Positions 1 to 64,000 of a DNA stretch of 64,000 nucleotides are shown one piece after another. Positions within the stretch are counted from its first letter, which is position 1, and each line of letters begins with the position of its first letter. The position numbers and the translations under genes were made by a program. The notes under the pieces were generated by a model that worked only from the letters and a program-made list of their open reading frames with translations, did no database searches and was not told the DNA's origin. This DNA is from Arthrobacter sp. StoSoilB22 (GTDB taxonomy: Bacteria; Actinomycetota; Actinomycetes; Actinomycetales; Micrococcaceae): contig NZ_AP024652.1 in NCBI RefSeq assembly GCF_019977315.1, positions 2,294,001 to 2,358,000 on the forward strand, in the 5' to 3' direction.

Positions 1-1423
1 GCTGGGCAGGCCGGCTTTCATGGTTCTCACTGAGCAGGCGCCGGGTTGCCTGGAAGGGGTCGCCCGGACGTTCCATGAGGTTCAGCAGCATCGCATGGGT
101 AATGGTGAAGCTTGACGTCAAGGGCTCGGGTACAGACTCGACGAGCCGTTTGAACGTGGGCTCGCCCCAGGACACAAATCCTTCCGGAGGCTTTTTCTTA
201 ACTACTTGGCGCAGTTTCTTCTGGTCATCGCCGAACTTGGCAGTGGCCTTGGCCATGGCTTTCGTATTTTCCACCACGTGGTCCGGAGCCTGTACCACCA
301 CGGTGCCTGCGGTGTCGTAGCCTGCCCGTCCTGCACGGCCGGCAATCTGGTGGAACTCACGGGAGTTGAGAGGCCTGGTGCGTACGCCGTCGTACTTGCT
401 CAAAGCCGTCAACAGCACTGTCCGGATGGGCACGTTGATGCCCACCCCCAAAGTGTCGGTTCCGCAGATCACTTTGAGGAGGCCGGCTTGGGCGAGCTGT
501 TCCACTAGCCGGCGGTACTTCGGCAGCATGCCTGCGTGGTGGACGCCAATGCCGTGGCGGACCAGCCGGTTGAGGGTCTTTCCGAAACCAGCGGCAAACC
601 TGAATCCCGCGATCAGCTCGGCGATGCGGTCCTTCTCTGCCCGGCTGCACATGTTGATACTCATGAGGTTCTGGGCGCGCTCAATGGCTTCAGCCTGGCT
701 GAAGTGGACCACGTACACGGGAACCTGCTTGGTTGAGAGGAGTTCTTCCAGCGTCTCGTGTACAGGCGTCAGGTGGTAGTAGTGGTGCAGCGGAATGGGA
801 CGCTCTGCCGAACTCACTGTCGTGGTGGTCCGGCCCGTCAGCTCAGTCAGGCCCGTCTCGAACCGTGAAACGTCACCCAAGGTTGCGGACATCAGGAGGA
901 ACTGCGCCTGGGGGAGTTCCAAGAGCGGTACCTGCCACGCCCAACCGCGTTGCGGGTCGGAGTAGAAGTGGAATTCGTCCATGATCACCGAGCCCAGCTC
1001 TGCCGCCGATCCTTCGCGGAGCGCGATATTGGCCAGGATTTCCGCTGTGCAGCAGATGATGGGGGCATCCTGGTTTACGCCGGAATCACCGGTGATCATG
1101 CCAACGTTTTCGGCGCCGAAGATCTCGCAGAGTGCAAAGAACTTTTCGGAGACCAGGGCCTTGATGGGAGCTGTGTAGTAGCTCCGCTGGCCCCGTGCCA
1201 TGGCTTCGAAGTGCGCTGCGATTGCTACCAAGGATTTGCCGGAGCCCGTGGGGGTGGCAAGGATGACGTTCGCGCCGGAGGCGAGTTCCATGATGGCCTC
1301 GTCCTGGGCCGGGTAGAGCTGCAACCCGCGGCTCTCGGTCCACTCGACAAACCGTGTGTAGATTTCGTCCGGGTCCAAACGGCCGGTGGAGGTGGTACCG
1401 GGGAGCTGCTCAAGAAGTTTCAT
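1..1423 (-). CDS. Ski2-like DEAD/DEAH-box helicase, C-terminus cut by window edge
   Basis: The first 474 residues of an ATP-dependent RNA/DNA helicase are visible; the gene runs off the left edge. Helicase motifs appear in order: Walker A ATPTGSGKS about 50 residues from the start, Walker B/motif II as DEFH (VIMDEFHFYSD), motif III LLMSATLGD, and the C-terminal RecA domain ending in motif VI QIAGRAGRAG. The DEFH box and the GVGINVPIRT segment point to the Ski2/HelY-like group rather than to RecQ or RhlE. Start is the ATG at 1423-1421, which begins MKLLEQLPGT. It is divergent from the methyltransferase gene with 71 bases between. The substrate cannot be inferred, and the domain composition beyond the edge is unknown. 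Confidence 0.9.
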   Translation of the reverse strand, partial: MKLLEQLPGTTSTGRLDPDEIYTRFVEWTESRGLQLYPAQDEAIMELASGANVILATPTGSGKSLVAIAAHFEAMARGQRSYYTAPIKALVSEKFFALCEIFGAENVGMITGDSGVNQDAPIICCTAEILANIALREGSAAELGSVIMDEFHFYSDPQRGWAWQVPLLELPQAQFLLMSATLGDVSRFETGLTELTGRTTTTVSSAERPIPLHHYYHLTPVHETLEELLSTKQVPVYVVHFSQAEAIERAQNLMSINMCSRAEKDRIAELIAGFRFAAGFGKTLNRLVRHGIGVHHAGMLPKYRRLVEQLAQAGLLKVICGTDTLGVGINVPIRTVLLTALSKYDGVRTRPLNSREFHQIAGRAGRAGYDTAGTVVVQAPDHVVENTKAMAKATAKFGDDQKKLRQVVKKKPPEGFVSWGEPTFKRLVESVPEPLTSSFTITHAMLLNLMERPGDPFQATRRLLSENHESRPAQ

Positions 1424-1494
1424 TGGTTTCCAGCTTAGTGCCCGGACGGTTTAGGCTCAGCCCAGCAAGGGTGGCAGAGGCGAGGAGGCTTTCA

Positions 1495-2304
1495 GTGAAG
1501 TGGGATCCGTCCAAATACGTGGAGTTCGGCAACCATAGGGACAGGCCATTCCATGACCTCGTTGCCAGGGTGCGGTCCGTCCAACCGGGCAGGGTGGTTG
1601 ACCTCGGCTGCGGCCCGGGAAACCTGACGGCAACCCTTGCCGAGCGTTGGCCGGAAGCCCACGTTGTGGGCGTCGATTCGTCGGAGGAAATGCTGCTCCG
1701 GGCAGAATCCCTGAAGGAGGAGTACCTCCCGCAGCGGTCCCACCACCAGACGCCGGCCAGGCTAACTTTCGAGCAAGGTGACATCGCGGACTGGGAACCG
1801 GATGCGGAGACGGACGTGGTGGTCACCAATGCTGCCCTCCAATGGGTTCCCGGGCACCTGGACTTGATGCCCGGCTGGCTTCGCGCTCTTAAACCCGGGG
1901 CTTGGTTTGCCATGCAAGTGCCGGGCAACTTTACGTCCCCGTCCCACACACTTATGCGGGAATTGGCCGAATCCCCAAAGTGGTCCGGGCGGCTTGGCGG
2001 CGTGCTCCGGCACGATGGCGCAGTGGGCAGTCCTGCGGACTACTTGGGAATCATGCTCGACGCCGGATGTGCGGCTGACGCTTGGGAGACCACATACCTC
2101 CAGGTTCTGCAGGGGGAGGACCCGTTACTGGAGTGGGTCCGCGGCACGGGACTGCGTCCTGTGTTGGCAGCTTTGTCGGCGGAAGAGGCTGCTGATTTCG
2201 AAGGCCAGTATGCCGCCCTTCTGCGTCAGGCCTACCCTTCAACGAACCACGGAACGGTCTACCCATTTCGTCGCATATTTGCCGTAGCGCACAAGCCGGA
2301 ATGA
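1495..2304 (+). CDS. tam: trans-aconitate 2-methyltransferase (class I SAM methyltransferase)
   Basis: The product (269 residues) transfers a methyl group from S-adenosylmethionine, most likely to trans-aconitate, a by-product that inhibits aconitase. The start WDPSKYVEF matches the family N-terminus, where WNPSLYL-type sequences are usual. The SAM-binding motif VDLGCGPGNLTATL lies at about residues 40-53, followed by the acidic VVGVDSSEEML and the NAALQWVP motif IV region typical of this family. I chose the GTG at 1495 because GAGGAGG sits 6 bases upstream; the open frame extends further 5' but that part overlaps the divergent helicase start. It appears monocistronic. A different small carboxylate substrate is possible. 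Confidence 0.88.
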   Translation: MKWDPSKYVEFGNHRDRPFHDLVARVRSVQPGRVVDLGCGPGNLTATLAERWPEAHVVGVDSSEEMLLRAESLKEEYLPQRSHHQTPARLTFEQGDIADWEPDAETDVVVTNAALQWVPGHLDLMPGWLRALKPGAWFAMQVPGNFTSPSHTLMRELAESPKWSGRLGGVLRHDGAVGSPADYLGIMLDAGCAADAWETTYLQVLQGEDPLLEWVRGTGLRPVLAALSAEEAADFEGQYAALLRQAYPSTNHGTVYPFRRIFAVAHKPE

Positions 2305-2458
2305 ACTTGCAGAACTCTTCGCCGCAGGTAGTATTCACCTTCCCGCACCGTGACGGCTTGTCCGTTGCCCGCGTCGCTGGTCTAATTCTCGGCATGGACC
2401 AAGGACGCTTCGAACACCAGATTCCCCGGATGGACCCGGCACCAGGCCGGAGTTCACT

Positions 2459-2839
2459 GTGACTCCCACCGGAGATTTTCCAGGCAACTGGCGACCCAAT
2501 ACCGGCAGTGCTGTTGCGCTCTTTGAACAGTTGAGACTCCGGATCATCGAACTCATTGATGCAGGAGTCCTGGCTGTCGGCGCCAAGCTTCCTCCTGTTC
2601 GCAATCTGGCGGGGGCCTTGGACGTCGCACCCCACACCGTGGCCCGTGCATACAAAGAATTGGAAGCAGCAGGCGTCGTGGCTACCCGCGGGCGCAACGG
2701 CACCGTGGTTTGCGCGCGGGATGACCGTTGGGGCGCGCTGGCAGGTGTCGCCGCTGAATACGCCGCCGCCTCGAAGGCCCAGGGAGCTTCATTCGCCGAG
2801 GCAGTGCAGCTTCTTGCTGCCGCATACGACGCCGACTGA
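2459..2839 (+). CDS. GntR family transcriptional regulator, short YtrA-like type
   Basis: A 126-residue DNA-binding protein. Residues 15-85 form a GntR winged helix: ALFEQLRLRIIELIDAG, then GAKLPPVRNLAGALDVAPH and TVARAYKELEAAGVVATRGR, the usual PSxRxLA and NTVxxAYxxLExxG pattern. The remaining 40 residues are a short helical tail with no large effector domain, as in the YtrA subgroup. YtrA-type regulators normally sit next to ABC transporters they control, but here the neighbours are tam upstream and uvrA downstream on the same strand, so the target is not obvious. The start is GTG at 2459; no strong ribosome-binding site is seen. Confidence 0.85.
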   Translation: MTPTGDFPGNWRPNTGSAVALFEQLRLRIIELIDAGVLAVGAKLPPVRNLAGALDVAPHTVARAYKELEAAGVVATRGRNGTVVCARDDRWGALAGVAAEYAAASKAQGASFAEAVQLLAAAYDAD

Positions 2840-2892
2840 TACCGATCAGTAGCATGTGAGGCACGACATGGAAATTCGAAGAAGTTTTCGAT

Positions 2893-2898
2893 TAGCAT
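2893..2898 (+). promoter_or_regulatory. -10 element of a leaderless uvrA transcript
   Basis: TAGCAT is followed by exactly six bases and then the GTG at 2905. This TANNNT-N6-start arrangement is the usual signature of leaderless transcription in actinobacteria and supports the GTG as the start of uvrA. No SOS box was recognised near it by eye. Confidence 0.5.
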
Positions 2899-2904
2899 TG
2901 GTAG

Positions 2905-5829
2905 GTGCCCAAAGCCTTAGCTGAAGATACCGCCATGGACGCCTTGAACGGCGTCCCCGCTCTTTCCGATACCAAACCCGCCAAGCCGGACCTTTCCCGC
3001 TTGGTGGTTAAGGGTGCCCGGGAACACAATTTGCGCAACGTGGACCTCGACCTACCGCGCGACGCCATGATCGTGTTCACAGGACTCTCCGGTTCCGGCA
3101 AGTCCTCCCTGGCTTTCGATACCATCTTCGCCGAAGGCCAGCGTCGCTACGTGGAGTCATTGTCCGCATATGCACGTCAGTTCCTTGGCCAGGTAGACAA
3201 ACCTGATGTCGACTTCATCGAGGGTCTGTCTCCGGCGGTATCCATCGACCAGAAGTCCACCAGCAAGAATCCACGGTCCACGGTGGGCACCATCACCGAG
3301 ATTTACGACTACATGCGTTTGCTGTGGGCGCGCGTCGGTCGTCCGCACTGCCCTGTCTGTGGCGAGCCTATCGCCCGGCAGACACCTCAACAGATTGTGG
3401 ATCAGCTCCTGGAACTGGATCCGGGTACCCGATTCCAGGTCCTTGCCCCCGTTGTGCGAGGACGCAAGGGTGAGTTCGTCGATCTTTTCAAGGAATTGAC
3501 GGCGAAGGGCTATTCCCGCGCCCGCGTAGACGGCGAGCTGGTTCAGCTGAGCGATCCGCCCAAACTCGGCAAGCAGTTCAAGCACACCATTGAAGTTGTA
3601 GTGGACCGCCTGGTGGTCAAGGAAGAGATCAGCCAACGCCTCACTGATTCCGTCGAGACCGCCCTCGGCCTCGCTGAAGGCCGTGTGCTGGTGGAGTTCG
3701 TGGACCTCGAGGCCGAGGACCCCAACCGTATCCGCGCCTTCTCAGAGAACCTGGCGTGTCCCAACGAACACCCCCTGGCCATCGATGAGATCGAACCCCG
3801 TTCGTTCTCCTTCAACAACCCCTTTGGCGCCTGCTCTGCCTGCAGCGGCATCGGCACCAGGCTGGAAGTGGATGAAGAACTGATTGTTCCCAATCCCGAG
3901 TTGTCCCTTGGCGAGGGTGCCATTGCCCCTTGGGCCCTTGGCACAGCCACCACGGAGTACTGGAACCGTCTCCTTGAGGGGCTGGCGCACGAGCTGGGCT
4001 TCTCCATGAAGACCTCCTGGGAGAAACTGCCCAAGGACATCCGGAATACGGTCCTGCACGGCAAGGACCACAAGGTGGTTGTCCAGTACAAGAACCGCTT
4101 TGGCCGCGAGCGTAAGTACAGCACCGGCTTCGAGGGTGCCATACAGTACGTTCACCGCAAGCACGGAGAAACAGACTCCGACTGGGCCCGCGACCGGTAC
4201 GAAGAGTACATGCGTCAGATTCCGTGCCCCGAGTGCAACGGTGCCCGCCTCAACCCTGCCTCGCTGTCCGTGCTCATCAACGGTAAGTCGATCGCCGAGG
4301 TTGCAGCCCTGCCCATGCGTGAGTGCGCGGAGTTCCTGGGCAGCCTTACCCTGACCAACAGGGAAGCCCAGATTGCCAACCAGGTCCTGAAGGAGATCCA
4401 GGCCCGCCTGACCTTCCTCCTGGACGTTGGACTGGAGTACCTGAACCTTGAACGCCCTTCGGGAACCCTGTCGGGCGGTGAGGCTCAGCGCATCCGTCTT
4501 GCCACCCAAATTGGCTCTGGCCTGGTGGGTGTCCTCTATGTTTTGGATGAGCCATCCATTGGTTTGCACCAGCGGGACAACCGGCGGCTCATCGAGACGC
4601 TCACGCGCCTCCGGGACCTCGGTAACACCCTGATCGTCGTGGAGCACGACGAAGACACCATCCACGAAGCCGACTGGGTGGTGGACATCGGACCGGGTGC
4701 CGGCGAGCACGGCGGCCAGGTAGTGCACTCCGGTACCTACAAGGAGCTGCTGAAAAACACGGAGTCACTGACCGGTGACTACCTGTCCGGTCGTCGCAAG
4801 ATCGATGTCCCCACCAAACGCCGTAAGTACGACAAAAAGCGTGAACTCAAGGTTGTAGGTGCCCGGGAGAACAACCTCAGCAATGTTGACGCCACGTTCC
4901 CCCTGGGACTTTTCACGGCGGTCACTGGTGTCAGTGGATCCGGCAAGTCCACGTTGGTGAACGAAATCCTCTACAAGGTCCTCGCCAACAAGCTCAACGG
5001 AGCCAAGCAGGTTGCAGGCCGCCACCGCACAGTTGCTGGACTCGAGCACCTGGACAAGGTGGTCCACGTTGATCAAAGCCCCATCGGCCGTACACCCCGG
5101 TCCAACCCAGCTACGTACACCGGTGTCTTTGACAACATCCGGAAACTCTTTGCTGAGACCACCGAAGCCAAGGTGCGGGGCTACCAGCCGGGGCGCTTCT
5201 CCTTCAATGTCAAGGGCGGGCGCTGCGAGGCTTGTTCGGGCGACGGCACACTGAAGATCGAAATGAACTTCCTGCCGGATGTCTATGTTCCTTGCGAAGT
5301 GTGCCACGGCGCCAGGTACAACCGGGAAACCCTTGAGGTTCACTACAAAGGCAAGACCATTGCGGACGTCCTCAACATGCCCATTGAAGAAGGTGCCGAG
5401 TTCTTCGCTGCCTTCACCCCCATCGCACGGCATTTGAAGACCTTGGTGGATGTGGGCTTGGGCTACGTCAGGCTTGGCCAACCTGCAACCACACTCTCAG
5501 GCGGCGAGGCGCAGCGCGTGAAGCTGGCAGCCGAGCTTCAGAAGCGGTCGAACGGACGCAGCATCTACGTCCTCGATGAGCCCACCACGGGCCTGCACTT
5601 TGAGGACATACGTAAGCTGCTCCTGGTTCTTCAGGGCTTGGTGGATAAGGGCAACACCGTGATCACCATCGAACACAACCTGGATGTCATCAAATCCGCG
5701 GACTGGATTGTGGACCTTGGTCCCAATGGTGGTTCGGGCGGCGGGAAGATCGTGGCCACAGGAACGCCGGAACAGGTGGCCAAATCCGCGGACAGCCACA
5801 CGGCGACCTTCCTGGCCGAGATTCTCTGA
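2905..5829 (+). CDS. uvrA: Excinuclease ABC subunit A
   Basis: UvrA is the damage-recognition ATPase of nucleotide excision repair; it works as a dimer with UvrB in the cytoplasm. The 974-residue length is normal. It carries two ABC ATPase halves: Walker [10 protein letters not shown] near residue 60 with signature [12 protein letters not shown] near 525, and Walker [10 protein letters not shown] near residue 675 with signature [15 protein letters not shown] near 865. The second-half zinc finger is CEACSGDGT...CEVCHGARY (C4), and a CPVCGEPI and CSACSG pair mark the first half. The GTG at 2905 is preferred because of the -10 hexamer six bases before it; an ATG at 2935 is the alternative. uvrC lies 1.5 kb downstream on the same strand. 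Confidence 0.97.
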
Positions 5830-5892
5830 TAGCTACTCAAGGGCGGCCGGAAGGCCGTCAGGGAATATCTCCGCGACCTTGGAAGTATTCCT

Positions 5893-5925
5893 GTAGCGGC
5901 ATGCGAGTTTCAGGCATGCCGCTAC
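5893..5925 (+). repeat. Perfect inverted repeat between uvrA and the HAD gene
   Basis: A 12-base-pair stem, GTAGCGGCATGC and its complement, around a 9-base loop lies 64 bases after the uvrA stop and 19 bases before the next start. It could act as a transcription terminator or as a protein-binding palindrome, but there is no T-run after it on either strand. Confidence 0.5.
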
Positions 5926-5943
5926 TCGTGAGAAACTAACCCG

Positions 5944-6660
5944 GTGACTCAAACAATGGTGCCCGTAATATTCGATCTGGACGGCACCCTTGTCGATCCT
6001 GCCGGAGGTATCACGGGAGGCATTTCTGCAGCCCTCCGGGAAATGGAGCTCCCTGTTCCGGAGCAAGCCGTCTTAAATTCAATGGTGGGGCCTAAACTCA
6101 GCGACTCCCTTCTGCATTTGGCCAACGTCCCCGGCGAATTGGTGGATGAAACCATTGAGCGATACCGGCGTCACTATAGGGAAACCGGTATTGGCCAGAG
6201 CAAGCTGTACCCGGGCATCTTCGATCTCCTTGAGTATTTCGCGGAGACCGGCCGGGCCGTTGCGGTAGCCACCCAGAAGCCACAGTCAATTGCGCGGCTG
6301 GTGCTTGAGCACCACAGAATCGCAGACTTTTTCGTCTCCATTCGGGGTGCTGCGGACGACGAATCCCTCAAGGCCAACACGGCGCCCGGCAAAGTCGAGA
6401 TCGTGGGCGCGGCCTTGAAGGATCTTCACTCCCAGCCGGCCGTCATGGTGGGGGACAGGCATCAGGACGTCGCGGGTGCTTTGGCCAATGGACTGGACTG
6501 CATCGGGGTCAGTTGGGGTTTCGCCCCGGACGGTGAACTTGAGGAAGCCGGAGCAGTCGCAGTAGTAAGCACCGCCGTGGAGCTTCGCAGCACAATTGAA
6601 GAACTTGACGCTGTCCGCGCGGCAGCCCTGAGCGAGGTACAAAACGATGGCAGTCTTTGA
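5944..6660 (+). CDS. HAD-superfamily phosphatase, phosphoglycolate phosphatase-like
   Basis: A 238-residue haloacid-dehalogenase hydrolase with subfamily I layout. Motif I is FDLDGTLVDP with the nucleophile Asp near residue 10; the helical cap follows; motif II is VAVATQKP; a conserved Lys lies in GKVEIVGAAL; motif IV is MVGDRHQDVAGA, close to residues 165-176. This pattern matches Gph/PpaX-type phosphatases that hydrolyse small phosphate esters such as 2-phosphoglycolate, a product of DNA repair, which would fit the uvrA/uvrC surroundings, but the substrate is not proven by sequence. Start is GTG 5944 (ATG 5956 also possible). Its end overlaps the acyltransferase start by 14 bases, so the two are translated together. 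Confidence 0.88.
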   Translation: MTQTMVPVIFDLDGTLVDPAGGITGGISAALREMELPVPEQAVLNSMVGPKLSDSLLHLANVPGELVDETIERYRRHYRETGIGQSKLYPGIFDLLEYFAETGRAVAVATQKPQSIARLVLEHHRIADFFVSIRGAADDESLKANTAPGKVEIVGAALKDLHSQPAVMVGDRHQDVAGALANGLDCIGVSWGFAPDGELEEAGAVAVVSTAVELRSTIEELDAVRAAALSEVQNDGSL

Positions 6661-7315
6661 TGCGATCCGCTGGACAACCCGTGGCCTGATCTCCTCCACG
6701 TGCCGTCCAACGGTCATTGGACTGGAGAACGTTCCCAAGGATGGGCCATTCATCGTGGCACCCAATCATCTGTCCTTCCTGGACAGCGTCATCGTCCAGG
6801 CGCTCATGCCCCGGCCTGTTGCTTTTTTTGCCAAGGCGGAATACTTCACCACCAAAGGCGTCAAGGGCGCGGTGATGAAGTCGTTCTTTGAAGCAGTGGG
6901 TTCCATTCCCGTTGAGCGCGGCGAGCAGGCGGCCAGCGTGCAGGCGCTCAAGACGCTGCTGGACATCCTGGAATCCGGTAAGGGCATCGGCATCTATCCT
7001 GAAGGCACCCGGTCCCGGGACGGCATCCTATACCGGGGCAGGACGGGTGTGGGCTGGCTGGCCCTCACTACTGGCGCTCCGGTGATCCCGGTGGGGTTGA
7101 TCGGCACCGAGAAACTGCAGCCTGCGGACAAGAACGCAGTCCGTCCCCAGCACTTCACCATGAAAGTGGGCGAGCCCCTTTACTTCGACAAGACAGGCCC
7201 GGACCATTCGTTGCCGGCCAGGCGCGAAGTCACTGACAAGATCATGGATGCCATTGCGGTGCTCAGCGGGCAGGAACGGTCCACAAGCTACAACCAGAGC
7301 AAGTCTGTTGACTAA
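6647..7315 (+). CDS. 1-acyl-sn-glycerol-3-phosphate acyltransferase (PlsC family)
   Basis: A 222-residue membrane-associated acyltransferase of phospholipid synthesis, moving an acyl chain to lysophosphatidic acid or a related acceptor. The catalytic NHLSFLDS (H-x4-D) box is near residue 40, the SIPVER block near 86-91 and the acceptor-binding YPEGTRSRDG box near residue 120. There is one weak hydrophobic stretch around the active site and no long transmembrane helix. It overlaps the HAD gene and may be cotranscribed with it. uvrC has its own predicted promoter downstream. Several paralogues are common in actinobacteria, so the exact acceptor is uncertain. Confidence 0.9.
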   Translation: MAVFDAIRWTTRGLISSTCRPTVIGLENVPKDGPFIVAPNHLSFLDSVIVQALMPRPVAFFAKAEYFTTKGVKGAVMKSFFEAVGSIPVERGEQAASVQALKTLLDILESGKGIGIYPEGTRSRDGILYRGRTGVGWLALTTGAPVIPVGLIGTEKLQPADKNAVRPQHFTMKVGEPLYFDKTGPDHSLPARREVTDKIMDAIAVLSGQERSTSYNQSKSVD

Positions 7316-7361
7316 GGCCTGGTAAACCGGCTCCGTGGCAAAGAGTGTCGTTACGGTTCAC

Positions 7362-7367
7362 TAGACT
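7362..7367 (+). promoter_or_regulatory. -10 element of a leaderless uvrC transcript
   Basis: TAGACT lies exactly six bases before the GTG start of uvrC at 7374. There is no ribosome-binding site in the six-base spacer, so a leaderless mRNA is the simplest reading. Confidence 0.55.
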
Positions 7368-7373
7368 GGAATC

Positions 7374-9389
7374 GTGGCAGATCCAGCAAGTTACCGGCCC
7401 CAAACGGGTGAAATTCCCACCACCCCCGGCGTCTATCGTTTCCGTGACCCCCATGGTCGGGTCATTTATGTGGGCAAGGCAAAGAACCTCCGTTCCAGGC
7501 TGAACTCGTATTTCGCCAACCCTGCAGGTCTTCTTCCCAAGACCCATGCAATGGTCCACGCGGCCAGTAGCGTGGAATGGACCATGGTAGGCAGCGAGCT
7601 GGAATCGTTGCAGTTGGAATACACGTGGATCAAGGAGTTCAAGCCACGGTTCAATGTGGTCTTCCGGGATGACAAAACTTATCCCTACCTAGCGGTCACC
7701 ATGGGGGAGAAATATCCCAGGGTCCAGGTCATGCGTGGCGAGAGAAGGAAAGGGACCCGGTATTTCGGTCCCTACACTGCCGGTGCCATCAGGGAGACCA
7801 TGGACACTCTTCTGCGGGTCTTCCCCGTGCGGAGTTGCAGCGCCGGTGTCTTCAAGCGGGCTGAGTCCAGCGGCCGGCCCTGCCTTCTGGGGTATATCGA
7901 CAAATGCTCGGCACCCTGTGTCGGACGGGTTACCCCTGAGGAGCACCGTGGACTGGCTGAGGACTTCTGTTCCTTCATGGGCGGCGAAGCCAAGCGTTTT
8001 ATAGGCCGGCTGGAAAAGGACATGGCTGCCGCCGTTGCTGAACTGGACTACGAGCGCGCGGCGGGCCTGCGGGACGACATCATCGCCCTCCGTAAGGTCT
8101 TTGAACGGAACGCAGTGGTCCTTGCCGAGGACACTGACGCAGACGTCTTCGCCCTCCATGAGGATGAACTTGAAGCGTCCGTTCAGGTGTTCCACGTGCG
8201 CGGCGGCCGGGTCCGGGGCCAGCGCGGTTGGGTGGTGGAAAAGGTGGAAGATGCCACCTCCCCGGAACTGATCGAACATCTGCTGCAGCAGGTTTATGGA
8301 GAAGACAGTGAAGTTCAGGGCCGCATCCCACGGGAAGTCCTGGTTCCCGAGAACCCCAGCAACCATGCGGAACTGACTGAATGGCTGGGGGGATTACGCG
8401 GGGCAAGGGTGGACATCCGGGTCCCGCAGCGCGGTGACAAGGCTGCCTTGATGTCCACGGTGCGCGAGAATGCGGAGCAAGCACTGAAGCTGCACAAGAC
8501 GCGGCGCGCTGGAGACATTACCGTTAGGTCCGTTGCACTTCAGGAACTGCAGGAGGCGTTGGAGATTCCGGTTCCCCTGCTGAGGATTGAATGCTTCGAT
8601 ATTTCCCACGTCCAGGGCACCAACGTGGTCGCGTCCATGGTGGTAGTGGAAGACGGGCTGCCCAAAAAATCGGATTACCGGAAGTTTTCCATCACGGGTG
8701 CTGCGGCCACGGACGATACCGCAGCCATGCACGACGTCCTCACGCGCCGGTTCAGGCACTACCTGACGGACAAAGCTGCCCAGGTCCCCATTGTTTCCGG
8801 GGAGATCGTCAACCCCACGCGAACCGGCGCCAAAAGCAGTGCCAAGCTTCCGACGTCGGACCCTGAAGTTCAGGCCCCGAAGGCCAAATTCGCGTATCCG
8901 CCCAATCTTGTGGTGGTGGACGGCGGGCAACCGCAGGTCAACGCCGCGGCCCGCGCCCTAGCGGAGTTGGGCATTGATGACGTTTACGTGGTGGGGCTGG
9001 CAAAGCGACTTGAGGAAGTCTGGCTCCCGGACAGCGACTTCCCCGTCATCCTTCCCCGAACATCTCAAGGCCTGTACCTGCTGCAGCGCATTCGCGACGA
9101 AGCCCACCGATTCGCCATCACGTTCCACCGGCAGAAGCGCGGCAAGGCGATGACGGTCTCGGCCCTGGATGGCGTTCCTGGGCTGGGTGAGGCAAAGCGA
9201 AAGGCACTGGTGGCGCATTTTGGCTCACTCAAGAAGATCAAAGCCGCGTCAGTGGAGGAGCTGACATCGGCCAAGGGCATCGGACCGGCGCTTGCAGCCG
9301 CGGTGGTCCAGCACCTTGGTGCTACTGAGGATTCAGGTGAAACGGCACCGGCGGTGAACATGACCACCGGCGAAATCCTTGAATCTTAG
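7374..9389 (+). CDS. uvrC: Excinuclease ABC subunit C
   Basis: UvrC makes the dual incision in nucleotide excision repair. At 671 residues it is full length. The GIY-YIG nuclease domain covers residues 15-95 ([21 protein letters not shown]), the Cys-rich segment [17 protein letters not shown] is near residue 163-179, the UvrB-binding UVR domain is near 215-245 ([13 protein letters not shown]), the RNase H-like endonuclease core includes CFDISHVQG and [10 protein letters not shown], and tandem helix-hairpin-helix motifs close the protein ([27 protein letters not shown]). The GTG start is placed by the -10 hexamer just upstream. The rapZ-yvcK-whiA cluster follows after 132 bases, as is usual in actinobacteria. 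Confidence 0.97.
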
Positions 9390-9521
9390 CTAGGGTAAGA
9401 ACTTGTCCGGTCGGCGCGATCGAGCTGCCGGACGCCTGTAACCGGCTGCTTGCACCACGGCGCCCCGGGCGGCAACCACGATCATTTTCACTGACCACTT
9501 CCTACGAAACGGGGACAACTG

Positions 9522-10445
9522 ATGGATGAGGCTACGGCAGGGTCCGGCACGGAGCAGGACGGCCTGACGCCCGTGAAGCCGCCGGAGGCTGAGCTGTTGG
9601 TGGTAACCGGCATGTCGGGTGCCGGCCGCAGCACCGCCTCGGACGCCTTGGAGGATCACGGCTGGTATGTGGTGGACAACCTTCCTCCGCAGATGCTGGG
9701 TACCCTGGCCGAAATTGTCTCGCATGCGCCCAAGTCCATTCCCAAGCTGGCAGTAGTGGTGGACGTTCGCAGCAAGGATCTCTTCACGGACATCCAGACC
9801 GCTCTGGGGGCATTGAGCGCAAGCGGCATCACGTTCCGGGTCCTCTTCCTGGATGCCAATGACGACGTCCTGGTCCGCCGTTTCGAGCAGGGTCGCCGCC
9901 CGCATCCGTTGCAGGGCGGCGGGAGGATCCTGGACGGCATCGGGATTGAGCGTGAGGTCCTGCGCGAACTGCGTGAACACGCCGATGTGGTACTGGACAC
10001 CTCCGACTTCAACGTCCATGGGCTGGCCACCGCCATCACTGAATTATTCAGCGATACCGGCCCTGTGACACTTCGGCTCAATGTCATGAGCTTTGGTTTC
10101 AAGTACGGGCTCCCCGTGGATGCGAACTTCGTGGCGGACGCCCGCTTCATTCCCAACCCGCACTGGGTTCCCCAACTTCGGCCCCATACGGGCCTGGATG
10201 AGGACGTCAGCGAGTATGTCCTGGGCGCGGCGGGTGTCCAGGAGTTCGTGGATCGTTACGTTCGGGCGTTGGAGCCTGTCCTGGACGGCTACCGGCAGGA
10301 GAACAAGCATTACGCCACGCTGGCTGTTGGTTGTACAGGAGGCAAGCATCGCTCAGTGGCGGTGGCCATGGAACTGTCCAAGCGCCTGGCCCAATACCCC
10401 CGCGTCACTGTGACCACCACTCACCGCGACCTGGGGCGCGAATAG
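9522..10445 (+). CDS. rapZ: RNase adapter / nucleotide-binding protein RapZ (YvcJ)
   Basis: A 307-residue P-loop protein. Walker A is [12 protein letters not shown] near residues 28-39; YVVDNLPP and the switch-like VVDVRSKDL follow; the C-terminal domain contains the family motif [11 protein letters not shown] near residue 270, which binds glucosamine-6-phosphate in the E. coli protein. In E. coli RapZ controls decay of the GlmZ small RNA; in actinobacteria that RNA is absent and the role is linked to cell-envelope sugar control and growth, so function here is inferred from family. The stop codon overlaps the yvcK GTG by one base, showing tight translational coupling. Confidence 0.93.
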
Positions 10446-11461
10446 TGGGGGTCCTGACGGGACCGCTGCCACTCATTCCGCCCAAGGGCGTTCCCGGCAG
10501 CCAACAGAAGAAAAGCCCCTCCGTGGTCGCCCTGGGTGGCGGTCACGGACTGGCCGCTTCGTTGTCCGCCCTGCGGCTGCTCACCTCTGAGCTGACGGCA
10601 ATCGTCACAGTCGCGGACGACGGCGGCAGTTCCGGGCGTCTGCGTGAGGAGTACGGTGTCCTTCCGCCCGGAGACCTTCGGATGGCGCTCAGCGCCCTTT
10701 GCGACGATACGGACTGGGGGCGGACGTGGCGGGACGTCATGCAACACCGCTTCGAAGCCGGTTCGGCTAAAGGCGGTTCGCTGGATAACCACGCCATGGG
10801 CAACCTCCTGATCGTCACGTTATGGGAGCTGCTGGGGGACACTGTTGCCGGCCTCAAGTGGGCGGGAGCGCTGCTTGGCGCCCGCGGCCAGGTCCTGCCC
10901 ATGTCCAGCGTTCCCCTCACCATTGAGGGCAAGGCCCGCGTGGAGTTGCCCGATGGCGGCAATGAACTAAGGACGGTTCGGGGACAGGCGAAATGTGCCG
11001 TGGCAGGAAAGCTGGAAGAAGTCAGGCTCCTTCCCGATGCCGCCCCGGCCTGCGTGGAGGCTCTCACTGCTATCGAGCTTGCTGATTGGGTCATCCTCGG
11101 CCCCGGCTCCTGGTACACCTCGGTTCTGCCGCACTTGCTGCTGCCTGAGCTGCGGCGGGCCCTCGGTGACACCGCCGCCAAACGCTGCCTCACCATGAAC
11201 CTGGATGTGGAAACCAAGGAAACTTCCGGCATGACCGCAGCGGACCACTTGGACGTTCTACGCCGCTATGCGCCTGAGTTCACAGTGGACGTGGTCCTGG
11301 CCGATCCCTCAGCCGTGCAGGATCTCAAGGCTTTTGAGAAGGCCGCTGCAATGATCGGTGCCGAAGTGGTGTTGGGTAGAGTAGGTGCGTCGAGGCGCCG
11401 CCCCGTCCATGATCCACTGCTGTTGGCAGCGGCGTACCACGATATTTTCGGGAACAGTTAG
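10445..11461 (+). CDS. yvcK: Gluconeogenesis factor, YvcK/CofD-like
   Basis: A 338-residue protein of the CofD/YvcK fold, needed in other bacteria for growth on gluconeogenic carbon and for cell-wall homeostasis; it binds UDP-sugars. Motifs are VVALGGGHGLAASLSALR near residue 30, TVADDGGSSGRLR near 55, PPGDLRMALSAL, and LDNHAMGNLLI. The open frame continues upstream into rapZ, but the GTG at 10445, overlapping the rapZ stop by one base, gives the expected length and N-terminus. It lies between rapZ and whiA, the conserved order. It may be a target of Ser/Thr kinases in relatives; no evidence for that is visible here. Confidence 0.93.
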   Translation: MGVLTGPLPLIPPKGVPGSQQKKSPSVVALGGGHGLAASLSALRLLTSELTAIVTVADDGGSSGRLREEYGVLPPGDLRMALSALCDDTDWGRTWRDVMQHRFEAGSAKGGSLDNHAMGNLLIVTLWELLGDTVAGLKWAGALLGARGQVLPMSSVPLTIEGKARVELPDGGNELRTVRGQAKCAVAGKLEEVRLLPDAAPACVEALTAIELADWVILGPGSWYTSVLPHLLLPELRRALGDTAAKRCLTMNLDVETKETSGMTAADHLDVLRRYAPEFTVDVVLADPSAVQDLKAFEKAAAMIGAEVVLGRVGASRRRPVHDPLLLAAAYHDIFGNS

Positions 11462-11470
11462 GAACACGCG

Positions 11471-12451
11471 ATGGCACTTACTGCGTCGGTCAAGGACGAA
11501 CTGTCCCGGCTGGACATCAAGAAATCTTCGGTCCGCAAGGCGGAGGTTTCGGCAATGCTGCGTTTTGCGGGCGGCTTGCACATCATTTCGGGACGTATCG
11601 TCATCGAGGCTGAGGTGGATCTTGCCTCCACCGCACGCCGTCTCCGGGCAGCGATCGCCGAAGTTTACGGACATCAGAGTGAAATAATCGTTGTTTCCGG
11701 CGGAGGCTTGCGCCGGGGGAGCCGCTACGTCGTCCGCGTTGTCCGTGACGGCGAGGCGCTGGCCCGCCAAACCGGTTTGCTGGATGGCCGTGGGCGCCCT
11801 GTCCGCGGTCTCCCTTCAGCGGTCGTGAACGGCTCCGCTGCAGATGCTGAGGCTGTGTGGAGGGGTGCATTCCTTGCTCATGGCTCGCTGACCGAACCGG
11901 GTCGCTCCTCCTCCCTTGAAGTGACCTGCCCCGGCCCTGAATCGGCGCTGGCACTGGTCGGCGCAGCCCGACGCTTGGGGATTCAGTCCAAGGCGCGTGA
12001 AGTTCGCGGTGTGGACCGCGTGGTCATCCGCGACGGCGACACCATCGCTGCTCTCTTGACCCGCATGGGCGCGCATGACGCCCTGATGGTTTGGGAAGAA
12101 CGCCGGATGCGAAAAGAAGTACGGGCCACCGCCAACAGGCTGGCCAACTTTGATGACGCCAATCTTCGGCGCTCGGCGCAAGCCGCTGTGGCAGCGGGCG
12201 CCAGGGTGGACCGCGCGTTGGAGATCCTGGGAGACGACGTCCCTGACCACCTCAAGTACGCAGGGGAGCTTCGTGTTGCCCACAAGCAGGCGAGCCTGGA
12301 TGAGCTCGGCCGCCTCGCCGATCCGCCCATGACCAAGGACGCCATCGCGGGCCGTATCCGACGGCTCCTTGCCATGGCGGACAAACGTGCGGTGGATTTG
12401 GGCATTCCCGGGACTGAGGCAAATGTGACTCCCGAAATGATGGACGAGTAG
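11471..12451 (+). CDS. whiA: Sporulation/cell-division regulator WhiA (DUF199)
   Basis: A 326-residue DNA-binding protein. The N-terminal half is a degenerate LAGLIDADG homing-endonuclease-like domain ([24 protein letters not shown], then [11 protein letters not shown] near residue 135); the C-terminal helix-turn-helix domain starts near [17 protein letters not shown] and includes LAHPP-like [18 protein letters not shown]. WhiA controls cell division genes with WhiB in Streptomyces and is kept in non-sporulating actinobacteria. It begins 9 bases after yvcK. The final member of the three-gene cluster; sodA follows after 173 bases. Confidence 0.95.
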
Positions 12452-12624
12452 GGCGCACCCATAGAATCGAGAAAGTGCGGAGGAAATACTGCAAGGCCAC
12501 CGCGGGTTGTTCCCGATGGAGGCAAGAGCAGTTTGCTTCGCCAAGGATTTCCGGCCGGCCCGCTGGCCGGATGACATAACGAGAGTTACCAACCGGACGT
12601 GAGTCCACTACATTGGAGGATTTC

Positions 12625-13248
12625 GTGACAGAGTACGTTCTGCCCGAGCTCGGCTACGACTACGCAGCACTCGAGCCGCACATTTCTGCAAAGATCATGG
12701 AGCTGCACCACAGCAAGCACCATGCGGCATACGTTGCAGGCGCCAACAACGCCCTCTCCCAACTGGCCGATGCGCGCGAGAAGAATGATTTCGCCAACAT
12801 CAACCGCCTCTCCAAGGACCTCGCGTTCCACACCGGCGGCCACATCAACCACTCCGTGTTCTGGAACAACATCTCCCCGGACGGCGGCGACAAGCCCGAA
12901 GGCGAACTCGCAGCCGCTATCGACGACGCCTTCGGCTCGTTTGATGCTTTCCGTGCTCAGTTCAGCGCAGCTGCCCTGGGCCTGCAGGGTTCCGGCTGGG
13001 CTTTCCTGGCCTATGAGCCCATCGGTGGAAACCTGCTCATCGAGCAGCTCTACGATCAGCAGGGCAACGTAGCCGTGGGCACCACCCCGCTGCTGATGCT
13101 GGACATGTGGGAGCACGCCTTCTACCTGGACTACGTCAACGTCAAGGCTGACTACGTCAAGGCATTCTGGAACATCGTCAACTGGGCAGACGTCGCCAAG
13201 CGCTTCGAAGCCGCCCGCGCCAACGCCACGGGCCTCATCGTCCTCTAG
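12625..13248 (+). CDS. sodA: Superoxide dismutase, Mn/Fe type
   Basis: This 207-residue enzyme dismutates superoxide in the cytoplasm. All four metal ligands sit in recognisable boxes: His in [11 protein letters not shown] near residue 26-32, His in [15 protein letters not shown], and Asp and His in [12 protein letters not shown] near the C-terminus. The open frame starts at a TTG (12613), but that lies inside the ribosome-binding site; GGAGGA at 12615-12620 places translation at the GTG 12625, giving [12 protein letters not shown] after the initiator. Mn versus Fe use cannot be settled by eye, although the actinobacterial branch is usually Mn. A strong terminator follows. Confidence 0.95.
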
Positions 13249-13317
13249 TTGGTGAGTTCCGGTTCACGCAGATGTAATAAAAGTCACCTTTAGCGTGAAA
13301 TCGGGCGAAATGCTCAA

Positions 13318-13349
13318 AAGCCTGCCTCCGCAGTTGCGGGGGCAGGCTT
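13318..13349 (+). terminator. Rho-independent terminator after sodA
   Basis: A 14-base-pair stem with one G-T pair and an AGTT loop (arms AAGCCTGCCTCCGC and GCGGGGGCAGGCTT) lies 69 bases after sodA. The T-run is short (TTAGTT), with AAAA before the stem, so it could also work in the other direction. Confidence 0.7.
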
Positions 13350-13513
13350 AGTTAAACGTAAGATGGATCACGGAAGGCGGTTAGCCTTCAGCAACGTGGC
13401 TGGTCGCCCTCCGATCTGATAATCACCTCTGCCCAAAGACGTGCGGGGTCTGTTAGTTGGAAATATTTGATCCGACTCACTAGGCGTGCTTGCAAGAGCA
13501 CCAAGGAGATTGA

Positions 13514-14530
<1,017 letters not shown>

Positions 14531-14539
14531 GGTAGACAC

Positions 14540-15766
14540 ATGACATCTCACACCCTCAACGAACTCATCGCTGAAGGTGTCCGCGGGCGGTACATTCTGG
14601 TCAGAAGTGACCTGAATGTGCCGCTCGACGGCTCTGCAGTGACCGACGACGGCCGTATCAAGGCCTCCCTTCCGGTCCTCAAGAAGCTGTCGGACGCCGG
14701 TGCCCGTGTGCTCGTAACCGCCCACCTCGGCCGCCCCAAAGGCACACCTGAGGAAAAGTACTCCCTGAAGCCCGCTGCAGCCCGTCTGGCGGAACTCGCG
14801 GACTTCACGGTCCAGCTGGCCGAAGACACGGTGGGAGATTCCGCCAAGGCGCTTGCAGCCAATCTCCAGGACGGCGAAGTTCTCGTCTTGGAAAACGTTC
14901 GGTTCGATGCCCGCGAAACCAGCAAGGACGACGCCGAGCGTGGCGCGTTTGCTGACGAACTGGTTGCCCTCACCGGAACAAACGGTGCCTTCGTCGATGA
15001 CGCTTTTGGCGCCGTCCACCGGAAACACGCCAGCGTCTTCGATGTCGCTACTCGCCTGCCGTCGTACCTGGGCGACCTCGTTCACACGGAGGTAGAGGTT
15101 CTTCGGAAGCTCACCACGGACACCCAGCGTCCCTACGTTGTGGTTCTTGGTGGCTCCAAGGTTTCGGACAAGCTGGCAGTCATCGACAACCTCCTGGGCA
15201 AGGCTGACACCATCCTGGTTGGCGGGGGAATGCTCTTCACCTTCCTGGCCGCAGCCGGACACAAGGTCGCGGGCAGCCTCCTTGAAGAGGACCAGATTCC
15301 TGTCGTCCAGGATTACCTCAAGCGCGCGTCCGATGCCGGAACGTCGTTCGTGATCCCCACAGACGTGGTGGTCGCAAGCCGTTTCGCTGCAGACGCTGAG
15401 CACGAGGTCGTCAAGGCAGACGCCATTGAGGACAGCCGTTTTGGTGCTTCCGGGATTGGGCTTGATATTGGCCCGGAATCTGCATCGGCATTCGCTGCCC
15501 AGATCGAGGGTGCCAAAACCGTGTTCTGGAACGGCCCCATGGGCGTCTTCGAATTCGAGGCCTTCTCCAGCGGCACGCGCGCCATTGCGCAGGCCCTGAC
15601 GGATACCGTTGCGTTCACCGTAGTTGGTGGCGGCGATTCTGCTGCAGCAGTCCGCACCCTCGGCTTCGAGGATTCGCAGTTCGGCCACATTTCCACCGGT
15701 GGCGGCGCCAGCCTGGAATACCTTGAAGGCAAGGAACTTCCCGGTCTGAGCGTCCTGGACCGCTAA
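14540..15766 (+). CDS. pgk: Phosphoglycerate kinase
   Basis: The 408-residue glycolytic kinase transfers phosphate between 1,3-bisphosphoglycerate and ADP. Substrate-binding residues are in RSDLNVPL near residue 23 and TAHLGRPKG near residue 62; [24 protein letters not shown] and the nucleotide-binding [10 protein letters not shown] near residue 365 are all present, as is the [14 protein letters not shown] box. Length is normal. The start is ATG 14540, 9 bases after gap. A strong inverted repeat lies between it and tpiA, which may set the relative expression of the two parts of the operon. Confidence 0.97.
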
Positions 15767-15774
15767 GCATCAAC

Positions 15775-15808
15775 CGACCGGCAGGGCGCAACCGCGTCCT
15801 GCCGGTCG
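15775..15808 (+). repeat. Hairpin in the pgk-tpiA spacer
   Basis: A 14-base-pair stem (arms CGACCGGCAGGGCG and CGTCCTGCCGGTCG, one G-T pair) around a 6-base loop fills most of the 75-base gap. Only TTCC follows, so full termination is doubtful; a partial terminator or RNA-processing site is more likely because tpiA has only a short leader after it. Confidence 0.6.
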
Positions 15809-15841
15809 TTCCATATCTCAACGCATTTTTTTGGAGTTCAT

Positions 15842-16657
15842 GTGACTACCTCTGCTAACGGCAACTTCATCCGCAAACCCTTCATCGCCGGCAACTGGAA
15901 GATGAACATGGACCACGTCCAGGGAATCACCTTGCTGCAGAAGCTGGCCTGGACACTGTCCGACGCCAAGCACGACTACAGCCGTACCGAGGTGGCAGTG
16001 TTTCCTCCGTTCACGGACCTCCGCGGTGTCCAGACGCTGGTTCAGGGTGACGAGCTGGAAGTCGTCTACGGCGGCCAGGACCTGTCCCAGTTTGACTCCG
16101 GCGCTTACACGGGCGATATCTCCGGTCAGTTCCTGAGCAAGCTTGGCTGTGCCTACGTCCTGGTGGGCCACAGTGAACGCCGCACTATCCACAACGAGTC
16201 TGACGATGTTCTGAACGCCAAGGTCAAGGCCGGCTTCCGTCACGGAGTTACTCCCGTACTGTGCGTAGGAGAGGGCCTTGAGATCCGTCAGGCGGGCACG
16301 CACGTGGAGCACACCCTGGCTCAGCTTCGCGCCGGTGTGGAAGGCCTCACGGCTGAGCAAGCTGCTGAACTCGTTGTGGCTTACGAACCCGTCTGGGCCA
16401 TTGGCACCGGCGAAGTCGCGGGCCCGGAAGACGCACAGGAAATGTGCGCAGCCATCCGTGCTGAGCTCGCCGAACTCTTCGACGAAACCGTCGCAGCGAA
16501 GACACGACTGCTCTACGGCGGCTCTGTCAAGGCCAACAATGCTGCAGCCATCATGGCAGAAAGCGACGTTGACGGATTGCTTGTGGGTGGCGCCAGCCTG
16601 GACCCCGCTGAGTTTGCTAACATTGTCAGGTTCGAGAGCCACCTCGTCACGGACTAG
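15842..16657 (+). CDS. tpiA: Triosephosphate isomerase
   Basis: A 271-residue TIM-barrel enzyme that interconverts dihydroxyacetone phosphate and glyceraldehyde-3-phosphate. The active-site Lys is in [11 protein letters not shown] near residue 18, the electrophilic His in [13 protein letters not shown], and the catalytic Glu in [15 protein letters not shown], with the phosphate-gripping loop [10 protein letters not shown] near the end. The start is GTG 15842. It is somewhat longer than the E. coli enzyme because of an N-terminal tail of about 15 residues, common in this lineage. secG follows 36 bases later. Confidence 0.97.
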
Positions 16658-16693
16658 TCCGGCTCCCGATTTCCGCTTCTTCGAAAGGCCGTC

Positions 16694-16951
16694 GTGGACG
16701 TTCTTCAAGTCATTCTGCAGATCCTGCTGGGCATCACCAGCCTTCTGCTGACTCTGCTCATCCTCCTGCACAAGGGACGTGGCGGCGGTTTGTCCGACAT
16801 GTTCGGTGGTGGTATGAGCTCCGGATTGAGTTCGTCCGGTGTCGCCGAGCGTAACCTGAACCGCTTCACCATTATCCTTGGCATCACGTGGGGCGTCGTG
16901 ATCATCGGCTTGGGCCTGATCATGCGATTCACCTCCGGTGGCGATTCCTAG
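16694..16951 (+). CDS. secG: Preprotein translocase subunit SecG
   Basis: A small (85 residue) inner-membrane subunit of the SecYEG channel. It has two hydrophobic helices, residues 3-24 (ILQILLGITSLLLTLLILL) and 56-77 (TIILGITWGVVIIGLGLIM), joined by a Gly/Ser-rich loop with the family motif GRGGGLSDMFGGG. The GTG start at 16694 has GAAAGG 7-12 bases upstream. The tpiA-secG adjacency is conserved in actinobacteria and low-GC Gram-positives. A strong terminator follows at once. Confidence 0.95.
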   Translation: MDVLQVILQILLGITSLLLTLLILLHKGRGGGLSDMFGGGMSSGLSSSGVAERNLNRFTIILGITWGVVIIGLGLIMRFTSGGDS

Positions 16952-16961
16952 TCCTACCAGG

Positions 16962-16995
16962 AAAGGGAGGCTCCTGACGGGAGCCTCCCTTTTTT
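16962..16995 (+). terminator. Rho-independent terminator after secG
   Basis: The arms AAAGGGAGGCTCC and GGAGCCTCCCTTT pair perfectly around a 5-base loop and run into six T residues, 10 bases after the secG stop. This is one of the most canonical terminators in the window and closes the gap-pgk-tpiA-secG unit. Confidence 0.9.
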
Positions 16996-17039
16996 GTCCC
17001 GGGCACCCAACGCTACTGCCGCCGTCGGGCCCCTCGCAC

Positions 17040-17045
17040 TAGACT
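17040..17045 (+). promoter_or_regulatory. -10-like hexamer upstream of rbpA
   Basis: TAGACT lies 50 bases before the rbpA ATG that I prefer and 7 bases before an in-frame TTG at 17053. It therefore fits either a 40-base leader with the ATG or a leaderless TTG start that would add 14 residues. No -35 element is clear. Confidence 0.4.
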
Positions 17046-17094
17046 TGCCCTGTTGGCCGTGACGGCCCACCACCGAGTCGCGAGGGGTTCGAAA

Positions 17095-17490
17095 ATGGTT
17101 CATGGCACGTCCGGATATCGGGGCACACGCGTAGGCGTTACCCAGGGTTCCAGTCCGCGACATCAGAGCGACCACGGCCCCGGACAACAAGTGCCGCGTA
17201 TTCGCGTTCCCTACTGGTGCGCCAAGGGACACGAAACGCGGCTTGTTTTCCTTAAACTGCCGGACGAGCAGATTCCCAAGACGTGGGACTGTCCCAAATG
17301 TGGTTCGCCCGCCACGCGTGACCCCGGGCATCCGGCCCCGGAAAGACCTGACGATGAGATTTTCAAATCTCACCTGGACTACGTTAAAGAACGACGCTCC
17401 AGCCAGGATGCCGAAGTGGCCCTGGCCGGAGCGCTGGATCGGTTACGCGCCCGCGGGGTCCTTCCGGACCAACTGCTGGGGGACACGTGA
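17095..17490 (+). CDS. rbpA: RNA polymerase-binding protein RbpA
   Basis: RbpA (131 residues) is an actinobacterial transcription activator that binds RNA polymerase and the principal sigma factor and stabilises the open complex. The sequence has the basic N-terminal tail (RGTRVGVTQGS), the zinc-binding core YWCAKGHE...WDCPKCGSPA, and the helical sigma-interaction region KSHLDYVKERRS...LAGALDRLRARG. The ATG at 17095 is preferred because GAGGGG lies 7 bases upstream; a TTG at 17053 is the alternative. Its last 48 bases overlap the end of pgl on the opposite strand, which leaves no room for a terminator between these convergent genes. Confidence 0.92.
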   Translation: MVHGTSGYRGTRVGVTQGSSPRHQSDHGPGQQVPRIRVPYWCAKGHETRLVFLKLPDEQIPKTWDCPKCGSPATRDPGHPAPERPDDEIFKSHLDYVKERRSSQDAEVALAGALDRLRARGVLPDQLLGDT

Positions 17491-18261
17491 CGCCGCATTC
17501 TCGTCGATAAGCCATAGGGTCCTCGCCCGCCCCACCGGACCCGCTGCGGGGACCTGAACAGGGTTGGCACCCGCGAGGGCCAGGCCCACGGCTCCTGCCT
17601 TATCCTCGCCGGCAACAACCATCCAGATTTCCTGTGCGGTATTGATCGCTGGAAGCGTCAGCGAGATGCGCGACGGCGGCGGCTTAGGTGAGTTCTCCAC
17701 GCCCACCACAGTGCGGGTCTTCTCGCGAATTCCGGCTTGCTCAGGAAAGAGCGATGCTACGTGTGCATCTGGTCCAACGCCCAAGAGCAGGATGTCAAAG
17801 CGCGGCAGGATTCCCGGTTGCTCAGGCCTGTTGTCTGATGTGTCTGCTGCGTGCTCAGCCTCAGCAGCTGCCTTGAGCTCCTGGGCGTAAGCTGCTGCTG
17901 CTTCGTCAGCTGTGGCATATGCATCGGTGGAGCCGGGTTCGTGAACCCTGGCCGGGTCGACCGCCAAGTGGGCTAGCAGTGCTTGGTGGGCCTGGCGCGT
18001 GTTCCTGTCATCGCTGTCGGCAGCGACGAACCGTTCATCGCCCCACCAGAAGTTCACCCTCGACCAATCCACGGCAGGTGCGGCAGCGGAGTCAGCCACA
18101 GCCTTCAGGGTCCCGATACCAACGGTTCCGCCGGTGAGGACCACCGTGGCCTCGCCATGCTTGTCCTGGACATCCACAAGCTTGGTGATCAGACGTGCCG
18201 CTATGGCGGCCATCAACACCTTCGAGTCGGGGTGGATACTTACTCTGGGCTCAGCGTGCAC
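17443..18261 (-). CDS. pgl: 6-Phosphogluconolactonase
   Basis: The 272-residue enzyme hydrolyses 6-phosphogluconolactone in the oxidative pentose phosphate pathway. Family motifs are VVLTGGTVGI near residue 40, VNFWWGDERFVAADS near residue 70-84, and LLGVGPDAHVASLFPE near 160. The start is GTG at 18261-18259. It overlaps the end of opcA by 11 bases and is the last gene of the tkt-tal-pgi-zwf-opcA-pgl operon. Its C-terminal 15 residues are encoded antisense to the end of rbpA. An insertion of acidic, Ala-rich sequence (about residues 112-150) lengthens it relative to the E. coli-type enzyme. Confidence 0.93.
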   Translation of the reverse strand: MHAEPRVSIHPDSKVLMAAIAARLITKLVDVQDKHGEATVVLTGGTVGIGTLKAVADSAAAPAVDWSRVNFWWGDERFVAADSDDRNTRQAHQALLAHLAVDPARVHEPGSTDAYATADEAAAAYAQELKAAAEAEHAADTSDNRPEQPGILPRFDILLLGVGPDAHVASLFPEQAGIREKTRTVVGVENSPKPPPSRISLTLPAINTAQEIWMVVAGEDKAGAVGLALAGANPVQVPAAGPVGRARTLWLIDENAASRVPQQLVRKDPAGA

Positions 18262-19192
18262 TGGTCTGGACTCTCCTCTGACTGGTAAGTGGAAGTCCCA
18301 TCGTAATCACTTCTCCGAACACTTCGTCCGGATCAAGCCGCCGCAGTTCTTCAGCGAGGCAGTCCTTGAGGCTTCGGCGGGGGAGCGTGATGCGTTGTGC
18401 CGGCTGCCCGGGTTGGGTCAGCTCGGCAACAGAGAGGCCGGGACGGAAGAGCTGGACGTCGCCACTGGCACGCGTCAGGCGGACACGGCGGATACCGGTA
18501 CCTGCAGGGTCCGCCACAATTGTGACCGGGGCCTCCAGCGCCAGACTGAGCCACGCCGCCAGCAACAGGGTGCTGGGGGAATCGGAAGCGCCTTCAACGG
18601 CAACGGCGGAGACAGGGTCGCTATCGACCTGGTCAAAGACAGCCGCGAGTTGCATGCGCCAGTTGGTCAGCCGGGTCCATGCCAGATCGGTATCGCCGGC
18701 CTTGTAGGTGGCACGGATGTTTTCCAGGGCCAGGCGCGGGTCCGGCTCGTTGGCGGAGTCGGTGATGCGTCGGTGCGCGATGCGGCCGATGGAGGTCTCG
18801 CAGGCGCTTTCCGGCGCGCCGTGAGGCCACCACGCCACGATCGGTGCGTCCGGCAGCAGGAGAGCGGCCACAAGGGATTCGCTTTCGTGGGCCATGTGAC
18901 CGTGACCTCGCAGGACGATGACTTCAGATGCACCGGCGTCGCCACCGACGCGGATCTGCGCGTCGAGGCGGTCAGGGCCTTCAACGCCTGCGTCGGCGAG
19001 GACAATGATCCGGCAGGGGTGTTCCCTGCTGGCTTCGTTGGCCGCTTCGATGGCTTCTTCTTCATACCCGGACTTCGTCACCACTACCAGGGTCAGTACA
19101 CGGCCCAAGGCAATCACGCCGCCTTGCTCGCGCAGGGACATGATCTTCTTGGAGATCTTGGAGGTGGTTGTGTCGGGAAGATCTACGATCAT
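18251..19192 (-). CDS. opcA: Glucose-6-phosphate dehydrogenase assembly protein OpcA
   Basis: A 313-residue actinobacterial/cyanobacterial helper needed for full activity of glucose-6-phosphate dehydrogenase. Recognisable parts are the N-terminal MIVDLPDTTTSKISKKIMSL, the central HPCRIIVLAD segment and the PIVAWWPHGAPE box, the usual WWP motif. It lies directly downstream of zwf with a 4-base overlap (ATGA), which matches the conserved zwf-opcA-pgl order and supports cotranslation with its partner. No catalytic motif is expected. Confidence 0.94.
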   Translation of the reverse strand: MIVDLPDTTTSKISKKIMSLREQGGVIALGRVLTLVVVTKSGYEEEAIEAANEASREHPCRIIVLADAGVEGPDRLDAQIRVGGDAGASEVIVLRGHGHMAHESESLVAALLLPDAPIVAWWPHGAPESACETSIGRIAHRRITDSANEPDPRLALENIRATYKAGDTDLAWTRLTNWRMQLAAVFDQVDSDPVSAVAVEGASDSPSTLLLAAWLSLALEAPVTIVADPAGTGIRRVRLTRASGDVQLFRPGLSVAELTQPGQPAQRITLPRRSLKDCLAEELRRLDPDEVFGEVITMGLPLTSQRRVQTSAR

Positions 19193-20733
19193 GGCCTTCT
19201 CCAGGTTCGTCCGTCACGGGCCAGCAAGGCATCGGCCGAGGCCGGCCCCCAACTACCCGGTGCGTAGGGTTGCGGTTGTTCATCGAGCCCGGCCCAGTAT
19301 TCCTCGAACGGGTCAAGGATCTTCCAGGACAGTTCCACTTCCTGGTGGCGCGGGAACAGCGGCGGCTCACCCAGAAGTACGTCCAGGATGAGGCGTTCAT
19401 AGGCTTCGGGGCTGGACTCGGTGAAGGAGTGGCCGTAGCCGAAGTCCATGGTGACATCGCGGACTTCCATCTGCGTGCCCGGAACCTTGGAGCCCAACCG
19501 GATGGTTGCGCCCTCGTCGGGCTGCACGCGGATGACCACGGCGTTCTGTCCAAAGTCGTCCTCGCCGTGATCACGGAACAGCAGGTTGGGTGCGCGTTTG
19601 AAGACCACGGCGATCTCCGTGACGCGACGGCCCAAACGCTTGCCGGCCCGCAGATAGAACGGCACACCATTCCACCGACGCGTGTTGATGTCCACCCGGA
19701 TCGCGGCAAACGTCTCGGTCTTGGAATCGGCCGGGATTCCGTCTTCGTCCAGGTAGCCCAGGACTTCCTCGCCGCCCTGCCAGCCTCCGGTGAACTGACC
19801 ACGTGCGGAGTGTGTGGAGAGGTCCTCGGGCAGCTTGACCGCTGCGAGGACCTTTTCCTTCTCCGCCCGCAAGTCATCGGCGTTGAAGGAGATGGGCTCT
19901 TCCATCGCTGTCAACGCGAGCAACTGGAGCAGGTGGTTCTGGATAACATCGCGGGCAGCACCCACGCCGTCGTAATACCCCGCACGCCCACCGGTGCCGA
20001 TGTCCTCGGCCATGGTGATCTGGACGTGGTCTACGTAGTTGGCGTTCCAGAGCGGTTCGAACAGCTGGTTCGCGAAGCGCAACGCCAGGATGTTCTGCAC
20101 CGTCTCCTTACCCAAGTAGTGGTCGATCCTGAACACGGCGTCAGCCGGGAATACCGACTCCACAATGTCGTTGAGCTGGCGGGCAGACTCAAGATCGTGC
20201 CCGAACGGCTTCTCGATGACCACACGCCGCCATTGCCCCGGCTTCGCCTGCGCCAAGCCATGCTTGGACAGCTGCCGGCAGACCTGTTCAAACGCTTTGG
20301 GCGGGATGGACAGGTAGAACCCGTGGTTCCCACGGGTTCCCCGGGTCTCATCCAGCTCGTCCAGCACATCGCCCAGACGTTCGAAAGCGTCGTCGTCGTC
20401 GAACTCGCCCTGAACAAAACGGATACCGGAGGCAAGCTGCTCCCACACCGCTTCATCAAATTTGGTCCGCGCGTGCGCCTTGACGTTTTCCTTGACTTCG
20501 GCCGCGAACTCGGTGTTATCCCACTCACGACGACCGAAGCCCACCAACGCGAAGCTGGGAGGCAAGAGGCCGCGGTTGGCGAGATCATAGACCGCCGGCA
20601 TGAGCTTCTTACGAGCCAGGTCCCCGGTGACTCCGAAGAACACCAACGACGACGGCCCGGCAATCCGATTCAGGCGACGGTCCCGCGGATCCCGCAAAGG
20701 ATTCCGGGTACTGCCGTTCTTAGTTTCTGGCAT
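19189..20733 (-). CDS. zwf: Glucose-6-phosphate 1-dehydrogenase
   Basis: The 514-residue enzyme oxidises glucose-6-phosphate to the lactone with NADP. The coenzyme motif is FGVTGDLARKKLMPAVYDL near residue 33, the catalytic box RIDHYLGKETVQN is near residue 200, and the substrate/structural-NADP segments RAGKRLGRR and PDEGATIRLG follow. The start is ATG at 20733; a 15-base gap separates it from pgi upstream. It works with OpcA and the lactonase encoded just downstream. Confidence 0.97.
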   Translation of the reverse strand: MPETKNGSTRNPLRDPRDRRLNRIAGPSSLVFFGVTGDLARKKLMPAVYDLANRGLLPPSFALVGFGRREWDNTEFAAEVKENVKAHARTKFDEAVWEQLASGIRFVQGEFDDDDAFERLGDVLDELDETRGTRGNHGFYLSIPPKAFEQVCRQLSKHGLAQAKPGQWRRVVIEKPFGHDLESARQLNDIVESVFPADAVFRIDHYLGKETVQNILALRFANQLFEPLWNANYVDHVQITMAEDIGTGGRAGYYDGVGAARDVIQNHLLQLLALTAMEEPISFNADDLRAEKEKVLAAVKLPEDLSTHSARGQFTGGWQGGEEVLGYLDEDGIPADSKTETFAAIRVDINTRRWNGVPFYLRAGKRLGRRVTEIAVVFKRAPNLLFRDHGEDDFGQNAVVIRVQPDEGATIRLGSKVPGTQMEVRDVTMDFGYGHSFTESSPEAYERLILDVLLGEPPLFPRHQEVELSWKILDPFEEYWAGLDEQPQPYAPGSWGPASADALLARDGRTWRRP

Positions 20734-20748
20734 GTTTGGTTCTGTGCC

Positions 20749-22380
20749 TTAGCTTTCGAGTGCGCTGGCTTGGTTAGCCAACGCAGAGACGATTTCCTGG
20801 AGCTGGGCTACGCCGGCTGCACGGTCGGTGAGGTGCAGGCGCAGTACCGGGCGGCCGTGACCTTCCAGGACCTGGGCATCACCCGAGGCCTGCGCAGCAA
20901 TGAGCTGGCCGAACGTGAAGGGACGCTCCGGGATCTCGAGATCCGTAGCTGATGCTGCAGTGATCTGCAGGAACACTCCGATTGCCGGTCCGCCCTTATG
21001 GAACTGTCCCGTGGAGTGCAGGAAACGCGGGCCCCAACCGAACGTCACCGGACGGCCACTGACGGCAGCCAGTTCGTCACGGATGCCTTCGAGCGGTGCA
21101 TGGGAAATGCGGTCCAGGTAGGCCTGAACGCTCAAATAACCATCTGCACCGAGCTGGCCAAGGAGCGCCTGCACAGCTTCGCTCGCCGTCGAGGCGTCCC
21201 CGAGCCAGTCCCCGCCGCGAACCTCCACAGCACCATCGGTGAACGCTGCGGGGGTCGGTTCAGGGCGGGCGTCCAACAGGCCGCGCGCGGCAACCTTAGC
21301 TGCCTCGACGTCGGGCTGGTCAAACGGGTTGATGCCCAGCAGACGGCCCGCTACCGCGGTGGCGAATTCCCAGGCAAACATCTGCGAGGGAAGCCCACCG
21401 GCAATGGCAACCTCGTTCTCACGAAGTTCGACGTCGGCATCAGCACTCACCAGGCGGACCACCAGGACATCCCCGGCACCGCCAAGGGCCTCCGGGGAAT
21501 CCGGACCGGCAACGACCGGCAGAACACCGGTGCCCAGCTTGCCGGTGGATTCCGCGATCAGCTGTTCGGCCCAGTCAGCGAAGCCGACAATGCCCGAACC
21601 GTCTTCGGCGATCACGATCTTGTTGCGCAGCGGGTTGGTACCACCCAGGGCGATGCCGAGGGCAAGGCCGATGTTGTCCGCTGAATCCTCATTGAGAATC
21701 TCAGCAGCTTCTTCAGCTTCATCCAGGAATGCCTGGATGTCGACACCGGCCAGCCCACACGGGACCAAGCCAAAAGCTGTCAGTGCAGAGAAACGTCCAC
21801 CCACATTCGGATCGGCGTTGAACACTGCGCGGTAGCCCGCTTCGCGGGAAGCGTTATCCAGCGGCGAACCGGGATCGGTGACGATGATGATGCGGCTCTT
21901 GGCGTCGATGCCGGCGTCGTTGAACGCCTTCTCGAACACTCGTCGCTGGGAGTCGGTTTCAACGGTGGAGCCCGACTTGGAGGAAACAACGATAGCCGTC
22001 TCCGCCAGCCGGTCCGCCAATGCAGCACTGACCTGTTCGGGGTCGGTGCTGTCCAGCACCGTCAGCTCGACGCCGGCGGTGCCGGCGATAACCTCAGGCG
22101 CCAAGGAAGACCCACCCATGCCACAAAGGACAATGCGGGTGACCCCTTCACCGCGAAGGGCATCGCGAAGTTCCAGGATGTCACCGACCAAAGCCTGAGA
22201 CACTGTGGCGGCTTCTACCCAGCCGAGGCGTATCGCCGATTCGGACTCCGCGTCAGGGCCCCACAAAGTGTGGTCCTTGGCGAAAATCCGCGTGGCGATC
22301 TTTTCCTCGACCAAGCCGTCAATGTGCTGGGCAATAGCCTGCTGGGCGGCACCGCTGGCGTCGTAGCTGATTGTGCTCAT
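20749..22380 (-). CDS. pgi: Glucose-6-phosphate isomerase
   Basis: A 543-residue sugar isomerase of the actinobacterial/cyanobacterial type that interconverts glucose-6-phosphate and fructose-6-phosphate. The phosphate-binding GMGGSSLAPEV segment is near residue 110 and SSKSGSTVETDSQ near residue 155; FSALTAFGLVP and PEALGGAGDVL follow in the central part. Similarity to the classical E. coli Pgi is low, and the annotation rests on the SIS-fold motifs and on position between tal and zwf, a conserved order in actinobacteria. The start is ATG 22380, 6 bases after tal. Confidence 0.9.
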   Translation of the reverse strand: MSTISYDASGAAQQAIAQHIDGLVEEKIATRIFAKDHTLWGPDAESESAIRLGWVEAATVSQALVGDILELRDALRGEGVTRIVLCGMGGSSLAPEVIAGTAGVELTVLDSTDPEQVSAALADRLAETAIVVSSKSGSTVETDSQRRVFEKAFNDAGIDAKSRIIIVTDPGSPLDNASREAGYRAVFNADPNVGGRFSALTAFGLVPCGLAGVDIQAFLDEAEEAAEILNEDSADNIGLALGIALGGTNPLRNKIVIAEDGSGIVGFADWAEQLIAESTGKLGTGVLPVVAGPDSPEALGGAGDVLVVRLVSADADVELRENEVAIAGGLPSQMFAWEFATAVAGRLLGINPFDQPDVEAAKVAARGLLDARPEPTPAAFTDGAVEVRGGDWLGDASTASEAVQALLGQLGADGYLSVQAYLDRISHAPLEGIRDELAAVSGRPVTFGWGPRFLHSTGQFHKGGPAIGVFLQITAASATDLEIPERPFTFGQLIAAQASGDAQVLEGHGRPVLRLHLTDRAAGVAQLQEIVSALANQASALES

Positions 22381-22386
22381 GGTGTG

Positions 22387-23505
22387 TTAGGAAGCCTTCC
22401 GTGCGGTGACGAGTGCGCCTTCAACGTCGGCGAGGAGTTCCTTCCAGGAGCCCACGAACTTCTCGAGGCCTTCGGTCTCAAGGAGGGTGACGACGTCGTT
22501 GTAGGAGACACCGAGGGCTTCGAGGGCGTTGAGGGTCTCGTTCGCTTCGTCGTAGGTGCCGGTGATGGTGTCGCCGGTGACTACTCCGTGGTCGAACGTG
22601 GCGTCGAGGGTCTTCTCGGGCATGGTGTTGACCACGCCCGCAGCGACGAGTTCGGTGACGTAGAGGGTGTCCGGGTAGGCCGGGTCCTTCACGCCGGTGG
22701 AAGCCCACAGGGGGCGCTGGGGGAGAGCGCCTGCTTCAGCCAGCACTGCCCAACGCTCGGTGGAGAAGAGCTCTTCGTAGACCTGGTAGGCCAGGCGTGC
22801 GTTCGCCACGCCGGCCTTGCCCTTGAGTGCCTTGGCTTCATCGGTGCCGATGGCGTCAAGGCGCTTGTCGATTTCCGAATCCACGCGGGACACGAAGAAC
22901 GATGCCACCGAGTGGATCTTGGAAAGGTCGTGGCCGTTTTCCTTGGCCTGCTCAAGACCGGACTGGAAGGCGTTGATGACTGCGCGGTAGCGCTCCAAGG
23001 AGAAGATCAGCGTGACGTTGACGCTGATGCCCTCGGCGAGGGTGGCCGTGATGGCCTCCAGGCCTTCCAGGGTTGCCGGGATCTTGATGTGGACGTTGTC
23101 CTTGTTGACCTTGGCGTGCAGGTGCTTGGCCTCGGCAATGGTACCGGCGGTGTCCCAGGCAAGGCGGGGGTCAACCTCGATGGAGACTCGGCCATCCACA
23201 CCATTGGTGGCGGCGGCGATCGGGGCGAAGAGATCGCAGGCGTCAGCGACGTCCGTGGTGGTGATCTCGAAAATCGTCTCTTCGACACTGGCGCCGGCGG
23301 CAGCCTGGGCGGCAATGGTGGCGTCGTAGTCCGTGCCGGCGGTGATGGCGGCGTGGAAGATGGACGGGTTGGTGGTCACACCAACAACGTTCTTCTCGTC
23401 GATGAGCTTCTGCAGCGTGCCGGTATCCAGGCGGGTGCGGGAGAGGTCATCGAGCCAGATCGAAACGCCGGCGTCAGAGAGCTGCTGCGTGGGAGTTGTA
23501 GACAT
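22387..23505 (-). CDS. tal: Transaldolase
   Basis: A 372-residue TIM-barrel enzyme of the non-oxidative pentose phosphate pathway. [15 protein letters not shown] is near residue 40; the Schiff-base Lys is in [15 protein letters not shown] near residue 140; [16 protein letters not shown] follows. Length is typical of the longer bacterial (type 2/actinobacterial) transaldolases. The start is ATG at 23505 with AAGGAGAAA upstream on the coding strand. It lies 33 bases after tkt and 6 bases before pgi, as part of one operon. Confidence 0.96.
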
Positions 23506-23538
23506 GTGTGTTTCTCCTTGTGAGAGGGAAGCAGACTG

Positions 23539-25665
23539 TTATGCGTTGGAGTCTGCGAGGGAGTCTTTGGCTGCGGCGGCAACGGCTTCGGCGGTGATGC
23601 CGAACTCGTTGAAGAGCCGCTTGTAGTCGGCCGAGGCGCCGAAGTGTTCCAGGGAGATGGAGCGGCCGGCGTCGCCGACGAATTCGCGCCAGCCCAGTGC
23701 CAGACCGGCTTCGACCGAAACGCGGGCCTTGACAGCAGCGGGGAGCACGGACTCGCGGTAAGCCTCGTCCTGCTTGTTGAACCACTCAACGCACGGCATG
23801 GAGACAACGCGGGCTGCGATGCCTTCGGCCTGCAGGGCTTCGCGGGCCTGGACTGCGAGCTGAACCTCGGAGCCGGTGCCGATCAGGATGACCTGCGCGT
23901 CAACGGATTCGCCGTCCTTGGAGGCTTCGGCAAGGACGTACCCGCCCTTGGCTACACCTGCGGTGGAACCGAAGGTGTCACCAGCAGCTTCGCCTTCGCC
24001 GCGGGCGTAGGTGGGGATGTTCTGGCGGGTCAGGACAATGCCTGCCGGGTTCTCGTGGTTCTCCAGCATGGCCTTCCATGCAGCCGAGACCTCGTTGGCG
24101 TCGCCGGGACGGACGACATCCAGGCCCGGGATGGCGCGCAGCGACGCGAGCTGCTCCACCGGCTGGTGGGTAGGTCCGTCTTCGCCCAGGCCGATGGAGT
24201 CGTGCGTCCACACGTACAGGGATGGGACACCCATCAGAGCGCCAAGGCGGATCGCCGGGCGCTGGTAGTCGGAGAAGATCAGGAACGTACCGGAGAAGGC
24301 CCGGGTGCGTCCGTGCAAGGAGATGCCGTTCACGATCGAAGCAGCAGCGTGCTCACGGATACCGAAGTGCAGGACACGTCCGTACGGGTTGCCCTTCCAG
24401 GCATCCGTGGAGCGCGAGGTCGGGATAAACGACGGCGAGCCTTCAATGGTGGTGTTGTTGGACTCGGCGAGGTCGGCCGAACCGCCCCAGAGCTCGGGCA
24501 GGACCGGGCCGATAGCGTTCAGGACCTTGCCGGAGGCAGCGCGGGTGGAAACGTCCTTGCCTGCCTCAAAGACGGGCAGTGCAGCGTCGATGCCCACGGG
24601 CAGCTTCTTGGCTTCCACACGCTCCAGCAGGGCAGCAGCATCCGGGTTGGCGGACTGCCATGCCTCGAACGACTTCTGCCACGCGGCACGGGATTCGGCG
24701 CCGCGGTCCAGGACCTTGCGGGCGTGGGCCAGAACTTCTTCGTCAACGTCGAAGGACTTGGCCGGATCGAAACCGAGCACGGTCTTCAGTGCCGCGACTT
24801 CCTCGGCACCCAAAGCGGAACCGTGGATCTTGCCGGTGTTCTGCTTCTTTGGTGCCGGGTAGCCGATGATGGTGCGCAGCGAGATGATGGACGGCTTGTT
24901 CGTCTCTGCCTTGGCTGCCTGCAGTGCGGAGTAGAGCTCCTGGACGTCTTCGACGTAGTCACCGGTCTTGGTCCAGTCAACGCGCTGGGTGTGCCAGCCG
25001 TACGCCTCGTAGCGTTTAAGGACGTCTTCGGTGAAGGCGATGTCGGTGTCGTCTTCGATGGAGATGTGGTTCTCGTCGTAGATCACCACGAGGTTGCCCA
25101 GTTCCTGGTGCCCGGCAAGCGAGGACGCCTCGGACGTCACGCCTTCCTGGAGGTCGCCGTCGGAAGCGATGACCCAGATGGTGTGGTCGAACGGCGATTC
25201 GCCGGCGGGAGCATCGGCGTCGAACAATCCACGCTGGCGACGCTGGGAGTACGCGAAACCAACAGCGGAGGCCAGCCCCTGGCCCAGCGGGCCGGTGGTG
25301 ATTTCCACACCGGCGGTGTGCTTGTACTCAGGGTGACCCGGGGTCAGCGAACCCCAGGTGCGGAGCGCCTCGAGGTCCTTCAGTTCCAGGCCGTAACCGG
25401 AGAGGAACAACTGGATGTACAGGGTCAATGACGTGTGACCGGGGGACAACACAAAGCGGTCGCGGCCAATCCAGTCCGGGTTCTTCGGGTCATGACGCAT
25501 CAGCTTCTGGAACAGCAGGTACGCTGCCGGAGCCAAGCTCATTGCCGTACCAGGGTGACCGTTTCCGACCTTCTCCACGGCGTCGGCGGCCAACACGCGA
25601 ACGGTGTCAACTGCCTTTTTGTCCAGATCGGTCCATGACAGTTCTTGCTCTTCCAAATGTGGCAC
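23539..25665 (-). CDS. tkt: Transketolase
   Basis: A 708-residue thiamine-diphosphate enzyme moving two-carbon units between sugar phosphates. The PP domain has [18 protein letters not shown] and the cofactor motif [19 protein letters not shown]; the Pyr domain has the catalytic Glu region [14 protein letters not shown] and [19 protein letters not shown]. The frame remains open 60 bases further upstream, but the GTG at 25665 gives the expected N-terminus [10 protein letters not shown] with AGAGAGGGG upstream. It is the first gene of the minus-strand operon through pgl. Confidence 0.96.
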
Positions 25666-26093
25666 GAAAACCGAGCCCCTCTCTGTGCTGACGGCAGGCG
25701 TACGGACACGGCACGCAGGAAGCACAGGATGGCGCCCGCTGCAATGTGTCTACCAGCCGTTCACCATTGAAACGTTGATCTCTCATCCAGACGCACGGAT
25801 ATCCGAGAATACGGTTTCCCGGATGGTCAACGTGTGCTGATCTGCTCAACAGCTTAGCCCTAAACGTGTCAGGTAACTGAGGGAATCCCACTAACTGGAC
25901 AGAAATTCGCTTATATGAATCACCATGGCACCGCGGGGGAGTGAAGTTTCGGAAACATTGACGTATTTTGCGGACATCGGCCCTCTTTCCGCCACGGTAT
26001 GATATTTGGAGGCCAGCAGCGGTTCATGCGCCCGAGGTTGCTTTCGACAACAGGGACGGCAGCCGCTGCGAGAACCCCAGAGCATAGAACAGA
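25666..26093. other. Divergent intergenic region between tkt and ctaB
   Basis: This 428-base region holds no gene that I can support; the short frames in it have no recognisable product. It must carry the promoters for both the tkt operon (minus) and ctaB (plus). Visible elements are a palindrome CGGATATCCG at 25796-25805 and a TATGAT at 25998-26003 about 90 bases before ctaB, without a clear -35 partner. No riboswitch fold was recognised. Confidence 0.4.
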
Positions 26094-27056
26094 GTGACTG
26101 CCGCCGTGAGCACAACTGATACGCCCCTTAACGCGTCCCCGGCACGGGGAAGCATCGGAATGTCCCGTAAATTCAAGGCGTATCTGGCTCTGACCAAACC
26201 CAGGGTCATCGAACTGCTCCTGGTCAGCACACTGCCCACCATGATTTTTGCGCAACGCGGTTTCCCGTCCATCGGGCTGATTCTTGCGACCCTCGTTGGT
26301 GGTGCATTCGCTGCCGGCAGTGCCGGCGTCTTCAACTGCTACATCGACCGCGACATTGACAAACTCATGCACCGCACGGAAAAGCGGCCCTTGGTCACTG
26401 GTGAAGTATCGCCGCGCGAGGCCCTGGTGTTTGCCTGGGTACTGGGTGCCGCCTCGATCGCGATCCTGTGGTTCGGTGCCAACCCGCTTTCTGCGTGGCT
26501 GGGTCTCGGCGCGATCGTTTTCTACGTGGTCATTTACACCATGATCCTGAAGCGTCGCACGGCCCAGAACATCGTCTGGGGTGGCGCTGCCGGATGCTTC
26601 CCGGTTCTCATCGCCTGGGCGGCCGTTACCAACACGGTCGAGTGGCCCGCCATTGTCCTGTTCATGGTGATTTTCCTCTGGACGCCTCCCCATTACTGGC
26701 CGCTTTCCATGCGATACGGCGAGGACTACCGCAACGCCAACGTACCCATGCTCGGCGCCATCGCCGGCGCGAAGGTGGTCTCTGTACAGGTAGTCCTCTA
26801 CGCGTGGGCCATGGTGGCCTGCTCGTTGCTGATGGTGCCCGTTGGTGGGGCCGGCTGGGTCTACACCATCGTCGCCGTTGCCGCCGGCGCCTGGTTCCTC
26901 TACGAAAGCCACGCCTTGTACAAGCGCGCCCAGGGTGGCGACGTCTCCAACAAGGGCGCAATGAAGGTCTTCCATGGCTCCATCAGCTACCTGACGCTGC
27001 TCTTCATTGCCTTGGCCGTTGATCCGTTCGTCGGCTCCGCGATCGTTGGCGCCTAG
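26094..27056 (+). CDS. ctaB: Protoheme IX farnesyltransferase (heme O synthase)
   Basis: This 320-residue polytopic membrane enzyme of the UbiA family farnesylates heme B to heme O for cytochrome oxidase. The first Asp-rich prenyl-diphosphate site is [20 protein letters not shown] near residues 80-99; the second conserved block is [15 protein letters not shown] near residue 210. About nine hydrophobic helices alternate along the protein. Two in-frame GTG starts, 26094 and 26106, are possible; neither has a strong ribosome-binding site. Together with ctaA, 1 kb downstream on the other strand, it supplies heme A. Confidence 0.95.
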
Positions 27057-27143
27057 CTCCGCACACGCTCTGCAAGCCGCAAACGCTCGACGCCGGTACT
27101 CGCCAGAGTGCCGGCGTCGCCGTTTTGCGGCGCTCTTCTCTGA

Positions 27144-27191
27144 CCCTCTCTCACATCCCGCGGGCTTGAGCCGATCCCTCTCTCACATCCC
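27144..27191 (+). repeat. Spaced direct repeat of CCCTCTCTCACATCCC
   Basis: Two identical 16-base copies start 32 bases apart (27144-27159 and 27176-27191) in the gap between ctaB and the FtsX-like remnant. A partial match (CCCTCTCTCA) occurs upstream of fabG near 45974. This could be a dispersed intergenic repeat of this lineage or paired binding sites. Confidence 0.55.
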
Positions 27192-27242
27192 CCGGAGCCT
27201 AACCGCTCCAGGGGTCCCGTAACGCCCCCTATCGTTCGTGAT

Positions 27243-28058
27243 GTGACGCGGACAGTCCAGCGACACACAGCCTTCGACATTCCGGCTGGCTCTATCCCCG
27301 AGGCGCCCCCATGCAGAGGTGCTGTCCGCATCGCAGACGCCGCATTTGTCCGTCTGCAAAGTGCCACCGATTCCTTTGGTGATGTCGCCCTGCTTGATCA
27401 TTCATTCGGGGCTCCGGTCGCCGTCCTCGGCGGGGACGCCGCACGGCAGCTGGGCCTCGCGAAGCCGGGACCCGGCGTCGTGATGTGGCTCTATGGCAAG
27501 CCAGTACCAGTGGTGGGAATCATCAATAAACCGGGGCGTGACCCCATCCTCGATGGCGCCGTTGTGGTTGGCGTTCGGTCCTACCCCATAAGGTCAACCA
27601 ATGTGGCCGCGAATTTGGTCCTCAGGACGCAAACCGGCGCGCCGGCTGCCATAGCGGAAGTACTCCCCAAAGCGCTGAGTCCGGCGTCAACGGAGGCAAT
27701 CGAGGTTCAGACCGTCGCTGACCTCAGGGATCTCAAACACGCAATCAACACTGACCTCGGCCGTATGGTTGCGATAGTTTCGGTTGTTCTGCTGGCCCTC
27801 GGAATGCGGCGGACCGCTCTGGCGTCCATGTTCCTTGTGGAAGGGGCAGTAGTGGGTGCACTTGGTGGCATTGCCGGCGCCGCCGCGGGCATGGGCGCCG
27901 CTCTTGCCTACGCCGCAAACGAGGGCTGGGTCCCGGTGATTCCAGCAGATGCGGCCCTTTGGGGTATCGCGGCCGACCTGCTCAGTGGCACCCTCTCAGC
28001 GGTTTATCCGGCAGTGGTGGCGTCGCGGGCGAATCCGGCGCAGCTCATCCGCAGCTAA
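27243..28058 (+). pseudogene. FtsX/MacB-type ABC permease remnant with internal deletion
   Basis: The 271-residue frame resembles the C-terminal part of an FtsX-like permease: an extracytoplasmic segment (VALLDHSFGAPVAVLGGDAARQLG), then the membrane part and the usual end VVASRANPAQLIRS. Two things are wrong. The N-terminal transmembrane helix and start region are missing. And the second and third membrane helices are joined directly (VVLLALG-MRRTALASMFLVEG), without the cytoplasmic linker of roughly 20 residues (ANTTL...ERxxEIGLRRALG) that normally separates them and contacts the ATPase. No partner ATPase gene lies beside it. Its stop interlocks with the ctaA stop on the other strand (4-base overlap). 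I read it as a decayed gene that has kept an open frame. Confidence 0.65.
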
Positions 28059-28999
28059 CGCTTCGGGCTGTACTTCGCCACATCAGCGGCGTTGGTGGCC
28101 GCACTCATCAACACGGCAGCACCGAACATATGAGCGCCCACGAGCAGTGCGGGAATGCCGTTGTAATACTGAGTGAAGCCGATGACGGCCTGCAGCAGGG
28201 TTACACCCAGAAGGAGATACGTCGCCGTCCGGAATGGCCCGGAAAGCTTGTGCCTGAAAACCAAGTACACCGCGAATAGTGTTCCTGCAGTGATCAGGTA
28301 GGCCGGTACGGCGTGGATATGTGAGAAGAGGTCCCAGTCAAGGTCATTGCGCGGAGCATCTGCATCGCCTGCGTGGGGCCCGGCGCCAGTGACCACGACA
28401 CCCAGCATCACCGAAAGTGCCGAGAAAACAGCAACGGCCGTCATCAACGGACGGGTTACAGCGGGCAGGACAGGCAGCGTGCGGTTCATGAACCGGCCGG
28501 TCCGCCCGTAAGCGCGGTTGACCAGGAGTGTGGCGAAGACCACCAGAGCCATGGAGACAAGGAAGTGAAGGCCCACAACCCAAGGGTTGAGGCCGGACAG
28601 AACCGTGATTCCACCGATCACAGCCTGCGCCGGAATGCTGGCCAGAAGGCCCAGAGCAAGGACGAACAGGTCGCGGCGCTCTTTGCGGAGATTCCACAAG
28701 TACACCAGCATGAGCGCAGCAACGGCTGCCAGAGCGAAGGTCAGGAGCCGGTTGCCGAATTCGATGAAACCGTGGATGCCCATCTCCGGCGTATTCACCA
28801 ACGAATCGCTGGTGCAGCGCGGCCACGTAGGGCACCCAAGGCCGGAAGCGGTAAGTCGCACGGCACCACCGGTCACCACAAGCACTGTCTGTCCAATGAG
28901 GGACAACAGTGCCAGGCGGCGCACGGCGTTGTTGACCTCGGTGGGCAGCTTGGACGTCAATCGCTGGACGGTATTGGGTAGGCGCGATGCCGTGCTCAC
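28055..28999 (-). CDS. ctaA: Heme A synthase (COX15/CtaA family)
   Basis: A 314-residue membrane protein that oxidises heme O to heme A for aa3-type oxidase. Eight hydrophobic segments can be counted. The family motifs VRLTASGLGCPTWPRC, with a Cys pair, and the heme-ligand box IHGFIEFGNRLLTF lie near residues 47-85; a second His appears in VGLHFLVSMALVVFATLL, and others in SHIHAVPAYLITAG and VGAHMFGAAVL. The start is GTG at 28999. It is convergent with the permease remnant and paired functionally with ctaB. Confidence 0.94.
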   Translation of the reverse strand: MSTASRLPNTVQRLTSKLPTEVNNAVRRLALLSLIGQTVLVVTGGAVRLTASGLGCPTWPRCTSDSLVNTPEMGIHGFIEFGNRLLTFALAAVAALMLVYLWNLRKERRDLFVLALGLLASIPAQAVIGGITVLSGLNPWVVGLHFLVSMALVVFATLLVNRAYGRTGRFMNRTLPVLPAVTRPLMTAVAVFSALSVMLGVVVTGAGPHAGDADAPRNDLDWDLFSHIHAVPAYLITAGTLFAVYLVFRHKLSGPFRTATYLLLGVTLLQAVIGFTQYYNGIPALLVGAHMFGAAVLMSAATNAADVAKYSPKR

Positions 29000-29047
29000 A
29001 GTTGTCTCACTTCTCAGTTCTGCGTTGGTGGTTAATGCCTGAATGGG

Positions 29048-29812
29048 TTAGTTCCATTTGAACCATCGGATGGCCGCAGCACCGGCCAGTACGGTCCACA
29101 GCAGGAGGACTAAAACGGCGGGGAAAGGAACACTGCCCGAGAGGAAAGCATCACGGAGCGCTTGGCCCAGCGCCCCTGAGGGCAGGAAGTGCACGATGCC
29201 CTGAAGTAGGGAAGGTAGTCGTTCCGCCGGCACCACAATCCCGCCCAGGGCCCCCAGGAGAATCCACAGCAGGTTGGTGATTGCCAGGGTAGCTTCAGGG
29301 CGCACCGTACCGGCCACCAGCAGCCCCAGCGCAGTGAAGGCTGCAGCACCGAGAACTAAAAGTCCGAGCCCTGGAAGCCAGGCGTCCAGGCGTGGTTGCC
29401 ATCCCAGCATGCCGGCAACGGCTGCCACGACCAGGACCTGAAGAAAAAGGACCACCAGCACGGCGAGGATCTTGCCTGCGATGAGTCCGCCCCGACCAAG
29501 GGGAGTTGTGGACAGGAAACGGAGCACTCCGTACCGGCGGTCAAAGCCGGTAGCGATGCCCTGGCCGGTGAAGGCAGTGGACATCGCACAAAGTGCCAGG
29601 ATTCCCGGCGTTGCAACGTCTACGCGTGATCCGCCCATGTCATCGAGGAGGGGCGTCACTACCAGTCCCACCAAGGCCATCAAGGGTAGGACAATAGCGA
29701 GGATGAGTTGCTCACCGTTGCGCAGCATGGTGATGGTCTCGTAGCGGCCCTGCTGCATGATCCGGCGCGGTAGGGATGCCGGTCCGGCGTTGGGCGAGTG
29801 AAGTGGGCTCAT
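29048..29812 (-). CDS. ABC-2 type exporter permease
   Basis: A 254-residue integral membrane subunit with six hydrophobic segments, beginning after a cytosolic N-terminus (YETITMLRNGEQLILAIVLPLMALVGLVV) and ending in a hydrophobic helix and IRWFKWN. The first four bases overlap the end of the ATPase gene, so the two form one transporter. ABC-2 exporters move drugs, lipids or polymers; the substrate cannot be told from sequence. The pair lies between ctaA and sufR in many actinobacteria, which hints at a respiratory or heme-linked role, but this is only context. Confidence 0.88.
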   Translation of the reverse strand: MSPLHSPNAGPASLPRRIMQQGRYETITMLRNGEQLILAIVLPLMALVGLVVTPLLDDMGGSRVDVATPGILALCAMSTAFTGQGIATGFDRRYGVLRFLSTTPLGRGGLIAGKILAVLVVLFLQVLVVAAVAGMLGWQPRLDAWLPGLGLLVLGAAAFTALGLLVAGTVRPEATLAITNLLWILLGALGGIVVPAERLPSLLQGIVHFLPSGALGQALRDAFLSGSVPFPAVLVLLLWTVLAGAAAIRWFKWN

Positions 29813-30774
29813 CGGAGGTCCCTTCCGGAAATGTCCAGGAACACGTCTTCCAGGCTACGGGCTTCCAACCGCAGCGAGGCGGGCATGATGTTCCGTTCAG
29901 CCCACCAAGCAGTCAGGGATGCAAGGTCATTCGGGGTGATGGCGCCGGTGATGGCGTAACTCCCGGAGCGCGTCTCTGTTATCTGCAGGCCGGCATCCAC
30001 AGCACCGTTCAAGCTTAGACCGCCGGGTGCGTCGAAGTAGAGCGTCCGGTCCGTGATGGCGGAGTCCGCTGCGTGATCGTGCCGAAGCAATTCGGCGACC
30101 GTTCCCTCAACCACGTTGTGACCGCCGTCGATGATGTAGACGTAGTCCGCCAGGCGTTCCGCGTCGTCCATCAGGTGGGTGGTCAGGACAATGCCCATTC
30201 CGGCATCCCTGAGCTCGGCAATGAGCTCAAAAACCATCTGCCGGGACTGTGGATCCAAGCCGGCACTGGGCTCGTCGAGGAAAAGGATTTCAGGGTTACC
30301 CACCAGCGCCGCCGCGAGTGCCAGCCGCTGCTTTTGGCCGCCGGAAAGGCGGCGCACGCTGGTCCGGCTGAACTGGTGTATTCCCAGGCGTTCCACCAGC
30401 GCGTCAACGTTCATGGGCTTTTGGTACATGCCGGCGACATGCCGCAACAAGGGTATGGGACGGGCCGACGGCGGGAGGCCGCCGTCCTGGAGCATCACAC
30501 CTACGCGGGATCTCAAGACGGCACCTGCAGTATCAGGGTCCGCGCCAAGGAGGGAGATATTTCCGCCTGTTCGCTTCTGCAAACCTTGGGCGCACTCGAG
30601 CGTGGTGGTCTTGCCCGCGCCGTTAGCCCCCAATAGGGCGGTTACCTGGCCGCGTTCGGCCACCAGCGACAGTCCGCTGACCACCCTGAGCATTTTGCCG
30701 TCAAGGGAGGTCAGGGGGCCTACGTCCTTTATGAGTCCATCTATAGTGAGGACGGGGGATTTGGGGGATCGCAC
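29809..30774 (-). CDS. ABC exporter ATP-binding protein
   Basis: A 321-residue nucleotide-binding subunit. Walker A is LLGANGAGKTTTLECAQGL near residue 45, the Q-loop VMLQDGGLPP, the signature RRLSGGQKQRLALAAAL near residue 140, Walker B EILFLDEPSAGLDP and the H-switch TTHLMDDAE. A C-terminal domain of about 90 residues (ITETRSGSYAITGAITPND...LRLEARSLEDVFLDI) is the usual DrrA-type extension. The start is GTG 30774, six bases after a minus-strand -10 hexamer. It is followed by its permease with a 4-base overlap and is divergent from sufR. Confidence 0.93.
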   Translation of the reverse strand: MRSPKSPVLTIDGLIKDVGPLTSLDGKMLRVVSGLSLVAERGQVTALLGANGAGKTTTLECAQGLQKRTGGNISLLGADPDTAGAVLRSRVGVMLQDGGLPPSARPIPLLRHVAGMYQKPMNVDALVERLGIHQFSRTSVRRLSGGQKQRLALAAALVGNPEILFLDEPSAGLDPQSRQMVFELIAELRDAGMGIVLTTHLMDDAERLADYVYIIDGGHNVVEGTVAELLRHDHAADSAITDRTLYFDAPGGLSLNGAVDAGLQITETRSGSYAITGAITPNDLASLTAWWAERNIMPASLRLEARSLEDVFLDISGRDLR

Positions 30775-30780
30775 CAGAGT

Positions 30781-30786
30781 ATTCTA
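30781..30786 (-). promoter_or_regulatory. -10 element of a leaderless ABC exporter transcript
   Basis: On the minus strand TAGAAT is followed by six bases (ACTCTG) and the GTG start of the ATPase gene at 30774. The hexamer is close to consensus and there is no ribosome-binding site in the spacer. Confidence 0.6.
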
Positions 30787-30858
30787 CGGGAAGTAGTACG
30801 GTCACACTTGGCGGCTTCCGCAGGTCAGCCTTGCCTTACTGGATGCATGAAACAAATT

Positions 30859-30876
30859 ACGACATGATTATGTTGT
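30859..30876. promoter_or_regulatory. Candidate SufR operator overlapping the sufR promoter
   Basis: ACGACAT-GATT-ATGTTGT is an inverted repeat with seven-base arms and one mismatch. It overlaps TATGTT (30869-30874), a -10 candidate nine bases before the sufR ATG at 30884. A repressor bound here would block the suf operon promoter, which is how SufR autoregulates in other bacteria. The identity of the site is inferred from position and symmetry. Confidence 0.5.
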
Positions 30877-30883
30877 GTATTCC

Positions 30884-31705
30884 ATGAGCAGTCCAACTTC
30901 CATGCCTTCAACACGGCATGCTGCAGCGGCGGAGGCATTCCTTGCCCCGCCCGCGATGCCGGACGCGGATGATCGCACACGGGACCGGGTCCTAAGCGCC
31001 GTTCTGGAAAACGGTCCAGTGAGCGCCGCGGAGCTCGGCGACCTCCTCGGCTTCACACCGGCCGCAGTCCGCCGCCACCTTGACCACTTGGAGCGCAACG
31101 GCGTAATCGAAGTCAAGCGTGTGACCAAGGCCGGTTCCGGCGCGGGACGCCCCGCGCGCCGCTACGTCCTGAGCTCGCAGGGACAGTCCACTCTCGGCGA
31201 TGACTACCTGAACATTGCCAGCTCGGCGCTCCACCGTCTCCAGGAACTCGCCGGCGAAGACGCGGTTCGCGCATATGCGGAGGAACGCTTCTCCGATATG
31301 GAACGGCGCTACGCTCCCGAGGTCGAGGCCGCCGGAGATGACATCACTGCCAGGGCCATGGCACTTTCCAGGGCCCTGAGCCGCGATCGCTTCGTTGCAT
31401 CAGCCCATTCCATTGAGGCCAAGGCCCCGTTGCCCGCCGCACTGTCCAGCGTCCAGCTGTGCCAGGGTCACTGCCCTATCCAGCGCCTGGCTGCGGAGTT
31501 TCCGGTTTTCTGCGACACCGAGACCGAGGTCTTCTCGCGCTTGGTGGGCGTCGATGTCCGGCGTCTCTCCACGCTCGCGCAGGGCGGACATGTGTGCACC
31601 ACCCATATACCTACCGGGCGCCCGGCTGCCACGGCATCTCCGGATGTCGCAGTGCAGTCCGGGAACCCGTACCAGGAATCAAACAACCAGCAAGAAAGGC
31701 CGTGA
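30884..31705 (+). CDS. sufR: Fe-S cluster-binding suf operon regulator SufR
   Basis: A 273-residue repressor. Residues 25-85 form a winged helix ([38 protein letters not shown], then the basic [15 protein letters not shown] wing). The C-terminal half carries the cluster ligands: Cys193, Cys197, Cys210 and Cys238. The spacing Cys197-x12-Cys210-x27-Cys238 agrees with that of SufR/Rv1460-type proteins. It senses Fe-S status and represses the suf genes. The ATG at 30884 is preferred over the GTG at 30875, which lies inside the palindrome. Its TGA shares one base with the sufB ATG. Confidence 0.93.
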
Positions 31706-33168
31706 TGACGGACCAAATAGCAGAGAAAGCGGTAGCTGACGGCACTGTGATCTCGGAGATTCTGGAGAAGAATCCCGAACTGCACGGTATCGGAAACTAC
31801 GAGTACGGCTGGGCCGACAAGAACGACGTTGGCGCCAACGCCCGTCGTGGCCTCAACGAGGAGGTCGTCCGCGATATCTCCTCGAAGAAGAACGAGCCCG
31901 AATGGATGCTCGATCTGCGGCTCAAGGGCCTCAAGTATTTCGACCGCAAGCCTATGCCTACCTGGGGTGCAGACCTCTCCGGCATCGACTTCGACAACAT
32001 CAAATACTTCGTGCGCTCCACCGAGAAGCAGGCGGCAACGTGGGAAGACCTTCCGGAAGACATCCGGAATACCTACGAGAAGCTGGGTATCCCCGAAGCT
32101 GAGCGCAGCCGTCTCGTCTCTGGCGTCGCAGCCCAGTACGAGTCCGAGGTTGTCTACCACCAGATCCGCGAGGACCTGGAAGCCCAGGGCGTGATCTTCC
32201 TGGACACGGACACCGCACTTCGCGAGCACCCGGAGATCTTCCAGGAGTACTTCGGCACCATCATCCCGGTGGGCGACAACAAGTTCGCTTCGTTGAACAC
32301 GGCCGTATGGTCCGGCGGATCATTCGTGTACGTGCCCAAGGGCGTTCATGTGGACATCCCGCTGCAGGCCTACTTCCGCATCAACACGGAGAACATGGGC
32401 CAGTTCGAGCGCACGCTGATCATCGCTGATGAAGACTCCTACGTTCACTACATCGAAGGCTGCACGGCTCCGATCTACACCTCGGACTCACTGCACTCGG
32501 CCGTGGTGGAGATCATCGTGAAGAAGGGCGCCCGCGTCCGTTACACGACCATCCAGAACTGGTCCACCAACGTGTACAACCTGGTGACCAAGCGCGCTAT
32601 CTGCGAAGAGGGCGCCACCATGGAGTGGATCGATGGCAACATCGGTTCCAAGGTGACCATGAAGTACCCGGCCGTCTACCTCGTTGGCGAGCACGCCAAG
32701 GGCGAGACGCTGTCCATCGCCTTCGCCGGCGAGGGCCAGCACCAGGACACCGGGTCCAAGATGGTGCACATTGCACCGAACACCAAGAGTTCCATCATTT
32801 CCAAGTCGGTCGCCCGCGGCGGCGGACGTGCAGCGTACCGCGGCCTGGTCCAGGTCCGTGAGGGTGCCAAGCACTCGGCCAACACGGTCCGCTGTGATGC
32901 CCTGCTGGTGGACACCATTTCCCGTTCGGACACGTACCCGTACATCGACATCCGCGAGGATGACGTTGTCATGGGCCACGAGGCCACCGTTTCACGCGTC
33001 AGCGAAGAGCAGCTCTTCTATCTGATGTCCCGCGGCATGCCTGAAGACGAGGCCATGGCCATGATCGTGCGCGGCTTCATCGAGCCGATCGCCCGTGAAC
33101 TGCCCATGGAATACGCTCTTGAGCTGAACCGCCTGATTGAACTGCAGATGGAAGGGTCCGTCGGTTAA
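31705..33168 (+). CDS. sufB: Fe-S cluster assembly scaffold SufB
   Basis: SufB (487 residues) is the core scaffold of the SufBCD complex on which Fe-S clusters form. The frame is open far upstream inside sufR, but the ATG at 31705, overlapping the sufR stop, gives the expected N-terminus. Family blocks include [56 protein letters not shown] with the conserved Cys, and the C-terminal beta-helix region ending [18 protein letters not shown]. It is followed after 2 bases by sufD. Confidence 0.97.
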
Positions 33169-33170
33169 CA

Positions 33171-34484
33171 ATGACTGATATCACTACTGAAAAAGCGCGC
33201 ATCGGCGCGCCCTCGGCCCAGCCGTTCATCAACGGCTTCACCGAGGAAGGCGAGAACCTTTCGCCCGCCAACACCGGAACGAACACCAGCACGACGTCGG
33301 AGCAGCCCTCCGCTGGTCCGCTCGCCGGCGCTTCGGCCAAGAGCCACTCGCACGGTGGCGGGGTCGGCATCCCGGACAGCTCCCGCGCCGGCCGCCTCAC
33401 CTCGTACAAGCTGGCAGACTTCAAGCCGCTGAACGGCCTTGAGGAAGACTGGCGATTCACTCCGTTGAAGCGCCTCCGCGGCCTCCACACCGATGTCCTC
33501 AACGGCGCAGCTCCTGTTGTCAGCGTCACTGCACCGGCCGGCGTCGTTGTTGAAACTGTTGGCCGCGATGACAAGCGCATCGGCCAGGCGGGCATCCCCG
33601 AGGACCTCGTGTCCGCCAATGCCTGGGAGAACTTCGCCGAGGCCACCGTGATCACCGTGCCCGCCGATCTGCAGGCCGAGAGTGAAGTTTCCGTCCTGGT
33701 CACCGGCGCCGGTGAGGCGCCGTCGGCACAGCACATCGTGATTGTGGCCGAACGCTTCTCCAAGGCTGTTGTGGTTCTGGATCACCAGGGCTCCGCGGTT
33801 GTCTCCGAGAACGTGGAGATCATTGTGGAGGACGGTGCTGAACTGACTGTCGTCTCCTTGCAGGAATGGGCAGACGACGCGGTCCACGCGTCTTCGCAGC
33901 AGGCAAAGATCGGCCGCGATGCCAAGTTCAAGCACATCGTGGTCAGCCTTGGCGGCGACCTCGTTCGCGTCACGCCGTCCACGCGTTTCACGGCTCCCGG
34001 TGCCGACGTCGAAATGTTCGGCCTGTACTTCGCCGACGCCGGCCAGCACCTTGAGCAGCGCCTCTTTGTTGACCACGCAGTGGCCAACTGCAAGTCCCGC
34101 GTCCTCTACAAGGGTGCTCTTCAGGGACGCAATGCCCACAGCGTATGGGTGGGCGACGTCCTGATCCGTAAGGAAGCAGAAGGTACCGATACCTACGAGG
34201 CCAACCGCAACCTTGTCCTCACGGACGGTGCACGCGCCGACTCGGTTCCCAACCTCGAAATCGAAACCGGTTTGATCGAGGGTGCAGGCCACGCCAGCGC
34301 CACCGGCCGTTTCGATGACGAGCACCTCTTCTACCTCATGGCCCGCGGTATTCCTGAGAAGGTTGCCCGCCGCCTGGTGGTCCGGGGCTTCCTCAACGAG
34401 ATCATCCAGCAGATCAAGGTCCCGGCAATCGAAGATCGCCTGACCGCAGCTGTTGAGCGCGAACTCGCCGCGACCGACAACTAA
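33171..34484 (+). CDS. sufD: Fe-S cluster assembly protein SufD
   Basis: SufD (437 residues) pairs with SufB and SufC in the cluster-assembly complex. The N-terminal 80 residues are a low-complexity, Ser/Thr/Gly-rich tail including KSHSHGGGVG; the conserved part starts at LTSYKLADFKPLNGLEEDWRF-like sequence, and the beta-helix core contains FTAPGADVEMFGLYFADAGQ, DHAVANCKSRVLYKGAL and the ending FYLMARGIPEKVARRLVVRGF. Length and position between sufB and the Rieske gene are normal for actinobacteria. Confidence 0.95.
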   Translation: MTDITTEKARIGAPSAQPFINGFTEEGENLSPANTGTNTSTTSEQPSAGPLAGASAKSHSHGGGVGIPDSSRAGRLTSYKLADFKPLNGLEEDWRFTPLKRLRGLHTDVLNGAAPVVSVTAPAGVVVETVGRDDKRIGQAGIPEDLVSANAWENFAEATVITVPADLQAESEVSVLVTGAGEAPSAQHIVIVAERFSKAVVVLDHQGSAVVSENVEIIVEDGAELTVVSLQEWADDAVHASSQQAKIGRDAKFKHIVVSLGGDLVRVTPSTRFTAPGADVEMFGLYFADAGQHLEQRLFVDHAVANCKSRVLYKGALQGRNAHSVWVGDVLIRKEAEGTDTYEANRNLVLTDGARADSVPNLEIETGLIEGAGHASATGRFDDEHLFYLMARGIPEKVARRLVVRGFLNEIIQQIKVPAIEDRLTAAVERELAATDN

Positions 34485-34506
34485 GACAGGCCAGGCAGAG
34501 CAAACA

Positions 34507-34863
34507 ATGAGTGAAGAAACCAAGGGCGAACTGGTATGCAACGCCAATGACATCCAGGTCAAGCAAGCGCTGCGTGTCCTGATCGATGACTATCCTGTAG
34601 CCATCGTCAGGGACTCGATGGGCGAGATCCACGCGATCGCCGATACCTGCTCGCACGCGGACATCTCGTTGTCCGAGGGTGAGGTTGAAGGCTGCGCGAT
34701 CGAGTGCTGGGGACACGGTTCGCAGTTCGACCTCCGCAGCGGACAACCGCTCCAGCTGCCTGCTTATGACCCCGTCCCCGTTTTTGCCGTCACCATCGAT
34801 GGAGACGACGTTTACGTGGACGTGACCAACGTTGTGAACGGTGCCTCGGTAGATCACTACTGA
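34507..34863 (+). CDS. Rieske [2Fe-2S] ferredoxin of the suf operon
   Basis: A 118-residue soluble Rieske protein, similar to the ferredoxin subunits of non-heme iron dioxygenases. The cluster ligands are Cys48-x-His50 and Cys67-x2-His70 (TCSHADISLSE and IECWGHGSQFDL). No oxygenase genes are near; instead it lies between sufD and sufC, a placement seen in other actinobacteria, suggesting an electron-transfer role in cluster assembly. The ATG at 34507 is chosen over the in-frame ATG 34453, which would lie inside the end of sufD. Confidence 0.92.
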   Translation: MSEETKGELVCNANDIQVKQALRVLIDDYPVAIVRDSMGEIHAIADTCSHADISLSEGEVEGCAIECWGHGSQFDLRSGQPLQLPAYDPVPVFAVTIDGDDVYVDVTNVVNGASVDHY

Positions 34864-34906
34864 GCGCCCAGTACCGCCAGACTTACGAACGGAAAGAAAG
34901 AAGAGC

Positions 34907-35692
<786 letters not shown>

Positions 35693-35705
35693 TTAGGATC
35701 GTTCC

Positions 35706-36038
35706 ATGACCGAAATCAACACGGCGCGAACCAGCCTCGAGGACGTCGAGGAAGCGCTCAAGGACGTCATTGACCCAGAGCTCGGGGTCAACATCGTGGA
35801 CTTGGGCCTTCTTTACGGACTCAAGTACTCCGACGATGACGGCGCGCTCCTGATCGACATGACACTGACCACGGCGGCTTGCCCGCTGACGGATGTGCTT
35901 GAAGAGCAGGTGGGCAAGTCCCTCGACGGAGTGGTTGACGACTGGCGCCTGAACTGGGTATGGATGCCGCCATGGGGTCCGGAACGGATCACCGACGACG
36001 GCAAGGACCAGATGAGGGCCCTCGGCTTCAACATCTAA
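35706..36038 (+). CDS. sufT: Metal-sulfur cluster assembly factor SufT (MIP18/DUF59)
   Basis: A 110-residue DUF59-domain protein involved in maturing Fe-S proteins. The family block VIDPELGVNIVDLGLLYGLK is at residues 21-40, followed by DMTLTTAACPLTDVLEEQV with the conserved Cys, and the C-terminal WMPPWGPERITDDGKDQMRA. It is the last gene of the suf operon and is followed by a strong terminator. Confidence 0.94.
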   Translation: MTEINTARTSLEDVEEALKDVIDPELGVNIVDLGLLYGLKYSDDDGALLIDMTLTTAACPLTDVLEEQVGKSLDGVVDDWRLNWVWMPPWGPERITDDGKDQMRALGFNI

Positions 36039-36062
36039 CCAGCCTTCACCCGTGCAACGGGC

Positions 36063-36105
36063 AAAGGAAGGGTTCCGGGTATATCACCCGGAACCCTTCC
36101 TTTTT
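36063..36105 (+). terminator. Rho-independent terminator of the suf operon
   Basis: A stem of about 19 base pairs with a 5-base loop, arms AAAGGAAGGGTTCCGGGT and ACCCGGAACCCTTCCTTT, ends in TTTTT. A-rich bases before the stem mean it can also serve the minus-strand metallopeptidase gene, whose stop is 15 bases away. Confidence 0.9.
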
Positions 36106-36119
36106 GGTGTTGTCATGCC

Positions 36120-37025
36120 TTAGGGCGCAGCCACACCGAAGGTGTCGCACTTGTTGATGTCGCCCGTGGTGTACCCCTGATAGAACCATTTTTGCCGCTG
36201 CTCGCTGGAGCCGTGGGTCCATGACTCAGGTGAGACGCGGCCGGTTGCGGCTTCCTGGATGCGGTCATCGCCGACGGCGGAAGCGGCCGAGAGCGCATCC
36301 TGCAGGTCCTGCTGGGTGAGGGGGTCAAGGAAAGGCTTCCCGCTCGCATCCGTCTGCGTGGTGGCATGGCGGACCCACAGTCCCGCATAGCAGTCTGCCT
36401 GGAGCTCCACCCGCACCGCCCCCGACTGCGGTCCCTGTGGATCCTGCTGGGCCTTGTCCAGGCTTCCGAGGATGTTCTGGACGTGGTGCCCGAACTCGTG
36501 GGCTACTACGTACTCTTGTGCCAGCGGGCCTCCAGAAGAGCCAAAACGGGTCACCAGTTCATCGAAGAAGCCGGGATCGAAATAGGCGGTGGTGTCTGCA
36601 GGGCAGTAGAAGGGGCCAACAGCGCTGGTAGCCGCGCCACAGCCGGTGTTTGTGGCCTCGCTGAAGATGACAGTCTTGGGCCGCGGGTACTGGACGTTGT
36701 AATCCGCCAGATAGTCAGGCCAGAAAGCATTCAAGCTATTCACCGTACCGGTGATCCGGCAGTCCAGGCGTTTGTCGGCATCGGCGCCGGTCTGGCATTC
36801 CTGGACGCCGCCGGCTCCGGCACTGCCACCTTCGACGGCGGGTGGCTGGCTTCCGCCCCCGGTCAGGTCCCCAAGGATGTTGGGATTGATGCCGAAGAGT
36901 GCCAGGAGCAGCACCACAATACCGCCACCAATTCCACCACCGATCTTGGTACCGCGGCCCATGCCACTGCCACGTCGGTCCTCCACTTGGGAGGGGTCAA
37001 GCTGCGCGCCGTCATTGAAACTCAT
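36120..37025 (-). CDS. Neutral zinc metallopeptidase, YpfJ family
   Basis: A 301-residue membrane-anchored protein. After about 30 cytosolic residues comes one transmembrane helix (GGGIVVLLLALFGINPNIL), then a Pro/Gly-rich linker and the YpfJ domain with the zinc site YVVAHEFGHHVQNILG near residue 178 and the family blocks YFDPGFFDELVTRFG and LQADCYAGLWV. Its physiological substrate is not known. It is leaderless: a -10 hexamer ends six bases before the ATG at 37025. It is divergent from the acyl-CoA ligase gene with overlapping promoter space. Confidence 0.92.
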   Translation of the reverse strand: MSFNDGAQLDPSQVEDRRGSGMGRGTKIGGGIGGGIVVLLLALFGINPNILGDLTGGGSQPPAVEGGSAGAGGVQECQTGADADKRLDCRITGTVNSLNAFWPDYLADYNVQYPRPKTVIFSEATNTGCGAATSAVGPFYCPADTTAYFDPGFFDELVTRFGSSGGPLAQEYVVAHEFGHHVQNILGSLDKAQQDPQGPQSGAVRVELQADCYAGLWVRHATTQTDASGKPFLDPLTQQDLQDALSAASAVGDDRIQEAATGRVSPESWTHGSSEQRQKWFYQGYTTGDINKCDTFGVAAP

Positions 37026-37031
37026 ACAGTC

Positions 37032-37037
37032 AGAATA
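37032..37037 (-). promoter_or_regulatory. -10 element of a leaderless metallopeptidase transcript
   Basis: On the minus strand TATTCT is followed by GACTGT and then the ATG at 37025, again the six-base spacing seen for uvrA, uvrC and the ABC exporter. Confidence 0.6.
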
Positions 37038-37073
37038 GACGTCACTTTTGGTGCTTGGCGCCAGACACTGCCG

Positions 37074-37079
37074 TAAAAT
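37074..37079 (+). promoter_or_regulatory. -10 element of a leaderless acyl-CoA ligase transcript
   Basis: TAAAAT lies seven bases before the ATG at 37087; this supports that start and argues that the 13-residue upstream extension of the open frame is not translated. Confidence 0.55.
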
Positions 37080-37086
37080 TGTTTGG

Positions 37087-38478
37087 ATGCCTTTCCTGGA
37101 TAAACTTCAGCTCTGGGCCGAGGAGCGCCCCCACGACACCGCCGTCGTTGTGGGCAGCGGCCGGCTCACCTGGGCGGGACTCCGCGACGCCGCAGCTGGC
37201 TTGGTTGCGGACGCCCCTGCCACCACCGTTCTGGCCGAGCCCAACTCTGTGCGCTTCGTGGAGCGCTATGCTGCCGCTGTGGCGGGGGATCGGCGGTGCG
37301 CCGTTCTGGACCCCGAATGGCCGGCCCCGATGATCGAAGAAGTATCCTCACGCGTCCTGCCAACCACCACACCGTTTGGCGCCGAACTGGTGGACGGGGA
37401 CGCGTCCAGTACCTTCCTCATCGGCCTCACGTCCGGTACCACGTCCGTGCCCAAGGCCTTCACCAGGTCCCGCCGGTCCTGGCAGGTGTCTTTCGATGCC
37501 TCCATCGAGTTCTTTGGCTTGTCCCAGGAGGACCGGACCCTTGCGCCCGGTCCTTTGTCAGCAAGCCTGAATCTTTTCGCCCTTTCAGAGTGCCTGTACG
37601 CGGGTTCGGCTTTCCATACGCTTGAGTCGTTCGATGTCGCCGACGCCCATGCCGCCATCAGCCATGACGGCATCACCCGCCTTGTTTTGGCGCCCACTGC
37701 CCTGAGGTTGCTCAGCGAGCGGGGACTGGCCGGCGACGTTGATGCTTCCGGTATCCGCAGCATCATCTGTGCCGGTTCCAAGTTGGACGCCCGGACACTG
37801 GAGGCAGCCCGGCGGTGGGCACCCCGTGCAGCCATCTACGAGTACTACGGTGCCTCGGAGCTGAGTTTCGTTTCCGGTACCCGCCTGGCCGCCGGCGAGC
37901 CGTTGGATGCTGGCGGTACCGGCATTGGGTTGCCTTTTCCGGGGGTTGAAGTGACCATCCTTGACGACGCTGGCAGCCCTCTCCGGGACGGGGAACACGG
38001 GAATATCAGCGTTCGCAGCGGGATGATCAGCAATGGCTACCTGTGGGGCGACGACGGGCAGGCCCTGCGGTGCCTTGATGGGTGGTACACCGTGGGGGAT
38101 CAGGGCTTTCTGGAGGACGGCACCCTTCACATCCTTGGACGGCGCTCGGACATGATCATCACCTCGGGAAAGAACGTCTACCCGCATGAGGTTGAGCTGG
38201 CCGTTGCTTCCGTGCCGGGCGTGGAAGGGGCGGTTGCTGCCGGAGTACCGGATGACATCCGCGGTCACAAGGTGATCGCCGGCGTCGTTCCTGCCTGCGG
38301 TGCGATCACCGCCACCCAGCTCCGCACAGGCTTGGATGGCCTGCTGGCGCGCGACAAGTGGCCGTTGCAGTATTACGTGTTGTCGGAGCTGCCCATGACG
38401 GACCGTGGCAAGGTCAGCCGAAAGGTGCTCCTGGACTGGATCAAGAACCACGACCCCCGGGCGCGAGCCCTTGGATAG
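37087..38478 (+). CDS. AMP-forming acyl-CoA ligase
   Basis: A 463-residue member of the ANL adenylating family, rather short because the N-terminal domain is compact. Motifs: P-loop LIGLTSGTTSVPKAFTRS near residue 110, YEYYGASELSF (A5), GWYTVGDQGFLEDG (A7), GRRSDMIITSGKNVYPHEVE (A8) and the catalytic Lys in MTDRGKVSRKVLL near the C-terminus, so it should be active. The acyl substrate is unknown. The thiolase gene overlaps its end, and the pair faces the biotin transporter bioYMN, so a biotin-precursor or biotin-linked role is a hypothesis from context. Confidence 0.88.
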   Translation: MPFLDKLQLWAEERPHDTAVVVGSGRLTWAGLRDAAAGLVADAPATTVLAEPNSVRFVERYAAAVAGDRRCAVLDPEWPAPMIEEVSSRVLPTTTPFGAELVDGDASSTFLIGLTSGTTSVPKAFTRSRRSWQVSFDASIEFFGLSQEDRTLAPGPLSASLNLFALSECLYAGSAFHTLESFDVADAHAAISHDGITRLVLAPTALRLLSERGLAGDVDASGIRSIICAGSKLDARTLEAARRWAPRAAIYEYYGASELSFVSGTRLAAGEPLDAGGTGIGLPFPGVEVTILDDAGSPLRDGEHGNISVRSGMISNGYLWGDDGQALRCLDGWYTVGDQGFLEDGTLHILGRRSDMIITSGKNVYPHEVELAVASVPGVEGAVAAGVPDDIRGHKVIAGVVPACGAITATQLRTGLDGLLARDKWPLQYYVLSELPMTDRGKVSRKVLLDWIKNHDPRARALG

Positions 38479-39691
38479 CCACAAGCCCCTGGATAGCTGG
38501 ACCGGCTCAGCCGGAGGGTTTGACGAATCCCGCCAGCCTGTCATTATTGCCGCGCTCCGATCTCCTATTTGTCGTGCCAACGGTCAGTTGAAGCAGTTAC
38601 GTGCCGCGGACCTCCTGGCACCCGTACTGGCTTCCCTGGTTGAAAGAGCGGGCGTGGACCTGGCGGAGGTGGACGATGTCATTGTGGGCAATGCTGTGGG
38701 CGGCGGCGGGAATGTTGCCAGATTCGCAGCTCTCCAGGCGGGTTTGCCCATCAACGTCCCTGGCCTTACCGTGGACCGCCAATGCGGCTCAGGTTTGGAC
38801 GCTATTGCACTGGCATCCCGCTTGGTGGCAGCCGGCGGGGATCCGCTGTATTTGGCAGGGGGCGTTGAAAGCATCAGTAACGCCCCGGCCCGGGCCAATA
38901 GAAACGACGACGGCGAACTCGACTTCTACTCCAGGGCCAGCTTTGTGCCGCCGCAGTTCGGCGACCCGGACATGGGTGTTGCGGCGGAGAATGTCGCCCG
39001 CGAATTCGGCGTGACACGTCAGAGGCAGGACGAGTACGCGCTCCGGAGCCATCACCGTGCCGTTGACGCTGCCAGGACAGGGCTCTTTGAGGATGAAATT
39101 GTTCCGCTCAAGAGCAAGGGGAAACAGGTGGCGCTGGACGATGGCCCCCGAGCTTCACTGCGGGCCCCGCTGATGGCGAGGTTCCCAGCAGCATTCGTGG
39201 CGGGCGGATCGGTCACGGCAGCAAACTCATGCTTTGACGCGGACGCAGCGTCCGCCGTCGTCATGACGTCCCTTAAACGAGCCCGCACCCTGGGCGCGAC
39301 GCACGGGATGCTGGTGCTGGGGTGCGAGACCGTCGGCGTTGATCCGGAATTTCTTGGCATAGGGGCAGCCCACGCGGCCAAGCGGCTCCTGGACCGCCAT
39401 GGAGTGGACGCAGATGACATTGATCTGGTGGAGTTCAATGAGGCATTCGCCTCCCAAACCATCGCATGCCTGGAGTATCTGGGCGTTGATCCTCAGAAAG
39501 CCAACCTTGATGGCGGCGCGCTTGCCTTGGGTCATGGCTACGGAGCTTCGGGAGCGGTCCTGGTGACGAGGTTGATGGCTCAAGCACGCCGCAGTTACGC
39601 AGTGCGGGGCGAGAGTTCGCTGGCATTGGCCATGATCAGTATCGCCGGAGGCATGGGAACCGCAGCTCTCTTTCAGTACGCCAAGCTGTAG
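38471..39691 (+). CDS. Thiolase-family protein with Ser at the second catalytic Cys
   Basis: About 406 residues with a thiolase fold. The acyl-accepting Cys is present in VDRQCGSGLDAIA (codon at 38783), the NEAF motif is VEFNEAFASQ, and the catalytic His remains in ALALGHGYGASGAV, though the usual His-Pro is His-Gly. The C-terminal CxG motif, whose Cys is the catalytic base, reads MISIAGGMGTAALF: Ser replaces Cys (codon 39638). Classical thiolysis may therefore be lost or altered. No ATG, GTG or RBS marks the start; the TTG at 38471, overlapping the ligase stop, is my best choice. It is cotranslated with the ligase. Confidence 0.8.
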   Translation: MDSHKPLDSWTGSAGGFDESRQPVIIAALRSPICRANGQLKQLRAADLLAPVLASLVERAGVDLAEVDDVIVGNAVGGGGNVARFAALQAGLPINVPGLTVDRQCGSGLDAIALASRLVAAGGDPLYLAGGVESISNAPARANRNDDGELDFYSRASFVPPQFGDPDMGVAAENVAREFGVTRQRQDEYALRSHHRAVDAARTGLFEDEIVPLKSKGKQVALDDGPRASLRAPLMARFPAAFVAGGSVTAANSCFDADAASAVVMTSLKRARTLGATHGMLVLGCETVGVDPEFLGIGAAHAAKRLLDRHGVDADDIDLVEFNEAFASQTIACLEYLGVDPQKANLDGGALALGHGYGASGAVLVTRLMAQARRSYAVRGESSLALAMISIAGGMGTAALFQYAKL

Positions 39692-39704
39692 CCCCTGCGC
39701 CGGT

Positions 39705-40331
39705 CTAGTCCCTCTCCGGTTCGCCCAACCCGCGGGCCGCCAAAGCATCACCGGTTTGGCGCGCATACGCAACAGTGGTGATGAAGACAGGGAGCACCAG
39801 TGCGCGGGGATTGCGTTCAAGCCCGCGTGCCCGCGCTGAGTCCCTTACGTCAGTGAAGGCGCCGGCTATGAAGGGAATGCTCCTGAGCATCACTGCGATG
39901 GTCAAAGCGAATCGTTCAGGATCGGCACCGAAACGCCGGAACGGTTTTGCCAACGCCACCACGCCGTCCAGAAGATCCTGCACGGGAGTAGTCGCGGTGA
40001 GGACCGAAGCTGCCACTACGCAGACCAGCACATTGAACACGATGCGTGCCGCGGTGGGCCCGCCCAGTTGCCACCATTGGAAGAGACCGATGACCAGCAG
40101 GATAGGAGCCACCAACCAAATGGCCTTCAGGAGGCGGCGGAAGCCTGCCCCCGTCAGCATGAATAAGCCACACATGACGGCGAAGACCACCAGCGACACG
40201 GCCCAGTCCACAATAAGGAAGGACGCCGCTCCGCAGGCCGCTACAACCAGAAATTTCAGCCACAGGGGAGTGCGGTGGATGATCGAGTTCCCTCGCACGT
40301 AGTTGGCTATAAGGAAGCCATGCCCCCTCAT
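39705..40331 (-). CDS. bioN: ECF transporter T component of the biotin system (BioN)
   Basis: A 208-residue CbiQ/BioN-type membrane protein with about five hydrophobic helices in the first two thirds and the coupling motif SARARGLERNPRAL near residue 165, the ARG box that contacts the ATPase. It couples ATP hydrolysis by BioM to substrate transfer by BioY. The start overlaps the end of bioM by 4 bases. Last gene of the bioY-bioM-bioN operon, convergent with the thiolase gene at only 13 bases. Confidence 0.9.
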   Translation of the reverse strand: MRGHGFLIANYVRGNSIIHRTPLWLKFLVVAACGAASFLIVDWAVSLVVFAVMCGLFMLTGAGFRRLLKAIWLVAPILLVIGLFQWWQLGGPTAARIVFNVLVCVVAASVLTATTPVQDLLDGVVALAKPFRRFGADPERFALTIAVMLRSIPFIAGAFTDVRDSARARGLERNPRALVLPVFITTVAYARQTGDALAARGLGEPERD

Positions 40332-41065
40332 CTCGGCACATCACCCACGCCGGCACCGGGCAGGGCAGCCGCGCAAAGTTCGCGGTACCGGGCGACGCCG
40401 TCTGCAGCACCGCCGTCGAACACGATACGCCCGGCCTCAACTACCAGCACCCTGTCCATGTCCAAGGCCAGGTCGAGATCATGCGTGGACATGATGACTT
40501 GTTGATCCAGGCCAGCGACTGTGCGGCGCAGCAGTTCGCGGTTTCGAAGATCCAGGAGGGTGGATGGTTCGTCGAGAACCAGGACGGTGGGATCCACCGC
40601 AAGGACTGCGGCCAAGGCCAGTAGCTGCCTTTCACCACCGGACAGTTCATAGATGCTTTGATCGGCCAGATGCAGCAGGCCGAAGCGATCCAGCACTGCT
40701 TCTGCCCGCGCCGCCCGCTCCTTAGAGTTCTTGACGGAGCGGCGCAACGAGAGCTCAACATCTTCCCGCCCGGTAGGCATCACCAACTGTGACAGGGGAT
40801 CGGTAAAGACGAAACCCACATTGCCCCGGACACGGCGGACATCGGCAAGAGTGTCATCTCCGTGGACTACCACTGTGCCTTCGCTCGGTTCAACCAAGCC
40901 ATTCACGAGCCGCAGCAGCGTGGACTTTCCGGAGCCGTTGGCGCCGATGACTCCAATCCTGCGTTCTGCGAGGTCCAGGGAAAAATTTTGCAGCAGGGTT
41001 TTGGGGGTGTCGCTGCCATCGACTGCGACACGCACCGAAACCCTGCTGAAACTGATGGAATTCAT
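40328..41065 (-). CDS. bioM: ECF transporter ATPase of the biotin system (BioM)
   Basis: A 245-residue CbiO-type ABC ATPase. Walker A IGANGSGKSTLLRLVNGL is near residue 38, the Q-loop VFTDPLSQLVMPT, signature YELSGGERQLLALAAVL near residue 140, Walker B VLVLDEPSTLLDLRN and H-switch MSTHDLDLALDMD. The FTDP(Q) form of the Q-loop is characteristic of ECF ATPases. It lies 17 bases after bioY and overlaps bioN by 4 bases. Confidence 0.92.
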   Translation of the reverse strand: MNSISFSRVSVRVAVDGSDTPKTLLQNFSLDLAERRIGVIGANGSGKSTLLRLVNGLVEPSEGTVVVHGDDTLADVRRVRGNVGFVFTDPLSQLVMPTGREDVELSLRRSVKNSKERAARAEAVLDRFGLLHLADQSIYELSGGERQLLALAAVLAVDPTVLVLDEPSTLLDLRNRELLRRTVAGLDQQVIMSTHDLDLALDMDRVLVVEAGRIVFDGGAADGVARYRELCAAALPGAGVGDVPR

Positions 41066-41082
41066 GGAGTGATTGTTCCCGC

Positions 41083-41712
41083 TTACTTGACCCGGCGTAC
41101 CAAGACATCCGGGAAGGCTTTGTGGATTGCCACGGCGATGATCACGGCCAGGACGTTCTTAATGATATCGCCGGGGACGAAAGGGAGGTCTGCGAGGAAG
41201 GCCTTGGTGAAATCCAACTTGGCATTGACCATCATGCCCAGGACGCCGAGGGCGTGAATAACCACGATGCTGCTCACCATGGTCGCTGCGAAGAGCCACA
41301 GTGCACGGAACTTGACTGTCCTGCGGATGACCACCGATGTTAGGTAACCGGTCGCGGCTGCCGCCAGCGGGAACGCGATGATGTAACCGGCGGAGGGCGT
41401 GGCGAGGATACCCAAACCGCTGCGCCCGCCGCTGAAGATCGGCAGACCGGCGAAGCCGAGCAACACGTAAAGCCCGACGGCGGCGAAACCGCGCCCGGCT
41501 CCGAGCACCAGTCCACTGAGCATCACCGTCAACGTCACCAAAGTGATGGGAACCCCAAGGGCTCCTACCGGAATGCCCGGGACAATTGCCGATGCCGCTA
41601 CGAGGGCAGCGAAAACTGCGATGAGGCCCAGGTCTGTGGCGGTCCAGCGTTTTCGGGAGGACGCGGTTCGCTGCAGTGTGGCAGCGGAAGTGGAAGAGTT
41701 GGTCTGGCTCAT
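41083..41712 (-). CDS. bioY: Biotin transporter substrate-binding S component BioY
   Basis: A 209-residue membrane protein that binds biotin with high affinity. After a polar, Ser/Thr-rich N-terminus of about 25 residues there are six hydrophobic helices. BioY signature blocks are PITLVTLTVMLSGLVLG, the FSGGRSGLGILATPSAGYII loop near residue 105, and VPGDIIKNVLAV near the C-terminus. The ATG at 41712 is preferred; the frame upstream is open but its sequence does not resemble the family. First gene of bioYMN. No BioQ or BirA operator could be recognised upstream. Confidence 0.94.
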   Translation of the reverse strand: MSQTNSSTSAATLQRTASSRKRWTATDLGLIAVFAALVAASAIVPGIPVGALGVPITLVTLTVMLSGLVLGAGRGFAAVGLYVLLGFAGLPIFSGGRSGLGILATPSAGYIIAFPLAAAATGYLTSVVIRRTVKFRALWLFAATMVSSIVVIHALGVLGMMVNAKLDFTKAFLADLPFVPGDIIKNVLAVIIAVAIHKAFPDVLVRRVK

Positions 41713-41892
41713 GACGGTCCTATCGGGTGTAATGCGATGCGATGGATGTTTTTGTTTCCCCTGTTGTCGAGAGTACGGAGGGAACGGAATCGGGATTTTG
41801 GAGTCTTTCCACAACACTGACCCGGAATTCTTTGGCCGTCAGCACAGTTTCCTCCTGGGAGGACCGATGTCAGGCAGCGGCCTAGGTACCGG

Positions 41893-41898
41893 TAGACT
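41893..41898 (+). promoter_or_regulatory. -10-like hexamer upstream of the ABC-F gene
   Basis: TAGACT lies 89 bases before the TTG start of the ABC-F gene, implying a leader of roughly 80 bases, unlike the leaderless neighbours. No good -35 is seen. The leader holds no clear small ORF. Confidence 0.35.
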
Positions 41899-41987
41899 TG
41901 AACAGGCTGTTCTCACGGCCGCCCCCGCCGCACTTATCGGACCCACCGGTCCCCGCGAGCGTTCCCCATTGAAAGGCATCACCCGAA

Positions 41988-43586
41988 TTGATTACCGTCC
42001 AGGACCTCGAACTCCGCGCCGGCGCACGCCTGCTCATGGACCAGGTCAACTTCAGGGTGGACAAAGGGGACAAGATTGGACTCGTCGGACGTAACGGTGC
42101 CGGCAAGACCACACTCACCCGGGTCCTCGCCGGCGAAGGGCTCCCCGCCGGGGGTAAAGTCACCCGCAGCGGTGAGATCGGCTACCTTCCACAGGATCCG
42201 CGGACTCCGGACATGGAACAGCTCGCCCGTGACCGCATCCTTTCGGCCCGCGGCCTGGATGTGGTGGTGGGCAAGCTGAAGAAGGCCCACGAGGATATGG
42301 CAAGCGATGACGCGGCGGTCCAGCGTAAAGCCATGAATCGCTATGACCGCCTGGAGGCTGAGTTTCTCTCGGGCGGTGGCTACGCAGCGGAAGCTGAAGC
42401 TGCTGCGATCTCCTCCAACCTTGCGTTGCCGGATCGCCTCCTCAACCAGCCACTCAAGACCCTTTCCGGTGGCCAGCGCCGCCGTGTGGAGTTGGCGCGC
42501 ATCCTGTACTCCGATGCGGAGACCCTGCTCCTCGACGAACCCACCAACCACCTTGACGCCGACTCCATCACCTGGCTGCGTGACTTCCTGAAGAACCACC
42601 AGGGTGGCTTGATCGTGATCAGTCACGACACCGACCTGCTCGAGGCGACGGTGAACAAGGTCTTCCTCCTGGACGCCAACCGCGCCCAGATCGATTACTA
42701 CAACATGGACTGGAAGCGCTACTTGCTCCAGCGCGAAACGGATGAACGCGCCCGGAAGCGTGAACGCGCCAACGCCGAAAAGAAGGCGCAGGTCCTGATC
42801 GACCAGGCCAACAAGATGCGCGCCAAGGCAACCAAGGCCGTCGCTGCCCAAAACATGGCCAAGCGAGCAGAGCGGCTCCTGAGCGGCTTGGAGGCAGTGC
42901 GCGAAAACGACCGCGTGGCAGCTCTGCGGTTCCCGGATCCGTCTCCTTGCGGCAAGACCCCCTTGACTGCGGAGGGATTGAGCAAGTCCTACGGTTCGCT
43001 GGAGATTTTCACGGACGTGGACCTGGCAATCGATCGCGGTTCCAAGGTGGTCATCCTTGGACTCAACGGTGCGGGCAAGACCACTCTTCTGCGCATGCTG
43101 GCCGGCGTCGATAAGCCTGACACCGGCGACATCATCCCCGGACACGGCCTCAAGGTGGGCTACTACGCCCAGGAGCATGAGACCCTCGACGTCGACCGAA
43201 CGGTCCTGGAAAACATGCGGTCTTCAGCTCCGGACATGAAGGATGCCGAAGTCCGAGGCATCCTGGGCTCGTTCCTGTTCTCCGGCGACGACGTGGACAA
43301 GCCCGCCGGCGTCCTCTCCGGCGGTGAGAAGACACGCCTGGCCCTGGCGACCATTGTTGCCTCCAGCGCCAACGTGCTGCTCCTCGATGAGCCCACCAAC
43401 AACCTGGACCCGGCCAGCCGCGCAGAGATCCTGGGTGCGCTCAAGAACTACAGTGGCGCCGTCGTCATGGTCAGCCACGACGAAGGTGCCGTGTCAGCGC
43501 TGAACCCGGAACGTGTTGTCCTGCTTCCGGACGGTGTTGAAGACCACTGGAACGAGGACTACCTGGACTTGATCACGCTGGCGTAA
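41988..43586 (+). CDS. ABC-F family ribosome-associated ATPase
   Basis: A 532-residue soluble protein with two ABC domains and no membrane part. Domain 1: Walker A LVGRNGAGKTTLTRVLAG near residue 35, signature LSGGQRRRVELARIL, Walker B LLLDEPTNHLDADS. The basic coiled-coil P-site tRNA-interacting linker follows (RYLLQRETDERARKRERANAE, near residue 240). Domain 2: LGLNGAGKTTLLRMLAG near 355, LSGGEKTRLALATIV, LLLDEPTNNLDP. ABC-F proteins act on stalled ribosomes or give antibiotic resistance; which applies here is not decidable. Start is TTG 41988 with GAAAGG 11 bases upstream. The 274-base gap before it, towards bioY, contains no other gene. Confidence 0.92.
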   Translation: MITVQDLELRAGARLLMDQVNFRVDKGDKIGLVGRNGAGKTTLTRVLAGEGLPAGGKVTRSGEIGYLPQDPRTPDMEQLARDRILSARGLDVVVGKLKKAHEDMASDDAAVQRKAMNRYDRLEAEFLSGGGYAAEAEAAAISSNLALPDRLLNQPLKTLSGGQRRRVELARILYSDAETLLLDEPTNHLDADSITWLRDFLKNHQGGLIVISHDTDLLEATVNKVFLLDANRAQIDYYNMDWKRYLLQRETDERARKRERANAEKKAQVLIDQANKMRAKATKAVAAQNMAKRAERLLSGLEAVRENDRVAALRFPDPSPCGKTPLTAEGLSKSYGSLEIFTDVDLAIDRGSKVVILGLNGAGKTTLLRMLAGVDKPDTGDIIPGHGLKVGYYAQEHETLDVDRTVLENMRSSAPDMKDAEVRGILGSFLFSGDDVDKPAGVLSGGEKTRLALATIVASSANVLLLDEPTNNLDPASRAEILGALKNYSGAVVMVSHDEGAVSALNPERVVLLPDGVEDHWNEDYLDLITLA

Positions 43587-43590
43587 GCCC

Positions 43591-43670
43591 TGGTTGCGTT
43601 CGGCTGCGCGCGTGTTGCGTCCGCTGCGTCGCGTCTGGTTGCGTTCCGCTGCGCGGCGTGCTCGATCTGC
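43591..43670 (+). repeat. Degenerate tandem repeat after the ABC-F gene
   Basis: Three related copies of TTGCGTYCSGCTGCG occur at about 43593, 43615 and 43638; the outer two, TGGTTGCGTTCGGCTGCGCG and TGGTTGCGTTCCGCTGCGCG, differ by one base. A further GCGTGCTCG doublet follows. The unit length varies (22-24 bases), there are no constant spacers, and no gene is present. It fills the gap between two convergent genes. Confidence 0.6.
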
Positions 43671-43763
43671 CGCGTGCTCGCTCGTTCCTCGCTTAGACGC
43701 ACGCTACGCAGATCAACCTCGTCGCTTCGCTCGCGGTGGGGTCACCCCCGCAGGCTGATGCAG

Positions 43764-44249
43764 CTAGCGGACCCGGAGTTCTTCAGCGTCGGTGATGCGC
43801 GCTAGTTCTTCGTAGCTGATGGAGAACATGGAGTTGTGGTCTCCGGCTCCTGCCCAGAGAAGTGGGTGTTCTTGGAGCGAGGTGTCCAGGATGGTGCGGA
43901 GTTTCCTGGGGTGGCCTACGGGCGCTACTCCGCCTACTTCCTGGCCTGTGTGTTCCAGCACGAAGTCGGGTTTTGCGCGGCGGATTTTGCCGGCCCCCAG
44001 CTTCTCCGCCACAAGCCCCGTGTCCACCTTCGCCGCACCGCTTGCGAGGATGAGCAGCGGCTCGCCATCAAGTTCGAAGACCAGGCTGTTGGTGATTGCC
44101 GCGACTTCACATTCCAACACAGCAGCAGCGGCGGCAGCTGTAGGGACCTTTTCCTCGAATGTCCGGACGGTGTCCTCGGCGCCGGCGGCAGTCAAAGCGG
44201 ACCGGACATTGAGCACCGGATCGTGAACCGGATCAGTAACCCTGAGCAT
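43764..44249 (-). CDS. YbaK/EbsC aminoacyl-tRNA deacylase-like protein
   Basis: A 161-residue protein of the YbaK/ProX fold, which edits mischarged tRNAs in trans. The family layout is visible: a short N-terminal helix region (VRSALTAAGAEDTVRTFEEK), ITNSLVFELDGEPLLILASG, the conserved Lys in AAKVDTGLVAEKLG, the GGVAPVGHPRKLRTILDTSL loop and the ending HNSMFSISYEELARIT. The ATG at 44249 is chosen because the longer frame would overlap SURF1 heavily; with this start the overlap is 17 bases. The specific tRNA cannot be predicted. Confidence 0.88.
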   Translation of the reverse strand: MLRVTDPVHDPVLNVRSALTAAGAEDTVRTFEEKVPTAAAAAAVLECEVAAITNSLVFELDGEPLLILASGAAKVDTGLVAEKLGAGKIRRAKPDFVLEHTGQEVGGVAPVGHPRKLRTILDTSLQEHPLLWAGAGDHNSMFSISYEELARITDAEELRVR

Positions 44250-45099
44250 CAAGGATGGCGTCTTCCTCTTCTTCGGACGTGGGTCGCTTGTTTTTCCGGG
44301 GAGCGGGGGCACGCTTCCTGGGCGTGCCACCCGCGGCCATGATCTGCTCGTCCTCTTCGTCTTCGGCATCAATGGCGGCGTTCCGGGCCTGTTGCCGTGC
44401 AGCGTATCCAAAGCCGATGAACATCAGGACGCCGAAGGCGAACCATTGCAGTGAGTAGGAGAGGTGCGTCCCTTCCTCAGTGGCCGGCTTGGGGAAAGGC
44501 GTGGGCATCGGCCGCACTGCAGGAGATTCACTGGCCAACTGCCCGTAAGCACCTGTTGCGATTGGATAAGGGAGTTCCTCGGCAAAGCTTGCGAGGTCAA
44601 TCGAAGCCAGCTGACCGTCAACCGCGCCACGATCCAGCTTGGGTTCGGCAGGCTTGAGACGGGCCACCACAGTTACTTCACCAGTGGGTGGAGCAGGGAT
44701 CACGTCAGGCCGGCCTGGTGTGTTGTTGCCGATGGGTAGCCAGCCGCGGTCGATCACGACTGCTTCGCCTGTAGTCAGCCGGAATGGAACCACGACGTCG
44801 TAGCCTGGCTGGCCGTTAAGCGGCCGGTTGCGCACAACCCGCTGCCCGTCGAGGTCATAACTGCCCCGTAACTCAACCTGCGTCCATTCCCGTTCAGGGT
44901 CCAGGGAGTCGAACTCGTCCTTGATCTGAGCGTAGGGGATGGGGGTGGCCGAGTAGTTACTCACCACCCGATTGATTTCTGCCAACGTCTCAGCCCGGCG
45001 GTCCATCTGCCATCGCCCCAGGAAGACACAGGCTGTGGCGAAAATAACAGCCAGCACGAAGTACCCCAGCCACTTGCTGGAGAAGAGAAAACGGTACAT
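44233..45099 (-). CDS. SURF1 family cytochrome oxidase assembly protein
   Basis: A 288-residue membrane protein with the SURF1 architecture: an N-terminal helix (LGYFVLAVIFATACVFLGRWQ), a large periplasmic domain starting with QMDRR and containing RGSYDLDGQRVVRNRPLNGQ and VVIDRGWLP, and a second helix near residue 220 (YSLQWFAFGVLMFIGFGYAA). The C-terminal 50 residues are a charged, low-complexity cytosolic tail. SURF1 helps insert heme A into cytochrome oxidase, fitting ctaA and ctaB in this window. It starts directly after the small zinc-ribbon gene with no gap. Confidence 0.92.
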   Translation of the reverse strand: MYRFLFSSKWLGYFVLAVIFATACVFLGRWQMDRRAETLAEINRVVSNYSATPIPYAQIKDEFDSLDPEREWTQVELRGSYDLDGQRVVRNRPLNGQPGYDVVVPFRLTTGEAVVIDRGWLPIGNNTPGRPDVIPAPPTGEVTVVARLKPAEPKLDRGAVDGQLASIDLASFAEELPYPIATGAYGQLASESPAVRPMPTPFPKPATEEGTHLSYSLQWFAFGVLMFIGFGYAARQQARNAAIDAEDEEDEQIMAAGGTPRKRAPAPRKNKRPTSEEEEDAILDAQGY

Positions 45100-45375
45100 T
45101 CAGCCAGCCTCATTCGCTGTTGCTTCACTGGCCTTGAACGGCAGTGTTTCCTTCCAGAGGCCACGCGTCTGCAGGTAATCCTCCAGCCAGTCCCGGTGTT
45201 CGCCGCACGAAAGCCACACCTTACGGCGATCCGGCGTGTGAATGCGCGGGTTGTTCCACAGGAGCTGCCACTCTGCGCCGGCGCGGCAACCTTTGCGGGA
45301 GCACGTTGCCGTAGCCGTGGCGCGTCCGGACTCCCCGCTGGCCGCACCCGGGCCGCCGAGGTTGAAGATATTCAT
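45100..45375 (-). CDS. Small conserved actinobacterial protein with zinc-ribbon-like Cys pattern
   Basis: A 91-residue protein of unknown function. It has a pattern that could bind zinc: CSRKGC near residue 25-30 and SCGEHRDWLEDYL near residue 57 (C-x4-C and C-x2-H). NNPRIHTPDRRKVWLSC is the most conserved-looking stretch. Similar short actinobacterial proteins have been labelled acetone carboxylase in databases, a name I would not transfer. It overlaps DUF3099 upstream by 4 bases and abuts SURF1 downstream, so all three are cotranslated. Confidence 0.75.
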   Translation of the reverse strand: MNIFNLGGPGAASGESGRATATATCSRKGCRAGAEWQLLWNNPRIHTPDRRKVWLSCGEHRDWLEDYLQTRGLWKETLPFKASEATANEAG

Positions 45376-45869
45376 GAAGCCGCCCGTTCGTCGCCGGACT
45401 GTCCGGCATCGCTTGAATGGCCCGTGGCCGGGCCTCCTGATGTGCCAGGTGTTTCGTCATCCACCAGTTCACCTTGGAGCACGGTTGGGGCGTCCACGGG
45501 AGCTTCTTCAGGCTCGGGGGAACGTTCCAATTCAGGGACGGCGACGTAGTCCAACAAGGACTCGCTATGGTCCTCGGCCTTGTCATTGCCATTGGCTATG
45601 ACTACCGCAATCCACGGCAGGAAGACGGCGCCCACAATGGCAATGATCTTGAACCAGCCATCGACCACAAAAATGAGGATGATACAGACCATGCGAATAC
45701 CCATGGCTACCGCGTACTTGACCATGCGATCACGCATGTCTTCGGAGTGGGCAGCAGCGGCGTCTGTGATGCTGTGGACTTCGGGGGCACCGGAAAAAGC
45801 GTCCGGTTCCCCGGGCACTTGCTGCAGGGGACTGTTTTCTCGTGTCACAACTGAATCATCACGCTCCAA
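45372..45869 (-). CDS. DUF3099 family membrane protein
   Basis: A 165-residue protein with a polar N-terminus, the DUF3099 core EVHSITDAAAAHSEDMRDRM followed by two transmembrane helices (about residues 50-68, YAVAMGIRMVCIILIFVV, and 74-92, IIAIVGAVFLPWIAVVIANG), and an acidic, disordered C-terminus of about 65 residues. The ITDA...R...RY.MGIR.VC pattern is the family signature. Its role is unknown; it leads the operon with the zinc-ribbon protein and SURF1. Divergent from fabG. Confidence 0.85.
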   Translation of the reverse strand: MERDDSVVTRENSPLQQVPGEPDAFSGAPEVHSITDAAAAHSEDMRDRMVKYAVAMGIRMVCIILIFVVDGWFKIIAIVGAVFLPWIAVVIANGNDKAEDHSESLLDYVAVPELERSPEPEEAPVDAPTVLQGELVDDETPGTSGGPATGHSSDAGQSGDERAAS

Positions 45870-45955
45870 AGGCCTTCATCAATTCTCTCACCAAGGACGT
45901 ACTCGCCCAAACCACACTGATGACCGGTTACCCGCCGGTTGCAGCGCCCGCCAGA

Positions 45956-45961
45956 TAGGAT
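45956..45961 (+). promoter_or_regulatory. -10-like hexamer upstream of fabG
   Basis: TAGGAT lies 63 bases before the fabG ATG. A partial copy (CCCTCTCTCA) of the 27.1-kb repeat lies between the two. No -35 is obvious. Confidence 0.3.
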
Positions 45962-46023
45962 CAACTCAGAAAATCCCTCTCTCATAGCGGCCTGGCAAAT
46001 GCCGCGGAACCTGGAGCAAACCC

Positions 46024-46749
46024 ATGTCTGAAGCAGTAACCACCGGCCGCAGCGTCCTGATCACCGGCGGCAACCGGGGCATCGGCCTCGCCATTGCCAA
46101 ATCTTTCCTTGCCAATGGAGACAAGGTGGCTGTCACCTACCGCAGTGAATCAGAATTGCCTGAGGGCATCCTGGGGGTGAAGGCCGACGTCACGGACGAG
46201 GCGTCGATTGACGCTGCGTTCAAGATTGTCGAAGAGGCGCATGGCCCTGTGGAGGTACTGGTTGCCAACGCGGGCATTACCAAGGACACGCTGCTGCTGC
46301 GCATGAGCGAGGACGACTTTACGTCAGTCCTGGACACCAATCTCACCGGCGCCTTCCGTGTCATCAAGCGGGCCTCCAAAGGCATGATCCGGTTGCGGAA
46401 AGGCCGCGTTGTCCTCATCTCGTCGGTTTCCGGTCTCTATGGCGCCCCCGGCCAGATCAACTACTCCGCTTCCAAGGCAGGCATGGTGGGCATTGCACGC
46501 TCGCTGACGCGCGAACTCGGCAGCCGCGGCATTACGGCCAACGTTGTTGCACCCGGGTTCATCAACACAGATATGACTGCTGAATTGCCGGAGGAAACGC
46601 AGAAGTCCTATTTGGCCAACGTTCCCGCCGGACGCTTCGCTGAAGCTTCCGAGGTAGCAAACGTGGTGCGCTGGGTTGCCAGTGACGAGGCCGCGTACAT
46701 CTCCGGAGCCGTGATTCCTGTGGATGGCGGCCTGGGGATGGGCCACTAG
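46024..46749 (+). CDS. fabG: 3-Oxoacyl-ACP reductase FabG (SDR)
   Basis: A 241-residue classical short-chain dehydrogenase that reduces beta-ketoacyl-ACP with NADPH in fatty acid synthesis. The cofactor motif is LITGGNRGIGLAIA, NAG is in VANAGITKD, the catalytic Ser is in LISSVSGLYG and the Tyr-x3-Lys pair is in QINYSASKAGMVGIA. The C-terminus PVDGGLGMGH matches FabG1-type reductases of actinobacteria, where fabG is normally followed by the enoyl reductase gene inhA/fabI. Here the next gene is a different SDR. Confidence 0.93.
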   Translation: MSEAVTTGRSVLITGGNRGIGLAIAKSFLANGDKVAVTYRSESELPEGILGVKADVTDEASIDAAFKIVEEAHGPVEVLVANAGITKDTLLLRMSEDDFTSVLDTNLTGAFRVIKRASKGMIRLRKGRVVLISSVSGLYGAPGQINYSASKAGMVGIARSLTRELGSRGITANVVAPGFINTDMTAELPEETQKSYLANVPAGRFAEASEVANVVRWVASDEAAYISGAVIPVDGGLGMGH

Positions 46750-46865
46750 GCAACTAGCCCGCACATAAGTTTTTGTTCGAGGGCAACAACGGATTTCTCC
46801 CGTGCCGCTGGCATGATGGAACCCGAGCCCACCGAATTTGGATGAAGTGAACAAAAGGAGCACGA

Positions 46866-47618
46866 ATGGGAATGCTGGATAACAAGACCGCGATCGTCAC
46901 AGGGTCCTCCCGCGGAATTGGCGCCGAAGTTGCCAAGATCCTCGCAGGTGAGGGCGCCGCCGTCGTGGTCAACTACCGCCAGAAGGCGCCTCGCGCCAAC
47001 AAGGTAGTGGCCGGGATCCAGGCTGCAGGTGGACGTGCCGCCGCCGTCGGCGCAGACCTCACTACCGATGAAGGAGTTCACGCACTGGCCAGCACCGCGA
47101 TGGAAGAGTTCGGCTCCCTCGATATCCTGGTCCTCAATGCCTCCGGCGGTATGGAATCCGGCATGGAGGAGGGGTACGCACTCAAGCTGAACCGCGATGC
47201 CCAGGTCAACATGCTCAATGCGGCTGTTCCCCTCATGCCCGAGGGATCTCGCGTGGTATTCGTCACCAGCCACCAGGCGCACTTTGTGGAGACCGTGCCC
47301 ACTATGCCCGAGTATGAGCCTGTGGCAAAGAGCAAGCGCGCCGGTGAGGATGCCCTGCGCGCCCTCCTGCCCAACCTTGCGGACAAGGGCATCTCACTGG
47401 TGGTTGTGTCCGGCGATATGATCGAGGGCACCGTGACTGCCACGTTGCTTGATCGCTCCAACCCGGGCGCTATCGAAGCGCGCCGCGCGGAAGCCGGCAA
47501 GCTCTACTCCGTGGAGGAGTTCGCAGCCGAGGTGGCAAAGATGGTGACCGCCGACGTCGAATCCGGCCACACTGAATATGTGGGCGGCGCCGACTACTTC
47601 GACAAAACGTCAGAGTAG
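46866..47618 (+). CDS. SDR-family protein lacking the canonical catalytic Tyr
   Basis: A 250-residue Rossmann-fold protein. The nucleotide motif VTGSSRGIGAEVA and the LNASGG (NAG-like) motif are intact, and a Ser lies in VTSHQAHF. The active-site segment reads YEPVAKSKRAGEDAL; aligning SK with the usual YxxxK places Val153 where the catalytic Tyr should be. The only nearby Tyr is three residues earlier. It could act as a binding protein, use another acid-base residue, or have a different reaction. It sits in the place of fabI/inhA after fabG, 116 bases downstream, but does not resemble an enoyl reductase. The start is ATG 46866 with AAAGGAG upstream. Confidence 0.85.
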   Translation: MGMLDNKTAIVTGSSRGIGAEVAKILAGEGAAVVVNYRQKAPRANKVVAGIQAAGGRAAAVGADLTTDEGVHALASTAMEEFGSLDILVLNASGGMESGMEEGYALKLNRDAQVNMLNAAVPLMPEGSRVVFVTSHQAHFVETVPTMPEYEPVAKSKRAGEDALRALLPNLADKGISLVVVSGDMIEGTVTATLLDRSNPGAIEARRAEAGKLYSVEEFAAEVAKMVTADVESGHTEYVGGADYFDKTSE

Positions 47619-47634
47619 CCTTCGCACACCACTC

Positions 47635-47672
47635 CAGCAGAGGCCCGGGACATGTGTCCCGGGCCTCTGCTG
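47635..47672 (+). terminator. Terminator-like perfect palindrome after the SDR gene
   Basis: An 18-base-pair perfect stem with arms CAGCAGAGGCCCGGGACA and TGTCCCGGGCCTCTGCTG lies 16 bases after the SDR stop; the TG at the centre leaves almost no loop. Only TT follows, so it may end transcription by structure alone. Confidence 0.7.
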
Positions 47673-47943
47673 CTTAAACACGCCTTGGCGTGTGAACAAT
47701 AACGATTCCAACAATTATTTTGATTTTCGCGTCACGAAATGCGCTTTATTGTTTTAGGGCAATCGCTTTGCAATATGGGATTTGATCTGATTGACTCTCA
47801 AAGGCGCCCTCGCCCTTGGTTATCAACGGGCCGCACAACCCCGGGTTGGGAGTTTAGATACACTCAGCAACCTCATGCAGCATGTGGAAGCTACTCGGTT
47901 GACTCACAGGGCGATTATTGTCCCCTTGCATTAGGAGCTTTCG
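47673..47943 (+). other. AT-rich leader region of the RbsA-like gene
   Basis: This 271-base stretch is visibly AT-rich against its GC-rich surroundings. It contains the first copy of the direct repeat (47708-47757) and the ribosome-binding site AGGAG at 47933-47937. A 76-residue frame (47739-47969) runs through it but has no recognisable product. No clear promoter pair is seen. Confidence 0.4.
47708..47757 (+). repeat. AT-rich direct repeat, copy A
   Basis: Centred on GCGTCACGAAAT (47729-47740), which recurs exactly at 50268-50279. Flanks match more loosely on both sides, mostly with transitions: TTTATTGTTTTAG here against TTTACTGTTTCAG in copy B, and AATTATTTTGATTTT against AATTGTTTCTGTTTC. 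The copies are in the same orientation and bracket the RbsA-like and roadblock genes. Confidence 0.6.
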
Positions 47944-49446
47944 TTGGACCTGTTATTGCACGCCGATAATATTCATGCATCATACGATCAGCGGCGAATC
48001 CTCAAAGGCGTTGCACTTTCGGTACGACGAGGCGAGATCCTGGGTTTGATCGGAACCAACGGTGCGGGAAAAACCACGCTGATGGGCGTACTGGCCGGCT
48101 TGCATCAACACGACGCCGGGCTGATGACGCTGGCGGGAGAAAAGTATGGGCCGGAATCCCTTGATGAAGCGCAAGCCTGCGGAGTCGGCCTCATCCCGCA
48201 GAACTTCAGGATCGACCCCCAGCTAACCATCGCACAAGCCATCTTTCGCGGTACGTTCCAGGCAGACAGGCCCCACGAGGAACTCCGTGAGCAAGCAAGC
48301 CAGCTGATCGGTGACATCGGCGTCAGCCTGGATCCGGACACCAAAGCTGGATCCCTCATCCGTGCTGAGCAAGCCCTGGTTGAAGTCCTGAGGATGGTCG
48401 CCGAAGAAGCCCAGCTCGTCATCATGGACGAGGTTGCTGCATCGCTTCCGGACCATGACGTCGCCGTGCTCCATCAGGTTCTGCGCATGCTCGTCCGGCA
48501 AGGACGGGCCATCATTTACATCACCCATCGCCTGGACGAGGTCCGATCCATTGCCCACCGCATAGCCGTACTCAGGGAAGGCCGGGTGCACAAAATCCTG
48601 GAGGCCAGCCATACCGACGTCGACGAACTGGCCTTCCTGTTGCTTCAGCACGAACTGGAAGGCAGCGCCAGGCCCAGCGACCCCGCCGAGGTTGATGAAG
48701 TCCTGCGGGTAGTGTCCCTCAGCGTGGGGGACAGGGTTCGGGACATTACCTTCAGTGTGGGCAGGGGCGAGATTCTTGGCTTGGCAGGAACGCATCGTTC
48801 CGGCGTCTACGAGTTGGTCGAAGCGCTGGCGGGCGTCCGCCCCGGCACCTCAGGCCACCTGCTCATGCATGGACAAGCAGTGCAGATACGGTCGGTCGAG
48901 GATGCCATGCGGTTGAAGATCGGATACTTGTCCGATGCCCTCGACGCTGACCAGGCCACGGGAACCATAGTGGCAGGCCTTCAGCGAGGCGTGGAAGGGG
49001 GAGAAACGAGCCTTCGGGATGAGATCACGCAGCTTCGTGGGGTTGCGGAAGTCATTCAACGCATGCGCATCAGCACCACCAACATCCACGGAAACATCAG
49101 TACGCTTTCGGGCGGCGACCGCCAGAAAGTGCAGCTTGCCAAGTGGATGACCACAGGCTGCGACCTCTTGATCCTTAGCCATCCGAGCCGCGGAATCGAC
49201 ATCGGCGCCAAGGAAGCGGTCTACCAGATGCTCAACGAGCTCAGCCAAACAGGCGTGGCCATTATTCTCCTGTCCTCGGACCTGTCCGAACTGATCAGCT
49301 GGTGCCACCGGGTGGGTGTCATGCGAGACGGCGAACTCGTGACCATCGAGGCCAATGCCAACACCAACGAAGATGTGCTGGTGCACCATATGTTGGGCGT
49401 GAAATTTGAATCAGGCAGCAGCGAGGCCCGGCGCGCGAGAATTTGA
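47944..49446 (+). CDS. Orphan RbsA/MglA-like double ABC ATPase with degenerate second site
   Basis: A 500-residue protein with the two-ATPase layout of sugar importers. Site 1 has Walker A LIGTNGAGKTTLMGVLAGL near residue 36, Walker B with Asp162-Glu163 (VIMDEVAASL, Val for the usual Pro) and H-switch IYITHRLDEV, but its signature is SLIRAEQALVEV rather than LSxGQ-like. Site 2 has a degenerate P-loop (LAGTHRSGVYELVEAL, usual for this family), an intact ISTLSGGDRQKVQLAKWM signature, but Walker B reads LILSHPSRGIDIG: Ser412-His413 replace Asp-Glu. No permease or binding protein is nearby. The TTG start has AGGAG six bases upstream. It is convergent with a roadblock protein gene; a regulatory rather than transport role is possible. 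Confidence 0.82.
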   Translation: MDLLLHADNIHASYDQRRILKGVALSVRRGEILGLIGTNGAGKTTLMGVLAGLHQHDAGLMTLAGEKYGPESLDEAQACGVGLIPQNFRIDPQLTIAQAIFRGTFQADRPHEELREQASQLIGDIGVSLDPDTKAGSLIRAEQALVEVLRMVAEEAQLVIMDEVAASLPDHDVAVLHQVLRMLVRQGRAIIYITHRLDEVRSIAHRIAVLREGRVHKILEASHTDVDELAFLLLQHELEGSARPSDPAEVDEVLRVVSLSVGDRVRDITFSVGRGEILGLAGTHRSGVYELVEALAGVRPGTSGHLLMHGQAVQIRSVEDAMRLKIGYLSDALDADQATGTIVAGLQRGVEGGETSLRDEITQLRGVAEVIQRMRISTTNIHGNISTLSGGDRQKVQLAKWMTTGCDLLILSHPSRGIDIGAKEAVYQMLNELSQTGVAIILLSSDLSELISWCHRVGVMRDGELVTIEANANTNEDVLVHHMLGVKFESGSSEARRARI

Positions 49447-49470
49447 CGCGTTGGATCCCTGCCACGGCAA

Positions 49471-49505
49471 TAGGGGCGGTGACGCATGATGCGCCACCGC
49501 CCCTA
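49471..49505. terminator. Bidirectional terminator between the RbsA-like and roadblock genes
   Basis: Arms TAGGGGCGGTG and CACCGCCCCTA pair perfectly, with a further GCGC-type extension after one mismatch around a 5-base loop. It lies 24 bases after the ATPase stop and 18 bases after the roadblock stop on the other strand, so it can serve both convergent genes. Confidence 0.75.
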
Positions 49506-49523
49506 GTGACTTTCCTCGAAAGA

Positions 49524-50093
49524 TCAGATGGTGATGTCCTTGGCGAGGTTTTTGAGCTTGTGCCGGGCAAGCGCCAGGTTCGCATAGGTCCTGTCAAGCA
49601 CAAGGTAGACGAACAGCCCCTTGGAGCCGCTCGAGTTCAGTACGTTGATGAGGTGGTACTGCGTTCCCAAGGTAATAAGAATGTCTTCGATGTCGCTGTC
49701 AAGGCTTAGGTCGGCCATGGTACGCAACTTGGCGCTCACCACGTTGGAGTTGCCGGCTGCTGCAACTCCGAGGTCAAAACCGGGGCTTCCGCCCTGGGCC
49801 AAGGCCATGCCGCTGGAGTAGTCCACCACGGCAGCACCAGTTGATCCTTCGATGGCCAGCAGTTGCTTTATGGCTTCGTCCAGTGTGCTCATATCCGGTA
49901 GTTCCTGTTCTGTTGAGTAATCGGGAGTTTCTGTGAAGTCGGCAAACCGGCTTGCGTCGTCGTCATCAAGATCCAAGTGGAGGATCTCAAGCAAGGGTGA
50001 CAAGGGACCTTCCGCGCCATCTTGTTCATGGGCGTTGGATTGGTAGCCTTCGCCGCGTTTCCACCATTTCCATGTGCGCTCTGAACGGCCCAC
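49524..50093 (-). CDS. Roadblock/LC7 domain protein with N-terminal extension
   Basis: A 189-residue protein. Residues 68-189 form a roadblock/LC7-like domain: LDEAIKQLLAIEGSTGAAVVD, SGMALAQGG, AAAGNSNVVSAKLRTMADLS, then IEDILITLGTQYHLINVLN and LFVYLVLDRTYANLALARHKL. Such domains dimerise and regulate small GTPases or other nucleotide-binding switches. The first 67 residues are unusual: RTWKWWKRGEG, then an acidic DLDDDDASRF stretch. The GTG at 50093 has GAGGGTAGGA upstream; an internal ATG at 49892 would give the domain alone. No MglA-type GTPase, histidine kinase or other usual partner is adjacent; the nearest gene is the RbsA-like ATPase. Confidence 0.82.
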   Translation of the reverse strand: MGRSERTWKWWKRGEGYQSNAHEQDGAEGPLSPLLEILHLDLDDDDASRFADFTETPDYSTEQELPDMSTLDEAIKQLLAIEGSTGAAVVDYSSGMALAQGGSPGFDLGVAAAGNSNVVSAKLRTMADLSLDSDIEDILITLGTQYHLINVLNSSGSKGLFVYLVLDRTYANLALARHKLKNLAKDITI

Positions 50094-50246
50094 TTCCTAC
50101 CCTCGAATTTCGTCATTCCGGTCAACCGCTGATAATGCGGAGATATTGATAAGAATCTCCACTTTACACAATTAAGGGGCATCGGAGACTGAAATACGCC
50201 CTCGGCTACCATCGAGGGTATTCCGTCACCAGAAAGAATGACAATT

Positions 50247-50296
50247 GTATAAATTGTTTCTGTTTCTGCGTCACGAAATTGGTTTTACTGTTTCAG
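50247..50296 (+). repeat. AT-rich direct repeat, copy B
   Basis: The second copy of the element centred on GCGTCACGAAAT (50268-50279), 2539 bases from copy A and in the same orientation. Nothing is encoded downstream on this strand, so it is unlikely to be a plain plus-strand promoter; a palindrome ACAATT/AATTGT overlaps its left end. Confidence 0.6.
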
Positions 50297-50344
50297 ATCG
50301 GGTCTTTACGTTTTGAGCGTCGATAACGGGCACGCAGATACGTC

Positions 50345-50377
50345 AAAGCACCGGCGGGATAACCGCGCCGGTGCTTT
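50345..50377 (-). terminator. Terminator of serB
   Basis: A 12-base-pair stem, arms AAAGCACCGGCG and CGCCGGTGCTTT allowing for the offset, with a 9-base loop, lies 45 bases beyond the serB stop. T residues flank the stem on the minus strand. Confidence 0.65.
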
Positions 50378-50421
50378 GCGAGGGGACTGGAGAGGGGCTC
50401 GGGGAAAATGCGCCCCTGCAA

Positions 50422-51315
50422 TCACACGTTGGCTATGTGCCGCACGGCGTCCAAATACGGCATGGTGATCACGGCGTCTGCCACCGCGCGAACAGCAGGT
50501 TTGGCATTGAAAGCAACTCCAATGCCGGCAGCACTGAGCATGTCAAGGTCATTGGCACCGTCGCCCACTGCGATGGTGTGCTCACGGCTGATGCCCTCAG
50601 CAGCCGCCCACTCGCGCAAGTACTTTTCCTTGGCGGCCCGATCGATCACCGCGCCCAGCACCTTACCGGTCAACGCGCCGTCGACGATTTCAAGCTCGTT
50701 GGCGATCCAATGGTCCAAGCCGAGTTCATCAGCGATCGGACCCAGGATCTGGTTGAATCCTCCGGACACCACCGCCACCACGTGGCCCGCCTTCTTGAAA
50801 GCCGCCACAAGTTCTGCAGCACCAAGGCTGAGGCGCACCTCTTGGCGAACAGAATCGACGACGGCGGCCGGCAGGCCTGCGAGGACGGCAACGCGGGCGT
50901 GGAGGCTCTGGGCAAAGTCCAACTCGCCGCGCATTGCGGCTTCGGTGACGGCAGCGACTTCCTCGCGTTTGCCAGCGTGCGCTGCCAGCAGTTCAATGAC
51001 CTCTTGCTGGATCAGCGTGGAATCAACATCCATGATCAAGAGCTTTCGGGCGGCTTGGCGCAACGATTCAGGCACGATGGCAGTATCCACCCCTGCTTCT
51101 GCGGCCTCTGCCACCAGCCGACGCATGGTGCGCAGTTCCACATCCGTGTCCCCGCCCACCAAGAGAGCGGCCGTGTGCACTCCAAAGCGCTCGTCTCCAC
51201 CCTGTGATTCCGATGACACTGCCGCGCCGGCATCGGCCAGCGTCTTCCGCACATTGTCGAGGGATTCGGGGGACAAGTTCACGCCATAGCTGACTGCAGC
51301 CAAGTTCGAAGTCAT
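50422..51315 (-). CDS. serB: Phosphoserine phosphatase
   Basis: A 297-residue HAD enzyme that makes L-serine from phosphoserine. The N-terminal 90 residues resemble an ACT-like regulatory region (RFGVHTAALLVGGDTDVELRT). The catalytic part has motif I LLIMDVDSTLIQQEVIELLA, motif II VAVVSGGFNQIL, and motif IV TIAVGDGANDLDMLSAAGIG, all as in SerB. The open frame extends 22 codons upstream, but the ATG at 51315 lies seven bases after a -10 hexamer, so I take it as a leaderless start. Divergent from an ABC ATPase gene. Confidence 0.95.
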   Translation of the reverse strand: MTSNLAAVSYGVNLSPESLDNVRKTLADAGAAVSSESQGGDERFGVHTAALLVGGDTDVELRTMRRLVAEAAEAGVDTAIVPESLRQAARKLLIMDVDSTLIQQEVIELLAAHAGKREEVAAVTEAAMRGELDFAQSLHARVAVLAGLPAAVVDSVRQEVRLSLGAAELVAAFKKAGHVVAVVSGGFNQILGPIADELGLDHWIANELEIVDGALTGKVLGAVIDRAAKEKYLREWAAAEGISREHTIAVGDGANDLDMLSAAGIGVAFNAKPAVRAVADAVITMPYLDAVRHIANV

Positions 51316-51322
51316 GGCCCCA

Positions 51323-51328
51323 ATCCTA
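51323..51328 (-). promoter_or_regulatory. -10 element of a leaderless serB transcript
   Basis: On the minus strand TAGGAT is followed by seven bases and the serB ATG at 51315. The spacing matches the other leaderless genes in this window. Confidence 0.55.
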
Positions 51329-51426
51329 CTGAGGGCGTTGCACGCGCCCGAATTCGTTTCGCCACACAGAGCCTGCTTCACTGCCGGTTATCAGTCATAT
51401 GGATTTTTGTCCTAGTGTCTACTGCT

Positions 51427-52212
51427 ATGAGTGATGTTCTGGAATTGGCTTCCGTCAGCGTTGTCCGAGGCAAGAAGACCCTGCTGGACAAGGTTGACTG
51501 GCAGGTCAACGAAGGCGAACGCTGGGTCATCCTGGGACCCAATGGAGCCGGCAAGACCACCCTCCTCCAGATTGCTGCCGCCCGCCTGCACCCAAGCAGC
51601 GGCAGGGCCGGAATCCTTGACGAAACCCTGGGCCGCGTGGACGTCTTTGAACTGCGACCCCGGATCGGACTTTCCTCCGCCGCTCTTGCCACCCAGATTC
51701 CCGAACACGAGAACGTTCTCAACGTTGTGGTGACCGCTGCCTACGGAGTTACCGGCCGCTGGCGCGAGGGCTATGAGCGCGACGACGAACGCCGCGCCTT
51801 TGCCCTGCTCAACGACTGGGGGATGGGTCCTCTCCTGAACCGGACGTTCGCCACCCTGTCCGAGGGTGAGCGCAAACGTGTCCAGATTGCCCGCGCACTG
51901 ATGACGGACCCCGAACTGCTTCTGCTGGACGAGCCCGCGGCCGGCCTTGATCTCGGGGGACGCGAAGAACTGGTCCACAAGTTGGGCGAACTCGCCAGTG
52001 ACGAAGCAGCTCCGGCCATGGTCCTTGTCACCCACCACCTTGAGGAAGTGCCGCCAGGGTTCACTCACGCCATGCTGCTGCGCGAAGGCGGAGTGGTAGC
52101 TGCTGGTCCCATCAAGGAAGTACTTACCGACGAGCACCTCAGCAACACCTTCGGCCTGGCCTTGGATGTTTCGGAGAACGCCGGCCGCTACACGGCTACT
52201 GCCCGGCGCTAG
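51427..52212 (+). CDS. ABC transporter ATP-binding protein without a cognate permease
   Basis: A 261-residue soluble ABC ATPase. Walker A VILGPNGAGKTTLLQIAAA, Q-loop region IGLSSAALATQIPEHENV, signature FATLSEGERKRVQIARAL, Walker B LLLLDEPAAGLDLGG and H-switch LVTHHLEEVPPGFTHAMLL are all present, so it should hydrolyse ATP. LSEGE in the signature is a mild variant of LSGGE. The downstream gene is a TSUP-type carrier, which does not need an ATPase. TAGTGT eight bases before the ATG suggests a leaderless start; a GTG at 51415 is the alternative. Similar stand-alone ATPases are common in actinobacteria. Confidence 0.88.
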   Translation: MSDVLELASVSVVRGKKTLLDKVDWQVNEGERWVILGPNGAGKTTLLQIAAARLHPSSGRAGILDETLGRVDVFELRPRIGLSSAALATQIPEHENVLNVVVTAAYGVTGRWREGYERDDERRAFALLNDWGMGPLLNRTFATLSEGERKRVQIARALMTDPELLLLDEPAAGLDLGGREELVHKLGELASDEAAPAMVLVTHHLEEVPPGFTHAMLLREGGVVAAGPIKEVLTDEHLSNTFGLALDVSENAGRYTATARR

Positions 52213-52231
52213 AGGAGTTCTGTAACTTACT

Positions 52232-53017
52232 GTGGAGATTCTTAGCAGCATCCTGGTCTTTTTCGCGGGCTTGTGGGCCGGCACCATCAATGCCGTCGTC
52301 GGCTCCGGCACCCTTGTTACATTCCCCGTTCTCATCGCCATTGGCACAGCGCCAGTGGTTGCCTCCATGAGCAACGCCATGGGCCTGGTGGCGGGGAACG
52401 CCGCCGGCGCTTGGGGCTACCGGCGCGAACTCGCCGGCCGCGGTCGGCAATTGATGAAACTCTTGCCGGCCTCGTTGCTGGGCGGCATTACCGGTGCCTG
52501 GCTGCTGCTCCACCTTCCGGAGAAGGTGTTCCACTACGTAGCCCCAGTGCTGCTGATACTGGCTTTGCTGATGGTGGTCTTCCAGCCCAAGCTGCAGTCC
52601 TGGGTGAAGAACAGGGAACAAAACCCCGAGCATGCCATCCGCGATCGAAATCACGACGTCCTTTTAGTGGTCCTCGTGTACCTGGCGGGCGTATACGGAG
52701 GTTACTTCGTGGCAGCACAGGGAATCTTGCTGGTGGGGATTCTGGGGGTCTTCCTCTCAGGCACCATGCAAAACGCGAATGCCATGAAGAACATCCTGGT
52801 GCTGGGCGTCAACATGGTTGCCGCCGTTTCCTACCTGATTTTTGCGTTCGACCGTATTGAGTGGTTGTTCGTCCTCATCATCGCCGTAAGCTCCACCATT
52901 GGCGGCTTGATCGGTTCAAAGGTAGGCCGAAAGCTGTCCCCGAAGGTCCTGCGGGCCGTGATCTTCGTCCTCGGCATCGTGGCACTGGGCTTCATGATCG
53001 CCAACCTGCTGAAGTGA
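52232..53017 (+). CDS. TSUP family transporter (TauE/SafE)
   Basis: A 261-residue carrier with about eight transmembrane helices in two repeated halves. The first half has VFFAGLWAGTINAVVGSGTL and ALGTAPVVASMSNAMGLVAGN-like sequence, the second VYLAGVYGGYFVAAQGILLV and NAMKNILVLGVNMVAA, the usual GxGxGG-containing pattern of the sulfite/organosulfonate exporters. A hydrophilic loop (QNPEHAIRDRNHD) joins the halves. The substrate is probably a small sulfur-containing or carboxylate anion, not assignable more precisely. The start is GTG 52232, with AGGAG about 14 bases upstream. Confidence 0.9.
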   Translation: MEILSSILVFFAGLWAGTINAVVGSGTLVTFPVLIAIGTAPVVASMSNAMGLVAGNAAGAWGYRRELAGRGRQLMKLLPASLLGGITGAWLLLHLPEKVFHYVAPVLLILALLMVVFQPKLQSWVKNREQNPEHAIRDRNHDVLLVVLVYLAGVYGGYFVAAQGILLVGILGVFLSGTMQNANAMKNILVLGVNMVAAVSYLIFAFDRIEWLFVLIIAVSSTIGGLIGSKVGRKLSPKVLRAVIFVLGIVALGFMIANLLK

Positions 53018-53024
53018 CCGCACC

Positions 53025-53834
53025 TTGACGTTCCACTACCTTGAGTCGGCCGAGGATCCCCGCGTCAGCGACTACACAACGCTGACCGATGTTCATCTTC
53101 GGAAGCTCCGGGAGCCCCAGGAAGGCATGTACATCGCCGAATCCTCCAAGGTCCTCCGCAGGGCACTGGCCGCAGGCCATCAGCCACGCTCCTTTTTCCT
53201 GGCGGAGAAGTGGCTTGAGGACCTGGACGATGTTTTCCAGGCGTATCCCGACGTTCCGGTTTTCATTGGCAAAGCTGCACTGCTGGAAGAGATCACCGGC
53301 TTCCACCTGCACCGCGGAGCGATGGCTGCAATGCACCGGCCAGCCCCCGTTCCGCTGGCGCAGCTCCTTAGCAACGCGCAACGCGTGGCTGTGCTGGAGG
53401 ACATCGTGGACCACACCAACGTTGGCGCCATCTTCCGCTCAGCTGCGGCGCTGGGTGTGGACGCCGTGCTGGTATCGCCCAGGTGCGGGGACCCCTTATA
53501 CAGGCGCAGCGTTCGGGTCAGCATGGGAACGGTCTTCCAAATACCGTGGGCGCGCTTGGAAAGCTGGCCTGAGAGCTTGGCAGGCCTGCAGGAGCAAGGC
53601 TTCACGGTGGCCGCCATGGAGCTGACCGATGATGCGTTGACCCTGGACGAACTCGCCGCCAGAAACTACCCGAAACTCGCCTTGGTGCTGGGGACCGAAG
53701 GTGCCGGCATGAGTGAGGAGACGCTGGCCGCCGTCGACCTCACCGTGAAGATTCCCATGCGCGCAGGTGTGGACTCACTCAATGTCGCAGCTGCCTCGGC
53801 AGTGGCGTTCTGGGAGCTTCGTCCGCAGCACTGA
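53025..53834 (+). CDS. SpoU/TrmH family RNA 2'-O-methyltransferase
   Basis: A 269-residue SPOUT methyltransferase for rRNA or tRNA. It has an N-terminal substrate-binding domain (MYIAESSKVLRRALAAGHQP) and the three SPOUT knot motifs: DHTNVGAIFRSAAALGVDAV, LALVLGTEGAGMS and IPMRAGVDSLNVAAASAVAF. RNA target is unknown. The start is TTG 53025, only 7 bases after the TSUP stop and with a weak ribosome-binding site, so it is probably coupled to it. Confidence 0.92.
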   Translation: MTFHYLESAEDPRVSDYTTLTDVHLRKLREPQEGMYIAESSKVLRRALAAGHQPRSFFLAEKWLEDLDDVFQAYPDVPVFIGKAALLEEITGFHLHRGAMAAMHRPAPVPLAQLLSNAQRVAVLEDIVDHTNVGAIFRSAAALGVDAVLVSPRCGDPLYRRSVRVSMGTVFQIPWARLESWPESLAGLQEQGFTVAAMELTDDALTLDELAARNYPKLALVLGTEGAGMSEETLAAVDLTVKIPMRAGVDSLNVAAASAVAFWELRPQH

Positions 53835-53864
53835 GTCCGGTTCGTCTGGCATGGGCGTTTCCGC

Positions 53865-53870
53865 TATGAT
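53865..53870 (+). promoter_or_regulatory. -10 element upstream of rpmE2
   Basis: TATGAT lies about 105 bases before the L31 gene and gives it a leader of roughly 100 bases. No -35 or Zur-like palindrome was recognised. Confidence 0.4.
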
Positions 53871-53975
53871 TGGTTGTTGGCCCGCCCGCTGGAATGTTCG
53901 CATTGCAGCCACGGACCACCTCCATTCATACCTGGCAGCTGGCAAAATCCAGTTGCGTGAACAAAAGGTCCCATT

Positions 53976-54233
53976 ATGAAGTCTGATATCCACCCGAAGT
54001 ACGAAGCTGTTGTCTTTAACGACCTGGCCTCCGGTACTCAGTTCCTGACCAAGTCCACCGTGTCTTCCTCGAAGACCATCGAGTGGGAAGACGGAAACAC
54101 CTACCCGGTTATCGACGTCGAAATCTCTTCGGAGTCCCACCCGTTCTACACGGGCAAGCAGCGCATCATGGACTCCGCTGGCCGCGTCGAGCGCTTCAAC
54201 GCTCGTTTCAAGGGCTTCGGCGGCTCGAAGTAA
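53976..54233 (+). CDS. rpmE2: 50S ribosomal protein L31 type B
   Basis: An 85-residue L31 with [20 protein letters not shown] at the start and [22 protein letters not shown] near the end. It lacks the CxxC zinc motifs, so it is the zinc-independent type B paralogue that usually replaces the zinc form under zinc shortage; whether a second L31 exists elsewhere is unknown. AAAAGG precedes the ATG. A clear terminator follows, so it is monocistronic. Confidence 0.95.
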
Positions 54234-54258
54234 CCCACTTCACCCCAAGGCTTTCAAG

Positions 54259-54294
54259 GCCCGCATTGCTGGACTTCCGGCAATGCGGGCTTTT
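54259..54294 (+). terminator. Rho-independent terminator after rpmE2
   Basis: An 11-base-pair perfect stem (GCCCGCATTGC and its complement) around a 10-base loop ends in TTTTGCGTTTT, 26 bases after the L31 stop. It lies inside the upstream extension of the lipoate ligase frame and so argues for a start downstream of it. Confidence 0.88.
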
Positions 54295-54318
54295 GCGTTT
54301 TCCGGCAAGATGGAAACC

Positions 54319-55419
54319 ATGACTTCCCACCCTGCCCACGAACAGCCCACCCATGACGACGGCACGCGCCTCCACGGCGAATACAAAGTACCGGGCGGCA
54401 AACTCGTAGTAGTTGACCTGGTGGTGGTTGATGGACGGTTTACCAATGTTTCGCTGAGCGGCGATTTTTTCCTGGAGCCCGATGAAGCCCTTGAGGACAT
54501 CAACCGCGCGCTGACCGGACTTCCTGAAGACTCAACAGCGGCGGACATCGCCGCTGCCGTCACGGGCGGCCTCCCCGAAAACACCGTCATGTTCGGCTTC
54601 TCCGCCGAAGCGGTGGCGGTAGCAGTCCGTCGCGCACTGTCCAAGGCCACAGGCTGGGCGGACCACCAGTGGGAAGTCATCCCACCGTCAGTCCTGCCCA
54701 CGCAGGTGAACGTCGCGCTGGATGAGGTGCTCACGGCAGAAGTGGGAGCCGGTCGACGCAATCCCACGTTGCGGTTCTGGGACTGGGAAGAACCATCCGT
54801 GGTGATCGGCAGCTTCCAGTCGGTGCGGAACGAGGTGGATCCGGACGGGGTCATGCGGCATGGTATCTCCGTGGTGCGTCGCATCAGTGGTGGCGGTGCC
54901 ATGTTCATGGAGGCCGGAAACTGCATCACCTATTCCCTGTACCTGCCGCAGACGCTGGTGGACGGCATCAGCTTTGCTGACTCCTACGCATTCCTCGATG
55001 CCTGGGTCATGGCAGCCTTGGAGAAACTGGGCATTACTGCCTTCTACGTGCCCTTGAATGACATCGCCACCGATCAAGGCAAGATCGGTGGTGCCGCACA
55101 GAAAAGGCTCGCTAACGGCGGCATGCTCCATCACGTCACCATGAGCTACGACATCGACGCCGACAAGATGGTGGAGGTCTTGCGCATCGGCAAGGAAAAG
55201 CTCTCGGACAAAGGAACCCGGAGCGCCAAGAAGCGCGTGGACCCCCTGCGTCGCCAGACAGGTCTTGCACGGTCGGCAATCATTGAGGCCATGAAGGATG
55301 TCTTCATCGAACGCTACGGTGCCGTTGAATCACGGCTCACCGATAGTGAGCTCGACGAAGCCAGGCAGCGTGTGAATGAGAAGTTTGGCACTGAGGAATG
55401 GCTGAACCGGGTTCCCTAG
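54319..55419 (+). CDS. Lipoate-protein ligase A family protein with permuted domain order
   Basis: A 366-residue protein. Residues 10-90 (GTRLHGEYKVPGGKLVVVDL, VSLSGDFFLEPDEALEDIN) resemble the small domain that in LplA lies at the C-terminus. Residues 105-366 are the catalytic biotin/lipoate-ligase fold: LRFWDWEEPSVVIGSFQ, the lipoate loop VVRRISGGGAMFMEAGN (Met for the usual His) and the catalytic Lys in ATDQGKIGGAAQKR. It should attach lipoate or a relative to 2-oxoacid dehydrogenases. The ATG at 54319 is chosen because earlier starts fall in or just after the L31 terminator; ATG 54310 is also possible. Confidence 0.87.
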   Translation: MTSHPAHEQPTHDDGTRLHGEYKVPGGKLVVVDLVVVDGRFTNVSLSGDFFLEPDEALEDINRALTGLPEDSTAADIAAAVTGGLPENTVMFGFSAEAVAVAVRRALSKATGWADHQWEVIPPSVLPTQVNVALDEVLTAEVGAGRRNPTLRFWDWEEPSVVIGSFQSVRNEVDPDGVMRHGISVVRRISGGGAMFMEAGNCITYSLYLPQTLVDGISFADSYAFLDAWVMAALEKLGITAFYVPLNDIATDQGKIGGAAQKRLANGGMLHHVTMSYDIDADKMVEVLRIGKEKLSDKGTRSAKKRVDPLRRQTGLARSAIIEAMKDVFIERYGAVESRLTDSELDEARQRVNEKFGTEEWLNRVP

Positions 55420-55474
55420 GCGTTCCCCGGGTCATTTCCGGTGTACCTATCCTGCTGTCAACCTTTCCCGTCGT

Positions 55475-58078
55475 TCAGCCTGCCGCTTGGGCGGTCAGCG
55501 CCCGCAACAGGTGGCTCCGTTGTTCGATGAGGATGCGGCGCAGGGCACGGGGCGCCTCAGGGTGGTCATGCAACCACTGGTCCGCCCGGATGAGGACAGG
55601 GTGCTCAGTGGGCCGCATGCCTTCGGAGAGATTTTGGGCTCCGGGAAAGAGTCCACGGACTATTCGGCCCGCGATTTCAATACTCCGTTCGGACCACACT
55701 CGTTCAAGGCACTCGAAGTAGGGCTCGATGTAGCGTTCAAGAAGCTCTCCGGGAGCAGTGACGAACCCCGCTATGGTGGCGCTGAGGATCTCGTTGGAAA
55801 GACCGGCGCTGTTGACGATGGAATCCCAGGCTGCGGCCTTAACTGAGGCCTCCGGACGGGCGGCCGAGGCCAGAGCATAGCCCTCCTTGCCCGATGCTGT
55901 GGTATCAGCGTCAAGCTCCCGGTCCAGCTCAGCGAGGGTCGCCTGCCCATGGGCTGCCAACGCCTGCCACAGGCTCCAGCGCAGTTCAGCGTCCACGGCC
56001 AGGCCTTCCACCACGGTGGTGCCTTCCAGTATTCCCCGCGCCAGGGGGAGCTGGCTGGCACCGTGCCTGGAAACCTCAGCCACGGTCCTGGCCCAGGCAA
56101 GTTGCTGGTCAGAGCCGGGAACAGCAGCCATCAACTGCTCAGCGGCTACTCCCAGAAAATCCTTCCGCACGCCCTCGCGCGTGGCCGCGGAGACATAACG
56201 CTCGATGGCACTGGCAGCGTTGCCCAGCACGTTGAGCAGGACACCTATGCCCGTTTCCGAAGGCGCGAACTGCTCGACGGCGGTCACGTAACGGGCCGCC
56301 GGTGTGACGCCATCCCTGGCCGAATCCCAAAGCGCAGTCCAGCAGAGAGCACGTGCCATAGGATCCGAAATCCTGTTCAGTGATGTCCTTACCGTGTGTT
56401 CGGATCGGCTGTCCAGCCGGACCTTGACGTAACTGAGGTCGTCATCGTTGACCAGGAGCAGCGCTGGCCGGCGCCTTCCCTGCAATTCCGTCACCAGTGA
56501 GCTGGGTCCTGCAACGTCTACGTCGATGCTTTCGGTCCTTACCAAGGCACCCGTTGAGTCGGCGTCATACAGGCCCAGCCGCATACGGTGCGGACGGAGT
56601 TCCTGGTGACCGGTGAGGGGATCGATGGCGTCCTGCCGGAGCGTCACCGCACCGAGTATCCCGTCGTCTTCCACAATCTCGGCCGAAATAGTGGAGATGC
56701 CGGATGTCTGCAGCCACTGCCGGGCCCATCCGGCCAGATCCCGTCCCGAGGCCGCGCTGAGGGCCGCCAGGAGATCCTGGAGGGAAGTGTTCCCGAAGGC
56801 GTGATCCCTGAAGTACTGACGGGATCCTGCAATGAAGGCATCAAAGCCAACATAGGCAACCAGCTGCTTCAACACCGACGCACCCTTGGCATAGGTGATC
56901 CCGTCAAAGTTCTGTTTGGCGGCTTCAAGGTCCGGAATATCCGCCACGATCGGGTGCGTGGTGGGCAATTGGTCCTGCACATAGGCCCAGGCTTTGCGCT
57001 TGCTGGCGAAGTTCACCCATGCCGTGTCCCAATCCGTGGCACGGTCCACCCCCAGTGTCCCCATGTAGTCGGCGAACGACTCTTTGAGCCAGAGGTCATC
57101 CCACCAACTCATAGTCACCAGGTCTCCGAACCACATGTGGGCCATCTCATGCATGAGGGTATTGGCGCGGGCCTGGTACTGGGCGTCGGTGGCCCGTGAG
57201 GCGTACACGTATTTTTCAGTGAATGTCACGAGCCCGGGGTTTTCCATGGCGCCGAGGTTGTATTCGGGCACGAACGCTTGATCGTACTTGCCCCAAGGGT
57301 AGGGGTAGGCGAAAAGGTCGTTGAAGAAGGCCAGACCGTTCTTGGTCAACCCGAACAGGTGATCGGCATCGAAGGAGTCGGCCAACGAAGCCCGGCAGTA
57401 AAGTGCCAGTGGCACGTCCAGGCGAGTGCCGTCGTCGAGCGTTGTTCCCCAGTGGTCCGTGGCCTTGAAGTAGGGGCCGGCAAGGACCGTGGTGATGTAG
57501 GTGGACATTCGCTTGGTAGCGGCAAAATCCCACCGCGCGGCAGTCGGCTGGCCCTGAACCGGCGTGCGGGCCACCTCAACTCCGTTGGAAGCGACTTCCC
57601 AGCCGATTGGAGCGATCACATGGAAGGTGAACTCGGCTTTGAGGTCCGGTTGTTCGAAATTGGCGAACACGCGGCGACTGTCCGCCGGTTCGTACTGCGT
57701 GTAGAGGTAGCACTGGCCATCCGCAGGATCCACGAAGCGGTGCATTCCCTCGCCTGAGCGGCTGTACAGCGCCGTCCCTGTCACCGTCACGGTATTCTCG
57801 GCAGCGAGGCCTTCCAGGATGATCCTGTGACGGTCCACCACTGACCGCAGGTCAAGCGTCAGGCCGTTCAGCACTACGGACTCGATGCCGCCGCTGATGA
57901 AATCCATGAAGGTGGCGGAGCCGGGTTCGGCTGAGAAAGTGACCGTGCTGATGCTCGGGTAACCGGCGACGGCGGGATCTGCCGCGTCGCGGACATCGAG
58001 GGTGACGTCGTAGCTGTGGGTGGTGATCAGGGCTGAACGGGTTGCGGCTTCATCGCGCGAGAGATTGTGATTCGACAC
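55475..58078 (-). CDS. pepN: Aminopeptidase N (M1 family)
   Basis: An 867-residue zinc aminopeptidase of the actinobacterial type. The beta-sandwich N-terminal domain includes YTQYEPADSRRVFANFEQPD, the substrate-anchoring motif GAMENPGLVTF (GxMEN) is near residue 280, the zinc ligands are in LMHEMAHMWFGDLVTM with the third Glu in LKESFADYMG near residue 334, and the Tyr-containing GITYAKGASVLKQL follows. The ERAP-like C-terminal helical domain is complete. The start is GTG 58078, 4 bases after the YeiH gene, so the two are transcribed together. Confidence 0.96.
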   Translation of the reverse strand: MSNHNLSRDEAATRSALITTHSYDVTLDVRDAADPAVAGYPSISTVTFSAEPGSATFMDFISGGIESVVLNGLTLDLRSVVDRHRIILEGLAAENTVTVTGTALYSRSGEGMHRFVDPADGQCYLYTQYEPADSRRVFANFEQPDLKAEFTFHVIAPIGWEVASNGVEVARTPVQGQPTAARWDFAATKRMSTYITTVLAGPYFKATDHWGTTLDDGTRLDVPLALYCRASLADSFDADHLFGLTKNGLAFFNDLFAYPYPWGKYDQAFVPEYNLGAMENPGLVTFTEKYVYASRATDAQYQARANTLMHEMAHMWFGDLVTMSWWDDLWLKESFADYMGTLGVDRATDWDTAWVNFASKRKAWAYVQDQLPTTHPIVADIPDLEAAKQNFDGITYAKGASVLKQLVAYVGFDAFIAGSRQYFRDHAFGNTSLQDLLAALSAASGRDLAGWARQWLQTSGISTISAEIVEDDGILGAVTLRQDAIDPLTGHQELRPHRMRLGLYDADSTGALVRTESIDVDVAGPSSLVTELQGRRRPALLLVNDDDLSYVKVRLDSRSEHTVRTSLNRISDPMARALCWTALWDSARDGVTPAARYVTAVEQFAPSETGIGVLLNVLGNAASAIERYVSAATREGVRKDFLGVAAEQLMAAVPGSDQQLAWARTVAEVSRHGASQLPLARGILEGTTVVEGLAVDAELRWSLWQALAAHGQATLAELDRELDADTTASGKEGYALASAARPEASVKAAAWDSIVNSAGLSNEILSATIAGFVTAPGELLERYIEPYFECLERVWSERSIEIAGRIVRGLFPGAQNLSEGMRPTEHPVLIRADQWLHDHPEAPRALRRILIEQRSHLLRALTAQAAG

Positions 58079-58082
58079 ACAG

Positions 58083-59132
58083 CTATCTAATCATGATCCA
58101 CGCGGCCCCCAGGCCCAGCGATGCGATGAGCAGCCAAGAGCCCAGCGCCACCAGAACGGCGCGCCCTCCCGTATGAATCAGGGTGCGTACACGCACCGCC
58201 GAACCCAGCCCGAACAGGGCAGTCGCCAGGAGGATGTCCTGGACAGCGGCCGCCATTTCCAGACCGGTCTGCGGCACCCAGCCCAGTGAGCGCAGTGCCA
58301 CCGTGGCGAGGAACCCGACCACAAACAGAGGAACAATCGGCGGGAACCGCCCGTCGATACCACCAGCCCCATCGCTTGTGCTGCTGGCACGCTTCCTTAC
58401 ATGGATGATTCGTTGGTGCACCCCGGCGGCAGCCGCAACCGGGGCCAGTAGGACCACACGCGTCAATTTGACGACGACGGCGATCGCCAGCGCCGATGTA
58501 CCTGCAGTTTGCGCAGTGGCAACTACTTGGCCGACGTCATGCACCGAGGCGCCTGTCCACGCTCCGAACTGTTCAGGGTTCAGGCCCAAGGGGTGCATGA
58601 GCAGCGGCAAAACACCGATGGCGAGGGTACCGCAGAGGGTTACCAGTGCCACGGGGAGCACCGTGTCTTGATGTTTGATGCGTCGCACAGCTGCCATGGC
58701 GCCGATCGCGGATGCGCCGCAGATGGAGAAGCCGGTGGCAATGAGCAGGGCAGCTTCCCCGGGCAGACGCAGCAGACGCGCCAGCCCATAGGTTCCCGCA
58801 AAGCTCACCAGGACAACCCCGGCGATCAGCAGCAACGACAGCCACCCCAGGCCGATGACGTCGCCGATGCTGACCTTGAGGCCCAAGAGCACAATTCCGG
58901 CACGCATAAGGTGCTTTCCCGCGAAGTCCAGGCCTGGCCGGGCGCGCCCCGCGGCCAGGATAGCCGTGCCCGGTATATTTGCTGAAAGCAGTCCCAAGGC
59001 AACGGCTAGCGTCATCGCCGGGACAGCCGGAAAGACGCTGTGGATCGCGAAGGCAAGACCCGTGGCGGCGATGCTCAGGACCAAGCCTGGCCCCAGCCGG
59101 GACAAGCGGGGCGCGGGACTGTTGAAGGGCAT
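58083..59132 (-). CDS. YeiH/UPF0324 family membrane protein, putative sulfate exporter
   Basis: A 349-residue protein with about ten transmembrane helices. The family blocks are LDFAGKHLMRAGIVLLGLKV, the GFSICGASAIGAMAAV motif near residue 135, and WTGASVHDVGQVVATA near residue 195. YeiH proteins have been named putative sulfate exporters, but transport has not been shown for most. It shares an operon with pepN, for which there is no clear functional link. The start is ATG 59132 and it is divergent from the ATP-grasp gene (110 bases). Confidence 0.9.
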   Translation of the reverse strand: MPFNSPAPRLSRLGPGLVLSIAATGLAFAIHSVFPAVPAMTLAVALGLLSANIPGTAILAAGRARPGLDFAGKHLMRAGIVLLGLKVSIGDVIGLGWLSLLLIAGVVLVSFAGTYGLARLLRLPGEAALLIATGFSICGASAIGAMAAVRRIKHQDTVLPVALVTLCGTLAIGVLPLLMHPLGLNPEQFGAWTGASVHDVGQVVATAQTAGTSALAIAVVVKLTRVVLLAPVAAAAGVHQRIIHVRKRASSTSDGAGGIDGRFPPIVPLFVVGFLATVALRSLGWVPQTGLEMAAAVQDILLATALFGLGSAVRVRTLIHTGGRAVLVALGSWLLIASLGLGAAWIMIR

Positions 59133-59242
59133 GCCTCAACCCTGCCGGATGGGGGCACGGAAGGCGAACCGGGAGCACCCGGAAACGGCGACACAACCAG
59201 CGCGAAATGCGCTCGACTCAAAAAGGTGATTACCTGAATCCC

Positions 59243-60799
59243 ATGTCTGACCTATTCCAGGATTACTCCGAGGCTGCTTCCCGCACTGGCGCCTATGACG
59301 AGATGTTTGCCCAAGGCCACGTTGCCAGAAGATCCTACGGTCAGGTTTCCGGGGCTCTCCGCGAGCTTTCCCTGGCCGATGTCACCGCCCGTGCCGACTC
59401 CATGGCGCGCACCTTCCTGGACCGTGGCGTGACATTCGACTACGCGGGGGAGGAGCGGCCGTTTCCCCTGGATATTGTCCCGCGCGTCATTCCCGCCGAT
59501 GAGTGGGATGTGCTGGAGAGAGGCGTAGCCCAACGCGTCAAGGCACTTGAGGCCTTCCTCAATGACGTTTACGGACGAATGGCCGTTGTCACCGACGGCG
59601 TGATTCCCCGGCAGCTGGTGACCACCAGCGCGCACTTTCACCGCGCGGTGCACGGCTTCGAACCGTCAGGTGGCGTCCGGGTCCATGTCTCAGGGATCGA
59701 CGTCGTGAGGGATGCTGCCGGAACTTTCCGCGTCCTTGAAGACAACGTCCGCGTACCTTCGGGCGTCAGCTATGTCTTGGAGAACCGGCGCGCCATGGCC
59801 AAGGGTTTGCCCGAGGCTTTCGGCCAACAGCACATCAGGCCTGTGGAGGAGTACCCCAGGCGGCTCCTCTCCGCACTGCGCAAGACCGCTCCCGCAGGCG
59901 TGGACGACCCCACCGTGGTTGTCCTGACACCGGGCGTCTTCAACAGCGCCTACTTCGAGCACACCCTCCTTGCAGGGCTCATGGGCGTCGAGCTCGTTGA
60001 AGGCAGGGACCTCATTTGCCGCGGCAACCGTGTCTACATGCGCACCACAGCCGGTGAGCAGCGCGTGGACGTGATTTATAAGCGCATCGATGACGACTTC
60101 CTGGACCCGTTGCAGTTCCGCTCGGATTCCATGCTCGGTTGCCCGGGCCTGGTCAACGCCGCACGGGCCGGAGGGGTGACTATTGCCAACGCTGTAGGCA
60201 ACGGGGTGGCGGACGATAAGCTCGTGTACAGTTACGTCCCTGACTTGATCCGGTACTACCTTCACGAAGAGCCGATCATCGCCAACGTTGACACTTTCCG
60301 GCTTGAGGAAAAGGAAGCCAGGGAGCATGTTCTGGACCGCCTCGACGAACTGGTGGTCAAACCTGTGGACGGTTCCGGTGGTAAAGGCCTGGTCATCGGA
60401 CCGGATGCCACGAAGGACGAGCTTGACGCTTTGCGCAAGCGCGTCATTGCCGATCCCCGCGGTTGGATCGCCCAGCCTGTCCTGCAGCTCTCCACAGTAC
60501 CGACGCTCTCCGGCGACAAGTTCGGGCCGCGGCATGTGGACCTGCGTCCTTTCGCAGTCAACGACGGCGACGACGTCTGGGTCCTGCCCGGAGGCCTCAC
60601 CCGGGTGGCGCTCAAAGAAGGCTCTTTGATAGTGAACTCCAGCCAGGGTGGCGGTTCCAAAGACACTTGGGTTTTGGCTGACTCGCCGCAGTTGCCGGCC
60701 GAGATTATTCCCCGCCAATCCGTCACCATACGTGAGCAGGTATCCGTGTGGCCGGTGGAAAGCAATTGGCGGGACCGCCAAACGGAGCAGCAGCAGTGA
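59243..60799 (+). CDS. Circularly permuted type 2 ATP-grasp protein
   Basis: A 518-residue protein of the COG2308 type. The N-terminal part is the family-specific helix region (YDEMFAQGHVARRSYGQVSG), then PLDIVPRVIPADEWDVLERG, the ATP-grasp elements VLEDNVRVPSGVSYVLENRR, VVLTPGVFNSAYFEH, and the nucleotide loop VVKPVDGSGGKGLVIGPDA near residue 375. Predicted to form amide or peptide-like bonds with ATP. The ATG at 59243 has AAGGTGAT upstream. It leads a three-gene set with the alpha-E and transglutaminase genes, always found together in this family; the product is unknown. Confidence 0.9.
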   Translation: MSDLFQDYSEAASRTGAYDEMFAQGHVARRSYGQVSGALRELSLADVTARADSMARTFLDRGVTFDYAGEERPFPLDIVPRVIPADEWDVLERGVAQRVKALEAFLNDVYGRMAVVTDGVIPRQLVTTSAHFHRAVHGFEPSGGVRVHVSGIDVVRDAAGTFRVLEDNVRVPSGVSYVLENRRAMAKGLPEAFGQQHIRPVEEYPRRLLSALRKTAPAGVDDPTVVVLTPGVFNSAYFEHTLLAGLMGVELVEGRDLICRGNRVYMRTTAGEQRVDVIYKRIDDDFLDPLQFRSDSMLGCPGLVNAARAGGVTIANAVGNGVADDKLVYSYVPDLIRYYLHEEPIIANVDTFRLEEKEAREHVLDRLDELVVKPVDGSGGKGLVIGPDATKDELDALRKRVIADPRGWIAQPVLQLSTVPTLSGDKFGPRHVDLRPFAVNDGDDVWVLPGGLTRVALKEGSLIVNSSQGGGSKDTWVLADSPQLPAEIIPRQSVTIREQVSVWPVESNWRDRQTEQQQ

Positions 60800-60854
60800 A
60801 CGCGCTCCACCAACACTTGAACTTCGATCTGCACCACGCGAAGGAGGCAGTTCC

Positions 60855-61781
60855 ATGCTGAGCCGCATTGCTGAGTCACTCTTCTGGATCGGACGCTATG
60901 TTGAGCGTGCCGACGGTACTTCCAGAATTTTGGATGTACACCTTGAGCGTTTGAACCACCTGCCCCTTGAGGAACAGAGAAGCGTCGCGCGGGAGCTCCT
61001 TGCCGTGATGGGTGCCAAGCCGCAAGGGGAAGAGTTCGGCCTCCCCGAACTCCTCCATGCGCTGGCCTATGACAAGCACAGCGCATCCTCCATAGCGGGT
61101 TCTTTGGGCGCAGCCCGTGAGAATGCACGCCGGGCCCGCGAGACTGTCTCACAGTCCCTTTGGGAAAGCCTTAACACCACTTATTACGGCCTCAATCAGC
61201 ATCGCAAGGACGTTGTAGGAACCTACCGCTTCTGCAATTGGGTTTTGGAGCGCACCGCCATGGTCCGCGGGCTCGCGGACACCACGGTCAGCCACGATGA
61301 GAGCTGGTTGTTCATGGTGCTCGGCCGCTCACTGGAACGCGCCGATATGACGGCCCGCATGTTGTCCACGCGCGATGTCCAATCCGCTGGGATGTCATGG
61401 GTCAACATGCTCCGGTGTGCGGGAGCGTATGAGTCGTTCATCCGGACCCGCAGGGCTGCATTCGGGGACCAGCACGCGGCAGAATTCCTGCTCCTGGACC
61501 GATTGTTCCCGCGTTCGATTGTGTATGCCTTGCGTGATGCCGATGATTGCCTGGCCAAGTTGGATCCTTCGGCGCAGCGCGTCGGGTTCATCAACGATGC
61601 CCGACGGATCGTGGGCCAGGCCCGCACCTTCCTGGAGTTCCACCGCACGGACGATCTCATGTCCGAACTGCCCGAGCACATGGAACGTGTGCAGAAGGCA
61701 GTGACTCAAGCGTCGGACGCAATTTCCCGTAAGTACTTCAATCAGGCTGACGAGCACGCCTGGGTGGGAGAAGTTTCATGA
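60855..61781 (+). CDS. Alpha-E domain protein
   Basis: A 308-residue all-helical protein of the COG2307/DUF403 type. The signature N-terminus LSRIAESLFWIGRYVERAD is intact, as are SLWESLNTTYYGL, LGRSLERADMTARML and the C-terminal EFLLLDRLFPRSIVYALRDAD. The name refers to conserved Glu-containing helices. It has no known catalytic activity and works with the ATP-grasp gene upstream. A perfect AAGGAGG lies 7 bases before the ATG at 60855; the longer open frame overlaps the ATP-grasp gene and can be discarded. Its end overlaps the transglutaminase start by 4 bases. Confidence 0.9.
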   Translation: MLSRIAESLFWIGRYVERADGTSRILDVHLERLNHLPLEEQRSVARELLAVMGAKPQGEEFGLPELLHALAYDKHSASSIAGSLGAARENARRARETVSQSLWESLNTTYYGLNQHRKDVVGTYRFCNWVLERTAMVRGLADTTVSHDESWLFMVLGRSLERADMTARMLSTRDVQSAGMSWVNMLRCAGAYESFIRTRRAAFGDQHAAEFLLLDRLFPRSIVYALRDADDCLAKLDPSAQRVGFINDARRIVGQARTFLEFHRTDDLMSELPEHMERVQKAVTQASDAISRKYFNQADEHAWVGEVS

Positions 61782-62629
61782 CCCGGCTGAGCATCGTTCA
61801 CAAAACCGCCTACAAGTACAACCGACGCGTGACCTTGTCCTATAACGAGGCCCGCATGACCCCGCTGACCGACGGTCAACAAGTGGTCCTGGAGGCGTCG
61901 CTGAAAGTTTCACCCCATCAGGCATCCGTCAGCACCTACCGTGACTATTGGGGAACGCGTGTCACCGCGTTCGATATGCAAATGCCGCACGAAAGCCTTG
62001 AAGTCCTCGCTACAGCCACTGTTGAGGTGCACCGCACGGAACGGGTGGCAACCGAGGATGACATCGTGGGATGGGACGTCATAGCCTCGGAGAAGGTCCA
62101 GGACGAGTTCAGCGACTGGCTGCCTCAGTCCCGTCTTAGCGGGCCAGGCGAGGAAGTCCTGGGGATCATTCCCGACGTTGTGCGGGGAAAGAACCCCCAT
62201 GAGGCCGCTCTCGCAGTGTTCGCGTGGATGGCCGGTGAGATGACGTATATGAAGGGCACTACCGGCGTCACCACGAATGCCGAACAGGCCTGGTCCCAAC
62301 GCCAGGGCGTGTGCCAGGACCTGGCACACCTGGCGATCGGTGCCTTACGCTGCAGCGGCATTCCGGCGCGGTACGTCTCCGGCTATATCCACCCCCGGTC
62401 CTCGGCGGACATCGGCGAAACCGTAGCCGGCCAATCACACGCCTGGCTGGAATGGTGGGATGGAGAATGGCGCAGTTGGGACCCCACCAACCACAAGCCT
62501 GCAGGGGATTACCACGTCACAGTGGCACGCGGCCGTGACTACCGGGACGTTCCGCCCTTGAAGGGCATCTTGTCAGGGGGAGGCGGTTCGGGACTCTCTG
62601 TATCCGTGGAGATTACCCGCCTCGCCTAG
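61778..62629 (+). CDS. Transglutaminase-like cysteine protease-fold protein
   Basis: A 283-residue protein of the COG1305 type. The N-terminal bacterial transglutaminase-like domain (SIVHKTAYKYNRRVTLSYNEAR) is followed by the catalytic core: Cys in QRQGVCQDLAHLAIGALRCS near residue 178, His in GQSHAWLEWWDGEWRSWD near residue 220 and Asp in WDPTNHK, a complete triad. The C-terminus is Gly-rich (GGGGSG) before a last beta-strand. It could cleave or transfer the peptide-like product made by the ATP-grasp partner. A very long perfect hairpin ends the operon. Confidence 0.92.
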   Translation: MTRLSIVHKTAYKYNRRVTLSYNEARMTPLTDGQQVVLEASLKVSPHQASVSTYRDYWGTRVTAFDMQMPHESLEVLATATVEVHRTERVATEDDIVGWDVIASEKVQDEFSDWLPQSRLSGPGEEVLGIIPDVVRGKNPHEAALAVFAWMAGEMTYMKGTTGVTTNAEQAWSQRQGVCQDLAHLAIGALRCSGIPARYVSGYIHPRSSADIGETVAGQSHAWLEWWDGEWRSWDPTNHKPAGDYHVTVARGRDYRDVPPLKGILSGGGGSGLSVSVEITRLA

Positions 62630-62637
62630 GAGTTTAT

Positions 62638-62684
62638 GTACAGACAAGGCCCTTAAGAGTCGCTCTTAAGGGCCTTGTCTGTAC
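62638..62684. terminator. Long perfect hairpin between convergent genes
   Basis: A 22-base-pair uninterrupted stem with a 3-base loop (TCG); arms begin GTACAGACAAGGCCCTTAAG. It lies 8 bases after the transglutaminase stop and 17 bases beyond the SDR stop on the minus strand. It has no T-run, but is symmetrical and can stop transcription from both sides. Confidence 0.8.
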
Positions 62685-62701
62685 TCAAACCTAACGTCTT
62701 T

Positions 62702-64000
62702 CTACCAAGGAGACGGCTTGTAGTCCTTGAGGAAGACCCCGTACTGGTCCTCGCCCTTTTCACCCATCACAATGGGATCGTAGACACGCGCAGCACCGTC
62801 CACCAGGTCCAAAGGAGCATGGAACCCTTCCTCCATGAGCCGGACCTTCGTGTAGTGCGGCCGTTCGTCAGTGATCCATCCGGTATCTACCGCGGTCATG
62901 AGGATGCCATCGGAATCCAGCATTTCCTGTGCGCTGGTCCGGGTCATCATGTTCAACGCAGCCTTGGCCATGTTGGTGTGAGGGTGTCCCGGGCCTTTGT
63001 AAGCGCGGGAGAACTGGCCCTCCATGGCAGAGACGTTAACGATGTACTTCCTGTGGGCTGTGGACCGTTTCATGGCGTCCCTGAGACGGCTGACCAGCAA
63101 GAAGGGCGCCGTAACGTTGCACAACTGGACCTCGAGCATCTCCAAGGGATCCACCTCGTCCACCACCTGGGTCCAGCTGTTGATGGCGGCGAGGTCCGGA
63201 ACCAGGCCGCCGGCGTCGATCGCTGTTCCCGATTCAATGCGTTCCAGTGATGCTGATCCCGTGGAGAGCGCCAGAGAGGTGATCGCATCGCCGGCCAGCA
63301 CCGGGTGTTCGGTGACGCTGCTGGCGAGGGCAAGCGGGTGCTTGTCATGTGCGTGCCCGAATGTCACCAGCTCGGGCCCGCCGTTGGCAACGTCAAGCGC
63401 CGCCGGCAAGGGCTCGTCTTCTGCATCGACCAAGGGCTTGTACGCATTGCCCGAGCGTCGCACGGTCTGAGCTGCATTGTTGATGATAATGTCCAGCGGG
63501 CCGGCTTCATTAAGAGAGTCGGTCAAAGCCATCACTTGTGCCGGGTCACGGAGGTCGATGCCCACAATCCGGAGCCGGTGCAACCATTCGCCGCTGTCTT
63601 CCATGGCAGCGAATCGACGCGCAGCGTCCTTGGGAAAGCGGGTGGTGATGGTGGTGTGGGCGCCGTCCCTGAGCAGGCGCAAGGCAATGTACATGCCGAT
63701 CTTGGCGCGCCCGCCGGTCAACAATGCGCGCCGTCCCGTGAGATCAGTGCGGGCATCGCGCTTACTGTGGCTGAAAGCCGCGCATTCGGGGCAAAGCTGG
63801 TGGTAGAACGCGTCAACCTGCGTGTAGTGCTTTTTGCAGATGTAGCAGGGGCGGGAGCGAATGAGGTGCCCTGCAATTTCCCCGGTGGTGGAAGGGGCCA
63901 GCTTGTTTCCGCGGGTTTCGTCGTCGATGCGGTCCGGGGCTGCGGTAGCAGTGAGGGCAATGACAGCCCTGTCTGCTTCCGCGATGGAGTCGCGCTTGGT
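62702..64000 (-). CDS. SDR-family oxidoreductase with N-terminal zinc ribbon, cut by window edge
   Basis: 433 residues are visible and the gene continues beyond the right edge. Near the edge lies a putative zinc ribbon, CYICKKHY...LCPECAAF (two C-x2-C pairs, about 63782-63846), followed by a Rossmann domain starting GRRALLTGGRAKIGMYIALR. The NAA motif is IIINNAAQTVRR and a Ser lies in IVNVSAMEGQF. The active-site segment reads HPHTNMAKAALNMM: Thr stands where the SDR Tyr (YxxxK) is expected. This HTNMAKAAL form seems to be a family trait. Function is not known. The true start is outside the window; the first internal frame start at 63724 would cut the zinc ribbon off. Confidence 0.85.
   Translation of the reverse strand, partial: TKRDSIAEADRAVIALTATAAPDRIDDETRGNKLAPSTTGEIAGHLIRSRPCYICKKHYTQVDAFYHQLCPECAAFSHSKRDARTDLTGRRALLTGGRAKIGMYIALRLLRDGAHTTITTRFPKDAARRFAAMEDSGEWLHRLRIVGIDLRDPAQVMALTDSLNEAGPLDIIINNAAQTVRRSGNAYKPLVDAEDEPLPAALDVANGGPELVTFGHAHDKHPLALASSVTEHPVLAGDAITSLALSTGSASLERIESGTAIDAGGLVPDLAAINSWTQVVDEVDPLEMLEVQLCNVTAPFLLVSRLRDAMKRSTAHRKYIVNVSAMEGQFSRAYKGPGHPHTNMAKAALNMMTRTSAQEMLDSDGILMTAVDTGWITDERPHYTKVRLMEEGFHAPLDLVDGAARVYDPIVMGEKGEDQYGVFLKDYKPSPW

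Follow-up and report, generated by a model that had tools for sequence, protein, structure and literature searches.

The locus lies in the window, the whole 64,000-nt stretch of Arthrobacter DNA that was analyzed, and is composed of two convergent genes, one encoding an RbsA-like ATPase (47944-49446, plus strand) and the other a roadblock-fold protein (49524-50093, minus strand), with a stop-to-stop gap of 77 nt. The pair is flanked by an SDR gene (46866-47618) and serB (50422-51381); past serB, a single-NBD ABC ATPase is encoded at 51415-52212 and a TauE-type membrane protein at 52232-53017. Next to the pair there is neither a permease gene nor a gene for a substrate-binding protein. The flanks have a G+C content of 0.47–0.48 (200-nt windows starting at 47600 and 47700) and 0.43 (50100-50299), compared with ~0.60 in the surroundings, and each contains one copy of a 63-nt direct repeat (71% identical). 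The locus therefore agrees with the initial annotation, which had described two genes, an ATPase lacking a permease or binding protein, and AT-rich flanks carrying the same element. The features are as follows:

47635..47672, plus strand: perfect inverted repeat with 18-nt arms, 3′ of the SDR gene and likely its terminator
47695..47757, plus strand: element copy 1, upstream of the ATPase gene, with the blocks TGACAATTT-ATAAAT, GCGTCACGAAAT, and TGTTTC at fixed spacing
47944..49446, plus strand: RbsA-like twin-NBD ABC ATPase of 500 aa, TTG start at 47944 (Pfam/NCBIfam)
48052..48078, plus strand: intact NBD1 Walker A, GTNGAGKTT (coordinates computed from residue numbers)
48427..48432, plus strand: intact NBD1 Walker B Asp-Glu, D162 and E163 (sequence comparison)
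49177..49182, plus strand: NBD2 Walker B position, with Ser-His (412-413) replacing Asp-Glu (sequence comparison)
49468..49508, no strand: inverted repeat with 20-nt arms (90%) between the ATPase and roadblock stops
49524..50093, minus strand: roadblock-fold protein of 189 aa, GTG start at 50093 (AlphaFold/Foldseek)
50234..50296, plus strand: element copy 2, upstream of the roadblock gene
50344..50378, no strand: inverted repeat, likely a terminator, between element copy 2 and the serB stop

The inverted repeat between the two genes is probably a shared bidirectional terminator. A hairpin similar to that following the SDR gene is present at the empty sites of congeners. A tRNA target was rejected, as the window contains no tRNA.

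The ATPase has the twin-NBD architecture of RbsA/CUT2 ATPases, to which it is 29–37% identical among the matches listed. Its best NCBIfam models are those for xylose, AI-2, allose, and ribose, with a top score of 301.8 bits where the cut-off is 699. NBD1 retains both Walker motifs, with a valine following D162 and E163 where the comparison ATPases have a proline, and NBD2 retains an LSGGD signature; given the loss of the catalytic pair in NBD2, one ATP site looks competent and the NBD2 site is probably dead. The NBD2 Asp-Glu pair is kept in none of 26 ATPases of the subfamily (18 from the ATPase alignment and eight order-level loci, leaving out the G210 and intermediate Granulicoccus proteins, in which the site reads Ser-Gln and Asn-Glu, respectively) versus all 24 of the sugar-type comparators. 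In a second set of 24 comparators, four lack the pair, all of them Bmp-type ATPases that adjoin a BPD_transp_2 permease; the loss therefore excludes the sugar branch but not transport, and we rejected the proposition that it proves a non-transporter. NBD1 reads DEV or DEA in the subfamily versus DEP in all 24 members of the second set, which was free of DEPT-based choice; five members of the first set had been chosen for DEPT in NBD1, making the Pro164 contrast circular for those five.

In the ATPase tree, a branch with an SH-aLRT of 100 separates the 26 pair ATPases, together with the G210 and Granulicoccus proteins, from 34 other RbsA-type proteins; the four Bmp-type rows form a clade of their own on the side of the latter. 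The window ATPase thus shares the lost Asp-Glu pair with Bmp-type importer ATPases but, unlike these and the RbsA/CUT2 ATPases, it has no adjoining permease, carries the DEV/DEA variant in NBD1, and belongs to a separate branch. Nineteen class-level matches scoring under the window ATPase (L177-L195) were rejected as members of the subfamily because their NBD1 reads DEPT and their NBD2 keeps Asp-Glu; this check covered L177-L195, so that divergent members resembling L141 (355 bits) may be missed among the lower matches. A sequence search of the PDB gave solely remote ABC proteins among the best 60 of 540 matches. In a Foldseek search, the MCR activation component A2 (8s7v_K) ranked second, with a TMq of 0.80 that was the highest among the best 50 listed, and both this protein and EttA/ABC-F proteins have twin NBDs without transmembrane domains, as the window ATPase does. 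However, component A2 is ~18% identical and of a different family, the importer ATPases DppD and OppD match equally, and the resemblance to ABC-F proteins is one of fold only.

These features bear on one explanation of the locus that we consider unlikely, namely that the protein is an orphan transporter ATPase powering a permease encoded elsewhere in the manner of MsiK, which serves several importers, with the roadblock protein as its inhibitor or tether. Such a role is consistent with the RbsA-type architecture and with a dead second ATP site, which is compatible with transport in the permease-linked Bmp-type ATPases, and multitask ATPases of type I importers are described in PMC7658222, with MsiK as a separately reported case. 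However, in the window genome each of the eight genes for a BPD_transp_2 permease is in a cluster that has its own ABC ATPase: six have an ABC match of at least 87 bits within their 1.5-kb flanks, and the other two, L275 and L276, are 0.5 kb from L273 and 0.1 kb from L272, respectively. In other lineages, the selected neighbors of the pair, several of which have no Pfam match, likewise include no importer permease or binding protein, so that the operon composition of an RbsA system is seen neither there nor in the window. The initial annotation had considered that the closest relatives of the ATPase might always sit with an RbsC-type permease, and in the neighbors scanned this is not the case for the subfamily.

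The roadblock protein comprises an N-terminal Trp/Lys-rich motif (TWKWWKR), a low-confidence linker, and a roadblock domain at residues ~66-189, with block-mean pLDDT values of 83-95 over residues 71-189 of the AlphaFold model. The top Foldseek matches of this model, at a probability of 1.00, are MglB, an S. avermitilis roadblock protein, and Ragulator p14/MP1, with M. xanthus MglB the best. The Pfam Robl_LC7 model (cut-off 23) gives no match to the window protein and scores of 13.6 and 10.1 bits for two homologues; judging from the predicted structure, Robl_LC7 misses this branch and the fold decides superfamily membership, in agreement with the roadblock/LC7 identity first assigned. Between families, the roadblock domain is mostly ~62–77% identical (domain-only matches) versus 39–44% for the ATPase, and the main constraint on the roadblock domain may therefore be something other than the pair ATPase. 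Homologues of the roadblock family outside the ATPase-linked clade adjoin Ras-like GTPases in nine loci. No MglA-type GTPase is encoded beside the window pair or, at E 1e-5, in the window genome, in line with the missing GTPase partner noted initially.

Both genes of the pair occur in the same five of 37 genomes of the genus sample and are adjacent every time. Within the order sample, the ATPase subfamily is present in 10 of 396 genomes, and a roadblock gene adjoins it in nine of the 10; given that the roadblock family is present in 55 of the 396 genomes overall, the hypergeometric probability is 9e-8, uncorrected for kinship. Among loci found with the roadblock protein, the ATPase gene is adjacent in 27 of 37, in convergent (21) or divergent (six) orientation, and in G107 and G290 the two genes are in tandem and overlap by 4 nt according to the gene calls of our analysis. 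The gene neighborhoods of the pair vary by lineage, and these comparisons indicate that the pair is kept together through re-orientation and relocation. Adjacency in nine of 10 genomes of the order and five of five of the genus, with changing orientation, gives strong support to the co-occurrence that the initial annotation proposed to survey. In a roadblock tree of 94 rows, which left out seven near-identical Arthrobacter rows, all 30 ATPase-linked rows (29 genes, as G041, which has only an ATPase remnant, entered twice) fall in one 40-row clade with an SH-aLRT of 99. The L060 and L066 roadblock copies, each split over two frames, were excluded from the roadblock alignment. Gene calls were based on a simple codon or GC3 score, which leaves starts and some small genes unsure; in L047, L049, and L051 they missed the roadblock gene, which tblastn showed. 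One in-match stop codon is present in the roadblock matches of G244, G162, and G232, and the ATPase matches of G162 also contain one.

The same data speak to the improbable explanation that the genes are bystanders, the roadblock protein acting by itself or with an NTPase that is unlinked or of another kind, and the ATPase being a frequent co-inherited neighbor. At the strict threshold, no ATPase match was obtained for most roadblock genomes of the order sample (46 of 55), although among these G378 has a weaker match and G041 a remnant, and nine Microbacterium genomes, along with L145, encode a roadblock protein of the ATPase-linked clade without that ATPase; the roadblock protein can therefore act alone or with another partner. 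Against this, linkage persists across three orientations and different neighborhoods, the ATPase occurs without a roadblock match in only one of 10 genomes (G210), the same dedicated element is present at both genes, and no small GTPase was found in 16 of the 19 genomes with the pair or a remnant (controls 4/4), three of the 19 having a match. Independent occurrence, which the initial annotation had named as evidence against a link, is thus a property of the roadblock gene and, apart from G210, not of the ATPase gene.

The two copies of the element have the same DNA direction and consequently opposite orientations relative to their respective genes. In the 4.55-Mb genome, exactly two copies of the core GCGTCACGAAAT are present, both of them at the pair (reversed control pattern, 0), a count that is weak by itself since a random 12-mer is expected about once per twice that length; however, the element is above chance given that it is conserved upstream of the ATPase gene and of the roadblock gene in all 16 related Arthrobacter/Paenarthrobacter contig loci. 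One copy each from L033, L042, and L060 was excluded from the element alignment. The element is also present in two pair loci outside the model-building set. In a scan of 59 genomes, with strict filters that lose weak matches, strong matches number two apiece in the five pair genomes and zero in the other 54; a general regulon was rejected for the genus sample on this basis. A search with the element model found no copy outside the Arthrobacter group, and Galactobacter, Cellulosimicrobium, and Knoellia share only scattered, mostly GC-rich, unconvincing 10-mers upstream. A known structured RNA was rejected given the absence of an Rfam match within 47400-50600. In Arthrobacter and Paenarthrobacter, each gene has the same dedicated upstream element. 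The pair had been described as bracketed by direct repeats; the repeats are real, but they are shared upstream elements rather than brackets, and a target-site duplication or att-like ends were rejected because the empty sites of congeners lacking the pair have no copy.

The pair has a patchy distribution in the genus (5/37 congeners). This distribution, together with the empty site in relatives, element copies near both ends of the inserted block, and an ApeA-like HEPN protein as neighbor of the L139 pair, would fit a mobile two-gene cassette, e.g., for phage defense, with the repeats as its ends, but we regard this as very improbable given that the repeat-free empty sites argue against target duplication, that the fixed spacing and conserved blocks seen in all 16 related contig loci favor selection on each copy, that no integrase or transposase is among the six window proteins scanned around the pair, and that the PADLOC matches were limited to partial ones for the ATPase (best mad3, 86.7 bits), with none for the roadblock protein. 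A known anti-phage defense system was rejected, as no PADLOC family matched at full length.

MglA/MglB is a polarity module in which a Ras-like GTPase is paired with a roadblock GAP. The window pair is similar in that a roadblock-fold protein is encoded beside a P-loop NTPase; however, the partner is a 500-aa twin-NBD ABC ATPase rather than a ~190-aa GTPase. The conservons (CvnA-D) likewise combine a roadblock protein of actinobacteria and an NTPase in a conserved set of genes, according to passages of PMC13343842 and PMC4316618, but the window pair has no histidine kinase, CvnC, or CvnD among its neighbors, which are the SDR gene and serB, and is not a conservon. The 2014 survey, in the passages considered, describes a small clade of actinobacterial MglB proteins, all of them orphans and lacking conservon genes (PMC4316618), to which the window roadblock protein may belong, and states that no orphan MglB had been characterized at that time; an orphan MglB of Snodgrassella was studied later, as described in part of PMC11112851, in a genome that has MglA. 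A prediction made in 2000, cited in PMC4316618, holds that roadblock proteins regulate NTPases generally. In the literature passages considered, the named bacterial cases involve small GTPases, and, unlike the present analysis, the 2014 survey matched MglB to GTPases and disregarded ABC proteins as noise. No report linking a roadblock protein to an ABC ATPase was found among the matches listed in the open-licence literature, which is not proof of absence.

The retention of an orphan-transporter-like ATPase beside a roadblock protein in some actinobacteria suggests an undescribed ATP-driven cell switch. We consider it reasonably probable, from genomic linkage and sequence features, that the two gene products are partners in one cytosolic switch of this kind, with their interaction and output posited by us, and the pair may form the ATPase-plus-regulator module unrelated to sugar uptake that was first envisaged. 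In such a switch, a roadblock dimer would bind the ATPase and either set its ATP cycle or carry the output, by analogy to the action of MglB on the Ras-like MglA, such that the ABC ATPase would fill the slot of the small Ras-like GTPase of a roadblock protein. The N-terminal Trp-Lys/Arg motif could tether the complex to the membrane or to another protein, and a single regulator acting on the shared element might keep both proteins in proportion. More tentatively, we speculate that in an ancestor of several actinobacterial lineages a roadblock protein swapped its Ras-like GTPase for an ex-importer ATPase lacking a permease, giving rise to a new class of ATP-timed regulatory switches that would be the ABC counterpart of MglA/MglB. 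If the link between the two proteins holds, an ABC ATPase is the working partner of a roadblock protein, and regulation has recruited an ATPase of the importer kind; the pair also provides a testable case for the orphan roadblock genes of actinobacteria.

The pair consists of two genes with convergent stop codons separated by 77 nt, a gap that contains an inverted repeat with 20-nt arms, and it is flanked by an SDR gene on one side and serB on the other. The two gene calls are as follows.

47944-49446, + strand, RbsA-like double ATPase, 500 aa, TTG start
49524-50093, - strand, roadblock-fold protein, 189 aa, GTG start

Pfam ABC_tran matches the ATPase twice, and its NCBIfam matches are importer ATPase models, each of the 25 shown falling below its cut-off (best 301.8 bits versus 699). 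Pfam gives no match to the roadblock protein, even at an E value of 10. An AlphaFold model built with 38 homologs as input is confident from approximately residue 71 onward and is structurally matched by M. xanthus MglB, an S. avermitilis roadblock protein, and Ragulator subunits; because of these matches, we agree with the initial annotation, which named it a roadblock protein. At their N-terminus, the Arthrobacter roadblock proteins have a motif rich in Trp and Lys/Arg (WKWWKR in the window protein), and a WWRR variant is found ahead of the domain in 8/9 Microbacterium, 2/3 Galactobacter, and 3/5 Pseudoclavibacter loci and in VKM Ac-2855. The stretch from motif to domain is a low-confidence part of the model, and our guess is that the motif is a tether.

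Linkage of the two genes was assessed in genus, contig, order, and class samples, the counts of which overlap (two routes led to some of the genomes) and are not additive. A close ATPase homolog (73-100% identity) is encoded in 5 of the 37 same-genus genomes among the 59 searched, and the genomes with the roadblock gene are the same five, in each of which it adjoins the ATPase gene. Scanning GTDB contigs with the roadblock protein as query gave 37 loci, in 27 of which the ATPase adjoins the roadblock gene (21 convergent, 6 divergent): 16 from Arthrobacter/Paenarthrobacter, 3 from Galactobacter, 5 from Pseudoclavibacter, and one each from Cellulosimicrobium, Knoellia, and a Microbacteriaceae strain. 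The ten loci lacking an adjoining ATPase are from Microbacterium (nine) and Granulicoccus (one, with a roadblock copy split over two frames). In the order sample (396 genomes), 55 genomes encode the roadblock family (cut-off E 1e-5) and 10 the ATPase subfamily of the pair (cut-off E 1e-125, at least 444 bits); nine of these 10 have an adjacent roadblock gene, with five convergent, one divergent, and three tandem pairs, two of the tandem pairs overlapping by 4 nt in our own gene calls. Given 55/396, the probability of nine in ten by chance is 9e-8, uncorrected for kinship. The lone exception, genome G210, has AIR-synthase-like and D-Ala-D-Ala ligase genes beside its ATPase. Two more pairs (loci L140 and L141) have ATPase scores under the order-level threshold, and in genome G041 the roadblock gene has what is left of a broken ATPase next to it (L142), whose open frames cover model positions 10-173 and 176-339; the remainder was not found. 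At the same ATPase score, the window genome alone reaches 444 bits among 296 genomes of the class; the runner-up scores 408 bits, and the 19 next-best matches, to which the reading extended, are sugar-type. The roadblock family is present in 73 of these 296 genomes at the cut-off of E 1e-30. The ATPase and roadblock genes form a conserved two-gene module, of which we found no description in the open-licence papers searched.

The AT-rich direct repeat is a single ungapped 63-nt element of three blocks that lies upstream of each gene in every one of the 16 Arthrobacter/Paenarthrobacter contig loci read, with weaker copies on the ATPase side of L060 and the roadblock side of L038. In L060 (P. histidinolovorans), the roadblock match spans two reading frames (5001-5538), a possible frameshift or sequencing error. 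A sequence model of the element, built on 31 copies and run against 59 genomes, gave strong matches (E values of 1.1e-7 or lower) nowhere but at the pair: each of the five pair genomes has two, and the other 54 genomes have none; 11 weak matches (E 3e-4 to 0.1) lie away from it. Both copies were recovered in two pair loci outside the model set, in G368 both clearly (53.9 and 51.9 bits) and in G244 with one clear and one weak (39.7 and 19.2 bits). The model has no match in loci beyond the Arthrobacter group or at empty sites. The element looks like a dedicated control element tying the two genes together. In 22 congeners without the pair, the gap between the SDR gene and serB is 76-129 nt in 18 and approximately 1.0-1.3 kb in three (in one, serB lies outside the fetched stretch); the two genes therefore entered or left this site as a single unit. 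Its neighbors vary with lineage and include SDR/serB, PEPCK, shikimate-dehydrogenase-like, LemA or lipoate genes, a histidine kinase, and CtaA/UbiA. PEP carboxykinase, identified by Pfam for L045 and L138 and by clustering for L149, L046, and L055, replaces SDR/serB in these five loci from same-family genomes. In G107, a tandem pair is followed by an ApeA-like HEPN protein (L139, 8544-10016), a defence-type family by Pfam name.

No sugar-importer permease or binding protein occurs among the selected neighbors scanned beside pairs, several of which have no Pfam match. All eight BPD_transp_2 permease genes of the window genome are in clusters with their own ATPase, so none of them is evidently awaiting the window ATPase. 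In structure comparison this ATPase groups both with importer ATPases of the twin-NBD type and with soluble proteins of that build (EttA and, from the MCR activation complex, component A2). NBD1 retains the Walker A, Walker B (D162, E163), and H-loop, and NBD2 retains the signature LSGGD. The Asp-Glu pair at NBD2 Walker B positions 412/413 is present in none of 26 subfamily members, in contrast to 24 of 24 sugar-type comparators; position 413 is His in 21 members, Gln in four, and Asp in one, and position 412 is Asp in one. In a second set of 24 comparators, the pair is present in 20 and missing in four; all four adjoin a BPD_transp_2 permease, and in two cases a Bmp binding protein is adjacent as well. 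Given these four, loss of the pair is not unique to the subfamily, and a dead second ATP site is compatible with transport. Two marks set the subfamily apart: Val or Ala follows the NBD1 Asp-Glu, where the second comparator set has Pro (24/24), and LSGGD carries Asp in 25 of 26 members, where the sugar-type comparators have Asn (24/24). In a quick-method tree of 62 ATPase rows with long branches, one branch (SH-aLRT 100) sets the 26 pair ATPases, along with those of G210 and Granulicoccus, apart from 34 other ATPases; among the 34, on the opposite side from the pair ATPases, the four Bmp-type rows group in a separate clade. The Granulicoccus ATPase is intermediate, its NBD1 reading DEVT and its NBD2 NEPT, and a Mutator-type transposase gene lies near the split roadblock copy of the same genome (L066, ~4900-5290, and L071).

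In nine loci from other families of the order, a Ras-like GTPase directly adjoins the roadblock homolog. In several large-genome members of the class, roadblock homologs are clustered with further roadblock and DUF4388/HTH proteins; in L225, L231, L232, L219, L220, and L222, two or three roadblock-type proteins surround a protein of ~300 aa, which contains DUF4388/HTH_20 in L225, the sole one scanned. A quick-method, midpoint-rooted roadblock tree of 94 rows and few columns, with G041 entered twice, places all 30 ATPase-linked rows (29 genes) in one 40-row clade (SH-aLRT 99), whose other members are nine Microbacterium rows and L145. The nine rows linked to a GTPase fall outside this clade, within another of 13 rows (SH-aLRT 95). 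Searches with the nine GTPases as queries found no small GTPase in 16 of the 19 genomes that carry the ATPase or a remnant of it, among them all seven from the genus of the window; the exceptions are G162 (weak match) and G070 and G071 (clear matches), and all four control genomes matched. The nine Microbacterium genomes have no ATPase adjoining the roadblock gene. Their best ATPase match genome-wide is 373 bits, and the top match of each has DEPT in NBD1 and hence is not a subfamily member; the roadblock protein can therefore do without this ATPase. The GTPase queries gave a match in two of these nine genomes. In Microbacterium sufflavum (L057, 3079-6555), the roadblock gene lacks an RbsA-like ATPase and has a different ABC ATPase gene on either side. 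One of these two is convergent, and its product is MalK-like and carries a TOBE_2 domain; the arrangement may be a further partner swap or a coincidence.

The comparisons establish the linkage of the two genes, the roadblock fold, and the shared element. For the ATPase and roadblock protein we infer binding, regulation, and an output of the pair, and we posit that the two would most likely constitute a counterpart, built around an ABC ATPase, of the MglA/MglB switch.
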